Of a DNA stretch of 64,000 nucleotides, positions 1-64,000 are shown in pieces. The translations under genes and the position numbers were made by a program. The notes beneath the pieces are model-generated. The model had not been told where the DNA came from, did not search any database, and saw nothing but the letters and a program-made list of their open reading frames with translations. This DNA comes from Dendrolimus kikuchii (Eukaryota; Arthropoda; Insecta; Lepidoptera; Lasiocampidae): assembly GCA_019925095.2 (NCBI GenBank), contig CM034395.1:14291213-14355212 (forward strand). Direction: 5' to 3'. Numbering within the stretch: the first letter of the stretch is position 1; each line of letters begins with the position of its first letter.

Positions 1-1474
1 ATCTGAAGATTCAAACATGCTATGCATGTGACCAACGCAATCTATTGACAATCGTTCTAACTATTAACAACGACTATAATTTGTTCAGGTGAAATAATGC
101 ACGCGAACACTTGCTATTTTGGTTCGCATTCTAGACACAATTTCATGAACCAAAAAATTATAGGCGTAATCCGTTAGATGTCGTTTTGCGGAGAAGCTGC
201 ATTTATTTGGTTATTTCGTTTTTTGAGTGATACAAAGATAATAATAATAACTATTTAGTGAAAGCATGGTCTTTAGACTTTATATTCGTAGCTTCTGAAT
301 TCCAAAAGATATCAAAATGAATACATAAAAATGTAATATAGGGTTTAAATAACAATTTTTTGTTTTAATTGTTATAAATTTCATTAAAATCAGTTCAGTT
401 GCTATAAAGCCCATTCAAGACAAACTTTAAGGCAGATTACTGAATATTTTTTTTAAACGTTTTAAATATTGCCATTGATTATAAAAGCACAGATACCTAT
501 TCCAATTTGATTAGTTTAGATATTACCAATTTTGGGGGTATTTATAACACCGAGATAACTTCTTGTTGAGAACGATAACAATTCTTTTTGGAGGTGGATG
601 ATATTGTTCCTGAAACTTTTTTAGAATCGTTGTGATTTGAAATTCGATGAAACGAAAATTCACACGAAAAAGAGATAAACACATAAAATTCAACCTTATT
701 TAATTCGAAATAAAACACATTTCTCTTTACCCGTTACTATTATTAATTTTCAATTTAAATAAAACTTAAAAGGTATCAATTGAATTTAAGCTCTATCCGT
801 GTACATTTAAGGCAGATATTCTTATAGACGTAGATCAAAGGAAATTGTGCGTAACAGTGCATTGAATTTTGACCGTTATGACAGTGATTTAAAGCGTTAT
901 TTAGATTGGATTTTTTGAATTAAAGTATGTGGACGGATGTGAGCTGAAGGTTTTTTTTTTACTAAGACGCTGGTCTGTCTAAGCATTCATACGCGGCAGA
1001 TTGCAGATGCAAGTGAAAATAACCAAATGACGTCGTTCGGATGGCACAGGCGCGAAGAACCCAAAGACGGAACCTCAGCGTGTCAACACATGCATGACAC
1101 ATCGATAATTTCCCGTAATGTGCACAAAATACCCTAAATATATTGGACTCGAGAACTGTTAAGAGACCCGATTCTTGAGTAGAGATTGAGGATTTCTGTG
1201 ATTAATCTTTTTGTTTAATTAATTAAATAATTAAAACAGGCAGAACTCAATGATACCATACAAATACTACCAACATCATTAATAATCGTTAAAGGGACTG
1301 TTTATTATTTCTGCAAGAGCCTATAAAATCAATTTCATCAAATCTGAATCTCTCTGAATGCTGAAAAATGAGTATAAAGTTTTCGTCATAGAAAATATAA
1401 CTTCATTAGGCTTGTTCTTGCTCGGTCACTGAACGGAGCGTTCCGTACTAGTACAATTTGTCAGATGTCCTAAT
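1..1474. other. AT-rich non-coding stretch with two short repeats
   Basis: No gene is recognisable. Two segments recur elsewhere in the window. Positions 413-461 match 5283-5332 in the same orientation, and 969-1029 match 4224-4286 in the opposite orientation. A short poly(T) run precedes the second. The rest shows only AT-rich sequence with stops in every frame. Confidence 0.6.
969..1029 (+). repeat. Inverted repeat copy 1 (partner at 4224-4286)
   Basis: About 60 bp align with the reverse complement of 4224-4286, with few mismatches. Both copies keep one short reading frame containing the peptide SYAADCRC, but here a stop follows directly. It could be a piece of an undescribed repeat family or of a duplicated exon. 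No family is recognised. Confidence 0.6.
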
Positions 1475-1677
1475 TCAGTCTTTTAGTACATTTAGTACAG
1501 TTTAGTACACTGAACGAATAAGAATTATATTTTGATTTTCCTCCATACTTTGCAGGCTTAGGGACTATCATTCTAATCAATATTTTAGTGCATTTAGTAC
1601 AGTTTAGTACACTGAATGAATAGTGAATTATATTTTGATTTTCCTTCATACTTTGCAGGCTTAGGACTGTCATTCTA
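1475..1677. repeat. Tandem duplication, two units of about 102 bp
   Basis: Units 1475-1576 and 1577-1677 align almost end to end. Both contain TTTAGTACAGTTTAGTACAC followed by an AT stretch and CTTTGCAGGCTTAGG. They differ by scattered substitutions and one or two indels. A short direct repeat (TTTAGTACA) is also present inside each unit. A locally recent segmental duplication is the simplest reading. Confidence 0.85.
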
Positions 1678-2143
1678 TTTTTTTTTTGTTATTATATATA
1701 TCTCTACGGACTCGAGTTCCGTACCCTTTTTTAATACTTAATTTCTATGAAAAATTTGAGTACACGCTTATTGTTTATTTTTGTTAGTGTATGTGACATT
1801 ATATGTAGTAATTTTTCTGTTTTGGTGTACCTTAAGAATAACTTAATATAATTTATTTAATTTTATTAAACTAACGTTTTAATAACTGAAACTTGATCAC
1901 GGAAGACTAATGTAGATTGTTGTAGCCTACCGCCAACTGTTATTATTTACATGCTGCTTCGCAACATGTTGGCTTGAAGGAAGAAACTCTTGCAAACATG
2001 TAGCAATGTATGTCGCGAAAACTTATATCTATACTTATATATATTGTCGTATTTAGTGCCATGTGTGTTGTTTTTTTCTTTTCTGTGCCTGGGTTATTAA
2101 TTTTTAGGCTCTTTGTGTGTCTTGGTTTGTTTGTGGAGTGTGG
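1678..2143 (-). mobile_element. 3' end of the helicase-bearing LINE family, minus strand
   Basis: Read on the minus strand, this segment matches the 3' untranslated part of the LINE at 5489-7324 (compare about 6960-7310). Shared landmarks are the ACGGACTCGAGTTCCGTAC block, TTGTTTATTTTTGTTAGTG and GTGCCATGTGTGTTG. The poly(T) at 1678-1687 is the poly(A) tail of the minus strand. A possible short target duplication ATTCTA flanks it at 1672-1677 and 2144-2149. Positions about 1905-2030 diverge from the other copy and instead resemble the foldback family near 62800 (CTGCTTCGCAACATGTTGG). No coding sequence remains, so this is a dead 5'-truncated copy. Confidence 0.75.
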
Positions 2144-2149
2144 ATTCTA

Positions 2150-2517
2150 ATTAATAACCGTTTATTTTTTACAAAGTTATTTATATATTAAAATATCTGT
2201 GATAGTTTTTTCTTAATGCATTATATAAGATATCAAAATTTTATAGATATTTGTCGGGTTATTTTTGAATCAGAATGTAACCATATCGTTGCCGCTCGTT
2301 CCAGTCAGAGTCAGCCGCGTTCCGTGTTTGTTGTGCGACAGTTCGTAGTATAGTACCAGTGACAAAGAATACATCGCGAATTCAGACTATTCTATACGAT
2401 CACAAACGACGAAGTACTAAATGAACGATGTCCTAAAACGGAGAAGGAATAGTTCGTTCAATTCAGTGTCGGGAAATTATTCCTTTTAGTACATAGTACA
2501 TGTACTACACAAGCTTA
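2150..2517. other. Non-coding stretch
   Basis: This is AT-rich sequence followed by a somewhat GC-richer block at about 2280-2500. I recognise neither coding potential nor a repeat family in it. Confidence 0.4.
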
Positions 2518-2745
2518 CTACAAATGCGCTGGGAGACTGGAGTCTCTCTCTTAAGGGAGACTGGAACCTGGTCACTAATGCCGGAACACAACTTAAAGTT
2601 GTTATGGCGACATACTTTAGACCAGGGCTGGTAGCCATCCAGGCGGGCGAATCCCTCCTACCTAGCTATGGGTTGTTTTGTCGCCTCTTACGACAGGCCG
2701 CCCGGCCGCAGGAAATTGTATACTTTCTCCGTTCCTGCACGGATA
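2518..2745 (+). repeat. SINE-like repeat family A, 5'-truncated copy
   Basis: The copy matches the body and 3' end of the fuller copies at 12313-12625 and 37411-37727. It runs from CTACAAATGCGCT through GGAGACTGGAACCTGGT, TTGTCGCCTCTTACGACAGG and GCCCGGCCGCAGGAAATT to the end CCTGCACGGATA. The head (poly(T) plus a GGCCCACCTGATGGAAAGC-type segment) is missing. The small reading frame across it is fortuitous, because it runs through a repeat found in all orientations. Confidence 0.8.
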
Positions 2746-3214
2746 GAACCCTTTGTTATAAAACTGTTGTTTCTACTGAATGCCTACTTTCTCTTTTTAA
2801 TCCAAAATATCATTATCAAAATGAATTAGGCAATTGAATATTTTTTGGATTTCAATTATTTCTTCCACATGTATCCAAAATCTGAATGTGTGGCTTTTGC
2901 GTTTAAAATATTGCAAAACATTATTATAGAAAACTCTCTTTAAATACAAATATTCTCAGAATTACTTTAAACTAAAATAGCAAAAAGAACAAATGAACTA
3001 TTTTCCATCTTATTTATTTACATGAATTTGTTGATATATAGCGAAATCGCTCTAACAGTTTCCTGCATGTGACTTTGTCTGTCTTATCGATGACAGAATG
3101 ATAATGTTCCGACAAAATTTCACTCGCACACGACACCCACGGGTCCCGTTCCTACGTGCACCGCATATGATCGCGCGTGGCGGTATAACGACTGGTGGTA
3201 AGCTGTATTTTAAA
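2746..3214. other. AT-rich non-coding stretch
   Basis: The stretch is mostly AT-rich. A GC-richer block at 3120-3190 precedes the MADF-like fragment in the same open frame, but its sequence resembles no domain I know. Confidence 0.4.
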
Positions 3215-3301
3215 ATGGATAAATTCGTTAAAGAAAATCACGAAGTTTTGACTGAATTAGTACGATACAATGCTGTATTATATGATGCATCGGACAAATA
3301 G
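3215..3301 (+). pseudogene. Truncated MADF-domain-like N-terminus
   Basis: An ATG opens a 28-codon peptide containing ELVRYNAVLYDASDK before a stop. MADF domains (Myb/SANT-like DNA-binding modules in insect transcription factors and in PIF/Harbinger transposon partner proteins) typically begin with a helix followed by a motif of the form LI-x-x-V-x-x-x-P-x-LYD. The fit is to the first 20-25 residues only. The remaining helices, about 60 residues, are absent, and AAATAG ends the frame where a D-x-x-YKD continuation would be expected. An open frame continues upstream to 3098 but shows no recognisable domain. It could be a first exon missing its donor, or a decayed transposon gene. No gene symbol can be given. 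Confidence 0.45.
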
Positions 3302-3802
3302 TAAACAAACAGTTCCATATGCATAAAATTTGTAAACCTTTGAATGTTCCTGGAAGGTTTTTATACTAAAAATAAGAACTGGCAAATTGACCGATTTTAT
3401 CAATGTGTGCATTGTTTGACGCCCGAGCTCAACTAATCCATCATCATCAGCATCCAGAGTTTTATTTGTTTCCTTTTATATTTTGTGTCTATGTATGTAC
3501 GCAGTTTTTGTATAATTTTTCTGATGCATCGTAGAAAAAACTATAATTTTATGTTTCTTTTCGGCAACTTTGTATTTTAAACGCAGGTCTTAATATCCGC
3601 GTATATACTCGGCGAGTGACTGAATATTATCATTATATTTTCATGGGCCATAGCCGGCGAGACGGATGATAAAGAACCTTTTAATGTCAACATTATGCTA
3701 CTGCTTCATCTGAGCTAATGTTATAATTATTGCCCGTTTCACGATGTAGCGATGGATTTAGTGCGTAATTTGAAATATGATATTGTTATTAATTATGAAT
3801 GA

Positions 3803-4145
3803 AATATTGACAGATAACATGTACCTATATATGTATACACACTAATGTAGCTATTCGTTAACGGCGTCATTTTTAACGTTATAAAAAAGGCGCATTTGAC
3901 CACAGTCTAACTATAACATAATGGCAAGTGAATTTATCGTAACATAAATTCAAATTCATTCAAAAAAAGTTAAATAGATGTAGGTTTATTTGGACTGATA
4001 TTTATTTATGCAATAGGGAAGGTGGTGAAGGTTAAGGCAATTTTTGGAATTACGGCATTATTAATGACGTTAAATATTGACTAATAACGTATGTTTAAAC
4101 ACTAATGCGGCTATTCGTTAACGGCTTTATTTTTAATGCTTTAAA
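3803..4145. repeat. Pair of diverged direct repeats
   Basis: The units lie at 3803-3885 and 4073-4145. Both read GAAATATTGA-type sequence, then ACACTAATG, then GCTATTCGTTAACGGC, then an AT run. They start about 270 bp apart. They may be the ends of one element or a decayed tandem array. Confidence 0.6.
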
Positions 4146-4223
4146 TAATACGTACTCGGTCACAACCTAAATAACAGCACCACAATAATTCGCGTAGTAT
4201 ATAAACGAGACGTATCCAAGCAG

Positions 4224-4286
4224 CATTCGGCTATTTTCGCCTGCATCTGCAATCTGCCGCGTATGACTCCTTAGACAGACCAGTGC
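4224..4286 (-). repeat. Inverted repeat copy 2 (partner at 969-1029)
   Basis: This is the reverse complement of 969-1029 with a handful of differences. On the minus strand the same reading frame is kept (peptide SYAADCRC). In this copy it continues two codons further and has a longer open frame upstream. Confidence 0.6.
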
Positions 4287-5344
4287 CTAACTCGTTGTTT
4301 ATTGAAACTGGGATCCTGATTCCCATTTCCAGCAGGGTACATTTAACAACTTTGCGATATTTAAGCTCTGATCTGAAAGTATGAAATCGGCCCCAGAATA
4401 ATAAGTTCTGCATTACCCATGACACAAGAGTTAAGCCGATATAATACGGTTTTCGGACTTTTAATTGGAACGAATCAGCCAAAATGATCCATATAAACGT
4501 AAACTTAAACCATTCATTGAATACCGTCATTCAGAGCGTTCGTCAATTCTGAACGTTTCAACCAAGTGGATTCAATTAGGTTGATACTTCTAACATCAGC
4601 ATTACCTGCTTAATTTTGAAGTACCTAAGTATACTTACAATGTGCGTATTTAACTAATATTATATTTACATATTTATTATTACTACCTCTGTCTGTGTCT
4701 TCTTTCACGGTACGATAATTACCTACATTCGTAATATCTTCTGAACTACCCAAGATATCGAAATAGACATACACGAAAACGATTACTTTTATATATTTTT
4801 TAGAAGAATGATTTTTTTTTAATTCATGTGATATTTGCTTCAGTTCTTACATAAAAACATACATGACGCGCCACTGGGTAGCAATTACTCAAACACTGAC
4901 TCCAGAGTAGTTCAAAACCAATATTAGTTACACAGTAAAAAACTCCAATACAAAAACATTTAACTTGTTTAACATCATAGTTGATAAGCTCCCTTGTGAT
5001 GTGGGTGCTGTACAAAAAGGATATTTGGAGCGCTCAACCCGTAAGCGGGTAAACTGTGGGAAATACCGTGACTGTGTTTATAGGGTTACCAGACATCAGA
5101 TATTTTCCGAAGATATCCGATAGTAAAGTGTTTGTCATACTTGCGGAAAGAGTTGTAATCTATCCGCTAAAAATGTGTATAATACAGATGAAAAAAACAG
5201 AAATATAGTTAGTTAAATATATCTATGATATTATAAAATCCTAAACATGTCGTATCTGTACATTAAAGCCATTTAAAAAGAAATTCAAGACAAACTTTCA
5301 GACAGATTATTGAACAATTTTTTTTAAACGTTCGCTTTTTTGAA

Positions 5345-5488
5345 TTATAAAATAATTAAAAATACAATACAGCTTAACTTAAAAATAAACTACAAATTAT
5401 ACTATATTAAAAACTAAAACTAAATAAAAAGGGGATAAATAGCTAAAAATAAAATATTGGTCCCAAACTACTGTCACTTACCGGGAAC
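5345..5488 (-). pseudogene. 3' end of a nuclease-type retroelement, interrupted by a LINE
   Basis: On the minus strand, 5488 down to 5443 encodes the last residues of an ORF ending GPIFYF and a TAG stop. Positions 5442-5345 match its 3' untranslated region. The same codons and UTR lie on the plus strand at about 22601-22700, where the C-terminus reads GPIFYL before TAA. The upstream part of this same copy lies at 7338-7512 on the other side of the inserted helicase LINE. The two parts once formed one continuous fragment, and the GGGAAC at 5483-5488 is one half of the interrupted GGGAACGTTCCC. Confidence 0.8.
5476..5488. repeat. Left target-site duplication, 13 bp
   Basis: The sequence ACTTACCGGGAAC is repeated exactly at 7325-7337. 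The two copies bracket the LINE that begins at 5489. The unoccupied paralogue at 22598-22609 shows GGGAACGTTCCC uninterrupted, which confirms that the second copy arose on insertion. Confidence 0.92.
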
Positions 5489-6763
5489 ATGAAGATAGGC
5501 CAAACCATCCTGGATACCTATAAACTGGGAATTGACAGACTTCTAAAGAACGGACTCGAGGCCGCGGAGGCAGCCGTGTACGACAACGCCACGTCCACTG
5601 TACTAGCGGGAGACATGGCGGGCGAGTATATGGCAGCCTACAACGCAACAGGCGGCTTAGTGACTTTGGATGAGGACAAGACGGAGAGAGGGAGTGAGAA
5701 ACCTTGTTTCAACATTCCCTCTAATGATCCTGTGGTCGTGGTGATGAAGTACACAAGGATTATGCTGGACGACAGGATCTCGGAAAAGGCCAAAACCTTG
5801 ACCGAGATCTCTGCCGGCGGCGAACCCTTCGACAAGTGGACCGTCCCGGAGATCACATGGATCAATGGCGTCCCCGGCTGCGGCAAAACAACAGCGATGC
5901 TCCGTGCCTTCGAGAAAGATGAAGACATGGTCATCACAGCCACAAAAAAATCCGCAGAAGAAATCCGGGAGAAGTTACAGCCCATCCTAGGAGCCGATGC
6001 GAAGGCTAGAGTGCGGACTATGGCATCGTTCATAGTCAACGGTCTAACTTCCAACTTTAGACCCAAACGCCTCATAGTCGATGAAGCACTCATGAGCCAT
6101 TTCGGCTCTATATTCATGGCATCGCGCCTAGCAGGAGCGGCGTACCTCACTCTCATGGGCAACATAAACCAAATGCCCTTCATAGACAGGAACGACTTGT
6201 TCCCCATGCTATATCACCGCCCTACACCCTCGGCGAAAATCACCCGAGAACAGCTCTGTACACACCGAAATCTACTAGACGTAGCATATGCCATGAGTGA
6301 TGTATACTCAGGCATATACTCGTCCAAAAATCAAGCTCGTTCCCTGGAACTCAAACGGTACTCGCGAGGACGCATACCCACAGAATTTGCCAATACTCTT
6401 TATCTAACTCACACGCAGTCAGAGAAAGAGAGCCTAATAAAACTAGGCTGTGGTAAGGGCAAAGGGTCATGCGTTCAAACGATACACGAGGCCCAGGGTC
6501 TTACCTTCGAGACAGTGGTGATCGTGAGGTCCAAATCCAACAAGATCGACCTGTACAAGAGCATCCCTCATGCGGTCGTGGCGATTTCGCGGCACACGGG
6601 TAAATGTATTTACTACACAGCCGTGTGCGAAGAGGACGCTACCGCCACCTTCGTCCTTAAAGCGGAGAAAGCCACAGCCGATGAGATCAGGGATTATAAT
6701 ATAAAAATGGCGATACGCATGAGAGACAAGACGGTGGTCCAACACCTAATGGAGGGCCAATAA
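5489..6763 (+). CDS. Virus-type superfamily 1 helicase domain, C-terminal part of a LINE ORF2
   Basis: The 424-residue frame is uninterrupted. Residues 1-120 are a linker without a recognised domain. Residues 123-380 show the ordered motifs of alphavirus-like/tobamovirus-type SF1 helicases. These are Walker A GVPGCGKTT (127-135), a Ia-like segment near 149-160, Walker B VDEA (197-200), motif III GNINQ (224-228), motif V TIHEAQGLTF (331-340) and motif VI VAISRHTGK (364-372). These enzymes use NTP hydrolysis to unwind RNA or DNA. In a LINE the domain might act on RNA-DNA hybrids during reverse transcription, but that is inference. The motif III residue that is usually D (GDxxQ) is N here. The ATG falls exactly at the insertion junction, so it is probably an internal methionine of a longer ORF2 lost by 5' truncation. 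The frame stays open upstream only to 5453, through unrelated host sequence. A free viral integration is the alternative, but the poly(A), 3' UTR, second copy and duplication favour a LINE. Confidence 0.85.
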   Translation: MKIGQTILDTYKLGIDRLLKNGLEAAEAAVYDNATSTVLAGDMAGEYMAAYNATGGLVTLDEDKTERGSEKPCFNIPSNDPVVVVMKYTRIMLDDRISEKAKTLTEISAGGEPFDKWTVPEITWINGVPGCGKTTAMLRAFEKDEDMVITATKKSAEEIREKLQPILGADAKARVRTMASFIVNGLTSNFRPKRLIVDEALMSHFGSIFMASRLAGAAYLTLMGNINQMPFIDRNDLFPMLYHRPTPSAKITREQLCTHRNLLDVAYAMSDVYSGIYSSKNQARSLELKRYSRGRIPTEFANTLYLTHTQSEKESLIKLGCGKGKGSCVQTIHEAQGLTFETVVIVRSKSNKIDLYKSIPHAVVAISRHTGKCIYYTAVCEEDATATFVLKAEKATADEIRDYNIKMAIRMRDKTVVQHLMEGQ

Positions 6764-7324
6764 TCCCCCTCCTAAACCATCCATCATCATCAACACCAAC
6801 TGAAAATTTTTCATGTCACAACAATTAAACAATAAATTATGACACCACACAAAGTCACAAACACATAACTAACAATAAAACTTATACACATACTCAAACC
6901 AACGCGCACTACCATCGCATTGCATTACACACACACTTCACAAACAAACCAAGAGACACAAAGAGCCTAGAAATTAATAACCCAAGGCACAGAAGAGAAA
7001 AAAACCAACACACATGGCACTAGATAGGACTACATATAAGTATAGATATAAGGCCAACACTGCGCCTGCACTTCCTCACAACACCAGCATGTAACAGATA
7101 CACTCTACATTAGTATAAGTTTAGTATTAAAAATAGGATAAATTAATATAATAAGTTAATCTTAAGGTACACTATAACATATAAATCACTAAATTAATGT
7201 CACACACTAACAAAAATAAACAATAAGCGTGTATGGATTCTAAAATCTTTCATAGAAATTAAGTAGTAAAAAAAGGTACGGAACTCGAGCCCGTAGAGAT
7301 GTTAAGAAAAAAAAAAAAGAAAAA
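6764..7324 (+). other. 3' untranslated region and A-tail of the helicase LINE
   Basis: The region follows the TAA stop. It is AC-rich on the plus strand and contains CCATCATCATCAACACCAAC just after the stop, a GGTACGGAACTCGAGCCCGT block (7275-7294) and a terminal A-run. About 6960-7310 are shared with 1678-2143. No further coding sequence was seen. Confidence 0.8.
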
Positions 7325-7337
7325 ACTTACCGGGAAC
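7325..7337. repeat. Right target-site duplication, 13 bp
   Basis: The sequence is identical to 5476-5488 and directly follows the A-tail of the LINE. It continues into GTTCCC, completing the original target. Confidence 0.92.
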
Positions 7338-7512
7338 GTTCCCAAAAGACTGGCGGAGTTGCCACGTTGTATAGCAACGCCTAATGTTTGAGCAAAATAG
7401 ACCCCATTTTCTGGTCGCGTGTTACATCTACTAAACGTTTGGCGGCGTCACGGTAAAGCTTTAGAGCGTGGGACCGCAGCAATGCCTGTAGCCAGAGACT
7501 TGCTCTCAACGT
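7338..7512 (-). pseudogene. Upstream half of the interrupted nuclease-type retroelement
   Basis: Read on the minus strand this encodes KRLVDVTRDQK, then YFAQTLGVAIQRGNSASLLG, then a short tail. The last segment matches the C-terminus encoded at 9785-10201 (YFAQQISIAIQRGNAASLLG). The two parts are out of frame with each other, so a 1-bp indel lies between them. Before that the match fades into non-coding sequence. It joins 5488 across the LINE insertion. Confidence 0.8.
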
Positions 7513-7670
7513 TTGCACGTTGGGAGTCAGCTAGCTATATATACATAATGATATCAAGTATTTAAATACCGTAGAATTTCTACAAAGTTTAAATAATGCT
7601 CACATTTATCGTGTAAGTATTTAAACAAGCGTCATTTAGGTGATGTGAGTGTAAAGGTGTACTTATTATC

Positions 7671-7965
7671 CCTATTAATATTATAAATGCGAAAGTAACT
7701 CTGTCTGTCTGTCTGTTCCGTTCTCATGGAAAAACTACTAAACCCATTTGGCTGAAACTCAGTATATATATATTTTCGATACCGAGGATGAACATAAGAT
7801 ACTTACTTTTATCCCGAAAAATGGGATAGTTTCCGGGATAAAAGTATATTAGTCTCTCTGTTTGTTATCCTTTTATGGAAAGACTATTGGACGGATTTGG
7901 ATGAAATTCGGTATATATGTAATACAAGAGTTTACCCCACGGCTCTACCGCAGGTCAAACTCTAG
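7671..7965 (-). repeat. Dispersed repeat ending in TTCGCATTTATAATATTA (minus strand)
   Basis: The repeat has the left boundary motif CTATTAATATTATAAATGCG followed by CTGTCTGTCTGTCTG and a segment on 'gctgaaactcagtata'. A related copy lies on the plus strand at 17170-17361, with the same end in the opposite orientation. This motif is widely dispersed in lepidopteran DNA. The parent element is not identified here. Confidence 0.6.
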
Positions 7966-8383
7966 TTCTTCATAATTATTTCTCAGGAAAATCCAAAATT
8001 TGATAGAAAATTTAATTTTGACATGGCAACCCTTCAAGAACACATCAAAACCAGGTATTTGCTATTCCCTAAATGCCTTAATTTTTTGTTGTTGGCAACA
8101 TTTCACAACAACTCCTCGTTTATATAATGCCCACTTGCCACGGCAGCAAGTAGGAAAGAGGCGAGGGAATGTTGTATTTATATAGGTACATATACTCGCG
8201 CTGCTCATTTCTCATTTCCCTCTCCTTTTTACGAAATTTAAAGGACAGACGGATGCATATACAATTGCATAAAAATAAAGAGTGTCAATCACAAAATATT
8301 TATTCCAACTGTCACTTATTTTTGTCAGTTCGCTCGCAAGTAATAAATTACCTTGTGCAACGTGTTGCTAAAAACGCAAAATT
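7966..8383. other. Non-coding stretch before the mariner remnant
   Basis: No recognised repeat or gene was seen. Any 5' terminal repeat of the mariner should lie here, but I could not pair one with a 3' end. Confidence 0.35.
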
Positions 8384-9284
8384 ATGGATAAAAGTAAGTT
8401 ACGTGTAGTTATAAATATCTTAGCTTGTAAAAATGTCTACGACAGAAATTATTTCGAACATTCAGCAGACATTAGGGATGATGCTGTACCCTATTCTACG
8501 GTCGCGTACTGGGTGGCTGAATTAAAAAGAGGTAGATCAAACTTTAAAGATGACCCGTATTCTAGGTGGCTTTCAACCGATACGGAAGAAAATGTCAAAA
8601 AGGTTGAGAATCTGGTTTTAGGAGATAAAATAATAATTATAAAACATATAGCTGAGATCCTAAAGATATCTTATAGCGTTCAATCATAGAGTACATCAAT
8701 ATAAGCAATATACGAAGGAGACGTTCTATCCATTTTAATTGATTGGGGAAATATGCATAAACGCGGGACGAGAAAATGACACGTTGTTTACTATTCAAAG
8801 ACTTTAAATATGGTTTGCTATGGTATAATAACGACACTAAAATCATCGGCAAGCTATCATTTAGGCAAAAAATTAATAAACAATACAATTAATTATGTTA
8901 AATACGTGCGTCATATCGATAGAAATAATGTTCAATGTTAGCGTGACGACTTACCTACTAATTATAATAAAAACAAAATTACTTATTTAATTTCGGGATT
9001 AGTCTGCAAATGTAACTTACGAAATAACCAAAATAATTAATAATTATAATATTAATTACCTATTACGCCATTGCTAAAAATCATCAATCACCATATTTGT
9101 AATTTAGTTAAATTAAAAAAAGGAAATTCGTGAAACTAAATTTCACGATAATGACGCGGTTATGGCTGCCGTAGAGGAATTTTACGAGACTCAAGAAAAA
9201 CTATTGTTTTCGCAAGGAAAAAAGAAGTTAGAAACGCGCTATTCTAAGTGCATTGCAGTGGTGGGAGATTATGTACAAAAATAA
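8384..9284 (+). pseudogene. Decayed mariner-family transposase
   Basis: Positions 8384-8689 encode 101 residues resembling the N-terminal paired helix-turn-helix domain of mariner transposases. A segment STVAYWVAELKRGRSNFKDD fits the usual 'ATV-W--EFKRGR-S--D' linker, followed by KHIAEILKISY of the second helix-turn-helix. Positions 9141-9284 encode a C-terminal match, VMAAVEEFYETQEKL followed by RYSKCIAVVGDYVQK and a stop, typical of mariner ends. Between them (8690-9140) the DDE catalytic core is not recognisable, so the core is deleted or heavily mutated. The protein would be inactive. Terminal inverted repeats were not found. Confidence 0.7.
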
Positions 9285-9784
9285 TATATTTTTGGTAAAA
9301 TTTTTGCATTTTTTAATATTGATTCCAAGAACTTTTTGATTCACTCCGCACAACAATGGTGTTGTGAAATCTAAAAAGTAAATCATTATTACTCATTAGT
9401 GGCTACCATACCTACATGTATGTAACTAAATACATATAAAATTAAAATGAAGTGTATATAAGCGTGTAGGCTATACTTAGGGTGTTCTCCTAAATCAGGA
9501 CTTTTTTTAAAGTAATAAATAATGCGATATTCGTTTCCAAAATTGTGAAATCATGCTCTGTATTTTACTTTTGAACTATGGTGTGAAAAATTCTAAATAA
9601 ATGGACAGACAAATATTAACTAGCATATTTTACGCATCTTTACGAAACCTATACATATGTATAGGCGTGTATATATATATAGGTATTATTTTTATATTAT
9701 TGTTTTTCCCGTCAAATCTTTAATATGGTGAATAATTGCATTATTTATTACTATGTATGTGTATTCTTTCTTTAGACATTGAAA
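9285..9784. other. AT-rich non-coding stretch
   Basis: No gene or recognisable repeat was seen. The region should include the 3' untranslated part of the minus-strand retroelement that ends at 9785, but I could not align it with the other copies of that UTR. Confidence 0.4.
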
Positions 9785-10385
9785 CTAAAATACATTATGT
9801 AGCAGATCATTGCCAACGGGGAGCGTGCCCAGAAGGCTGGCTGCATTGCCACGCTGTATGGCAATACTTATTTGTTGTGCAAAATATGAGCCAGCCTTCT
9901 GATCACGGGTAGTGTCAAAGAGTTTCTTACATATGTCTTTAAAGAAACTCTTTGCCGACGGACCCCACGGGCCTAATGTTTCAACCCCAAACGGCACAAA
10001 TATGTAACCCCTTCCTAAGGCTCCATATTTGCGCCGTTTGACGTCCTCAGCTGAAGCGGCAGCGTTGCCAGCCCCTGACTCGGTCATTGGAAGATGTGAC
10101 GGGGCCAGTGTGTCAACACAGGTCGCATCCCACACTAGCGGCCGCCCCATCTTCCAAGGGACGAGTGACATTCCGTCCGGTCTCTTGCCATCGTCACGCA
10201 CCAGGCCATTTGGTTCCAGAATGGCCGGGATGCTGACGCTGACAAGAGCTCGGCGAATGATGTCGTTGAGGCTGGCATGACCTTCTTCCTGCGCTTTTTA
10301 AACATGACAACCCGTGGTGTCCAAATCGGTCTACCATAACTCCACATTGACAGTGATGTGGTACGCAACATGGTGCCCCCAGGCG
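9785..10385 (-). pseudogene. C-terminus of a retroelement with zinc-knuckle and nuclease-like motifs
   Basis: Read on the minus strand, about 10361-10302 encode a knuckle-like CQCG then GHHGLSC, and about 10290-9785 encode a longer open segment. In the latter I see [59 protein letters not shown] and RDQKAGSYFAQ, ending with AIQRGNAASLLG. A cysteine/histidine knuckle followed by R-PD and an aspartate about 15 residues later recalls the restriction-like endonuclease region at the C-terminus of R2-type non-LTR retrotransposons. That parallel is inference. A frameshift (about 10275-10300) and an in-frame TAA break the protein. Two more fragments of the family occur at 5345-7512 (split) and 22491-22790. 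The upstream end runs into a (TA)n tract. Confidence 0.7.
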
Positions 10386-10400
10386 TAAACTCGCGTAACG

Positions 10401-10404
<4 letters not shown>

Positions 10405-10451
<47 letters not shown>
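10405..10451. repeat. (TA)n microsatellite
   Basis: An uninterrupted TA dinucleotide tract of 47 bp lies directly upstream (in minus-strand terms) of the retroelement fragment. Confidence 0.98.
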
Positions 10452-10454
<3 letters not shown>

Positions 10455-10880
10455 GGCGGAAGCTATGATTCGGGTTGATTGTTGTTTGCCTAATATGATT
10501 TTTTTACATTTTGATTACTTTTAGAATCCTTAATTTTATTTTATTTGATTTGTATTCTCGATTGTAAATCTTTTTATAACATGAAAATTTTCTTAATCTA
10601 ATGAAAGTTATGAATATTGTAATCTGACCAATGAACAATCAGAGCAGAGCATGTGCCTCGTTTACTCGTTTCTTATCTTATCTATTGTTGTAAAACGAAT
10701 CTTGATCAAACACCCAAAAGGGAAAAAAATGGAGTTATTCCAAGAGCTAATTTGTTATTCATGATGCTTAAACGCTTTGATAACCTACATAAAGTATCAC
10801 ATAAATATGTGTCTTATGAAGATGTGTCCTTTGATAAATTTTATGTATGAAAGAGCAACAGCTTAAACATATTTATATTT
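10452..10880. other. AT-rich non-coding stretch
   Basis: Only short frames without recognisable domains were seen. Confidence 0.4.
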
Positions 10881-11204
10881 TCTTATATATAAAAATGAAT
10901 CGTAGAAATGAATGTACGCACATGACTTGAGAACGACTCTACCGATTTTGATTAAACTTTTTGTGGGTGTTTGGGTGGGTCCCCCGATGGTTTAGATATA
11001 TAACTGGAACCGGAAGGTGGCGCTGGGATCGGGTTTTAGGATCCTCCTAGTCTCCTGAGAAAATTTTGATGATTTTGTTTTTGTGTGTTTAAGTGTGTCC
11101 CCGGATGGTTCAGATCCACAATCGGAACCGGTAGGTGGCACTAGAATCGGGGCCTAGATTTTTATTTTTTCAGGGCAGGACAACGTCTGCCGGGACAGCT
11201 AATT
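10881..11204 (+). mobile_element. Helitron-like non-autonomous element (candidate)
   Basis: The segment begins TCTTATATATAAAAATGAATCG-like and ends GTCTGCCGGGACAGCTAA. TC at the 5' end, CTRR at the 3' end (here CTAA) and a GC-rich 3' stretch fit Helitron ends. Similar sequences ending in CTGCCGGGTCAGCTAG are common in insect genomes. It contains two internal diverged repeats, each with a 'GATGGTT-AGAT' and 'GGAACCGG-AGGTGGC' segment (near 10980 and 11100). The expected A-T insertion dinucleotide is not clear on the left. No coding capacity is present. Confidence 0.5.
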
Positions 11205-11234
11205 TATAATAAAAATTACCTATATATAGAAAAA

Positions 11235-11538
11235 GTCGTGGTAGCGCACGCGTCCCAAACTCAAAGGGCGCGGGTTCCATCCTGGCCGGAACGTATGCAC
11301 CACATAGGCAGTTTTCTACCTAACGTTCATATTGTTACAATTACCACGAGCTAACAACAGTAAAGGAAGACTTCGTGATGAAACCTGCACATCGAGATAA
11401 CCGATGTGTCAAACCTGCCAAGCCGCCTTAGAGAAGTGTGGCGGGTGGTCCCCATTATAAGGGGAACGGACTGCTGTCCGTTCTCCCTATAATGGGAGGC
11501 CCGAGCCCAGCAGTGGGACGAAAAGTTGATATATAATA
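11235..11538 (+). repeat. tRNA-derived SINE, plus strand
   Basis: The head contains a B-box-like GGGTTCCATCCTGG after 'gggcgcg' and an A-box-like GTAGCGCACGCG. The body includes TGCACATCGAGATAACCGATG and GCGGGTGGTCCCCATTATA. The 3' end reads GCCCAGCAGTGGGACG then an AT tail. The same family is inverted at 52308-52580. RNA polymerase III promoter elements are degenerate, so transcription is doubtful. Confidence 0.75.
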
Positions 11539-11540
11539 AA

Positions 11541-11634
11541 GATCTTATTCATAGAGAGTTAAAGTAAGTTTGAACGCGTCTTTATGGTTCTTAAAGAAGT
11601 ATTCAAACGTACTTTAACTCTCTATGAATAAGAC
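11541..11634. mobile_element. Short hairpin MITE, copy 1
   Basis: The outer arms TCTTATTCATAGAGAGTTAA and their complement pair over about 35 bp, with an inner GAACG/TTCAAACG pairing. A second copy with the same arms is at 11822-11916. A related perfect small palindrome lies at 35811-35852. No coding capacity is present. Confidence 0.8.
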
Positions 11635-11821
11635 CGTACGTAGATAATAAGTTATTGCACACCAAAATATACAATACTTTCCAGGCAATACAATAGGCGG
11701 CTTTATCGTTTAAAGCGATCTCTTCCAGGCAACTTAAATTTAATTAAGTTTTTAGCTAATCTAGCGATGTAGGAAATAGAGGCAATAGTTATATAGTATT
11801 TGAACTAATTTAAACATTAAC
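11635..11821. other. Spacer between two hairpin MITEs
   Basis: No gene or recognised repeat lies between the two MITE copies. Confidence 0.5.
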
Positions 11822-11916
11822 GATCTTATTCATAGAGAGCCAGAGTAAGTCTGAACGCTTCTTTATGATATTTAAAGAAGCGTTCAAACTTACTTTAACT
11901 CTCTTTGAATAAGACC
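11822..11916. mobile_element. Short hairpin MITE, copy 2
   Basis: It has the same arm sequence as the copy at 11541-11634 (GATCTTATTCATAGAGAG) and the same inner stem, differing by a few bases. Two copies within 300 bp suggest local transposition or duplication. Confidence 0.8.
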
Positions 11917-12312
11917 TTAAATATATAGATACACACACAAATTGATAAAAAATATATATAAAAGTGTATAAATAAAAAAATGATTATTGGATCAATATTT
12001 TGAGATTCATTGAACCAATTATTTGAATTAAATCTGAAATAAAACTCGAAATTTTAACCGGGCTTGATTCACGGCCCCTAAATAAATCAGGTTTAACTGA
12101 GACATACCGTTGATCTGATTCTGCCTTTGTCACCGAAACTTATCAGATTGCTCTACGCGTAAAAGAAAATTTGAAACGGATCTTATTTAACTTAAATGAT
12201 AAAACACGACATCTGAGATAAACGTCAAGATAATTTGATCGGATAAATTGCCCTTAAATTGAATGTCAACAACAACAATAACACGTGAATGTGAATTTGT
12301 TATATATATATA
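11917..12312. other. AT-rich non-coding stretch
   Basis: There is nothing recognisable apart from a short TA-rich run near 12300. Confidence 0.4.
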
Positions 12313-12625
12313 TATTTTTTTATTGCAGGAGATCAGCAGACAGGTATACGGCCCACTTGATGGAAAGCGGTTACCATCGCCTATGGACATTTGCAACACC
12401 AAAGTTGCTACAAATGCGCTGCTGCTCTCTTAAGGGAGACTGGAACCTGGTTACTACTGCCGGAACACAACTCAAGGTTGTTATGGCGACATACATTAGA
12501 CCAGGGGTGGTAGCCATCCAGTCGGGCAAATGCCCTACCACCTGGCTGTGGGTTGTTAAGTCGCCTCTTACGACAGGCCGCCCGGCCGCAGGAAATTGTA
12601 TTCTTTCTCCGTTCCTGCACGGATA
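12313..12625 (+). repeat. SINE-like repeat family A, near full-length
   Basis: The copy starts with a T-run and ATTGCAGGAG, then GGCCCACTTGATGGAAAGC, ACATTTGCAACACCAAAG, the shared body GGGAGACTGGAACCTGG, then CGCCTCTTACGACAGG and the end CCTGCACGGATA. Read on the opposite strand the head would end GCAATAAAAAA, like an A-tail, so the true orientation is uncertain. Several overlapping small frames inside are shadows of the repeat. Confidence 0.85.
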
Positions 12626-12925
12626 TTTCGGCGTGAGTGTCGACACAACAACAAAAATCTGAAATGTTATCAAAGTTTATTACCTATAATATCACATAGT
12701 CGTATAGCACATTAACTTATTCCTCAGTACATAGAAACAAAAAGACAGTTTTAAGAAGTCTACCGTTGCCAGGTGTCGAGCAGTAACTGGCCTTTAAAAA
12801 TACTCAGACTGACTCCTTGGTTCAGATTCTTTAGAATACTTGATAGATTTAAGAATTCATTTAAGATTTATATTTCTAAATAATAGATAATATTTATAAA
12901 TGTAGCTTTAATATCATCATGAGAT

Positions 12926-12973
12926 GACTCTAATTTTATTCATTGGTATGAACCAATGAATAAAATTAGAGTC
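12926..12973. repeat. Perfect 22-bp-arm hairpin
   Basis: Arms 12926-12947 and 12952-12973 are exact reverse complements (GACTCTAATTTTATTCATTG and onward) around a 4-base ATGA loop. It could be a decayed MITE, a palindromic duplication or a small-RNA-like hairpin. The total stem of 22 bp is short for an insect miRNA precursor. Confidence 0.95.
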
Positions 12974-13952
12974 TATCTGTGATTTTAAAATAAAGTAACA
13001 TAAATGGTCCTGTTTATTAATTTTTTCTGCGAGTCTTTTTGAACATTTTTCTCGAATAGGCTTCGAAAGATCTCCGCTTCCAAATATACAAAATCCAAGT
13101 AAGATATGAATATGAACTGCAATATTAACACTAGCCCTATTGTAAATTATAAGCTACATGATTTCCCAATAGGCTACAGTATACCGTTCATATTAAAAGC
13201 AGAAGCTTAGTAGGAGCTATAGACGGAGTCCATTAGCGACTACTTAATGAATCCGTAGAACGCAACTTTTTTAATAAGCGTACGAAAAAATAGGACAAAA
13301 GTTAAAACTCATTTCAACATTCCATTAGCTAGTCATAAACTGGAATAAAAATTCACGTAAGCTGGAACGTCATTTAAAAGTTGTAAGCAGACAATACTGT
13401 GCTTTTAGAGCAGCGATGTTTCGTAACTAGAGACGACAGGAAGGTATTTAAACAACTCATACTTTGGTTGGCGCGCTTAACTCGTTGTGACGTTCCACGC
13501 CTCGTACGAGAGCTGTCAAGGTCTCTGTCGTTCACAAAAGGGCTTCAGTTGACAATGTTGCTAATTGTTCTATTTAAACACATGAAACATTTTACATTAA
13601 TTAATCTAAACTTCCGTAGTTACTTATGAAAATGTATGTTAATTTTTTTCTTCTGTACGGTACTTGATCTGTGACGAATCCCCATATGATTTTATGGGAG
13701 TAAAGAGTTAATGGGTCTCATAGATTCATATGCAAGTTTCCTCTCGATTATTTTTTTCGAAGGAAGACAGACCGACAGACGGACAAACAGAAAGAGAGAG
13801 TGACGGTTATATCGCTTTTATAAGAAATCCGTTATTCTCAAAATAGCTACGAAATTCTAAAATCTAAAATTTTCATTACTCAATAAAAAATTTCGATACA
13901 TTTAAATTTATTTTCCAAAACTTTATATTTATGTTATTAATAGGTCCTTCAA

Positions 13953-14430
13953 GACCACGGGCCATAAAAATGGCCCGGACTTTTGACGGGCTTGCATGGG
14001 GCCATAGAAAAGTCAACACGTAGATGCCCCTTGACAAATTTGATGTAAATTAGACGTGATACACCATATAAAAATGCACCCATGGACAAGCCTCGGTCAG
14101 TGTAGGACTATAGTAGGAGATGAAAACAAAAGGTACCGTGCTATTGGGATGAATTGCTTTATTGGGTCTAGGGATTTGAGACTATAAGGACTATAGGGTC
14201 TGCCCGTCGCAGTGTTGGAGGAACATAGATAAAATGACCAAACGGTTATTCGCCACTTCCTGCATGGGCCCCGTCTAAGTTAACTCTAGCGTTTTCCACT
14301 CCGTGTGAGCTGGCCTAGGCAAGCGCGGAGGCGAAGGGCCTTGTCTTGACCCCCCGGAGTCAGGTACGAGGTGTCGCTACTCACTTAAGACCTAAATCCA
14401 CAAAGCCCCCCTACGGGTTTATTAACAATT
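13953..14430. other. GC-richer block of unknown origin
   Basis: The block contains GGCCCGGACTTTTGACGGG, CACGTAGATGCCCCTTGAC and GAAGGGCCTTGTCTTGAC. Base composition differs sharply from the AT-rich surroundings, which suggests an old transposable element or UTR. No reading frame looks protein-like. Confidence 0.4.
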
Positions 14431-14596
14431 TATAACATAAATGGTTACGTTAACTGCGGCAACCACACTAGAAAATAAAATTCTATGTCGTGGATGCTAT
14501 GATACATTTACGATTTGCTACGGTTTATTTGTAGGTCACCAGCATGTTCATGAAAATACGTAAGTGCATATATAAGGATAGATTAAATCAAAAATA

Positions 14597-14640
14597 CATA
14601 ATATTCATATAATACGTGAGATTATTATATGAATATTATG
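14597..14640. repeat. Perfect 17-bp-arm hairpin
   Basis: CATAATATTCATATAAT at 14597-14613 is exactly complemented at 14624-14640, with a 10-base loop. Confidence 0.95.
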
Positions 14641-15012
14641 TCATATCTCCATTTGTAATACACCTTTAGTTAATAAGGTGTCATTTTCATCTTAAAATTG
14701 ACACGAACTCATCATAATTCAATATGTTATAAATATATGAAATCTCATATTGGACATCTCGATTTTCTATTACATTCTGTTCAAATAAGAATGGTTTCGT
14801 ATTTGGTGAGTTATGTGACGAGGGTTGCTGTCTGGAGATTCGTCAATTGCGAACACTAAACTAAACCAGAACGTTTTACTATCTGTAAGATATTAAACAA
14901 GTCCACTGCAAATAAATTTTTGAGTTGCGTTTTAAAATTCCGTAGACATTTGGACAAAAACGGAACGTTTTTAAATACATAATGTCCCATCCTTTATTGA
15001 TGTATATCACGT

Positions 15013-15319
15013 CTTTTTTATTGCATGAATTCAGTAGACAGCAAACGGCTCACCTGATGGAAAGCGATTATCATCGCCTGTGGATATTTGCAACATCAAA
15101 GGTGCTACAAATTTACTGCCGCTCTCTAAACGGAGACTGAAACCTAGCCGCTAATACCGGGACGCAACTCAGGTTGTTATGGCGGCATATCTAGATCAGG
15201 GGTGGCGAGGGACAGGCAAATACCCTACCACCTGCCTGTGGTTTGTTTTAACGCCTCTTACAACAGACCGCCGGCCGTAGGAAATTGTATTAAATTAATT
15301 CTCCGTTCCTCCACGGATA
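15013..15319 (+). repeat. SINE-like repeat family A, diverged copy
   Basis: The copy has the same order of blocks as the copy at 12313: T-run plus ATTGCATGAATTC, GGCTCACCTGATGGAAAGC, GGAGACTGAAACC, CGCCTCTTACAACAG and CCTCCACGGATA at the end. More substitutions than the copies at 12313 or 37411 suggest greater age. Confidence 0.8.
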
Positions 15320-16713
15320 AGTTCCTGCATTTTGTATATTATAACAGTAATTTTTCTCAAAAAATATCCAATCTATGTATTATTCCAATCTATGTGTTTC
15401 TCTCTCCCTTAATGATAAAATAAAAGCAAGTTCGTCGCCTCTACGGATCCTTTGAATATGCGTGTTATGACATAAACTCGGATCATTTCTTAAAAATAAA
15501 ACTTTACTATCTACATGTTTGTCACGCAATTAATAAATAGGTTATATTATGTTTGGAATAACAAAATATAATATTTTAAAAACAAACTATGAAATTAGAA
15601 TTGATACTGGACACATTTCTTTTTACTCAAATGTCTCATTTATCATGAGTGAATATTAAAAATAAACAGTAAAAGATGAAAACGCAAACTCAAACGGCAT
15701 TTACAAAGAAGTTTATCACAAGAGCAACATTAATAGGCTTTCCTAACATAAAACCAGCTTAGTATTTATTTTTCTATTAACCGTATTTACAAAATGGCTT
15801 CTGCTCGGGAATTTGTCGCTTTGGCGTCTCTAACAATTTCCACGAATACGTTTATTATTTATAATAGATAATTAGTTTGATTCGTTTAAGTTCTGATAAA
15901 GAATTTTCTTCGTTTTTTTTCAAATATCATGTTTTTACAAGGTTTGCGTATAGCCGTAGCCAGTGTAAATTATTTAGGAATATTCAAGTTTTCAAGTGTT
16001 AACCATTCGAAACAAAGTTTGGAGTTGAATTGGATGACTAAAAGTCAAACTTTCTTTCAATATTTAATTGATATGGCTAAATTTTTTCAATAACAAAATA
16101 TCAAAAAGCAAGAGAATGACTTCTGGTTCTAGGTAGTCATGTAAGAATTGGCTTTTCAGTGTAGTTTCTTTACTGGATATTGTTATTCTTAGTTTTAATG
16201 CGACAGTAAAGGCTTTTGTACGGCAGTAAAAAATATAAACATATTTTTTTTATGTTGGTGGAATGCTTACAGTGTTCACTGTTCTTGCAGCGTTCTCTTC
16301 TGTTATTCGTTATTCTGTTACATCGCTCGGCTCTTTGCTTACTACAAAAAGTCTAATTCTAAACAATAATTAAAGTATTTTTATTATATATGCCTTTAGA
16401 AATATGCTTTCTGTCATCCGAAGGATCTAACACGTACTCAATTGCCACACTAAGTTCCACTGCACATTTAAAAATTTCACTGTTACAGTCCATAATTCTT
16501 TTATATACCAGCGGGAAAAATATATCACGATACATAAATATGGTACTGTTTACTAGATATAATAAACGTAGGTTTCTTAGTAAATTGAGGACAAACACAA
16601 TTTATGACGTTACGTTCCAAATGTTTTGTTTTCGACTGCTTATGTTGGTATGATGATATTTATTTCGTGTATATCACAAAATCGATATGAGTTAAGTTTG
16701 ATATTTTTCTTAG
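15320..16713. other. AT-rich non-coding stretch
   Basis: No recognisable coding sequence or repeat was seen. Overlapping frames at 16359-16653 on both strands have no domain features. Confidence 0.4.
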
Positions 16714-17052
16714 ATTTTTATATTGTTCAAAGCGGGTAAATAGACAGACGGCCCACCTGAAGGAAAGTGGTAACCGTCATTTATGGAAGTTTGCAGCGTC
16801 AATGGCGAAGCCAACGCGTCAGCATTTAAAATGGAATACAGAGGATGGGATAGGGGGTTGAAATATACGGTCCACCCGCACTTAATGCCGCTAGATGAGG
16901 GAACGGAGTTGTTCCGTGCGCAATGGTTGAAATGGGTGACAATGAATAAAGCCATCTGGGCCGGCACCTGCCAGGGCTCATGCGGGCAGGTGGTAGTCAC
17001 TTCCTGCGGCCCTGGCTATAGGCGACTGGAAGAACCACGAGGTGTTTTAGTT
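16714..17052 (+). repeat. SINE-like repeat family B with R1-LINE-like tail
   Basis: The head GACGGCCCACCTGAAGGAAAG is shared with family A. It continues with AAGCCAACGCGTCAGC and a GGGATAGGGG stretch, then CCTGCCAGGGCTCATGCGGG and CCCTGGCTATAGGCGACTGG. The last block resembles the 3' region of the R1-like LINE near 31740-31820. Confidence 0.7.
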
Positions 17053-17057
17053 TAGTT

Positions 17058-17152
17058 GGCTGAAATAACCAAAACGGCCAAAATTAACGAAACGGCCGAA
17101 ATGACTAAAATTACCAAAATGATCTAAAAATAACCAAAATTACGAAAATGGT
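17058..17152. repeat. Degenerate ACCAAAA-rich tandem array
   Basis: Repeated variants of AAATNACCAAAACGGCC and AAAATTACCAAAATGATC run for about 95 bp with a loose period of 15-18 bp. The array directly follows the SINE B tail. Confidence 0.7.
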
Positions 17153-17169
17153 AAATTAAAAAAAAAAAC

Positions 17170-17361
17170 AAAACCTATTCGGGGATAACTTTTACATAAA
17201 TCTATCCCATTATCCGAAATGAAAAATATCCCTTGTCCACCTTCGGTATTAAAGTTACATATATACCGAATTTCAGCCAAATCGATCCAGTAGTTTTCCC
17301 GTAAAAACGGAACAAACAGACGGACAGACAGAGTTACTTTCGCATTTATAATATTAATAGC
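17170..17361 (+). repeat. Dispersed repeat ending in TTCGCATTTATAATATTA
   Basis: The 3' end GAGTTACTTTCGCATTTATA with an upstream (GACA)n-like run is the complement of the start of 7671-7965. The small minus-strand frame across it is not a gene. Confidence 0.65.
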
Positions 17362-18285
17362 GATGAAAGAATATTTTGAAAGTAGCCTATTTGCTTCATA
17401 GAAAATACTCGAAGCATCAACTCGTGTATTCGGGTGTTGATTTAGGTATTCAAACAAAAGCTAAGCCATTGTTGTTGGTCAGAGCCGAAGCCGCACTGAA
17501 TAACAATGCCTTTAAGAAGCATTCAAAGGTCTGCAGATTAGAATTTCTGAAAGCGCCTCACAAACGTTTGCCCGTCACTTTTATGAAACGACTGGTGAAC
17601 AAGTACCTACTTACATTTTTAGGGGTCCAATATCAAAAAGTACTAAGTTTTCTGTTAAAAACGAAACCGACTTCAATAATAACTAAAAAGCAAAAAAATA
17701 TTTTCTACAATACCGGTCGGTCACTGCGAAGTAAAACATAAAAATTACTGTACTTTGAAAAAAGCAAAAAGAATGATCAAAGTCGTTCAGAAATAAAAAG
17801 TTATGGCTGAACATACATAAAAATATTTACATGACGAATTGACAACCTCCTTCGTTTTTTTTAAATTAGGTTAAAAAAGGAACCTTTTTGGTCTCACTCC
17901 GATGTTTGTCTGTCTATCTGTCTGCTTGTCACCGATTATTATCTCAAGAACTATAAAGGCTAGAGATATAAAACTTGTTATTCATATAGAAGTTTAATTT
18001 ATCTACAAAAATGTGGTGCTAAAGCGAATATGTTTATTTGAATATTGATTAGAGAGTCCGAAAGAGAAAATATACAACTTTTCAATTTTATTTATGACCA
18101 GAGCTTACTTACTTAGTAAGTAAGTCAGAAAAGTCGCAGCCAACCTGATTTGAAGTACCTAATACGTAATGAATGATATGTGGGCAACTTGACAGCGTAT
18201 TTGTTATTAAAATATAAAGAGCGATAGTCGTCTACGTTGCAATTGAAGCCCCATCTATTTTACTAATCCGTCTATTCCAAGTAAA
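17362..18285. other. Non-coding stretch
   Basis: A 121-codon frame (17376-17741) starts in or next to the repeat and has no recognisable domain. A TCTGTCTATCTGTCTGC run near 17910 is typical of dispersed lepidopteran repeats. Nothing else was seen. Confidence 0.4.
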
Positions 18286-18970
18286 CGACGTCTTTTACAG
18301 GGATAAAACATATTCTAAGTGTTGACTCGGGATATAAGCCATCTCTATGTCGAGTTTCGGTCATATGTACATTCCGCAGTTTTTAATAAGGATGCGATCG
18401 CAACGCAATGTTTTTCGATAATTTCTTCTATATCGCGAAAACGACGTCATTTATCAGGATAAAGAGTAATCTAAGTTACGCCCCGGGATGTGAGCTTGCT
18501 CTGTATTGAGTTACATGTAAATCCGTTCAGTAATTTTCACGTGATACTCTAACGGACAGACAGAAAAACAGATAGACAGACAAACAGAAAAATTCTAAAA
18601 AATGCATTTTTCGGAAGCTCTAGCTAAAGCTAAGCTAATAATTTATATCTGTAACGCCATCTAACGAAGTTGGAACTAACTAATCATGACAGTAACACAT
18701 TAAAATTGTGTCTTTTATTCTTATTGACGTAACGTCGGTGTATTTATTACTTAATTACAACGATGGCGCCAAGAAAACGCGGGCGGTGCGCCATCTTGTC
18801 AGCTATTCTTCTATCCCTTGGGAACAGTAATTTTTTCTGGATAAAAAGTACCTATTCTATATCCCTGACAATGTGTATGCAAAATTTCGTGACAGTGACA
18901 GATAGGCGTGAAAATATCAAAAACAATTAAACAAACAGACTCACATTCGCGTTTATAACATTAGTTAGGA
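18286..18970 (+). repeat. Fragments of dispersed repeats (GGGATAAA...CGGACAGACAG type)
   Basis: Three related segments, near 18290-18390, 18450-18590 and 18830-18970, show GACGTC-TTTA-CAGGATAAA, then CCCGGGATGTGAGC-type sequence and end in CAGACAG runs or TTCGCGTTTATAACATTAG. A further partial copy lies near 60150-60215. They look like head-to-tail remnants of one family. Confidence 0.55.
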
Positions 18971-19689
18971 TATATAGAGTAAAATGTTTATCACCCCGCA
19001 AAAAGAATTCAAGAAAAGTGGTTCAAATCGACGGACGGGTTGTTATTTCAAGTTTTTGAGTCAACGATTCTGAACAATACACTGCCTGAAGAGTTGTGCC
19101 TAAAAAATATAAAAGAACTGTAAACAAAACATTACTCTAACGCAGAGATAAGACTTATTGAAAGAATAAACAAGCTGTAACAATAAATTACGTTATTTTC
19201 TTAAGCTAAAGTCTTTTATTGTTATCTGAAAAAACTTCTGGGCCGATAATAATAATATTACGCTAATACTATCATATCCAAATATAGATAGACAGATGGA
19301 GGGTAAGACGGAAACGAAGATTTCATAAGGATTCCGTTTTTACCTAAATGGCTAAGGAACCCTGAAACCGCGTGGGAAGTATAGTTCCCGACACGAATGA
19401 TAAGCGGTTACCTTGGCCTAGACACAAGAAAAATTTCGTTTCTTTTTCGAAGTATGAAGTTTTATCCCCTCCGAGTAAAGAGACAAAAACGTATTGTAAT
19501 CTATATGTCGATAAAATCGTATCACATTGGCCAAGTTCAATGCGCAAAGTGATCTCTCCTGTTTCGCCAACCGCTCAAGATATGTGCCGGGAACTGTAAG
19601 TGACTGGTCATTCGAAAAAAAACAAAACTATGAGAATTCGTACCAACGTCATTTGAATGGGAGGTGAATTCCTTAGCCAACACAAGTTA
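18971..19689. other. Non-coding stretch
   Basis: Positions 19372-19599 carry a 75-codon plus-strand frame. It ends next to a good splice-donor-like GTAAGT, but no domain is recognisable, and the opposite strand is also open. I do not call a gene. Confidence 0.35.
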
Positions 19690-19699
19690 CGTGCTGTAT

Positions 19700-19745
19700 T
19701 CCTCCTTTTTATTGCGAAGCTGACAAACAAGCAGATGGGTCATCT
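19700..19745 (+). repeat. SINE-like family B head fragment
   Basis: TTTTTATTGCGAAGCTGACA with AACAAGCAGATGGGTCATC matches the head seen at 46148 and 61051. The remainder is missing. Confidence 0.6.
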
Positions 19746-19969
19746 AAGAAGAGAGAAAGAGAAAAAAAGGTATATTTGATCTTCATATAGCGAGACTCAT
19801 GACGATGGAACAGGTATTAAACGATGTAGTTATTATATAGGTACCATAGAAAAAAAACGTCTTGCAACGGTAGCAAATGGTGCAGTTCAGTATATGCCAG
19901 GCGACAGGTGCCTGACGCTGATTTTTAACTGCACCCTAGAACAGACGGATGATGCACTGTTATATATAT

Positions 19970-20090
19970 ATATATATAGTATGAATAATAATGTCAAAGA
20001 GGCAAGTGAGGTGTGTAAGAATAAGCCTAAATGGCACTCTGTTGTTCGTGCCTACCCCGCAAGGGAACTGGCGTGAAGTTATGTATGTAT
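19970..20090 (-). repeat. Dispersed repeat family C, minus strand
   Basis: The complement of CACGCCAGTTCCCTTGCGGG, then GTAGGCACG-ACAACAGAGTG and TTACACACCTCACTTGCC, ends next to a TATG-type repeat. Plus-strand copies are at 39083-39200 and 53250-53345. Confidence 0.85.
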
Positions 20091-20129
20091 GAATAATAAT
20101 AATCTAATTCTCATCTAATGCAAAGTGGT

Positions 20130-20330
20130 TCACCTATAGACGTCTGGAACACCAGGGGCAAAACCAACGCGTTGCCAGCCTTTGGGATGGCAACGCGTGG
20201 GGGGGATGGAATAGGGGGAGAAGGAAGCGGGCCATCGCAACTCACTCATCGCACGAAACACGGTTAGCTCAAGGCTAATCGTTTCACACTGATATTCCGT
20301 GAGAGTGTGATCACCCTGGCCCTAAGAGTT
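20130..20330 (+). repeat. SINE-like family B, partial copy
   Basis: GGCAAAACCAACGCGTTGCC, CTTTGGGATGGCAAC, GGAATAGGGGGAGAAGG and TCACTCATCGCACGAAACAC match the body at 61060-61330. The 3' part TTCCGTGAGAGTGTGATCAC is also shared. Confidence 0.75.
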
Positions 20331-20424
20331 GTAATCAAATAGTAATTTTAGCAAGGCTCTACCACGTCCCAAGCGTGGTAATGTCCTTGCCACAGATATA
20401 TAGATACATATGTATTTTTAATAA

Positions 20425-20870
20425 AAATGCATTTTACCGGTTTTATTAAAACGTTTCGACCACTTTCAGTAGCCGTTATCACAGAAGACAAAGATGTCAA
20501 GTGTCTATGACTAATATTAAGTAAGTATTTATTTAGCATAGCACAATACCATAAGTTACCTAAATATTAAACAATAAATTAAAATTAACAAGTTGGCGGT
20601 AGGCTTTTTTACATTTTTTATTGAATGAGTTCAGCAGACTAGCAGACAGCTCACCTGATGGAAAACGGTTACCATCACCTATCGACTTTTGCAACGCCTA
20701 AGGTGCTATAAATGCGCTGCTGCTCTCTTAATGGAGACTGAAACTTAAATAATAAACCTAAAGGCTAAATAATAACTTTAACATTACTCATTTACACTTG
20801 ACATCTTTGTCTTCTGTGATCACGGCTACTGAAAAGTGTTCGAAAGATTAGCATAAAATTCAAATAAAAT
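20425..20870. mobile_element. Foldback element with opposed arms and a nested SINE
   Basis: The plus-oriented arm (20425-20540) has AACGTTTCGACCACTTTCAG and ACAAAGATGTCAAGTGTC. The minus-oriented arm (20578-20604 plus 20743-20870) has CAAGTTGGCGGTAGGC, then ACACTTGACATCTTTGTC and GATCACGGCTACTGAAAAG. The minus arm is interrupted by a SINE-like family A copy. Related single or paired arms occur at 22955, 47890, 55080 and 62565. Confidence 0.75.
20605..20742 (+). repeat. SINE-like family A copy nested in the foldback element
   Basis: A T-run plus ATTGAATGAGTTCAGCAGAC, CTCACCTGATGGAAAACGG and TAAATGCGCTGCTGCTCTC lies between GTAGGCT on the left and AAAGGCTAAATAA on the right. The repeated AGGCT/GGCT is a likely short target duplication. 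The copy is truncated after GGAGACTGAAACTT. Confidence 0.75.
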
Positions 20871-21826
20871 ACTGTCCTTTTATTATTATGTGTACTAGTT
20901 GCGAAAACTTAAGAAAACAGTATGTTTTTCTTAATTTATCTGTATTTATATTTGTCACGAATCGCACGTGTAAAGTACTATTCTCAATACGTAAATGTCC
21001 CCTGTGAGGATATTGTAAATATACCCGTCACAAGTAGCTCAGGCTGGGAAATAAATATTGCTTACTGTTTTATGTGGCAGTATTTTTAAATTTATGCACG
21101 CAACTGTCCATGAACCTATATAAGGATATTATAGATTATTTTCGAAATATCCACTTTCCAATAAATGCAAGTATGAAGTTATTCAAAACAATTAATTATA
21201 CATTAGGCATTCCTTACACAGTTGAGTAGTTGACACATTTTACAACTGATTCTAAAACCGCATTTTTAAATAGTTATGACGTCATTACTTCAACGAGTCA
21301 AATAGCGTATTCATTATTATTTAAACAGTTATTAAACCTTTTTTTAACATAATATATCAATATTAAGATGTAGGCAAGTAAGGTTATTATCGCTTGCGTT
21401 ATTAAAACACATTATTTAAATTTCAGTGTAATCAAAATTACTTTTTTTTATCTAATTTTATCGGGAAAAATCAACTCAAACCAAAACTCAAATCACTCAA
21501 ACCAAGAAGTGTTTGGTTGGTAAAACTCCTTGGTTTTCAAGTCAAATAGCCACTTACTTTTATTCGATCTTAGAAATAAACCAAAGGGATTTGTGTGAAT
21601 TTTGTACTGTATTTTTCTACAAATATTTATTGGAAGATAGCGAGCTAGATACTGTCTACATAAAAATAAGTTTATTTGTATAAGTAGAGATAAGCTGCTT
21701 TCTTCAAGAGATATTTTACGATTTTTTTATATTTTTTGCACGACAGCCTTTTTGTAACAATACATAGTTGAAATCATAAAATGAACTTAAGATTAGATCG
21801 AAATGATATTACTGATTTTTATACTA
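20871..21826. other. AT-rich non-coding stretch
   Basis: No gene or repeat was recognised. Confidence 0.4.
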
Positions 21827-21997
21827 AGGGCCGATTTTTCAATCATCACAAAAGTTATTCATAGAATAAAATAAAATATAGAAAAATTAAAAACGATAGA
21901 TGTATGAATAAAAAAAATTGAATTGTTTCGCTTTTGAATTTAGTTAGGTTATAATTTCCACTGATAACTTTTATCTGATCATTGAAAAATCGGCCCT
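21827..21997. mobile_element. MITE with AGGGCCGATTTTTCAAT terminal inverted repeats
   Basis: The left end AGGGCCGATTTTTCAATCAT and the right end TGATCATTGAAAAATCGGCC-C-T are near-perfect complements over about 20 bp around a 130-bp AT-rich core without coding capacity. The flanking CTA/TAA could be a short target duplication but is ambiguous. Confidence 0.85.
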
Positions 21998-22490
21998 AAA
22001 TCTTCTTAACATTGTAACCTTAACAAAAAATATAAAATATTTAAACATTCTAACAAATTAAATCATTGTATATATTATTATAAATAGGATATCAAAAATA
22101 ATGCTATTCATTTTAGAAATTTTAGTTTTTGTTTTGTCGGAAAGCAATCGTAGACAACATTGTTGAAAAATATTTTTATTTTCCTTTATAAATTTGAATA
22201 ATTGATAATTTAATGACATATCTACATGAATATAAATAACATAATATCAAATGACCCATTTTGCCAGTGTCCTATTTTCCATAACTTGGCTATCTGAGAT
22301 AATATCCTGTTTATTAAAAATACTTCTCCCCTTTGTAGGATAAACAATGTACATATTTATTTCTGGGGCAATAATCCATCCATATAACTTTTCTCACTTG
22401 GCGCTATGAGTATATATGTTTTTAAATATGTTCGTCATATCATCTACGTTGTCTATAAATAATTGTACTCTAATTAAAAGATGAAAAATG
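21998..22490. other. AT-rich non-coding stretch
   Basis: Nothing was recognised. Confidence 0.4.
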
Positions 22491-22790
22491 TCACCGAACG
22501 TTTAGTAGACCTCTCACGCGACCAAAAGGCTGGCGTCTATTTTGCTCAAAGGCCAAGTATTGCTTGCTATTCAACGTGGTAACGCCGGCAGCCTTTTGGG
22601 AACGTTCCCGATAAGCGACAGTGGTTTGGGACCAATATTTTATCTATAATTATGCCCTCCTTTTTTATTTAGTTCTAGTTTTTCATTTTAGGTTTATTTT
22701 TCATATTGTAGTTTAGTTTTAGTATTTAGTTGTATTTTTCTATTGAATAAAATATAATAATGTTGATCAATAAATACAAACTTTATCAAA
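22491..22790 (+). pseudogene. 3' end of the nuclease-type retroelement, uninterrupted copy
   Basis: Codons for ERLVDLSRDQKAGVYFAQ are followed by a small indel near 22562. Then come AIQRGNAGSLLGTFPIS and GPIFYL before a TAA stop at about 22650, and about 140 bp of 3' UTR matching 5345-5442 in reverse. This copy keeps GGGAACGTTCCC (22598-22609), the site that the helicase LINE occupies in its paralogue. It is 5'-truncated and frameshifted. Confidence 0.8.
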
Positions 22791-22954
22791 ATTGTAGTGT
22801 AAATAATTAATCAATCTGTAAAATAGTTGTAATTCAAATTGATTGTGATAAACAGACAAATAAACGAAAGATTAGGACATATTGATGTGTGTGTTTCCAA
22901 AATAGCTATTATGGGTATGTACCTTAAAAACGAATTTCAAAACATTTGGTTTGT

Positions 22955-23150
22955 TTACATTTAAGGTAGTATTTTATTTTTATTTCGAGGTTTCGGCTAC
23001 TTTTCAGTAGCCGTGATCACAGAAAACAAAGATGTCAAGTGTCAATGAGTAATTCTTATTTAGCCTATACTCAATTTGTTAATTTTAATTCTTTAATATT
23101 TATAATTTTTGTTTATGGTTATTATTTACATTATGTTTATTTAAATACTT
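22955..23150 (+). repeat. Foldback-family arm, single copy
   Basis: TTTCGGCTACTTTTCAGTAG, CCGTGATCACAGAAAACAAA and GATGTCAAGTGTCAATGAG match the arm at 62640-62760. The right arm is not seen. Confidence 0.75.
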
Positions 23151-25252
23151 AGAAAAAATCAATCCAAGTTATGTTGGGGACACACATTGCACACATACAG
23201 CTTATCACGTATGTGTGTTCAACTAATAAAGAAAACAAAAAAATATTTGAAGAAATATTATACAGCTCTGGTGCAATTAGGACAGTTGTCTTAAACAACT
23301 GGTAAACATAAATCTATTATTGGTGATAAATTTTGACATTGGAAAATAATTTCGTAAATAGTGTAACGGGTCATATGTAAGCGGTAAGCCATATGGAGTA
23401 ATATTGCCAATAAACTGCGTCGCCGCTTACACTCGGAGAAACAAATAAAATGATTGATGTGTGGCTAAAATTATTCTGTACTTTTGGCATGGTTATTGAG
23501 GGCAAACTAACTAGTTAACTAACTTGGACTAAAATTATGGCTAATATGTACAGTATTTGCTGTCTTACCAATTTTGTGATCAACTATACGAACACTGAAG
23601 AACCATAAAAACACCAGGAATGACAATTAAGGAAGTTAAATAAGGACCATAGGCGACGGTAACCATTTTGCATCATGTGGGCCGTGAGCCTGCTTATCCA
23701 GTAATAATATTGAATATGTCACATTATGGCACAGTCATAAACATCGTAAAATGCGAAACTTTGGATCTTGGCCATGGTTTCAGTCATGTTATTGTGAAAA
23801 TTCTAACACTTAACAAAAGTAAATGTCTTCACTCGACAATGGCCGCATTCCAAACAAGGCTCACAATGACCACGCTTACGACCGCCATTTTTCCTCTTCC
23901 ACTTGCTTGCGAGCGTTACAATCATAAAATGAAGTTGCACAGGTTATGGAGCGTTAAAGTTAAACATTAATCATGAAATACACATATGTCATTGGTTGAT
24001 TTGAAAATCGCGCCTTTGTCAACGTCTCTATAGAGAGAATTGAAACTCTATCGTCAACGCCCACTTCGACCTACCTCTTGACTACGGTACCGTTGTGAAG
24101 TCTGCATGATTGAAAATTGAGACGTCATCAGTAACGTTTTTGCCACGATCATAACGATGGTGGTCACTATGTAGAACAACTGAAGGAGCATTTTGGGCGT
24201 AGTGTGTATCTACAAGCGGAACGTAGCTTAAATGGGAGCTTACTTTTGGTTCTTACAATAGTAAATAAAACTATTCGGAATTTTGCAATTACTGTTTTTA
24301 GTGGTGTACGACGAGGAGTTAGTCTTGACATACCTGTTCTATTTATAGATTAATAGCGAAGCAAGGAGGGCTACTTACAAATACTAAAGTAACTGTGGTC
24401 AATCTGGAACGTATTTCAACGTGAATGGCGTCTAGTTCACGGTTGGTTTATCCACAATACCCGCATGAAGCGCGTGCCGGGATTTTGTTTATTTTTGTTA
24501 TTATCGCAGCAAAGCTTTTACGGAGCACAGCTGTATTTCAACACTGCCTTTGTTCTTCAAAGATACAGCTTCTCTGTAGTAGTTAGATTAAAATGTACTA
24601 AAAACATAGGTGTTTTTCTTCATTTCAAAGCATGAAGTAAAAATTCCGCAAAAGGATTTCTCCTTGTAAAAAGGTGAGACTGCATGGAAAGCCCTTCTAT
24701 ATGTATTGATTGCTAAAGTTTGCTTAATTTATAAAAAAAAAGTAATATTATAAACCACTTTATTATGACAATGATTCCCTCCCAGGAGCTTGTTATTAAT
24801 TACTGCAAAGTATTCATGAAATTGAATAACTCTGACACAGGTATTATTCTATCAAAGAAAGTTAAATTACTCCAGCCTCTGACGTCGCGATGAAAGTTCT
24901 TCTTAAATAAGGTTTAACTGATTTGGAGTTTACAAATTCTATCCTAAAATAATATACCTACCTATTGAAACCAATTTTAATTATGGTATTAAATTGGTAA
25001 AAAGAATAATATGTAGGTACATACCTATATATTATTATACTGTAACGACCAACCTCTCCAGTTGTCTTCGTAAATATAATTTAAAAAATAAAAATAATTT
25101 AAAAAAAATATAATTTAAAAAACATTATGATAGCTAACCGACCTAAAAGGTAGATAAGAATTTTGAATGATTTCAAATAAAAAATCTAATAATTTCAAAT
25201 AGTTAAAAATTAACGAGTTTAAAAGTAGGCAGCAATTTTTTTTTTATTTTAA
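23151..25252. other. Long non-coding stretch
   Basis: A 100-codon frame at 23668-23970 has no recognisable domain. I see no repeat copies that I can name. Confidence 0.4.
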
Positions 25253-26253
25253 TTGATTTTGGAATTCCCAGGGATCTATATTGGGAGTCTTCTTTTTTTA
25301 ATATACATTAATAATGTTGTCAATTTCGGACTAACAGGGTATTTCACGTTATATGCTGATGACATGTGTTTTTTCTACTTTGGTCACTCAATACATGACA
25401 TTATTGCTGAAGCACAAAAAAGTTTGGACAAGCTTATGGCCCAAGATCCCAGTTACTCCTGACTTACGTGATTTTAGAAAAGATGCAATTTTTAGGGTCG
25501 GTAGTTTAACATAAACTTAGAAAGGAATGGATACTCGCTAAGCTGAAAGCTGGGCCATTTTTCAGGTAGCAGGTATCAAAGGTGGAAAAAAACCATGCTA
25601 ACTTACGTCAAAGTACCTGTTACCTGAAAACCGGCCCCGCTTTCAGCTTAGCGCGTATCCATTCCTTTCTAAGTTTATGTTAAACTACCGATCCTAAAAA
25701 TTTCATTATTCCTAAAATCACGAAGTCTGGGGTGACTGGGATCTCAATCTATTAAGTAATATTTCTTATATAATGATTTTGTTGCTAAAAACAAAAAAAA
25801 ACCCTAATCATTGCCCACTAATAATAGACAAGTATAAAAGAAATCGAAGTAACAAAGAAAAGTATCTTGGCCTTTGGCTGGTTGTAAACTAACATGGAGA
25901 CCACATATTTAATTTTTTTTTATAATAATAATAAATATTTTTTTTACTATATACCTCATAAAGTACGGCTCATCATTTATAATTCCCTTGTAAAGTCTCA
26001 CTTTGAATATCTCATAGAAATATGGGGAGCAGCTGCTAAAACAAACTTAAAATTATTACAGATTACATATAATAAAATTGTCAAAACGTTATACTGTTTA
26101 CATTATCTTACTCCAACTAAACATTTATACACTAAAACTAAACTCTTAAGTATTTCACAAATATACACGTATCATACCTGCATTTTAATAAAAAAGATGA
26201 CTAATAAAAATATACACCCCATGCTATTAGCACCCTTTATTACTAAAACATAA
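25253..26253 (+). pseudogene. Non-LTR retrotransposon reverse-transcriptase fragment, split by a MITE
   Basis: Positions 25253-25440 encode GSLLFLIYINNV followed about 15 residues later by LYADD, the conserved RT block ending in the catalytic YADD box. Positions 25865-26253 encode a downstream segment YLGLWL, then KVRLIIYNSLVKSHFEYLIE and WG, then the helix KLLQITYNKIVKTLY, which fits the region after the RT in jockey/CR1-type LINEs. The 301-bp MITE at 25444-25744 lies between the two. Additional stops and shifts make the protein defective. Flanking endonuclease and UTR are not seen. The exact clade is inference. Confidence 0.75.
25444..25744. mobile_element. Near-palindromic MITE with about 120-bp arms
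   Basis: The outer ends AGATCCCAGTTACTCC and ACTGGGATCT pair. Further in, ACGTGATTTTAG pairs with CTAAAATCACG, and GGTAGTTTAACATAAACTTA with its complement, followed by AAAGGAATGGATAC and CTAAGCTGAAAGC. The arms meet around AGGTAGCAGGTATCAAAGG and CCTGTTACCTG. No coding capacity is present. It probably disrupts the RT fragment. Confidence 0.9.
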
Positions 26254-27669
26254 TAAGTAAATATAATATCCGAAAGAAAAAACAATATTATAGTACTTAC
26301 TTAAGTCTAACACGAACAAATTATTAGAAAAAAACATCATGTTTTAAAGGTGTGCAGTTATTTAATAAATTGCCAAACGATTTACAAAAGTTTATACTTT
26401 TTTAAAATTACACTGAAAAACCTTTTATAAAGATAAATATAAATTAATAAATTAATAAATATTAAACGAAGACTGCATAGCACCACATTCGTATAATAAT
26501 TTATACTGTATTTTTTAATAATTTTTTTTTATCTCATTGTAAGTAAACTAAATGTTCTTGTTAAGGGAATAAATCTAAGAATGAGAAGAGATATTTTTGC
26601 AGCGCTAAGTGAACTACATCTTCCTGTCACACGTGCAGACCCAGTAGTATTCGAGAAAAATAACTGCCATGTACAGACAGACCTACTTGTACCTAAAGTA
26701 CTGCACACTGTGCAGGTGTGCTTGGTATGGGTACCGCCATGTTTTTGTCTAGAGAGGGGGGCCCAATTCACTAATATCAATACCTTGGCGTTATGAAGAT
26801 ATTCAAAGTACGGTTCCATTGCGATAGTGTCAAAAATTCGTATTCTACTGAAACCATAATACGGTCGCGGCGAAATAATAGTAGACAAAATTACCATTAC
26901 CATTAGCAGAAATGGCGTTAGTTTAAATGAATCAACTCACTTCATGAGGATTCGTTTATAAATATTTGTAAAGAGAAAGAGAGGCGTACCACGGTCACGC
27001 CATTGGAATTAACAGAATACCGAAATCAGGTAAACCTACGATTGTGAAGAGTGTCAGGCTATTTTGAAAAGATAGTAATAGCAGAATTGGGACCCTGACC
27101 TTTCGCTCTTAGCTGTGGTTCAAGATATGTTCAGGAGGCAAACCGAGGAGAGGGACTGGAGCTGTTTAACATACAGTTTTACACAACTTATAATTCCAAT
27201 CGGCAGATTTCGTTTGAGCATAAAGTGCAGATCGATTTCCGACATGTAAATAATTTATATTGAAATTTATACACAAGCGGAAATGGCAGTGTTGCTTGCT
27301 TTGCATTCTTAGCTCTGTTCCGCTTACACGATTCGTACAGTGTTGGACGTTTCCCGTGCTACTAAAATTGGTTTACTGCGCAGATACATCGGGAGGAATT
27401 ATTAGTTATGTAAAACTGTAATCCATCATCAGTATTAACAGGCTGTAATAAAATTCAAAAAAACTGTTTTCGCTGTACAATATGTACAAATATTATGGAT
27501 TTGGTTTCAATTTATGTTAGATAGCCAAAATAATCTTTCACATACTTTTCTTGCTGACATATTTATATTTATCGAGAACACGAGATTGGAAGGAATAGAT
27601 ATTCCACAAACGGGAAATGAAACGAATAGAATTAGTTTGATCTCTGAACTGTATGTATATTTGAGCGAG
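26254..27669. other. AT-rich non-coding stretch
   Basis: Long overlapping frames on both strands at 26529-26903 show no domain. Nothing else was recognised. Confidence 0.4.
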
Positions 27670-28390
27670 TATGAATGTTTTAACCGACTTCAAAAAAGAG
27701 GAGGTTCTCAATTCGTCTGTATGTTGTTTTTTTGTATGTTCGTTACTTGATTTCTCCGTCAATTGTGAACAGTTTCAAAATTTTTCTTTTAATCGAAAGG
27801 TTATACTCCCGAATTGGTCCTATTGTTACCATGTCAGGCTCTGACGAGTGAATTCCAAAGAATAGAGAAACTCACGAAAATTGATTTGACAGATTTCTAT
27901 GTAAAACGATATCTCCGTCAATTCTAAACCGATTTTCAAATTTTTCTTTACTCGTAGGTCTACACTCCCGAAGTGGTGCCATGGTCACGAAGTCAGGATC
28001 CGGTGAGTGGGTTCCAGAAAAATTGAGAATAACTATTATTTATTAAAGAGCGCCGTGCGTCTAAATTCTTGGAAAAAAAGTTGTATACATGTTGGAAACA
28101 GAGTTGTGTACACGTTGTATAAACTTTCTAAAGACGCTTAAATTTTTTCTAGGCAGGCTACCCGATATCTCCGTTAATTTTGGACCGATTTTCATATTGT
28201 TTTTTTAACTCCCGAGACGGTTCCATAGTCACCAAGTCAGGATCTGATTTGTGGATCGCAAACAGATCGAGAGCAACCCTTGTTGAAGAGCATATACACC
28301 AAAAAAAGAGATGGCAATTTTTTATACGCGTGCCAGTTGTATAATTTCTACAGGTGCTTAATATTTTTTTTTCACTGATCGATAGCAAAT
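27670..28390. repeat. Degenerate tandem array, three units of about 250 bp
   Basis: Units begin near 27737, 27902 and 28162. Each has 'GATATCTCCGT-AATT' (first unit TGATTTCTCCGTCAATTG), a TTTCAAATTTTTCTTT-like run, CTCCCGAA-TGGT-CC, and CA-GTCAGG-TC-G. The array is preceded by ACCGACTTCAAAAAAGAGGA, a block widespread in lepidopteran repeats. Each unit has diverged independently. Confidence 0.7.
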
Positions 28391-28391
28391 T

Positions 28392-28610
28392 TTATGTAAT
28401 AAAATGTGTGAATTTTTTTATCCTGGGAATCCTACTGGAATTTTCTCGGGGGCGGTTTGTTGTTGTTCGGGTGCATAAAAATGAGATTATTGCGACTTTT
28501 TCTACTAAAACCATAGCTTACATTCTGTTTTGAATGCTGCGGTACTTTGTGTCCCGGGAATTCCGGGGGAATTTCATGTCAAGCGTAGACGAAGTCGCGG
28601 TTATATCGTA
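28392..28610 (+). repeat. Dispersed repeat family D, plus strand
   Basis: TTTATCCTGGGAATCC, GTTCGGGTGCATAAAAA, TACTTTGTGTCCCGGGAAT and GTCAAGCGTAGACGAAGTCG match the reverse complement of 38605-38870 in the same order. Confidence 0.75.
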
Positions 28611-29309
28611 GTATAAAATTAAATTAAAATTCATAGTGGCTCAGAGACTTTCATGGCACGAAATTGAGGTCTTCAGGTTCACATGAAGTCTCTGATAGGG
28701 TGGGTCTGTATTGAGAAGATATTTGTTCATAGTAAATTTATTTATTTTTTAATAAAATCGTTATTATTTGTCATCATCGTCCTTTCGCCTATTGGGTAAT
28801 TTTTATAGAGTGTCACAATATTTTTAAGCCTTTGGTAGTCAAATTGTAAAATTGGGCAACGTGTCTAACGCGCGCTTGGACGATATTCTTTGTAAAGAAC
28901 CAAGTAAAAGTAAATTAAGACATTGGTTTTCTTCATTGAATTTAAAAAAAGGAAATAATCTTTATCTATTCGTCGTCTATTGTGTCCAGATTTTGTTTAT
29001 GCCGATTGTCAACCTTCGTCAAATTTCAGTAGAAACTTGGTGTCCGGAGTCGGTTTTCAGACTGACAGATCTTGAATGCTTGCGGTTGCTGCGACATTGC
29101 AAGCCGGTATTATTGTTGGCCTTATAGCTAAAATACTGAAACCATAATTATTATCAAATTGACTGTGAATTGATTCAAACTTGCAGTAAATACTATTTAA
29201 TGAATGAATAATACTATATAATACATATCATGAAAAATTCAAACAAAAAAAAATATAATCAAATATATCGGCAAGCAATATACTAGATAAGTGTCGTGAC
29301 CAATATGTA
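28611..29309. other. Non-coding stretch
   Basis: A 91-codon frame (28852-29127) has no recognisable domain. Nothing else was seen. Confidence 0.4.
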
Positions 29310-29700
29310 AGTAGTGGTAGTTTGTTTTGTAGATTTGGTAGTTTCGGTAGATTTGGTAGTTGTGGTAGTTTTGGTAGTTGTGGTAGTTTTGGTTTGTAGA
29401 TTTGGTAGTTTCGGTAGTTGTGGTAGTTTTGGTAGGTAGTAGTGGTAGTATTGGTAGTTTTGGTAGTTTTGGTAGTTTTGATTGGTAGATTTGGTAATTC
29501 AGCGGCTGGTCACTGGTATTTAAAATTCTATAGTTTTGATAGTTGTGTTAGTTTTGGTAGTTGTGGTAGTTTTGGTAGTTGTGGTAGTTTTGATAGTTGT
29601 GGTAGTTTTGATAGTTGTGGTAGTTTTGGTTGGTCGATTTGGTTTATTCGGTTGTTTTGGTAGTTGCAGTACTTTTGATAGTTGTGGTAGTTTTGGTTGA
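29310..29700. repeat. GGTAGTTTTGGTAGTTGT-type minisatellite
   Basis: Nine-base variants (GGTAGTTTT, GGTAGTTGT, GGTAGATTT, GATAGTTGT) run for nearly 400 bp and often alternate, giving an 18-bp higher-order period. One interruption lies at 29495-29530. In one frame the array reads as a Ser/Cys/Gly/Phe/Asp repeat (SFGSCG), but no start, stop or flanking domain supports a gene. Confidence 0.92.
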
Positions 29701-30921
29701 TTTCAATAATAACTTTATTCAATAACAAAGTTTCATGGAATAATGTAGTTATGTCTTAATATTACAAAGTATCTACTAATGTTGCATACAACTGTGAGTA
29801 ATAGACGTTTTATTATTAAATTCTTTACCATCTTTCATCGCTTACTTATACATTACTATGCTATACTATACGGTGAAAAAGGAGCAAAAACCTTATCTGA
29901 AAAAATAGAGGAGCAATACTAATTCCTGCCATCAGGCAAACTGTCATAAGAGGAGTAAAACAATCTTCAATGATGTGGTAGGGCGTTTGCCCCTTTGGAT
30001 GGGTCCGACATCTGGTCTAAAGTATGCTACCATAATAACCTTGAGTTATCTTCTAGCATCAGTGTCCTGTTTCCAGTCTCCCCTTCAAGGCTATGCACAT
30101 TGCATCTATGAACAACGGCGACAACCAATAATTATCATATAGATTGTTAGCCTGTCTACAGTGCTTCAGAAAAAAAAGTTGATTAATATTGGCTATTTCG
30201 TATCTGTATCTATCTATAATCCCTTAAGACTATAAGTAGAATACTGATCCTAGATCATTATAGTGAGTTTTCATCATTACAAATTTTAAAATAGTCTGAA
30301 AGTTATCGTCACGTCATTATGTGTAATTCGGGAAAGATTAATGTAATGCGGCAACAAATATTGTTTTGGTCAGATCGGGCTCATTAGCGGCCTACATTAG
30401 GCCTACAACGGGCGTCCGCTGGAGTGGAACTTATCTATCAGTCAACTGTGAACTACCCTCAATATTAACTTCGAAATCGATACTTACGTACACCGTAAGG
30501 GTTTAGCTAACCACTTCATGTAACTAATAAACACTATTAAATTTACATTATGCATATAATATAGAGGGTGGCCAGAACAATGATCTTTAAAAGAAAAAAA
30601 TAGTTAGTTTACTTGAAGGGCTACCCAAATCACCCCATGTATGTTTTACCAAGTATTTCAGTTTTCGAGTTATTAGTGATTTTTTATGAAATTTCGACCG
30701 CATCGGCATTAAATATTTTTTTTATTTTAATGTTTCGTATGTTTATTTGTAAGTTTTATTTGTAATCCATTCCTTATAAATTGTACTTTTATAAGTAAAA
30801 TAAACAGCACCCCAACATTAATAAAAATTTCAAAAATTATAGTTGAAAGTGAAAAAAATAACTTCGAGCGGATCAGACTCTAATTTTCAATTTCAAATAA
30901 AAAAGGCAACTCCATAGTTTC
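29701..30921. other. Non-coding stretch
   Basis: A fragment near 29960-30120 resembles the minus-strand SINE A body (GTAGGGCGTTTGCC, GGTCTAAAGTATGC, AACCTTGAGTTAT). Otherwise this is AT-rich and unrecognised. Confidence 0.4.
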
Positions 30922-31536
30922 AACCTCGAAGCCAGGGTCCTCGCGTCGCTATACCAGTGGCGCAAGGAGGCCCTGGTCAGGGGCACGAGACCGGCGCCTC
31001 AGGAAACAGAGGCTTGCCGGTCGGAGCTCCGCGACGTCGCCATGGTGGTCTGGGAAGAACGCCTCAGACACCCCAGCGCGGGCCTCGCCACCATTGAAGC
31101 GGTGAGGCCCGTCCTGCTAGACTGGATAAAACGTAGACACGGCACCCTGACGTTTCGGCTGACACAGGTCCTCTCGGGGCATGGCTGCTTCGGGAGGTAC
31201 CTGTGTCGCCTAGGCCGTGAGCCGACGTCAGGGTGCCATCATTGCGACACCGGCGACGAGGATACGGCGCTGCACACACTCCAGGAGTGTTCTGCCTGGA
31301 CAGAGCAGCGCCGAGACCTCGTCGCCGTCACCGGATTTGACCTCTCGCTCCCGGCCGTGGTACGCACCATGGTCGGGAGCTCAACCGGATGGGACGCCGT
31401 CTCCTCCTTCTGCGAGCGCGTTATGCTTGCGAAGGAGGAGGCGGAGCGGGAGCGTGAGCGGACATCTTTGCTCCGCTCCCGCCAAAGGAGGACGCGCCGA
31501 CGCCGGAGGGCGGATTTCGACCTTCGGCCACCGTAA
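30922..31536 (+). pseudogene. C-terminus of an R1-like LINE ORF2
   Basis: An open frame continues from about 30922, upstream of the ATG at 31042, into codons for EARVLASLYQWRKEAL. It carries a CCHC-type knuckle (GCHHCDTGDEDTALHTLQEC) and then W-x-x-QRRDL, a signature of R1-clade LINE C-termini. The protein ends in an Arg-rich tail (RTRRRRR) after KEEAERERE. It is an intact-looking 3' part of about 200 codons with the endonuclease and reverse transcriptase removed by 5' truncation. The last half-kilobase downstream is its GC-rich 3' UTR. It would not encode an active element. Confidence 0.8.
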
Positions 31537-31990
31537 GCGGACGGCGCGGGTGGGGCCCCTTGGGGTATAGGGGTTCTCACTCACCCGCATATGCCGTCGA
31601 GATGAGAGCGCGAGTGTTCCGCGCGCGCTCATCTCTCCTCCCGTGGGGCGCGTTACAGACCGCCCCACGCCAAAGAGAGCATGATGATGCCGGAGGATGA
31701 GTCCCCGGCAATGGAAGAGGCCTCGTGAGGGGGGCCCACGCCTGCCAGGGCTGCGGAGAGGCTAGGTCATATACCCGTAGCCCTGGCATAAGGCGAAGGA
31801 CGGAACACCCAGGGGTTTTAGTGGGTATCCCTAACCGGGGGTGGCAACAGCATGGCACCAGTTCTGACTGGGCATGCTGGTGCCACCCCCGATCTGGCGA
31901 ATCCCACACACAGGTCGCGAATATCCCCCCAAGGGGTTGTTTTGTCGCCTCTTACTACAGGCCGCCCGGCCGCAGGAAATTTCCTATCCA
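31537..31990 (+). other. 3' UTR of the R1-like LINE
   Basis: The region is GC-rich. It contains CCTCCCGTGGGGCGCGTTAC, a CCCAGGGGTTTTAGTGGGTA block and TTGTCGCCTCTTACTACAGG followed by GCCCGGCCGCAGGAAATT. The last two blocks are shared with SINE A. The middle block recurs in diverged form at 46275-46575 and near 17020. Confidence 0.8.
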
Positions 31991-32262
31991 ACATAGGCTA
32001 TACAACATATATATGGTAGCTGTCGTTTTGTTCTTACTTATTTTAGATAAGTATTAGACCGGTATATTATTAAACCGGTAATCCTAATTAATATTGTAAA
32101 GGTGAGTTTGTTTGTTACTCTTTCACACTTTAACTACTCAACCGATCATCATGAAATTTTACATATATGTTGTCAGGGTTATAGAAAAGGACATACGGTA
32201 TCTTTCATCCAGAAAAAAGTACTGTTCCCGAGATATACATAGATTACTATAGTTACGCATAT
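31991..32262. other. Non-coding stretch with repeat fragments
   Basis: Positions 32100-32235 contain a dispersed repeat segment (GTTTGTTTGTTACTC, ACCGATCATCATGAAATTTT) of a type common in Lepidoptera. Confidence 0.45.
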
Positions 32263-32459
32263 GTGTTATGTCTGAAAGGGGGAACTGGAACGTGGCCACT
32301 GGTGCTGGTACACAAATCAAGGTCGTTTTGGCGACATAACAACCAGGGTTGGTAGCCATCCAGACAGGCAAATCCCCATCATCGGGTTGTGGGTCGTATC
32401 ATCGCCTTTTACGACAGTCTGCAGGAATTAGTATTCTTTCTCCGATCCTGCACGGATAA
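32263..32459 (+). repeat. SINE-like family A, truncated copy
   Basis: GAACTGGAACGTGGCCACTG, TTTTGGCGACATAACAACC, TCGCCTTTTACGACAG, TATTCTTTCTCC and CCTGCACGGATA match the family. The head is missing. The copy ends directly beside the left end of the mariner at 32462. Confidence 0.8.
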
Positions 32460-32461
32460 TA

Positions 32462-33756
32462 TTAGTCTTTACATATGAAATTGGCGTTTTGTAATGGAGG
32501 AACATAAAGTCGATTTTTAAAAAAATAGAATATATTTATTTAATCAAAGTATTTACCATTGCTATCTATGTACTTCTGCCATCTCATAGGTAGTTCATTG
32601 ATCCCTTTACTAAAAAAACCATTCGGACGGGAATCAATAAAATCTTTGAAAGCGCTTTGGACTGCCCCATCGGAGTTGAATTTTTTCCCTTGCAAGAAAT
32701 TATCCAAATTTCAAAAAAATGGTATCTGTTGGATCAAGGTCTGGAGAGTACGGTGGATGTCTTAGACATTCCAATTCAAGCTCCTCTAATTTGGTAGCCG
32801 TCTGTTGTGCAGTGTGAGGTCTAGCGTTGTCCTGAAGCAGCAGTGGCCTAGAGCGATTAACTAGCCTCGTTTGTTTAGCAGCTAGCTTTTTCATCATGAT
32901 TTGCAGTTGCTGACAATAGACATCTGCCGTAATCGTCTGGCCAGATTCAAGAAAGCTGTAGTAAACGACACCGGCACTAGTCCACCAAACGCTCACAAGT
33001 AATTTTTTTTGAGTCAAGTTTTTCGCTTGGAGCAGGATTTGGCTGGTTCGCTAGGGTTCAGCCATTGCGATGAGCGTTTCCAATTATCGTACAGGATCCA
33101 CTTTTCATCACAGGTAATGATTCAATTTAAAATCCCTTAATTATTGTGCCGGTTGAGTAATGTAACGCAGCAGTCGACGCGCTTTTCTCGGTTTGCTGCA
33201 ATCAATTCATGAGGTACCCACCTTTCAAGCTTTTTCATCTTCCCAATTTGCTTCAAGTGGATTAAAACAGTTTTATCACTAACACTGCAGCCTGCAGCTA
33301 TCTCGGACGTGGTTTGCGATGGATCCGCTTCCACAATAGCCTTCAATTCTGCATTATCAACTTTGGTCTCCGGCCGTCCACGGGGCTTGTTCTGCAGGTC
33401 GAAATTTCCAGAACAAAAACGTTGGATCCAAAAACGCACTGTGTTTTCTTTTGCGACACCGCCGCCTTACACATCATTAATCCTTCGAGCCGTTTCGGCA
33501 GCACTGGTGCCACGATGGAACTCGTACTCGTAAATAATGCGATATTTCAAGTTTTCCATTTTGTAAACTGAGTGACGCAAAGAAAAAACCAAAAGAGGAA
33601 AAAACAAATGAATTACGGTTTATTCAAAACAGAAAAGCATAAGTAAATAGCTGTATAAATTTGAAATTAGAATTCCTAACCATAGAGGAGATATTTGAGA
33701 TCAAAGTGGCCAGTACGATAAAACGCCAACTGCCAACTTCATATGTAAGGACCTAA
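32462..33756 (-). mobile_element. Complete mariner transposon (inactive)
   Basis: The left end (32462) is TTAGTCTTTACATATGAA. The right end reads, on the other strand, TTAGGTCCTTACATATGAA. The ends form terminal inverted repeats of about 25-30 bp with TA dinucleotides at 32460-32461 and 33757-33758, as expected for TA target duplication. The length is 1295 bp, the usual mariner size. The transposase gene is on the minus strand. Confidence 0.9.
32540..33559 (-). pseudogene. Mariner transposase pseudogene, Tc1/mariner family
   Basis: The gene starts at 33559 on the minus strand and stops at 32542-32540. The N-terminal helix-turn-helix part (EADPSQTTSEIAAGCSVSDK) precedes the catalytic domain. 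The DDE motifs are still readable: DEKW near 33095, DNARPH near 32820, and the third aspartate in YSPDLDPTD near 32740. Mariner transposases cut and paste their own element through this DD34D triad. Frameshifts near 33470, 33030-33050 and 32720 and an in-frame stop near 33140 break the frame. The canonical C-terminus, ending GKYFD before the stop, is intact. The copy is inactive but recent enough to read through. Confidence 0.9.
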
Positions 33757-34580
33757 TAGTAACAGTAATATTTATAACATTATTTTCCTAGAAATTATGT
33801 TTAGATGAATACTTACCGGAGTAATCGGATCAGTCTGGATTATCCAGTCGCGTAACACAGGCCAATGATTTTCCAATGTCCCCAAATTGTTGGCAGCTCA
33901 TAACTTATCCATGAAACTGTTTACAATTTATCCACTAAAGTGTGTCTGATGGTCTATGATTACTGATACAAATTTAAGCTCGTAATTTATACATAACATT
34001 TATTGGTGTCAATGTAAGTAGTCGTATTATATGACTATATGTTACTTATACCACCATCGCCATTATGATCTCAATTCATTCCTGAAGTTGTCTGAAAGAG
34101 ATCGATTTTTCACGATAAGACGACCCATTGTGCACAACCAGATATAGTTTTACCACCTTATTCATAGAGAGAGTACCCTAATTGTCTATTAGTAAGAGGT
34201 TAGTCTGTAAGTCTTTTTTGTAGTGGTCTACAATAAAGAGTTATCTATCTATTTATAGAGTTGTATGATGTAATTGTATGATTTTTTTATTTTTTGAGGA
34301 ATAAATTTAAAATTTTATAAAGTAACCTATTTACTTATAAGAACTATTTTACCAAGTTGTACCATGGAAGAAGAATACTAGAATCAACCGTTTTCTGTCT
34401 CAGAAAATATTGTTACAACTCAGGTCCCGACAAAAACAAAATCCACCTGCATATCTGAAACAAAGCACATTTATTATCCGTCGACATTTGAACTAATAAC
34501 ATTGAAATTCTTTTATGGTCGTCTTCTTTTGTTTACTTATTGGCATACGGCCTATTGTTGGATTGTAATCATTGGCCGGG
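33757..34580. other. Non-coding stretch
   Basis: Nothing was recognised except a short piece (34155-34180) resembling the TTATTCATAGAGAG arm of the hairpin MITE family. Confidence 0.4.
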
Positions 34581-34912
34581 TGTTACGGATTTTAAAATAA
34601 AAGCTGATGCTAGGAAATTCGGTCCACGTTGCTGGGCGGAAAGATTGCATTTGTGCAGTATAAAACAATGACCTGATGGAGGAGGGAGGCAGTCGAGCGA
34701 GAACCACGACCGAAGCGAGACGTGTGTACTACAATCGGGAATCTAATAAGTGACGGACTTTGTGCGTTTTATTGAATTACGACCTTCTGCATTACGTTTG
34801 GACTTTCTGTGTACGTTTATATTTGTACCTGTGTTATACGTGTTTGTATAGTTCTAATAAACTCTATAGTAATTCTAACGGCAATTTAATTCAAGTCTCG
34901 CGACTCGTAACA
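34581..34912 (+). repeat. Putative solo LTR
   Basis: The segment starts TGTTACG and ends CGTAACA, a perfect 7-bp terminal inverted repeat with the TG...CA ends of LTRs. A TATA box (TATAAAA, about 34659) and a polyadenylation signal AATAAA (34856) lie at the expected positions. The flanks (CCGGG on the left, ATATG on the right) do not form a target duplication, so the copy may be recombined or rearranged. No second LTR or gag-pol is visible nearby. A promoter or 5' exon of a host gene is the alternative. Confidence 0.6.
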
Positions 34913-37410
34913 ATATGATGTATAACGTATCTTGTTCAAACTAGTTTTTTTTAAGTCATTTTCCTTTTTTAATTTCACCATTTTTAATCATTTTAAAAGC
35001 GAATATAAATGAATTCAATGTCTAAACGATTATTTTTCGTAGCTAATTAACCCATAAAATTTACAATATTTCCGTTAAAATACCTTACTTAAATATCTTT
35101 AACATTCGTTAAAACAACAAATCAGAAACAATTATCCGTTGGTTTGGAACACATTTTTAGGGTTCGTTAGCCATTTTGCAAAAATGAGACCATCATTATG
35201 GCCGGTCGTCCATTTATCCGTCTGTTTATGTATGTCGCAGCCAACTTGTATTAAATTTAATATTATCGCCGACCTATTTGATCTTCGATTCTCTTATTTC
35301 TTTTCGCCGCATCTGTCACTATATTAATATGAAATAGTCCACAACAAAGAGTTCATTGTATATATGTCCACAATTGAGCCGTTGCTTCCGCGATCGCTTA
35401 CCGTGTTTATGTGTCATGCCGCTCTCCACATCCGCTTATATTAAGCCGCGTGCTGGGAGTTACCCGCTGTGCCATACCCGGCTGGTCTACTTATCGAAGG
35501 AACCGCAGGACGTAAGGAAAGGACCACGAGGAAGACGTGCCTGTTGCTGCGAAGCCCACATCGTTCCTAGCGTGTCTGGTGTGGCTACTTATCCTAGAAG
35601 TTCTTTCTTCTTCTTTATTCCCGCCCGCATTCCGCATACCTACACATATTTTCTACTTGTATAGATTAGCTTTCTCTCTACTGCTTAAGAGCCGCATCCA
35701 CATCTAATCTATATTATGTATAAAAAGTAGAAATGTTTATTCTTTATCCTGAAAATTAACCGACTTTCTATAGTTTACGTATTAATACTTCAGGTACACA
35801 TAGCGATATACGGTCTTATTCATATTGAGTTAACTCGATATAAATAAGACCGATGGACGATTAAAAGAGTATGTATAAAGCTTTTTAGTGACTATACATA
35901 TCCGTTTCAATATATGATCGATTGGTTGTCACTCATTGCATTTAGTTGATCTATTGTTTATAAGTTGACACAACCTAATTGCCGGATAATCCTAGTTAAT
36001 TATTAAATGCATAACCATGTGCTTGCTTTTAGAAACAATGGACCTAATCACTAACATTTTCCATTCACCGGGATTATTTGTTCAAGTGGTTTATTGCCAT
36101 TAATTAAATAGATAATAACACTTACGTTTAAACATTTATGTTAATAAACTTTTGGGGTTTTGTCTCAAAGAAACAAAAAAAAAACAAATTTGAAGACTGT
36201 AGCAAATTGTAAAATTAGATAAAAACTACTAATTCAAATGAGTTATTTCCATTTAGAATAAATTGAAATTGGTGTTCATTATAAGTTTGACCCATTTGTA
36301 AGATTATTACTTGGCTTGGCCGCTCACATTGTGGAAAATGTTGTTAATATTTACATTAGACAGGGGAAATGTAAATTTTCCGCGGAATTTTGTTTTAATA
36401 ACATTATTAGTTGTTTTTAATACTGTCCTGCATACTTTACTAATTTCATTGATATTCTAATACTTATATGATTTAAATATATTACTAATGTGATTTCATA
36501 TATCAAAATTCACAATAATATATATTAAATTATAAACAAGTACAATGAAGGAAACTTAAAATATTACGTGGAAACTAAATATAGTATTCTAACTTTAACC
36601 CGTTGAGACTATAAATAAAATATAGAGCCTAGGTCATAGAAGTCAATGAGTAAGATTCCCAGAAAACTGGCTACGTTACCCCGCTGGATCGCCAATATTT
36701 TTTTATAAATATCAATTTTAAATATAAATAATGCCAGCATATAAACAACATGCTCCTGGAGTTGGACTTCCCATTAAATGGAACGTAAGGTATATTCGTC
36801 ACATTTATCCTATGTAGATTGGCAGATTTTACGTATTGTTTATACCGATGAGAATTTTTTTCTAATGATAATTAAAATAAATAATAGTTTATTCAAATTA
36901 TTGATAGAATAATATAAGGCGCGGATTTTTAAACAAATAGTCGTATAAAACATTAAATTGGAAGATAGTTGATGGTGGGTAGTTTAAAAGAGATTGATTA
37001 TGTGAAGCACGACATTTAGATTTATAGAATAATAGAGGACGTATGTCAAGATAAAGGAGTAGGTACGGAATGAAAGACACATTGTATCGACCCCAAATTA
37101 TTTGAAAAAGGTCAAAGTAAAAAGCTCAGCCATGTTAATGTATCGACGCTCTATATAATAATATTATTTTTGTTCTTTGGTAAGTTTATTCTAACACTGA
37201 CAATTGCGAACACTTAGAATATCCATACTTCGATCCCATATGTATTTTACACATAATTTGTTTGCATGTTTGTACAGTTGCATGTAATTTATTTCCATAA
37301 AATTTGGTATACATATGTGGGCTAAATTTAGGCAATATGTAATATGTAATTTAAATAGCGGAGATAGATTTTATCACGGACAAACCAGGACTTGTGCCAG
37401 TGTCCAAGTT
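34913..37410. other. Long non-coding stretch
   Basis: Positions 35380-35710 are GC-richer and probably a dispersed element of unknown type (ACCCGCTGTGCCATACCCGG, ACGAGGAAGACGTGCCTG). A small palindrome at 35811-35852 is listed separately. I see no gene elsewhere. Confidence 0.4.
35811..35852. repeat. 42-bp near-perfect palindrome, TCTTATTCATA type
   Basis: The palindrome centres on GAGTTAACTC with outer CGGTCTTATTCAT and ATAAATAAGACCG. The outer arms match the hairpin MITEs at 11541 and 11822, so it may be a minimal member of that family. Confidence 0.8.
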
Positions 37411-37727
37411 GTTTTTTATTTTTATTGCGGGAGTTCAGTAGACAGGCAGACGGTCCACTTGATGGAAAGCGGTTACCGTCGCCTATGGACATTTGCAACA
37501 CCAAAGGTGCTACAAATGCGCTGCTGCTCTGTTAAGGGAGACTGGAACCTGGTCATTAACGCCGGAACACAACTCAAGGTTGTTATGGCGGCATACTCTA
37601 GACCAGGGGTGGTAGCCATCCAGTCGGGCAAATACCCTACCACCTGGCAGTGGGTTGTTTTGTCGCCTCTTACGACAGGCCGCCCGGCCGCAGGAAATTG
37701 TATTCTCTCTCCGTTCCTGCACGGATA
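37411..37727 (+). repeat. SINE-like family A, best-preserved copy
   Basis: The full order of blocks is present: T-run plus ATTGCGGGAGTTCAGTAGAC, CACTTGATGGAAAGCGG, CTACAAATGCGCTGCTGC, GGAGACTGGAACCTGG, CGCCTCTTACGACAGG and CCTGCACGGATA. It is a useful reference for the other copies. Confidence 0.85.
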
Positions 37728-38604
37728 AAATTACAGTATTTAACAAAAGCCCACGGGTACGTTACCCCAAATTTTCAAGTTGGTACCCTTACACCTTTAC
37801 TTTCGCCTTGACGTTGCTGTCTTCTTCTAAATAAGTTTCTATCTATTTTATCATCTCTTCTCTCTTCTGCCCCTAATTTTTTCTTTTCCTTCTTCCTCAC
37901 CTCCTCACTGGTGGTCTGCGCTATTTCGCTTTTGGAGATCAGGCAGGGGCCGCTCCATATAGTTACCGCAAATTTGCCAATTCAAATAGGTGTAGTTAGA
38001 AACAGATATGTTATTATTTTTGGTTACAAAAGCAGATCTCGATCTCCGAAATGGCAGGTCCTGATACATCTAGGATTTAATGTTAGAATAATGAGAATAT
38101 AATAGTTATTTTTAGATACGCAAAAATAAAGCCCATTTCTAAGCTTGGTAAGGCAACCTATAATAAACTTCTACTTAAATCTTACGACATTTGTAGATGA
38201 TATAAACTTACGTATTACTCCTGTTATACTTGGTAGCTCTGTAGTAAAATAAAAATTCTTGAATCCCTACCGGTCAAACAGTATCCCAGGATGGCAATCA
38301 AGTCTCCAGGGATGGCTGTACGTTTAATTATGGCCTACCCACGGACTACTTAGTCAGACGCCGCGTCCTTGTAACACAAAGTAAATTTAATGTTGCTTTG
38401 GGTAAATTACTGAAATCTATTTAACCCGCGTATGTATAATTTATAAAGTGGTACCGACTTCCCTTATTAACAAATTAGAACTTACTTCAGAGGTTTCTGT
38501 AATTATTTAAATTTATTATTTCACATAGCGTTAGAATAACATCTACGAATGTGCGCCCGGAACGGTGTTCTATGGGCTTTTTAAATATGTATTTACAACT
38601 AGGG
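37728..38604. other. Non-coding stretch
   Basis: No gene or repeat was recognised. Confidence 0.4.
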
Positions 38605-38870
38605 TATGCCCGCGAGTTCGTCCATGCTTGACTTGAAATTTCCACGGGATTCTCGGGACACAAAGTACCACTGCATTTAAAAAAGAATGTACAACGATAG
38701 GTTTTAATGAAAACTGGGCCGAAATAAAGTAGTTTTTATGCACCCGAACAAATACAAACTGCTCCCGTGAAAATTCGGGATTCCTGGGATAAAATATATA
38801 ACACTTTTATTACACAAAATTTGCTGTCGATCAATGACAAGATTACATTGGAATTAGAATTATTTTCAAA
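38605..38870 (-). repeat. Dispersed repeat family D, minus strand
   Basis: The reverse complement of 28375-28610 is seen in the same order (GACACAAAGTACCACTGC, TTTTTATGCACCCGAAC, TTCCTGGGATAAAATA). Positions 38930-39020 may continue it with a CCCGAACAAACAGACAA end. Confidence 0.7.
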
Positions 38871-39082
38871 CTGGTCGTTTTAAATCTTTCCAAGAAAAAT
38901 CGCGCCGGATTCCCAGACTAGAAAGTAGTGCAGATTTGAAGTTTAAGAATTTTTTATTGATCAGCGAAAACCGCATCGAAATCGGCTCGGTAGTTTTTAC
39001 GTGAATCCCGAACAAACAGACAATAAATCTCAAAAAAATGCATCGAAGATGTAATGTGTTGTAATATAATAAGTATTAATAG
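38871..39082. other. Non-coding spacer
   Basis: The spacer includes the possible continuation of repeat D and a TACATACATACATACATA run leading into repeat C. Confidence 0.45.
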
Positions 39083-39200
39083 TACATACATACATACATA
39101 CATAAATTCACGCCAGTTCCCTTGCGGGGTAGGCACGGACAACAGAGTGCCATTTAGGCTTATTCTTACACACCTCACTTGCCTCTTTGACATTCATAAC
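39083..39200 (+). repeat. Dispersed repeat family C
   Basis: The copy follows a (TACA)n run. CACGCCAGTTCCCTTGCGGG, GTAGGCACGGACAACAGAG and TTACACACCTCACTTGCC are nearly identical to 53250-53345 and inverted relative to 19970-20090. Confidence 0.88.
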
Positions 39201-41549
39201 TCTTGTCATGCACACTCGTCTGTTCTTAAGGCTCCTGACATCACCTTCTGCTAGTACACTAGTATTAATAGTAATTATGTAATATATATAAGATAAATAA
39301 TTGCATATACTATAGGTAATTTAGGCATAGCTGTTTAAGGAAAGGTAGATTCTTAAACATCACGTTTTGGCCTCTCTGACTTTTAAAAAGCAGCGCATTC
39401 CTAAATGTGAAAACCAACACTGTAAAAGAGTAGAAGATACCGCACCCAAAGATAAACCAGAACACAAAATTTTTAAGATTTAATTTGACGTATGTATTCA
39501 CGCTGTATTCCTTATACCTATATGTCTCACATAATTTTAGGGTCCCACGATAAACGGCAAAAACTTTATTATGCCCGTCTGCACGAAATTAGGAAGGTAA
39601 AAGTCTGAAGTGCTATGAAATGATATAGTGAAAATAAATATTAGAGATGGCACTTCTTACAAGTAACTTCAAAGATGAAAACATTTCGGTGCATATGCTT
39701 TTATACAAGTACATATTTCTTAAAAATTAATAAATCTCATCTTAAATAAATTTTTGAAATATGCGGTTCTAAATTCCTAATTGTAACTACTAATCATCTG
39801 AGCGATGATTTTGAATACATCCAAGTTGGCAGGCAGAATTTAATTTTTAAAATCAGCGAAAAATAATTTAAATTAGATATTTTTAGAGGCCCTTGTAAGG
39901 GTATTTATAGTTACATATTTTTGGGATACCATAACCAAATGGAAAAATGGTAGAATTTATCCCTACTACAAAACCCTTTATAAATACTGATTTAAAAAAA
40001 TATTTTTATTAGGAAAAAATACACGAATATTATTTTATAATTTTAATTAGTTTGTTTCTTATCTGAGAATAGGTTTTGCACACTGTAACGTATAGCAAAA
40101 GATAATTGGCAAGTTAATGTCAGCCGTTTCCATTTCCACTATAGTGTCGTATATATTGACAGTTTATGGGATCAGGTGACGTCATTACAATTTTATTGCT
40201 AACAGTCTGAACGAATAAATTTAAGATAATGCCTGCTTTTAAGAGCATTTTCAGATATTAAAGCGACGTACACAATATGACCCTTATCAGTTTAAACCTT
40301 ATTATGAACGATAATATAATTTAGTAGAATAATTTTTGAGCAATCTATCCGTAAAAAAACTGCTTAGTATTCTACTAGTAGTCTATTGTTAATGTATTTC
40401 TAATGGCCTTTAAGAGTCCTACAGAAAAGACTGCTACGGAACTTAATATGTAGAATATGAGGCAGGATTTATTTCTTGTAAAGCTTGGACATTATTTGTA
40501 AGTGATGAGTGACATTAATGATTGTTTTTATAAAACTCTCAATTTAACCGGAATTACCATTACTTCTCCTAGACTTAAAAAATATTGCCATTTGTATTTA
40601 AAATAGTAAGGAGTGCAACTAGTTTGTTATAGCTTTCAAACCAACAGTAGGTCTGGGTAAGTGACCAAAATTTGTGGGTAGTTGAGTATTTTTTAACGAT
40701 GTTTATTCATATATAAAATTGATTTATTATGTTTCCTCTTGGCATACCTCGGCCTATATGAAAAGGCACAAGACGTGTGTTTCGTTTACGGTATTTATAC
40801 TGACATTACTATAAAAGCTGCCCACGCACCTCTATAAAACATTTTATATGTTACTTTGGTCTCACGCGCGGGCTCGCTTCGCACATTTTCTAGTGATAAT
40901 AGCGTCAACGTTTTATTTTAGAGTTTTAGTGTTGTGATTATTTGGACTTTCCTTCATGCACGCTTTTTGCTAGGAATACTTTTTAAGGAACTAAGAGTAG
41001 CATTTAATCATTATTAAAATATTTTCGTCCACTAGCATCATATACATACCTAATGCAATAATTGGTTAAATCCGTATCAGTCTTAGCATTATTTTATGTC
41101 CTACGTTAATACAACATTTATGTTTGATGAAATTTATAAAACAATGAATGTTAACACTATGCCTATTACATATTATAGAACGTCAACATTAACGCTCTTA
41201 ACTGTGATATAGGTTTTGTTTCCTAAGATGTCTCGTTTCATCGTACCTCAATACGTAATTATTAAATACGTGCCCTGCAGGTATCTAATGTACTCGAAAA
41301 GATCTTCAATATAGATTTACATTCTTATAAGTCTCACCTGATGAGTGAAACAATAGTCAGAGTCAGTTAATAGTATAATTTTATACGATTTCCAGAGTTT
41401 GTATTACATATCGGTTAGTTGCATAGTTAAGACAGTAAAAAACGTAACTCATAACACACTCTTACAATACAGTTGGCGCCACAAGTTTTTCCGGCGTCCG
41501 TTTTTGTTTTGATAGAAAATCTCAATTAAAACTTTTAATCAAACGACGA
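39201..41549. other. Long AT-rich non-coding stretch
   Basis: No coding sequence or repeat was recognised. Positions 40830-40900 hold a TATAAAAC box-like sequence upstream of a GC-rich piece (TCACGCGCGGGCTCGCTTC), but nothing links them to a gene. Confidence 0.4.
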
Positions 41550-41770
41550 CTTCTGTGGTTGACCAGGCTAAGTCTTTGCCAGGCTACCTCATTGCAACGC
41601 AGTAGCTACGGGTTCGATTCCTGGCATGGTAAATTTCGGAAACGAATTTTCAGTTATTTACTATGATCTGGGTGTCTGGGATCAGTCCTCGAGTAGTCTG
41701 TTGTATATTACCCATATCACAAACATAACTTGCTTAACTTGGGAATATACAATATGTATGTTTGTCTGAC
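41550..41770 (+). repeat. tRNA-derived SINE (second family), plus strand
   Basis: The head has a well-kept B box, ACGGGTTCGATTCCTGG (about 41606-41622). The body has GTGTCTGGGATCAG and GTTGTATATTACCCATATC. The same family is inverted at 44388-44618. This is a SINE and not a functional tRNA, because no cloverleaf could be built around the B box. Confidence 0.8.
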
Positions 41771-44387
41771 AATTATTTAAAACATATTTCTAAACTTTTT
41801 TATTTATTTTTACTTTCAATTTATGACTGATTCAAGTTTAAAAGTATATATTTTAATTTAAATATTTAATAAACTGCCTCCATGGGTAGGATGCATAGAA
41901 TTCACGGACATCCCAATCTGCTGACCTGTTATTTGAAGTTACGTGTATCACCACACCTTCCGTCATCCAGCGGGACAAGTCCGATCGGGAATAGGAAGGG
42001 GCACCACCAAAGATACCAGACAATGATCAAATTTTACGACCAGGTGGATGAGCTCATTTTAAATAAAAGTACAGAAGTGAAGGAAAACTTGGTGAAGAAT
42101 TCTTCATATTGAAATTATTATGATGTAACACCGTCAATGTATCTTAATAAACAAGAACGGCGGGTATATCGCCTATTCTCGAAATTGGGAAGCTCGAGCT
42201 CAGAAGTGGTTCGAAACGTATGTCCTCTAATATTATAGTATGCTACCGATTTTAATAAAATCGTTTTTATTTACGAACTGAAGTATACATTCTTATAATT
42301 TATGTCTAACTGATGTCATCCCAGTTACCTTAGAAATTTTATTTATAAGATCTGCATCGATTGCGAGTAGAATTTGTCAAATATTGCAACAACTTGTTTG
42401 CAACATTAATGTAACGGTGATATTGCGAGCTCTCAAAGAAAATTGCTGTCATGTATGGAGCGAGGGCGCAGCGAAGCCGCATAGTTTGGAGGTTGCCTCG
42501 GGAATGCCTCTCCGTCCTCGCCTTTTCAAACCCTACCTTTTCTGTGTCATGTGACGTAGGTGGGGAACTCCACATACCTTTGTGCGTACACCGCTGCAAA
42601 AAACACATAGCTAAAGCTACGTGTATACGAACCCTTGCAAGTTCAATGGATATTTTAAATTTCAACATCTAAACTAAATTATTAAATATACTTTCCAGGA
42701 TTGAAAAACAAACAGTTCAAAATGTTTCAAACAAGAGGTTTTTTTGTTTTTTATGTTTTTTTTTTCACTTTTACTCATTAATTTCAAATCAATTAGACCT
42801 AATAATAATCCACTTGTTATTTCACGCTATTTTCCACTTCGCCGCAGTAAACATTTACAAAAATAGATCAATCGATAAACATTTATTTTTTGTTGTGTAT
42901 CTCTAATCGATACAGAACGCTTTACATAGGTACATCTTGTATGTTCTAATTTTTTTCATGTACTTTCTTAATTGGGGATACCCCTTAAACTGTATTTAAA
43001 TAAGAGGAATACCCAATAATTCATTAAATTACTTTCTTTCTAGTGATGGGCAGAAATGTTCTAAGCCCATAACAAATGTTATAGATTAGATCCTTATAAA
43101 TGAATAACGTTACTTTAAAAAGAAGTTATTATTTTTATTATGTTACAAAAGCAAGTATGATATGGAAACGAATTATTTTTAAACTAAGTACCTACATCTT
43201 GTCTACACGGCCAAGGCATGCTCAGAAAATAGAAATAACGTTATTGAAAAGTCATAAGATTATGAATAAATTCACCAAGTTTGATTGGTAGTTAATTATA
43301 CCTACTTAGTTACTTATAATTAAAATAGTTTCTATTTGTGTTTGATTAAACAAATTACTTGTAATAAAAACAAAATAGTCTGAATTACAATGCCAAATAG
43401 TTTTCTTTAATTTCTAATAGATATAATGTAAAATCAACTTATAAATGCATTTCAAACTATATAAAGTCTTAAATGTTTTATTAGCCTCTATTTATTTACA
43501 TTCATTGCAATTAAAAGTAATTTCAAACCCTGTTTTTTTAAATAATATTATTAACAATGTTTAGAACTGTGATTTTAAACACTTAACAAAAAACATAGTT
43601 TTATTTCACACTATTTTAAACACTGTTTTGAAGTCTAATACAAATATGACTCAAAACTCATTTTGCGAATATGGCCACTAATCAGTTAAACGGTTGCGGA
43701 AAATGAAACAATAATTTAAACACGTCTTTATATAACATAATATTAATTACACAAAGTAAAAGTCGATCCTTTATACTCATAGTAGGTTTTTAAAATAAAA
43801 CAATATAAAAATTATTTTATAAAGATATTTTATTAAACATTTTTTTCTGTAAAATAGATTAATTAAAACTGACATTTACAACAAACAACTATAAAATTCT
43901 TTGTATTCTCTTTCTAACACTAATTACGTTAATAGGTCCTGTTTAGTATTTGGAATTGATCTCTAAGTACGAGGATAGCCCTAACGAAGCATTGACAGTG
44001 CTCGCACTGCTGCTACCTTAGAGATATCAAACGATAACATATGAACACGTAGCATATCGTATCACACAAGGGAGGGGAGGGACGCAGGTCGCAATTTAAC
44101 TAATTATACATTTAACTGTCGATACACATATTTGTAACTATAAGTTTCCCTGCGTTACACTTTGGCCGAAGTATCGTAAATTTCTCATTTCGTTAAAACT
44201 GTCCAAAATTGTTTCAAACTGCCGAATTTATAGCTTTTTAGTAGTGATTCTAGTTTTAACTTTATATTGAAGTCTGTAATTTTTGAGAATTTACATCAAA
44301 GAAAAATTAATAAACGTCATAAATTACGAAAAATGTAAAGGAGACGGATACACTTTCATACATTATAGACCAAGATTGTAAAAATAA
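41771..44387. other. Long AT-rich non-coding stretch
   Basis: Positions 41882-42112 carry a 76-codon frame without recognisable domains, and 42339-42672 overlap open frames on both strands. Nothing else was recognised. Confidence 0.4.
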
Positions 44388-44618
44388 TAATAATAATCGG
44401 CAAACACAAATATTCTATATCTCCAAGCTAAGCAAGTGACGCTTATGTTAAGGGTTAATATACAACGGACGACTCTGGGGCCGATCCTAGACACTCAGAC
44501 GATAGTAAATAAAGAAAGTTAGTTTCCAAAATTTATCATACCAGGAATCGAACCCGGAGCCTCTGCGTTCCAGCGTGTGCGGCCGGCTAAAACTTGCCGG
44601 CTCAACCAGAAGCTAACA
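44388..44618 (-). repeat. tRNA-derived SINE (second family), minus strand
   Basis: On the minus strand the B box GGCTCCGGGTTCGATTCCTG and downstream GTGTCTAGGATCGGCCCCAG with GTTGTATATTAACCC match 41550-41770. The 3' end is AT-rich (ATTATTATT). Confidence 0.8.
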
Positions 44619-46147
44619 GAAGCTGTCTGATGAGAGGATGAGTGATTTTAAGATTTATTTTTATTATATTGCTATTTTTTATATTTGTTGTGAGTTTAGT
44701 TGTTTTGAATTAATTAATTGTGTGGTGTAAGTATATGTAAGTATTTTCATATTATTAATTGTTGAAATTTATTTACATACATCGATTATTCGTAATAAAT
44801 AATTTATTGTTATTTGAATTTTTTGTGGTCTTATTTTTAAGATTTCTCTCTTCCAGATAGGATTTACGGTTCATGTTTTCCATTTGTAAAAGAAAAATAT
44901 AATGCTTTTTTTAAGCTATATCTGAACTCATTACATTTCTTTCGCCCAAAAGTCCCCGTCTCCTTTATACATTTTGATGTGGTATTAAATACTTTCCGGG
45001 CCCAAAATAAGGTACAAAAGCTCATTGAAGACTAGATTAATGACTAGAATAAAATATCGTATGCAAGACCCCTACATCTGCATCATTTTGTAGATCCAGA
45101 CGTCTTTGCGTTGCATGATTGTATATACCTCATTAGATATAGTGCACATTAATTATTAAGAAATAATTTGATTTAATTTAAAGAATAATCAATAAATAAG
45201 CTTTTTGACTCGTTAAAATTATGACGCCATAACCCTACAAAATAGAGCAGGTTGTGTTTTGTATGATGTTGGTAAGTGATTCAGTAGATTTGGTTTTAAA
45301 GTACCATTTAAGTAATCATTTAACCCCATAGATTGAACAAAATAATGCAGATGTGCACGCTCCATGAACTAACTCCTATGTTACATTTTATGTTATAACT
45401 ATCAAGAGCTTTTGTTGTATATTTATATTTTATAGTCCTACTTAGTCAAAGAGTATTGCTATTACTTTCTGTAAACAGGCACAATGTTCAGACGTAGCCC
45501 ACTTGAATTTTATACAATAATTTATTTCTACACTTGAGCAGAATAGAACCAATGAAAAATTTACGATATCTAGAGCACAAGATAATGCAGGTCTACTGTT
45601 CACTAACATTTAACGTATAATTTTACAATATATTAGTTACATGTATTTTCCCGTTCAATTTCCTGCAATGAACACAGTATAATAAAGTATTCGGTTGTAC
45701 ATGTACATACAATCAATATTCCTCTATCCAAATGAAACTTTACGTTATCTACTCGTAATAAAATACTGGATACGCTGTTTCTTTATCAAATCACAAATTC
45801 ATTAACATTCATATTATAATGTTTATTTGACTTACGACTGCTAACGCACTCGCAGATTTTTATGACGGACATGACAAGCATGAAAACAAAGTGATTTTTT
45901 TAGCTATTAAAAGCAGCTAGCCGCTTTAGGCCCTCTGAAATAAAAACTTTTTAGAATGAATTTATGTTATGATAAGGTAGCTCGATGTTTTAACGTTTCA
46001 AATATTAAATTTAAACTTGAAACCAATTACCGATAGACCCTAGTGTAATCCGATAGTCCAATACTAACCCTCAATTATTTAACAATGGATTGAAATAATT
46101 TTATTAAAAGTAAATCTATAGGCTAAGAACAGCATACTTCGAAGAAT
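44619..46147. other. AT-rich non-coding stretch
   Basis: Nothing was recognised. Confidence 0.4.
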
Positions 46148-46575
46148 TTTTTTAATGTTTTTATTGCGAAGCTGGCATACAAGCAGACAGCCCAGCTCAT
46201 GGAAAGTGGTCAAGTCAACGCGTTGCCAGTCTTTAGGATAGGATAAAGGGATTAGACAGGAGGAATGGGATGGATAGGGTTCTCACCCGCCGTTATGCCA
46301 TCGAGATAGGGGAGCGTCGTGTTGTGCGCGCGCTCACCTCTCCTCCCGTGGGACGCGTCACTAACTGCCCCACGCTGAGACCAAGAATATGCCGGGGGAA
46401 AAAGGAGTTCGAGATCCCGCCTTCCCGTAGCCCAGGCAGAAGGCGCAGGAAGGAATACCCAGGGGTTTTAGTAGGTATCCCTAACTGTGGAGTGGCAACA
46501 TCATCTTTAGATCTGCCTACCGAATTCCACACACGGGTCGCGACTTATCCCCCTCGCGAGGCCTATGGTCCTTAA
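46148..46575 (+). repeat. SINE-like family B joined to R1-like LINE 3' UTR
   Basis: The head TTTTTATTGCGAAGCTGGCA, AAGTCAACGCGTTGCCAG and GACAGGAGGAATGGGAT runs into sequence resembling the LINE 3' UTR at 31580-31920. Shared segments include CACCTCTCCTCCCGTGGGA, CCCAGGGGTTTTAGTAGGTA and CCACACACGGGTCGCGA. The frames inside (46270-46575, 46293-46532) are shadows of the UTR. Confidence 0.75.
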
Positions 46576-46849
46576 TCGGATTTCCCCTAGCTAAAAAAAT
46601 TTGAGGGGATAGGAAATGGGATTGGAATAGGAGGGGGCAATAGGAAGAGGAGATAGTGGGCCATTGGAACCCTTCAAGAAACTACATGAACAGTATGATA
46701 AACAAAGTTAAAAGGCATCCTAATACGGCCTTTTATAAGTCCGGTTTCACTGTGATGACGTAAAACAGGGTTAATAATAAAGAATGTACATAGAACAAAC
46801 AAAATGAACATATATAACTGTATTCATAACAGGAAAATGTAAAACCGCA
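46576..46849. other. Non-coding stretch with a G-rich SINE B scrap
   Basis: Positions 46600-46670 (GGGATTGGAATAGGAGGGGG) match the G-rich body of SINE B. Confidence 0.5.
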
Positions 46850-47170
46850 TCAGGCCGGCCCGCATCGCGCTTGCAATATCAGTGTTCACGCCACCGCGTA
46901 ACGAACGATGATTCCCCGAAAAAGTCATTTACCCCGCACTTCCGCGTCTCAACGATCAGTCTGAATCGATCCGTCGTAAAAACATTCACGCATCGCGCGC
47001 GCATTTGAGATATCCACCCAATTGCAATACTAACCGGGTTCCAAGAGCTTGGTGATAAGTGGCAAGTGAATCTAGTTGTGAAGCGGGAGATATATAACAA
47101 GAGAACACGCACTGCTGCTCCTGTATCGCAGACGCTCCGGTTACTCAGCTCATATTATTACGGGTGAGTC
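46850..47170 (+). promoter_or_regulatory. Candidate promoter and 5' untranslated exon
   Basis: This is a locally GC-richer segment unlike the repeats around it. It has a TATA-box-like ATATATAA (47088-47095) and, about 75 bp further, a strong splice-donor-like ACGGGTGAGTCC (about 47159-47170). No start codon with an open frame follows before the donor, so it would be a non-coding first exon. This is inference from position only. A minus-strand frame (46879-47112) is also open but has no recognisable domain. Confidence 0.25.
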
Positions 47171-47889
47171 CATTTATCTCCATTCCCTCTTACCCTTGCA
47201 CCCTTGAAATCTGGCAATCGGCCAGATCAATCAGCATACCGTAAAAAGACGCGGCGACGAATGAACTCAAATTTTCCAAATGCGAGAATTCTAACTGAAG
47301 CGACAGGAATCGAATTTTCGGACAATTCTTTTTCGTTTGTTAGTTGATTAAACACTGTTATAAAGCTTACAAATTTTGCAAAAAAGAAAAGTAAGGAATT
47401 TTAATGTCTGCGAAATTCGAGTGGAATTTTTAAGATATTAATGTAAAAAATGTGCTTGATTGGATTTATACGTTCCTTCTTAGAGGGTTAAAAGTAAGTT
47501 TTTTTGCAATCCTAAACTGATTTTCATCAAATTAGATATATAGAACTAATAATAATACTTTAGACAGTGAACAACGATACTTTTTTGTTACAGATATAGA
47601 TATTTATATCTTTTGTCATATAGGTAAAAAATCCCAAAGTAAAAAAAATACTGAAAATATCCCTTGTATCAAAAACTACTCAACATATTTTGTTCAAATA
47701 ATTTTCATTGAAAGACTAACTGCCTTTAATTATATTGATATTTTCAAATTTTTCTACCCCTCAGTTCAAAATTAGAGAAACACACACTCTTTACGGTTTT
47801 AGAAGCAAATTCCCCCGCATCTTGACTGCAATACAGAAATCGTTAAAGAACAGCTAGTATAGGTATTTTCTTAAGTTTTCGCTACTAGT
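47171..47889. other. AT-rich non-coding stretch
   Basis: Nothing was recognised. If the preceding promoter call is right, this would be intron. Confidence 0.4.
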
Positions 47890-48228
47890 ACATATAAAGT
47901 ACGTTTTACGGGTTTTAAAAGCTGTATTTAATTTGATTTTGAAATCAACGTTTCCGGCCACTTTTCAGTATCTACACGATAGACAAATGTGTCCCTTGTC
48001 AATGAGTAATGTTGTATTACTTACTCATTGACAAGGGACTTAGTGTTACTATTAAGCGTATCTCCAACTTGTTCATTAAAATTAATTAATTTTAATTTAA
48101 TTTCTTTGTGGTTATTATTTACTCTATGGGAGCCTAATCCAATTTAATAAGTGGGCGAAACGTCGAAATAAAAATCAAACAAAATGCCGCGCTTAAAACC
48201 GTGTAAATGTAGGTTTAATTAAAGAACA
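47890..48228. mobile_element. Foldback element, both ends present
   Basis: The left end has TACGTTTTACGGGTTTTAAA and ATCAACGTTTCCGGCCAC. The right end has GCGAAACGTCGAAATAAAAA and GCCGCGCTTAAAACCGTG. The ends are inverted repeats of about 50 bp. The interior has a local palindrome (TCCCTTGTCAATGAGTAATG against its complement, 47990-48040) and an ACTCTATGGGAGCCTAATC segment shared with 62800-62820. No coding capacity is present. Confidence 0.8.
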
Positions 48229-51161
48229 TCTTTTAAGGACTGTAAGATCTAATGAAACCAAAAATGTTTTGTTCCCTTAGTTTCACGTAAGACCACCCCG
48301 TAATATTCATAAGTTAAGCAGCAGCAGTTTTAATAAGCAGATTTTTTTTAGAAAAGTGATCCTAATAGACATAGACAGACGAACAAATATGACGGTTTAG
48401 ATAAGAGTTTCGTTTTTATCAAAATGTCTATGGGACCTTAAAAATCGAAAGTATTTAACAAATAACATCGTTTAAGTAACTTACTCGGTGTCTATACCTA
48501 CCGATGGCAGAAAATCACAGGGAGAAAATGAAGGCTACAAATAATATAATCTGTCGTCGCGTTTTAGTCTATTATTACCTTCTTGTTGCCTTATAATTAA
48601 TCAATGAACCATAGGCCTAATGATAGCGGTAAAGTAGGGCTTACACGCATCACTATCCATTTTATATAATTAACCAAGAAACCTTCATTTAAGCAAATTA
48701 CTAATATATAGACCGATATATTATTATACACTAAGGTAGCTAGGTATATTATGGTATATTAAGATATACATATAGATAAGCATAATATTGGCAGTAACTA
48801 GCTTCTGCTTAAAATTTGGGGTAAAGCATTCATTAGTATGCTCTCAGTAAAAGTGTTGTTAATAATTTTATACTAAGATTGTTAAATACAGGTAATTTAT
48901 GTGACACAGTGTTAAAAATTATGTGAAATTGAGTTAATTATGTATTATTTTATTCCAATTTAAATAGTTGTTTGTGCAACGCCTTAGCACAGTTCGTTTT
49001 TATTGCGAGTGCTAAATTTGAATCCCAAACAAGTGAAGGATTTTAAATTAGAATCCAGACCTTACTGAGTGATTTAAAAAAGACAAAGAAAAAGAATATC
49101 TCTTTAGTAAAAAAAACATAACTTTTCATTTTACCAGCGGAAAAGCACCAAACATCGAGAAATAGTTGTTATAGAGTCGAATAACATATATTTGTTTAAC
49201 ATATAAAATTTTAAATATTACATAATATTAAAATATAACTAACGAAATAAAATGTTACAGTACGTCATATATTTAAGATAATGAAAATTTTCATGAGTAA
49301 TTTTAGAAATGTCAATCGACAGTTTAAAATTCGAAATATTTTTTAATAGTTTTAACAAAAGGTGCGCTTTTTGAGATAGTGAGATCAAAAATATATGCCA
49401 CCATTTTGTCCAGAGTGATGCGTGCTTGCCCTACAGAAAGCGGCGGTCGATTGCGGACCAGTCATTTCACGGACACTAATATACTTCATCATAATAATAA
49501 TCTACCTAATAGATACTCGTATGGAGTGCACAAGAGTCGTGCCTTAAAGCGCAGCTAATAACTCTCTGAATAAAATGCCTCCAGTCCAGTATGAAAAAAA
49601 TACGTCTTCAGATATTTTTGGTGTAGATATCTAAAAAGTTATTTAATTGAAAATTACCTAGAACTATTATACTTTTATTAGAATAAGTTTGAGTTGTAGG
49701 ATTGGGAGCTATAACAGTTTAATATGCTTAAAAAATATGATACACACGAATTTTAGACAATTGTTGACAAAAATGTAATATTCAAAGATTTCGAGTTAAT
49801 TAATGTGACTCTGTGAAAGTAAATAAAATATTATATATAGAACTACTACGAGCCTTATTAACTAGAGACGATGGAGTTATTAGCTGGACGATAAGTTCGA
49901 AAAATTTATACGAGCGTAATAGGTACATTGACTTGGCGGCTCCACAGCGTTAAGTAATTAGAATAGATACATATAACAACTATTATATCAAAGCTCTTAC
50001 TCTCCAACAGACGAAAGCTCTTTTTGACAGACTCCTAATGGGGATTTTGCAATATACATAGTATAAAGAATTAATTACAATTTTATTATTATATATTATA
50101 ATAGTAACTCAAAATTATTGTGCTCAAGCGTCAGTAGGTACTTAAAATGAGTTAATTAATTAATATACGTTATATTGTTCATTTAATGTAAAAGTATAAA
50201 ACATAAACTGTGTATTGAACTGGAAAATTAGAACAAAAATTTCTATAAAGTTACAATGCCGGTGACGTACCTATTTATAATCATTTTTCCTTTATTAAGC
50301 ATTATTAGATTTTTTTATATACCCTTAAATGTTTTACCGCAGCAAGTAAGAGTGAATTGGCGTACAGCCAAGGACCATACTTCCAGTTTCTAATAGTCAT
50401 GTTACCACGTTCCTTCCAATACAAACACGGATCAAGACTAAAGAAAGAAATATAATTAAAGTTCTCAATCTAATCGTAAAGCAATTTTGTTCCCTTTAAA
50501 TAGACCCAATTAGCAACATTAATCTACGTTTCCTGTAAACAAAGTATTCATGAATTTCCATTGCTTTAAAAATTCATAAATGCTTGGGGCAACCTTTTAT
50601 TTAAATATTACACCATCTAAAGGGGCTTAATATGCCTAGGTATTAACGTTGAGTATTTGTTAGTAACTAATCTGTTAAATATCTAAGTACCTTTGTTACC
50701 TCCATCTAAGTATAAGTAAACTTGTAAAAGGCTTAGAGCCAAATATTTTAATACTGTGTACTTGACATTTACCCAATAATTCTTCGTTCTTATTAAATAA
50801 TCATATTTCTTTCAGTAGTTTCACGTAATTCAAGTCTTCATATATTTTAGACAATACCTATAATAACTAACATGGATTATTGACATATGTACTGTCTTTT
50901 ATATCCTATCCGATACATTTCAACAAATAACATTCATTTAGTAATTATTCACAATTTCACATTTGCTACCTACACGTCAGTTCCATCACTTTCAATTCGC
51001 AAACGGGTTACTTAATAATACGCCTATGCTTAATCTCTCAGTTCAGGTCACTGCACGCAGGGGGCGTGTAAGTGTCGCGTGAGCAGTTTGTGCGTTCGCA
51101 TGTCGTGGCTGCTCTGGGAGCGGGGATTGAATTTGAACCAGGGCTGGTCGCAGGATCGGGT
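48229..51161. other. Long AT-rich non-coding stretch
   Basis: Dense stops in all frames and no repeat copies that I recognise. Fragments near 48350-48440 recall the dispersed AGACAGACGAACAAAT-type repeats. Confidence 0.4.
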
Positions 51162-51420
51162 TCACGCGATGCCCGCGGCCGTGGCGCTCACCGTGTGGTG
51201 TGCGGCAGAGACGGGGCCCTTGTCAGTTAGCACCTCGTCAGTGGCTTCTGTACTGGGCTCCGATTCGAGGGGCTCTGGCGGCGCGGCGGCGGGGCGCACA
51301 TTGTCTAGCCGCGGTCGCGGCGAATAGCGCGGCGTCAGCGCAATGCCCCCGACGACTGGGTGCGATTGAAGACTTCCGCCTGGAGGACGTCGTGCATCAT
51401 GCGCTCGTTCTCCTGGCGCA
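51162..51420 (-). CDS. Candidate terminal exon of an unknown host gene
   Basis: Read on the minus strand, a good splice acceptor (TTTTTGTTCGCAG, 51433-51421) opens a GC-rich block. In one frame 27 codons read ERMMHDVLQAEVFNRTQSSG and then stop at 51337-51335. In the adjacent frame about 60 further codons read GIALTPRYSPRPRL, PPEPLESEPSTEATDEVL and AAHHTVSATAAGIA, and stop at 51164-51162. Both parts look protein-like, and they meet at a run of five G. One more G would join them, which suggests a homopolymer error or a recent frameshift. Alternatively the protein ends at the first stop, and the rest is UTR that is open by chance. The second frame is also open back to the acceptor. I do not recognise the protein. 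Composition differs from all neighbouring DNA. Confidence 0.4.
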
Positions 51421-52307
51421 CTGCGAACAAAAATGGAACAGGCTCAACTATTATTGCGACACATTTATCAAATGGGTGGACTTTGCAGGGCCACACCTAT
51501 GAGACTACCCGAATAATAATTAAGGATACTAACTCTAACAAATGTTACCGGGTTAGTAAGTTATATTATTCCCAAAATTTGTTTAGGAACACTTTTGACA
51601 GGGTCACAATGACATGTTGCTAGTCGATTACTGGTCTAAATCTAATTGCTACTTGTTATGTACTAATAGTTTTTATGAAATTCTATCATGGTTAATATTA
51701 CTTCAAGCCTGCGAGGAAATTTAGTGGATTAATATATACACACACAACATACATATATATTATTGTATAAATATTACAGGCATATTTTCTTTTCTTTAAT
51801 TACCTACAAAAATGTAACGCTAAATGAAAATTTGGTCCAACTTCATTTATTTTTCCATTAATATTAATGAAAAACAAATTTTCTCTTAATATATACACAA
51901 GTAAAAAGTAAATGTATGATCTTTACACTAAATTAAACGCGTACTTCGATAGTTTTAATCATGTGTACCTAAGAGTCGCGACAATCTAAGGAATACTAAG
52001 TGTACGTTCTCTATAAAAAGACGAATGTGAAGGAGTAAATCAAAATTTTAATTGTATTTTGAATATAAAGATACTAGTTAAATGCTATTAATCGCCCTAA
52101 GCAAATAAAGCGGAAGCAACGAGCCCCTAATGCGCCGAGCGTTAATTTGAACAGGCTATAACATGGTTAAAACTCCCACGTTACGAACGTTACCCAAAAA
52201 TTGCCAAGAGATTCTTTTCGGCTTTCATTTTTTATTTAATAAAAATGTTGTTTAACATTTTAGTCCGCGTTCGACATACCAATTACTGTTTTGATATATA
52301 ATAATAA
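51421..52307. other. AT-rich non-coding stretch
   Basis: If the exon call is right, this is the intron upstream of it in minus-strand terms. Nothing else was seen. Confidence 0.4.
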
Positions 52308-52580
52308 CAGCCTATAAACGTCTCATTGCTGAGCAGGCCTCGCACTATAGGGGAACGGATAGTAAACCCGCCACGCTTGTCCAAGGCGGTTTGGCAGGAT
52401 CGACACATCACTTATCTCGATGTGCAGTTCTCATAACGACTTTTCCTTCACCCTTGTTAGCACGCGGTAATTGTAACAATATGCACATTAGGCCAGAAAA
52501 CTACTAAGTAATGCATGCGTTCCGGCCAGAATCCGAACCCGCGCCCTTTTGAGTTTGAGTCACGTACGCTAGCCATTACT
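52308..52580 (-). repeat. tRNA-derived SINE (first family), minus strand
   Basis: The reverse complement shows GGGCGCGGGTTCGGATTCTGG (spanning a B box), CACATCGAGATAAGTGATG, GGCGGGTTTACTATCC and GCCTGCTCAGCAATGAGAC, matching 11235-11538 in order. Confidence 0.78.
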
Positions 52581-53249
52581 ATGACTATTATAGTAATTTG
52601 ATTGATACTAATCGTAGACTAAAAGCTGATTTATATTGAACCAGCTAATAACTTCCAATTCGAAGGAAACCAGTACTGACTTCATTCTGACATCGTGTGA
52701 ATGAATTTGAAGTCAGTACAGCGGTGCCAAATCTGACTAATTTCAATATTCCCTATTGCACCACCGCACTAAAGTGGTGGATGATGCCAGGAGAAGGAAT
52801 AATAAGCTGGAGCAATAATGACAATTGCCTCGACTTATTCCTGAGCTGCCGTATGCTATCACTGTACTTATTATACAAAAATACGCTTATACCTAAACTT
52901 CAACTTTATTTTACAATTATTATTTTTAGCCATACTTATATGACATTTTATTAACCCTATTAGAAATTTAGAGTTTATATTTATTTACAATCGTATTATA
53001 ATACACTTAATATTAATTTAGAAATAAGATGATACCAAGAGCCTTGTCAAACAGCAAAGTGTCCCGGCGAAACCGAAAAAATTCCCCATTAAATAATATT
53101 TGGAAGTCAGTCCGCTTCCCAAGTTAATAACAGGATCAATGTAAATTCTTAAAAACCTGCGAGCGCCACGCTACGTCATTGTATAAAAATCAAAACATCC
53201 TGCGCCAGCATACTCACCCCCTCGCACTTATTTTTTTTTACTACATACA
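52581..53249. other. Non-coding stretch
   Basis: An 85-codon frame (52697-52954) has no recognisable domain. Confidence 0.4.
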
Positions 53250-53345
53250 TACATACATAACTTCACGCCAGTTCCCTTGCGGGGTAGGCACGACCAACAG
53301 AGTGCCATTTAGGCTTATTCTTACACACCTCACTTACTCTTTTTT
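53250..53345 (+). repeat. Dispersed repeat family C
   Basis: A (TACA)n run is followed by ACTTCACGCCAGTTCCCTTG, CGGGGTAGGCACGACCAAC and TTACACACCTCACTTACTC. It is nearly identical to 39083-39200. Confidence 0.88.
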
Positions 53346-55079
53346 TTTTACTGTATGTTTATTACATGTTTTTTTGACATGTGGGGTATCGTAAGACGAA
53401 ATTATAATTTTAATAATGTTTCTTGATAAAACAATAATTAAGTTAATAAATGGAGTAATATTTGATTGCAAAGTCATAGACATTGTGTGCCTGTCGCTCT
53501 AACTTTTGAACTATGAATTGGAAAATGCTGAAAAATCAAGGTTTAAGCAATATTTTTGTATTAAATGCTTTTTAAGGTTTCGTAGCCAAATGTCAAACCA
53601 GTTTGTTGTTCGCTGTTTGTATAGCGCTTGACATAAGTATTTTGTTTTGTCCGTGATTCTCCCGGAAAATTTCAGAAATAATCAAAACAAAGGACAGTCG
53701 AAGAATTCGGGGCAAACTATAAACATGACATTATTGTGTAGGTAATATGTGCCATTGGCATACTTTAAAATGTATTCCTTCACAAATTGAATATCCATGC
53801 TCATAGTTAATGAAATGATCACTCGCGAATATGTTTTGATTTTGTTTATATATTTCCAAAAACTTTTCACCACCTCACAAAGAGATCACAAATGTATTGA
53901 AATTCAGACAGAACAACGTTTGTCGTGTGAGTTAGTTATTAGATAAAAAAACGTGTGCGTCTCGGGACGCCCGACAGAAGTGATAACTTGCGTGAGAGAA
54001 AGGGAAGCCAGACAGACTGGCACCGTAACGCGTTACGTAACGAAGCGGTTTACCCTCCCATAAGAAGTTATCACTTCAAAAACACTGTTTCTAGTAGGCT
54101 ACCCGTATAAAAAACGGTATCTAATAAATACCCATAATCGTCTTGAAAAATCTAGCACGGTAGAAACTAACATGGTCCATTTTCTTTCAATTTTTAAGTG
54201 TAGCCTGTCCATTTGTTTACCGTTTATTGCAACACGTCTGAATTGATATTTGACAGTTTCAGAACATAATCATTTCAATTCATGCTATGTTTACTAAACA
54301 TTTTAGAAAAGTGTTGAACGATGTTGAATGGCGTTATGTCAGAAGCACTTATTTTTCATGTTACCGTTATTATTTCAGTGAATGTCTTGAAAATATTATG
54401 ACAGATATCGTCTACGAATGACATCCATAAAGAATGAATTCTTTCAGCTTCACTTTACTAAATAATATTATAAAGCTTAATTTTCTCAGAACCTAGTAAC
54501 TAAATGACGTAATTAACTTAGCAATTAAATAATAAATGTGAATAATACCCATTGCCTTCATCGTGTTGGCTTGAATCCAAAATCTCATTATAGTTACTAC
54601 AGGCATAATCATCAATAACTACGATATACATAACAAAAAAAGAGTGCGAATTACGGCCCAACGTAAGTTATTTCATAACAGATAAGCGCTATATTATTAG
54701 GCATGTGAACGAGGATTGGTTTCCAGCTGACTGCGCTGGCGGCTCTCCAAACTCTTACTGTCGGAATGATACCTGCTGTATGCTTACGTTACGCCTCATA
54801 TATTACGTCTCAAAAATCGAGCGAACACGGATTTCTTAGTGACGATTCAATGGCTATCGTATTTCTGAGCTGGGTCTATGTTTGAATAATTCGTTCGGAG
54901 CGATTTAACATCTCAGAACTGTGAAAATGTAGGTTTGTTTGTTTAAGTTCTGGAAATTAATGTGCCGTAACTTAATGGGCTGGTAGATGTATTTGAGATG
55001 TGGTTCAATGATGCCCCGATGTATAAAATCTGAGTGTTTTTAAATCCACTGTGAGCAAATATGTTTTAGATTAATATGC
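53346..55079. other. AT-rich non-coding stretch with one hairpin
   Basis: Positions 53975-54070 contain AAGTGATAACTT and its complement AAGTTATCACTT about 80 bp apart around a GC-richer core (GCGTGAGAGAAAGGGAAGCC). This could be a small MITE. Nothing else was recognised. Confidence 0.45.
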
Positions 55080-55250
55080 TTCTAAAACAAGTTGGCGGTA
55101 GGCTAAATAAAACTTTAACAATACTCGATGACACTTGACATCTTTGTCTTCCGTGATCACGGCCACTGAAAAGTGGCCGAAACGTCGGAAAAACTAAAAT
55201 CAAATCAATTACCGCGCTTAAAACCGTTAAAACGTAGTTTTATTAATATG
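55080..55250 (-). repeat. Foldback-family arm, minus strand
   Basis: AAGTTGGCGGTAGGCTAAAT, ACACTTGACATCTTTGTC, AAGTGGCCGAAACGTCGG and TTACCGCGCTTAAAACCG are the reverse complement of 62600-62750, with high identity. Confidence 0.85.
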
Positions 55251-55605
55251 CTTCTATTCTAAATCATATTATTAGGTATTCTGGGGGTTCAATCACATAC
55301 CAATAGAAAGATCACAATGTTTTTTAATAATACAAACATGCAGATATAAACAAAAATTAAATCGTTAGCGATCAATTGAAACAGTTAAACTTGGACTAGT
55401 TGTAATAAGATTATCACTCCGTATTCACTTAATGATGTTTCTATCGCAACAGAAACACGTCTAGCGCCTATTACTCGAGGCCACTGGCCGCTGGCCCCCT
55501 GTATTCGCACATATTGTAAAGCTGTAAAGAACAGGAATGAAAATTCATCGAATTCCACCTGCACGTAATAACTATACAGCGTATTGAGTTTGGCGCCCCC
55601 TAGCC
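55251..55605. other. Non-coding stretch
   Basis: Nothing was recognised. Confidence 0.4.
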
Positions 55606-55725
55606 CGATGGACTGTCGACCTGCTTAAGGCAGCGGGTAGGCGCTGGATGACGAAGGCGGAGGACCGGGATGAGTGGCGCTGACTTGGAGAGGCCTACAT
55701 CCAGCAGTTTACTGTGATTGGTTGA
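55606..55725 (+). pseudogene. C-terminal scrap of an endonuclease-reverse transcriptase LINE
   Basis: The frame reads RWTVDLLKAAGRRWM, then a DRDEWR, a TGA stop, and LGEAYIQQFTVIG before the final stop. An ending of the type 'R-W--DL-K-AG--WM---DR--W--LGEAYVQQW' is familiar to me from lepidopteran LINEs annotated as endonuclease-reverse transcriptase, the kind whose N-terminus appears at 63527-64000. The link between the two in this window is inference. Only the last 40 codons survive. Confidence 0.65.
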
Positions 55726-56811
55726 CGATGTATTGAGTTTATTTGATCCGCATGGATGTATTGTAAACAAGTTCTTTAGAACAAAAGACTAATAAAATTT
55801 AGATGGATAGGTAGGTTCTCTATACAACTTATAGTCTCAGGGCACTAGAGATCGATTATGGGATTAATTTTATGGTATTAGGTTTAGTTGCAATTAATTT
55901 CCTAGTTATATTAATATAGAATTTATAATAAATAATGACAAATGTTTAAATAGTCTTTACAAGTTCTCTGGGAAATAAAATTGTACAAATAATAAAAATT
56001 GTTTGGATGACTAGATTTCTGTTATGTTATTACTCATTCTGTGGAAAGTATCCCCCCTATTACAAAACTTATTAATTGTCTGTCCTCATTTTCAAAAATA
56101 CTTAATTACATAACATATTATAACCTCCTTTTAAGATAATCGGTTCCTTCTAATAAAAATCAAATAAACATAAAAAAATCACTTGAACAGTACGAAACGT
56201 AGGCCTTATTGATTTGCGGCAAGTTGAAAAAGTAAAGCGAATCGCTGTAATGAAGATGTGCGGTCCATTTTCCGAATTCTTAGGGATTTGAGCCCTTAAC
56301 CCGCCACCTACACTCCCATTTCCTTCCTTGAATCCGGAAATGGCGAAATATTAAGTAAACGCCCGCAGATCACCTTAAATGTCCAAGGGTACACTAATGG
56401 ACCCTTACAATTCCTCAGAATATAAATTGCTTTTCATTCATAAATAAATGTCCCATGTCAAAACTGAAATAAAGATCGAGAAACAAATGTTTTCTGTTTA
56501 AATTCTATAACAACACGAAACATTTGAGTCTAGTCAAAACTGCACCGAAATGACACAAACAAAATTATTCAGCAGAAAGAATCGAATATTGTATTGTTAG
56601 ACACGATTACTCTGAAAATTAAAAGTGACATGAAATTGTGCCTGTACTATTAAAATTAGTCAGCAGATTTTTTCTTTCTAATATAATATATTTCTTTTAT
56701 AAAACCTCAAATAATAAATTAGGATATTTTACGGCAATAGGCTAGTTAAAGTTATACAAGATCCTGGAAGAGTAGGTAATGGAAATGGTAATTTAACGTT
56801 GTAAAAGTTGA
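55726..56811. other. AT-rich non-coding stretch
   Basis: Nothing was recognised. Confidence 0.4.
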
Positions 56812-56966
56812 ATATCGTCGGCGTTAGTGCAGGACCTTGTAGCTACATTTTTTGGTGAATTTTTTTTTGTCAAAATTGTTACACATGACTATATATCAAT
56901 TTTGACATAAAAAATATTTTTACTAAAAAGTGTAGTTACAAAGTCCTGCATTGACGCCCACGATAT
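56812..56966. mobile_element. Hairpin MITE with TGCAGGAC arms
   Basis: ATATCGTCGGCGTTAGTGCA and the following GGACCTTGTAGCTACA pair with TGTAGTTACAAAGTCC, TGCATTGACGCCCACGATAT over about 45 bp. The AT-rich centre has a second stem (GTCAAAATTG/CAATTTTGAC). No coding capacity is present. Confidence 0.85.
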
Positions 56967-57699
56967 GTGTGTAAGAGGTTTCATCAAAGAACTTCTATCA
57001 AACATTCTTTAATTAATTATGTTCGAAACAACACATTGAAATCAATGCGTAGCAGTCCAGGTACAGTAAATGGTTACGTAGGAGTAACGTCCGTTCATTG
57101 CGTTTGATATTTGGTTACGGAACCCATAAACATTTAATCTAAAATGGCACACTTACAATTTTGGAAGTTAAAATATCTCCTCCCCTATTTACTTAAATGA
57201 AAAGCTACTTTTTTATCCCTCATTACTTTAAATGGTGGCCAACCCAGATTTATGTCGGTATATTTTGGCTTTATCTATTTAGGCACATGCATTTAGTAGC
57301 GGCATATAAAATATATATTTCTTGCCAAATTTCATTCTAATAGACTCAGTAGATTTTAAATACAATTTCTGTTACCTACATAGACAGACGAACAGATGGA
57401 CAGACTGCTTACACATGACAATGTTTTTTCCTGATTCAAAACTGATTTTGCATCAAGAAGGAGTTTTATAAATTCTAGATATTTTATTTTGAGAAAGAAA
57501 CAAATTTGAACTAAGATGAAGATATTCTAAATCCAAAATTAGACGGGTTCATTTCTATCTTTATTGTTTAGAAATGAGACATGTTATTTAAAAAAAACGA
57601 TGTCAATGGTAATAAGCTTTTGAGATCCTGGATATCATGTAGCAGCAGAGTGCTAGCCAAGACAAGTAAACCGCACCCAAACACGGCGGGTCTATCTTG
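56967..57699. other. AT-rich non-coding stretch
   Basis: Nothing was recognised beyond a short CATAGACAGACGAACAGATG run near 57380. Confidence 0.4.
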
Positions 57700-57905
57700 T
57701 TTAGTACATTAGTTCCTATGGCCACCTTCCGACTCCATCATCAGATCAGCTCCATGGTACCATATTATTGCACTGTCACGCGATATACATATGCGTGCAA
57801 TATTTCAGCTCAATCGGAAACCGGGAAGTTGATCAAATTTAACTTGCAAGATTCCACCCGAACTTACATACATACATAGGCACATCCATTGCAAGTTAAA
57901 TAAAA
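57700..57905 (+). repeat. Dispersed repeat family E
   Basis: GACTCCATCATCAGATCAGC, CATGGTACCATATTATTGC, TTTCAGCTCAATCGGAAACC and AGTTGATCAAATTTAACTTG, ending in a (TACA)n run and CAAGTTAAATAAAAGCTTG, form a unit I recognise as common in Lepidoptera. Only one copy is present here. Confidence 0.65.
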
Positions 57906-58406
57906 GCTTGTGAAAAAAGGTTTTATAAGTGGCTTTCAAACTGCTTTTCCGTTTTCATGTTTTTATTTTATTGTAAAACAGTTCCAAATTTTGTTATTTG
58001 CATTCCCCTTAGTTATTTATATATTAAATATTTTATATTTTAAACACTTTGTCCTTAAAAATACTCCATAATCTAAGAAACAATTATTAGATATAAATAA
58101 TAAATACCGAAGCAGTTAAAAAAGTCACATATATATAATATTATGAAGCCTTTTTTTAACAATTAAGTTTTTATGTCCCATGCCTCATTCTTATTCTTAA
58201 TTACACGGTAGGTATCCAGTTCCATCGATTAATTCAAGTCAGCATGATGTAAATCCAATTTGTTGTTTCAATAGAACATGTACCTACCATTCGAACATAT
58301 GTTTTTGCAAAGCGATGAAAATCTTCAAGCAATGACGTAGTAAATGTAGTCAAACATTCTCAAAGATTTAAAGATATTTCTGTAATCAGCGCACAGAGGC
58401 AACACG

Positions 58407-58544
58407 ATGTTTGCTGGCCATTTTACTTCGCAAGAACAAACAAACCGGCCGTGGAGTGGACTTAACATTGTTTGTTCCTCGAAACTAGCCCGTATCGATT
58501 TACTGAAACGTTTCGCAAATTTCTCGCAGCTATTCCGCAACTAA
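58407..58544 (+). CDS. Small unrecognised ORF, 45 codons
   Basis: An ATG opens 45 codons with balanced composition, ending KLARIDLLKRFANFSQLFRN. An in-frame stop lies shortly upstream. The opposite strand (58325-58540) is also open. The segment is GC-richer than its surroundings. I see no domain or signal peptide, and no splice evidence beyond position. It could be a chance ORF in a conserved non-coding block. Confidence 0.2.
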   Translation: MFAGHFTSQEQTNRPWSGLNIVCSSKLARIDLLKRFANFSQLFRN

Positions 58545-58915
58545 TTAAGACAAAAACGGATTTACTTTATGAATTTCCGATTTAGCTTGCGGGTTATAGC
58601 AAAAGCCCGCTTTATACATAATCAAGGGAAACTTAATTCCTTCATAACAATATCGCGGCTCACAGATTTTTGACAGCGTCGTAAAAAATATACGATATAT
58701 AATATAAAAGTGTTTAAAGAATTTTTCCACAATACGGAAAATGCATGTATTTCAATCAATTACTTTCAATAGTAAATAATTATAGTAATAATAAATTTTG
58801 GTGTATGGTATACTACGGTAATAAATATCTCAAATAAGAATATCTATTTTTAATAGAATTACATGGATATGTAATTTGTATATTATTAAATTTGATGATA
58901 TTTCACGTCCATAGA

Positions 58916-59050
58916 TTCTCCAAAGCCGCAACTCGGCCTGTTGCTTCTTTAAACAACATTTTACGAGGCGCGGAAACACTGAAGGAAATTGCACTCGAAC
59001 AAGAAAAACTTCCAGAATACGCCCAGATGTTTTATGGGTTTGCATTCTAA
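58916..59050 (+). CDS. Unrecognised protein-like segment without start codon
   Basis: Forty-four codons read FSKAATRPVASLNN, ILRGAETLKEIALEQEKL and PEYAQMFYGFAF before a TAA. An acceptor-like ...CGTCCATAG lies directly before the first codon. The helix-like 'AETLKEIALEQEKL' would suit an exon. The minus strand is open too (58830-59060). No family is recognised, so this is a weak call. Confidence 0.22.
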   Translation, partial: FSKAATRPVASLNNILRGAETLKEIALEQEKLPEYAQMFYGFAF

Positions 59051-60959
59051 AGCAGTTCATTATGGCAGGAAATCGATTCCGTGGGTCGACCCATTTTCAC
59101 AGAATGCGCCATGTCCGCTTCCAACATATTACGGTTCTTGGTAACTTTTTAAATTACTTTCTACTTAAAATACATGCTAGAACAAAGCTATTAAAACACT
59201 TTGTACCTGATGAATAATGACATGTTAATTAACGTTTCCTGGCAAGGTAATTACATATTCGTGTTTATCAACAAGTTACATAAATATTTGCCGCCTACAG
59301 AAGAACTTGCTTCAATTTACTTAGAAATTTCTGCGCTTAGAATGTAAATGTTAAGTGGAACACAAAAGGAACCAGTTAAATTCCAAATTGTTACATTTAA
59401 CGGAACTTCTTGATTAAAAATATAATTGAACGAATATAACTATCAACATAAGTTGTTATGATGAATAAATGTAGACATCAGTGAACGAAGGAGTTATGTA
59501 TATACTTCTTAAACAGTAATTTCAATATATAAATTTCAAAAAATAGTCATAATGAAAGAGTTATGTAATGTGGCCGCTGAAAGTTATGCGTGTCCTTGTC
59601 ACTTAACATAAAGTATTACATATATATATATATATATATATAATTCTAAATATCATAAAAACATGCCACAGTATTTAGACGTTAATTTCTTTTAAGAAAA
59701 ATGTTAATATTAAAAATATAATCAATTGAACCACTTCGAATATAATAAATTATGACTTCTAAGGTATGCTATTTCACAACTGGCTTTTAAAGAAAAAGCA
59801 CTCAATCATCGAAGTTAGTGAGTAACGAACGTTATGAAAAGGAAGAGTGAAACCAAATCATAAATCCTTACTTCACTTAGAATAAATAAAATCGCTTGCT
59901 TTGAAATGTATTTCGCTGGCAATATTATCGTATGATTTGCTGATATTTCTAAAGATCCGTTTTTTAAATCCTCGTGATCTCACTCCTGTTTTGTAAACAT
60001 TTTATGATATACTAGCACGTGCCAACGAAACCTGGCGTTCACGTTGTCATTCGGACTTATCGATTCGGACTCCATATTGTTTGTTATTAAATTACGGAAG
60101 CGCCAAAAAACGCGATCACAGCGCCACCTTTTTGGCTATATTCGTCTATCCCACACGAACGACATTTATCAGAATAAGAGATAACTTAAGTGTTGACCCG
60201 GGATATATAAATACATTTTCATTTCTCATATTCTGAAAGTACGTTTGGAATTGCCTGATCACAAAGAAGAAAACAGTACTTTTCGTCCCTGGGAAACGAT
60301 TTTCCCTCCTGTCAAAATACTAAAACCTATGCGAACCATATATAATACGTGCGACTCATGTCACAACTTTTTTTACAACCACTTTTAAATACCACTGTTA
60401 TAAATTACTTTTCGCTAAATTATTACTTAAGTTTGGGCTAAGTATTTACTATCATCAGGGATAAAAATACTGGGTGGTAGAATGCGACAGAAAAAGAAAT
60501 TTACTTGATGTTTCGTATGTGAAGTGAGTTCATCAAATTTAGATATGTTTGTTTAACTTATATTTCTTTGTCTAACAGATCAGTTCTTATTTACTTTCCT
60601 CATGTTCGAATTGAAAAGCACACTGTTAACCTCGGGAGAAAGGCCTGTTTAGGTACTCGAACTATTAACGCCCTCGCTACACTCGTGCGTCATACCATCT
60701 CGTGCCTAAATAGGTCACTTTCACCTCTCGTCTAACAATCTAGTATTGTATATCGCGGGTCAACATATATAACAAATACATTCATTTCATTTGATATATA
60801 CTAGCTCTGTGTTTAGTTTCATTTACATTCATACAGTATTTTTCACGTGATGTTTATATATATAAAATAAACAATAACCACTTGGAGGGAACTCCTCGCC
60901 AAGTTTTTCCCTCTGTGCTACGACATGGGGCATTTAAGACATTATAAGACGTTATAAAT

Positions 60960-61048
60960 TTTCTTCAAAGCCGGCGACGCGTTGGTAGCGCCTCTGCTTT
61001 TACAGACTTCCATAGACTTCGGTGACCACTCTCCATCATGTGGGCCTG
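60960..61048 (-). repeat. SINE-like family B head, minus strand
   Basis: TTCTTCAAAGCCGGCGACGC, GTTGGTAGCGCCTCTGC and TCGGTGACCACTCTCCATC are the reverse complement of the family B head. It faces the plus-strand copy that starts at 61051, giving a head-to-head inverted pair. Confidence 0.7.
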
Positions 61049-61050
61049 TA

Positions 61051-61375
61051 TTTTTATATCTTTTTAATTGCGAAGCTGACAAACAGGTAGACGGCCCAGC
61101 TCATGGAAAGCGGTTACCGTCACTTATAAGCGTTTGCAACAGCAATGGTAAAGCCAAAGCGTTGCCAACGTTTAGTATGAGATAAGGGGATGAGATAGAG
61201 GGATCAGACAGGAGGAATGGGATATGGGATTGGAATAAGGAGATGCGATAGGGATAGGGAAGAAGGAGTTGGTCCATCAGAATTCTCACTCGTCGCACGA
61301 CACATAGAATTAATTCATGACTAACCGTATCACGCTTATATTCAATGAGAGCGTGGTATCACACCGATGGAACCG
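61051..61375 (+). repeat. SINE-like family B, near full-length
   Basis: Blocks in order are TTTTTAATTGCGAAGCTGAC, GACGGCCCAGCTCATGGAAAG, AAGCCAAAGCGTTGCC, GACAGGAGGAATGGGATATG, a G-rich run, CTCACTCGTCGCACGACAC and TTCAATGAGAGCGTGGTATC. The short frames on both strands are shadows. Confidence 0.8.
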
Positions 61376-61846
61376 GCCTCACATAACTCTTTGTCAGCTT
61401 TCGGTAATAGAAAAAAATGTTGGGCACATCGCCGCGTCACTTTGAAACAATATTTTAATAGAAGTTTGCAAATAAGTTACTGTTTCGGACGAGTCCCTTC
61501 AATTATACGAAACAAGATTCTCACTTAGTTATAGAGTTCGTGGGCTCAGTTTGCTATGTTAGAAACAATTAACAGGCCCCTTGCAACTTAAGTTATTTAA
61601 TCTCAAAGATCTCCCTTTTCATCGCCCGTTTCGTCGTTTAGCGTATGAACGAACGCTTACGAATTAACATCTCATTAATATTTTTGTGATATTAATACTT
61701 AAGATGTGGCGTCCCTTTATTGCCATTTTATACTTAATGTATTAAATACAAAGTACATTTTATACATTATCATAATGAACGGGAGCCAAGCGCATCAATT
61801 ATATTATTTTATATATTTTATAAACTATATATATCACATTTTGTAC
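61376..61846. other. AT-rich non-coding stretch
   Basis: Nothing was recognised. Confidence 0.4.
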
Positions 61847-62464
61847 GTGTACACAGTCGAGCGCATGGACCAGTTTAAATACTTGGGGTCTGTACTTTAC
61901 GCGTCTGGAGTTGATTAAGACGTCAAGTCCCGTATCTCAGCAGCTTGGGCCAAGTGGCATAAGATAACAGATGTTATTTGTGACCCCTAAATACCGGTCT
62001 ATAAATCTATCATTAGACCTGTCGTTTTATATGACAGTAAAGGATGGCCCATACTCGAGTGACCTAAGAAAGAGCTGCGTGTCACGGAAATGAATATGCT
62101 GCAGTAGATGCGTGAAGCTACGCAGAAGGACCGCTTTAGGAACTCTCACATCCACGCTAGCCTCCATATCCGTGACATAGCGGATAAACTGTAAGAATGT
62201 CGCCTACGTCGGTACGGCCACGTTTTACGGAAACCAGCTTGTGATGTAGGGAACAAATGTCTAGACATGCCATCCCCGCCAGGTCTCGATCGAAGGTGTA
62301 GGCCAAAGAAATGCTGACTTGACTTCGTAACGGATGATATGCATACTAATGGTTTCACAATTAAAGATGCTGAAGACCGTGCGAAGTGGAGAAAAAAAAG
62401 TAGAAAAGTGAACCCCGGGCTTCAAAGCAGACGCCCCGAACGCAATCGAGAATTAACGCTCTAG
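61847..62464 (+). pseudogene. RTE-like LINE C-terminus with six nonsense codons
   Basis: One frame runs through 205 codons without an indel. It shows FKYLGSVLY, SRISAAWAKWHKITDVICD, IIRPVVLYDSKGWP, a segment with RLRRYGHVLRKP and EDRAKWRKKSRK. These are hallmarks of the C-terminal third of RTE-clade ORF2, after the reverse transcriptase. Stops replace other residues at six sites (after GVD, CDP, ILE, MLQ, DKL, KKC). The 3' end is an (ATG)n run starting at 62465, characteristic of RTE ends. The reverse transcriptase core itself is missing by 5' truncation. Confidence 0.8.
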
Positions 62465-62498
62465 TATGATGATGATGATATTTTACGTGTACAATAAA

Positions 62499-62535
62499 CT
62501 ATAAGCTGCTAGATCAAGGATCTAGCAGCTTATAG
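62499..62535. repeat. Perfect 17-bp-arm hairpin
   Basis: CTATAAGCTGCTAGATC at 62499-62515 is exactly complemented at 62519-62535, with an AAG loop. Confidence 0.95.
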
Positions 62536-62539
62536 CTTA

Positions 62540-62930
62540 ATATTTTCTTAAGTTTTCGCGACTTGTATACATAATAAAACTACGTTTTAACTTAATAAAA
62601 CTACGTTTTAACGGTTTTAAGCGCGGTAATTTTATTTGATTTTGTTTTTCCGACGTTTCGGCCACTTTCAGTGCCCGTGATCACGGAAGACAAAGATGTC
62701 AAGTGTCAACGAGTATTGTTAAAGTTTTATTTAGCCTACCGAAAACTTGTTAATTTTAATTATTTAATTTTAATTTTGTTTATGATTATTATTTACTCTA
62801 TGGGAGCCTAATCTAGTTTACTACCGCTTCGCAACATGTTATGGCTTGAAGAGAAGAAGCGGCGCAAGAAACTCCTCAGCAAACATGCCTAGCTCTAATA
62901 ATTTTATATAATATTAAAATGGGTGGAAGG
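62540..62930 (+). repeat. Foldback-family element, plus strand
   Basis: It opens with a doubled AATAAAACTACGTTTTAAC, then TTTTAAGCGCGGTAATTTTA, CGACGTTTCGGCCACTTTCA and AAAGATGTCAAGTGTCAACG. It closes with ACTCTATGGGAGCCTAATC and CCGCTTCGCAACATGTTATG. It is the longest copy in the window, but its right arm is not visible. Confidence 0.8.
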
Positions 62931-62947
62931 AAAAATAAAAGTAATTA

Positions 62948-63319
62948 TCAGTCAAGTTGGTTTGTGTTTCGTTGTACGCAGAAAGAGCTCACAGTGTCTT
63001 GAGGTCTGGCAGCTGGTGTTTGCTGGGTTTGGGTCTTAATAGTTTTGATAATTGGATCCCAAACAGGTGGTATTTGCCAACCATCTTCTCTATTGAAATT
63101 TGGGTGTTTTTTGATTTCAATAGCCTCACGCATCATTCTAGGTATGAAACGATTCTCTTTCGCGAGGATTTGTGTGTTATCGAATCTGATGTAGTGGTTG
63201 GGTTTATCCAGCGTGAGTTCACTAATCGCAGACTTCGTAGACCTTGTGTGTTGCATGTCAGCAATGTGTTCTTTTACTCGTGTGGTAAGGGGTCTACGAT
63301 TAACATCTTGTGGACCCAA
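62948..63319 (-). pseudogene. Penelope-like element C-terminal fragment
   Basis: On the minus strand 123 codons read RRPLTTRVKEHIADM, SAISELTLDKPNHYIRFDNT, QILAKENRFIPRMMREAIEI and NFNREDGWQIPPVWDPII. This pattern (an R--L--R-KEH segment, SAISEH, then a conserved RE-IEI-K and NREDG) belongs to the C-terminal GIY-YIG-endonuclease region of Penelope-like retroelements. The GIY-YIG residues themselves and the upstream reverse transcriptase are absent. Its upstream end stops at the 5' end of the LINE that begins near 63327. Confidence 0.75.
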
Positions 63320-63326
63320 TTGTCAA

Positions 63327-63526
63327 CCTCACCTGCCCGCGGTACCCCCTGCGGTCAGCAAACGAGGCTCTGGCGACCGATCGATGGCGGTATAACCATC
63401 GCAAGAAAGCCGGCCTATAGAAATCCCCAGGTCGGAGACGGGCAGCAGCGTCTCCGGTGCAAATAGACCGGCACTGCGGTTACCAACCCGCATGCCAAGC
63501 GTGGTAACTATGGCATTTAACCCCCA
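63327..63526 (+). other. GC-rich 5' untranslated region of the right-edge LINE
   Basis: The base composition rises abruptly (CACCTGCCCGCGGTACCCCC). The segment contains no competing plus-strand ATG in a long frame. It leads to the ATG at 63527. The start of the element is placed where the Penelope-like match ends and is approximate. Confidence 0.55.
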
Positions 63527-64000
63527 ATGAAAAAGCACCACAGAAAATGGCCCTCAGTTCCCGGTGACCCCGCTATTCCCGGCTACGGCAGCGGTCGCGG
63601 TAACGGCGGGGTGGAGGGTGCTAACAGTCTCCGGGTTACGGGAGGCTGCCAACTCACAAAATTGACCTTGGCGACGTATAACGGACGGACGATTAGGCTG
63701 GACAGTCACCTCACAGAACTGGAAGTAGAGCTAAGTCGAATTAACTGGCACATCCTAGGGTTATCAGAAGTCCGAAGAGAGGGTGAGGATACGATAACCC
63801 TAGAGTCTGGTCACTTACTCTACTTCCGGGAAGGTGACAGGGCCTCCCAGGGTGGTGTCGGTTTTCTCGTGAACAAGACCCTCGTTAACAACGTTGTGGA
63901 AGTCAACAGTGTGTCGAACAGGGTAGCGTACCTAGTACTCAAACTCACCAACAGGTATTCCCTGAAGGTTGTACAGGTATATGCGCCGACCTCGGCACAC
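63527..64000 (+). CDS. N-terminal endonuclease domain of a LINE ORF2 (runs off window)
   Basis: The ATG at 63527 opens 158 codons to the window end without a stop. After a Gly-rich leader (about 45 residues), an APE-type endonuclease begins. I see LATYNGRTIRL (usually TYNVRTL), INWHILGLSEVRREGED, with the glutamate of SEVRR expected to bind metal, GGVGFLVNKTLVNN and VVQVYAPTSAH. It resembles the endonuclease-reverse transcriptase LINE family (RTE-like) frequent in Lepidoptera. The endonuclease nicks the target to prime reverse transcription. The leader start fits a full-length 5' end, because a UTR precedes it. Intactness beyond 64000 is unknown. Confidence 0.8.
   Translation, partial: MKKHHRKWPSVPGDPAIPGYGSGRGNGGVEGANSLRVTGGCQLTKLTLATYNGRTIRLDSHLTELEVELSRINWHILGLSEVRREGEDTITLESGHLLYFREGDRASQGGVGFLVNKTLVNNVVEVNSVSNRVAYLVLKLTNRYSLKVVQVYAPTSAH

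Follow-up and report, generated by a model that had tools for sequence, protein, structure and literature searches.

Telomere-specific elements TRAS1 and TRAS3 of Bombyx mori are composed of ORF1 and an ORF2 with endonuclease (EN) and reverse transcriptase (RT), lie within (TTAGG)n and are not known to possess a helicase. Helicase-bearing R1/TRAS LINEs of Lepidoptera have been published since 2015 (Lazareva et al. 2015, PMC4686597; Morozov et al. 2017, PMC5563155), and an R1 LINE of the same SF1H-encoding kind is described from Sf-RVN cells (PMC5803895). An earlier note on the DNA examined here had stated that insect R1-clade LINEs with such a domain were already reported, which is in accordance with the available portions of these three papers. 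The spacer in these elements, according to the accessible part of PMC4686597, is longer than 300 aa and without known relatives. PMC6338049, which also describes TRAS1/TRAS3 of Bombyx mori, states in the sections available that SF1H elements are absent from the vicinity of (TTAGG)n and calls their helicase accessory. We examined a stretch of 64,000 nucleotides from the moth Dendrolimus kikuchii, referred to below as the window, which contains a 5'-truncated copy of such a LINE, a member of subfamily A, inside an older interspersed repeat (5489..7324, plus strand).

Results

In the window copy the open frame (5489..6763, plus strand) is 424 aa long and corresponds to the C-terminal end of ORF2; it spans the core of the SF1 helicase and the greater part of the helicase N-terminal domain. 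The 424-codon SF1 helicase ORF proposed in the earlier note is therefore present: Pfam Viral_helicase1 matches it with E 4.7e-31, and its best PDB sequence match is a tobamovirus replicase helicase (E 6.6e-30). The nucleotide-binding motif (Walker A) NGVPGCGKT (5864..5890, plus strand; ORF residues 126-134) is nearly invariant in the 28-row helicase alignment. GNINQ (6158..6172, plus strand), a GDxxQ-type motif, carries the change D225N, private to this copy by comparison with others; the codon is GAC or GAT in four other subfamily-A copies and GAC in the subfamily-B copy L010. The frame is followed by a 3' UTR (6764..7303, plus strand), the later part of which aligns to other genomic copies, and by an A-rich tail (7304..7324, plus strand); both had been recognized before and can be read straight from the sequence.

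The frame begins right at the insertion junction. By comparison with copy L002, the ATG of the frame encodes a methionine inside ORF2. RT is absent, and so are roughly 36 residues from the N-terminal domain of the helicase. This copy had been called intact, which holds for its reading frame and not for its protein, in which 11 amino acids are not shared by any of the 29 further copies in the comparison. Over 1272 bp the copy has 20 private substitutions (1.6%), of which 11 are replacements and 9 are silent; D225N and P262L, two of the private changes, both fall at columns nearly invariant in the 28-row alignment, the window row included. Taken alone, the private changes do not differ from the neutral expectation (binomial p 0.07), and set against the codons in which subfamilies A and B have fixed differences (44 replacement, 95 silent) they differ weakly (Fisher p 0.047, a comparison of single substitutions in the window with codons between A and B). 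With RT absent and conserved sites changed, the window copy is probably dead. We considered its open frame as evidence for function and rejected it, since the chance of a neutral frame staying without a stop is 0.56, i.e. 56% of neutral cases stay open.

The sequence ACTTACCGGGAAC occurs exactly on both flanks of the element, as the 5' target-site duplication at 5476..5488 and the 3' one at 7325..7337 (both plus strand). In shuffled sequence it had a mean of 0.07 matches at up to one mismatch, and two matches were obtained in none of 100 shuffles. Copy L002 reads ...CTCAACATGAAG at the position of the window's junction, so that AAC, the last 3 nt of the 5' duplication, is common to target and element (3-nt microhomology). 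Because AAC belongs to both, the duplication is 10-13 bp long; of the perfect 13-bp target duplication previously described, the exact repeat on both sides stands and the fixed length does not. When the flanks were joined at one repeat copy they aligned with a minus-strand paralogue at 22494..22686, with 160 of 199 columns identical, a score of 193 and an ungapped insertion point, compared with 77-180 for control joins displaced by 5-60 bp and 93 and 119 for the unjoined left and right junctions, respectively. This paralogue is an unoccupied target, as had been claimed for an empty site at 22598-22609, except that the counterpart of the duplication is shifted by about 6 bp, to 22604..22616 on the minus strand, and is identical to ACTTACCGGGAAC at only 11 of 13 positions.

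The window contains another, older copy of this LINE family at 1679..2142 (minus strand). It consists of a 3' UTR only (73% over 472 columns), has an A-tail and may be flanked by a 6-bp duplication, TAGAAT, read by eye; no helicase match was found in it. Two further features of the window are a 164-aa frame (31042..31536), in which a cysteine/histidine pattern noted by eye resembles the C-terminal ORF2 end of another LINE and which has no Pfam match, and a tandem array with the 9-bp unit GTTTTGGTA (29324..29697).

The D. kikuchii genome contains at least 106 matched helicase stretches (99 of 330 candidates scored), the counts being lower bounds in which certain copies are split into two rows, and a 2033-aa open frame was found in at least 10 rows of the genome search. 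In L031, which is the same locus as L010, this single frame is ORF2 and encodes endonuclease (residues 127-245, Exo_endo_phos_2, E 2.6e-18), RT (549-794, RVT_1, E 5e-36), RNase H (967-1092, RNase_H, E 1e-13) and viral helicase (1731-1983, Viral_helicase1, E 1.8e-33). It is overlapped by an upstream frame which matches no Pfam family and which has, by eye, cysteine-rich, knuckle-like motifs at its end. Full-length matches are 92-95% identical to the window protein in subfamily A and 83-86% in subfamily B; identity varies between 72 and 100% in shorter matches and is just 63-64% in one split match. The long subfamily-A copy L033, whose frame is broken and has one in-frame stop, is 78% identical to L031 over 5175 columns in a single alignment, which starts inside the endonuclease, crosses RT and reaches the helicase. 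RT upstream of the helicase, predicted for longer copies, is thus found in one frame in L031 and by alignment in a member of the window's own subfamily. Because L031 and L033 run from endonuclease and RT into the helicase, the window frame is evidently the remaining end of an ORF2 that came without RT and is now decaying.

The question whether the helicase is under selection had been raised before, and we addressed it with dN/dS by Nei-Gojobori counts, in which dS of 0.7-1.5 brings error and decay in subfamily A pushes the ratios up. Five A copies, each compared with L010 of subfamily B, gave 0.10-0.13 for the helicase (dS 0.78-0.82). Between L033 and L031 the ratio was 0.10 in each of the EN part, RT, the RT C-terminal part and RNase H, 0.16 in the knuckle and linker, 0.19 in the spacer domain, 0.16 in the next linker, 0.15 in the helicase N-terminal domain and 0.13 in the helicase core, the A sequences behind these values being decaying copies and dS reaching 1.4-1.5 in EN and linkers. 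L032, the same locus as L002, gave 0.20 for the spacer, 0.14 for the linker, 0.12 for the helicase N-terminal domain and 0.09 for the core. Variants among the A copies have a dN/dS of 0.44, as expected, because these copies are decaying. Purifying selection on the helicase in lineages that were moving is highly probable from these comparisons, and with a ratio between subfamilies of 0.09-0.13, against 0.10 for RT, the helicase was conserved almost as strictly as RT during the time in which the family was mobile.

Target duplications of 12-16 bp were found in five of 11 truncated copies (L001, L003, L004, L005 and L006), the 16-bp repeat of L006 being situated about 40 bp before the break. No clear duplication was found in the other six truncated copies, and none at all in the longer copies L031, L034 and L035. 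Nine of 25 B copies break off 7-35 bp before the usual 3' end and have no poly(A) tail (L007, L009, L016, L017, L022, L023, L025, L029 and L030; eight of them within GGTACGGAACTTTAGAGTCCGT), and a tenth, L010, has just four A as its tail. Among the 5' truncation points of subfamily A, placed for 10 truncated copies with the two longer ones, L002 and L038, left aside, several lie near one another, at 7353-7354 (L001 and L005), 7211-7214 (L004, L041 and L042) and 7298-7303 (L039 and L040) in the reverse complement of L032, as if reverse transcription had halted at preferred places. The last 750-790 bp of the 3' side of 30 loci contain no TTAGG or CCTAA dimers. An interspersed, GACTGGAACCTGGTCA-like repeat was seen by eye at about 2527-2690 of the window and in the 3' flanks of L006, L019 and L030; beside several LINE copies, it is perhaps a common landing place.

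Twenty-three B loci are 98.7-99.8% identical to L031, and L006 is 97.4% identical. In 19 long B copies four of the first approximately 3000 columns are variable, each in one copy, and upstream of the helicase only three columns vary; since L007-L030 were taken from rows with tied helicase scores, replacement changes were excluded by choice in the helicase and not elsewhere. All 50 remaining variable columns are found in the 3' UTR, most of them in an A-rich stretch. Judging from this near-identity, subfamily B evidently spread very recently. We also asked whether the near-identity of B copies in coding sequence points to selection and rejected this reading, because so few variable columns upstream of the helicase reflect youth.

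An unnamed domain of about 160 aa (L031:6280-6783) is located after the RNase H/knuckle region and before the helicase; it is present in all 52 helicase-bearing and in none of the 68 helicase-less sequences among the 120 RT relatives listed. The domain folds confidently in a relative's model, confidence being low with 28 sequences and higher with 48. No match to it was found in Pfam (best E 0.076 and 0.2, each from one of 13 members) or, by sequence, in PDB (best E 1.2). When a viral origin of this domain was looked for with spacer and helicase together as the query, Foldseek against viral models placed the replicase of Atrato Virga-like virus 1 first (728 columns, 24% identity), an identity which by our estimate could come from the helicase part alone, and the PDB fold matches listed for the combined query are filled by helicases, covering model residues 248-683. 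A scan of IMG/VR for relatives returned eight stretches that fit a pattern, of which none was confirmed.

In the 120-row RT tree the helicase-bearing RTs of 13 named lepidopteran species group together. The first labeling of this tree gave six changes of helicase state, at least five of them forced by well-supported branches. After a relabeling decided by judgement once the tree had been seen (P0062 as helicase-bearing; P0075, P0080 and P0090 unlabeled) two changes were obtained, and with P0105 unlabeled too one change, a single clade of 53 rows then not being rejected (p-AU 0.312). The tree contains no named TRAS, SART or R1 references, and the R1/TRAS assignment rests on the available part of PMC4686597 and on source names ("115 kDa protein in type-1 retrotransposable element").

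Discussion

Target duplication, 3' A-tail, 5' truncation and empty site, the marks of target-primed reverse transcription, are all present in the window copy. By this mechanism, we conclude, a helicase-bearing LINE (described in print as SF1H-TRAS of the R1 clade) left its 5'-truncated copy within an older repeat. The central claim of the earlier note, a retrotransposed LINE copy with an RNA-virus-like helicase, is supported by the duplication, tail and empty site as well as by the ORF2 homology to L031 and L033. That the locus is a 5'-truncated retrotransposed copy of a helicase-bearing LINE we regard as virtually certain; this identity and purifying selection on the helicase, taken jointly, are very likely. 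The helicase is a maintained part of ORF2 in lineages that kept moving, and it may work alongside RT on RNA of the element itself, where it would unwind structure or an RNA:DNA hybrid or strip proteins, rather than travel as an optional passenger. For such a role in retrotransposition itself, as opposed to another role, the chance seems to us just under even.

The closest solved-structure matches of the helicase are viral replicase helicases, and an RNA-virus fragment copied in by the reverse transcriptase of another element would be equally expected to have an A-tail and a duplication. However, more than 100 matched stretches are found in the genome, a 3' UTR is common to the copies, and in L031 and L033 the same frame extends upstream into RNase H, RT and endonuclease; an endogenous viral element recognized by virus-only content, with no LINE sequence, is not what is seen here. 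An endogenised viral fragment is consequently refuted for this LINE family and is extremely improbable as an account of the locus. A domesticated, stand-alone moth helicase gene, for which the 424-aa ORF would be the gene, could be imagined from the open frame of 424 codons with its ATG start and from single-helicase gene models in other moths and butterflies, but that ATG is internal to ORF2, the frame starts only where the insertion does, conserved sites carry replacement changes and the helicase N-terminal domain is incomplete, which makes such a gene very improbable.

More weight has to be given to the possibility that the LINE carries the helicase as an accessory, either a suppressor of silencing or an antiviral factor, which takes no part in retrotransposition itself. 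The text of PMC6338049, as far as available, suggests that the helicase seems to be without an essential retrotransposition function. Constraint near the level of RT and RNase H, and presence of the helicase in 52 of the 120 RT relatives listed, 13 named lepidopteran species included, suggest on the contrary that copies depend on it. Both constraint and wide presence are nevertheless compatible with a suppressor needed by the element itself; an RT-like ratio is silent on the helicase's job, because such a suppressor would give the same ratio. We therefore consider an accessory role a real possibility, somewhat below an even chance. A helicase kept nearly like RT while the family moved favors a role on which the element depends, and because its recent spread left nearly identical copies, the question can be tested in a living species.

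The window copy had also been put forward as a good place to study the capture of the helicase. This finds no support here, because the grouping of helicase-bearing RTs from 13 lepidopteran species indicates a capture far older than this copy, which is a late 5'-truncated reinsertion. It is tempting to think of the capture as a two-part module, helicase with the 160-aa domain, acquired once early in Lepidoptera, now essential to retrotransposition and accompanying departure from the telomere-only life of TRAS, but as a whole this scenario is rather unlikely.

The type of element is already published, and to it the copies in this genome add helicase conservation nearly as strict as that of RT. 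The words "synonymous" and "purifying" do not occur in the available text of PMC5563155 and PMC6338049; our own measurements concern dN/dS, how the spacer domain pairs with the helicase, and target duplications. Neither Dendrolimus nor Lasiocampidae, the family of the host, occurs in the main text of PMC5563155 as available or in the species list given in the accessible part of PMC4686597. Like the SF1H TRAS-type LINEs of many lepidopteran families, which in the published descriptions available to us have an ORF2 in which EN and RT are followed by a spacer exceeding 300 aa and by a virga-like SF1 helicase at the C-terminus, the family described here joins all these parts, and unlike the full elements the window copy is 5'-truncated. 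It differs from the replicase helicases of tobamoviruses and virga-like viruses (e.g. the ToMV helicase, 3vkw) in being joined to a LINE polyprotein and not to methyltransferase and RdRp. With TRAS1 and TRAS3 of Bombyx mori the family shares ORF1 and an EN-RT ORF2; it differs from them in possessing a helicase and in the lack of telomeric dimers in the 3' flanks of the 30 loci. These flanks agree with the available text of PMC6338049 on the absence of a TTAGG vicinity; the dN/dS ratios speak against a helicase with which the element could dispense.
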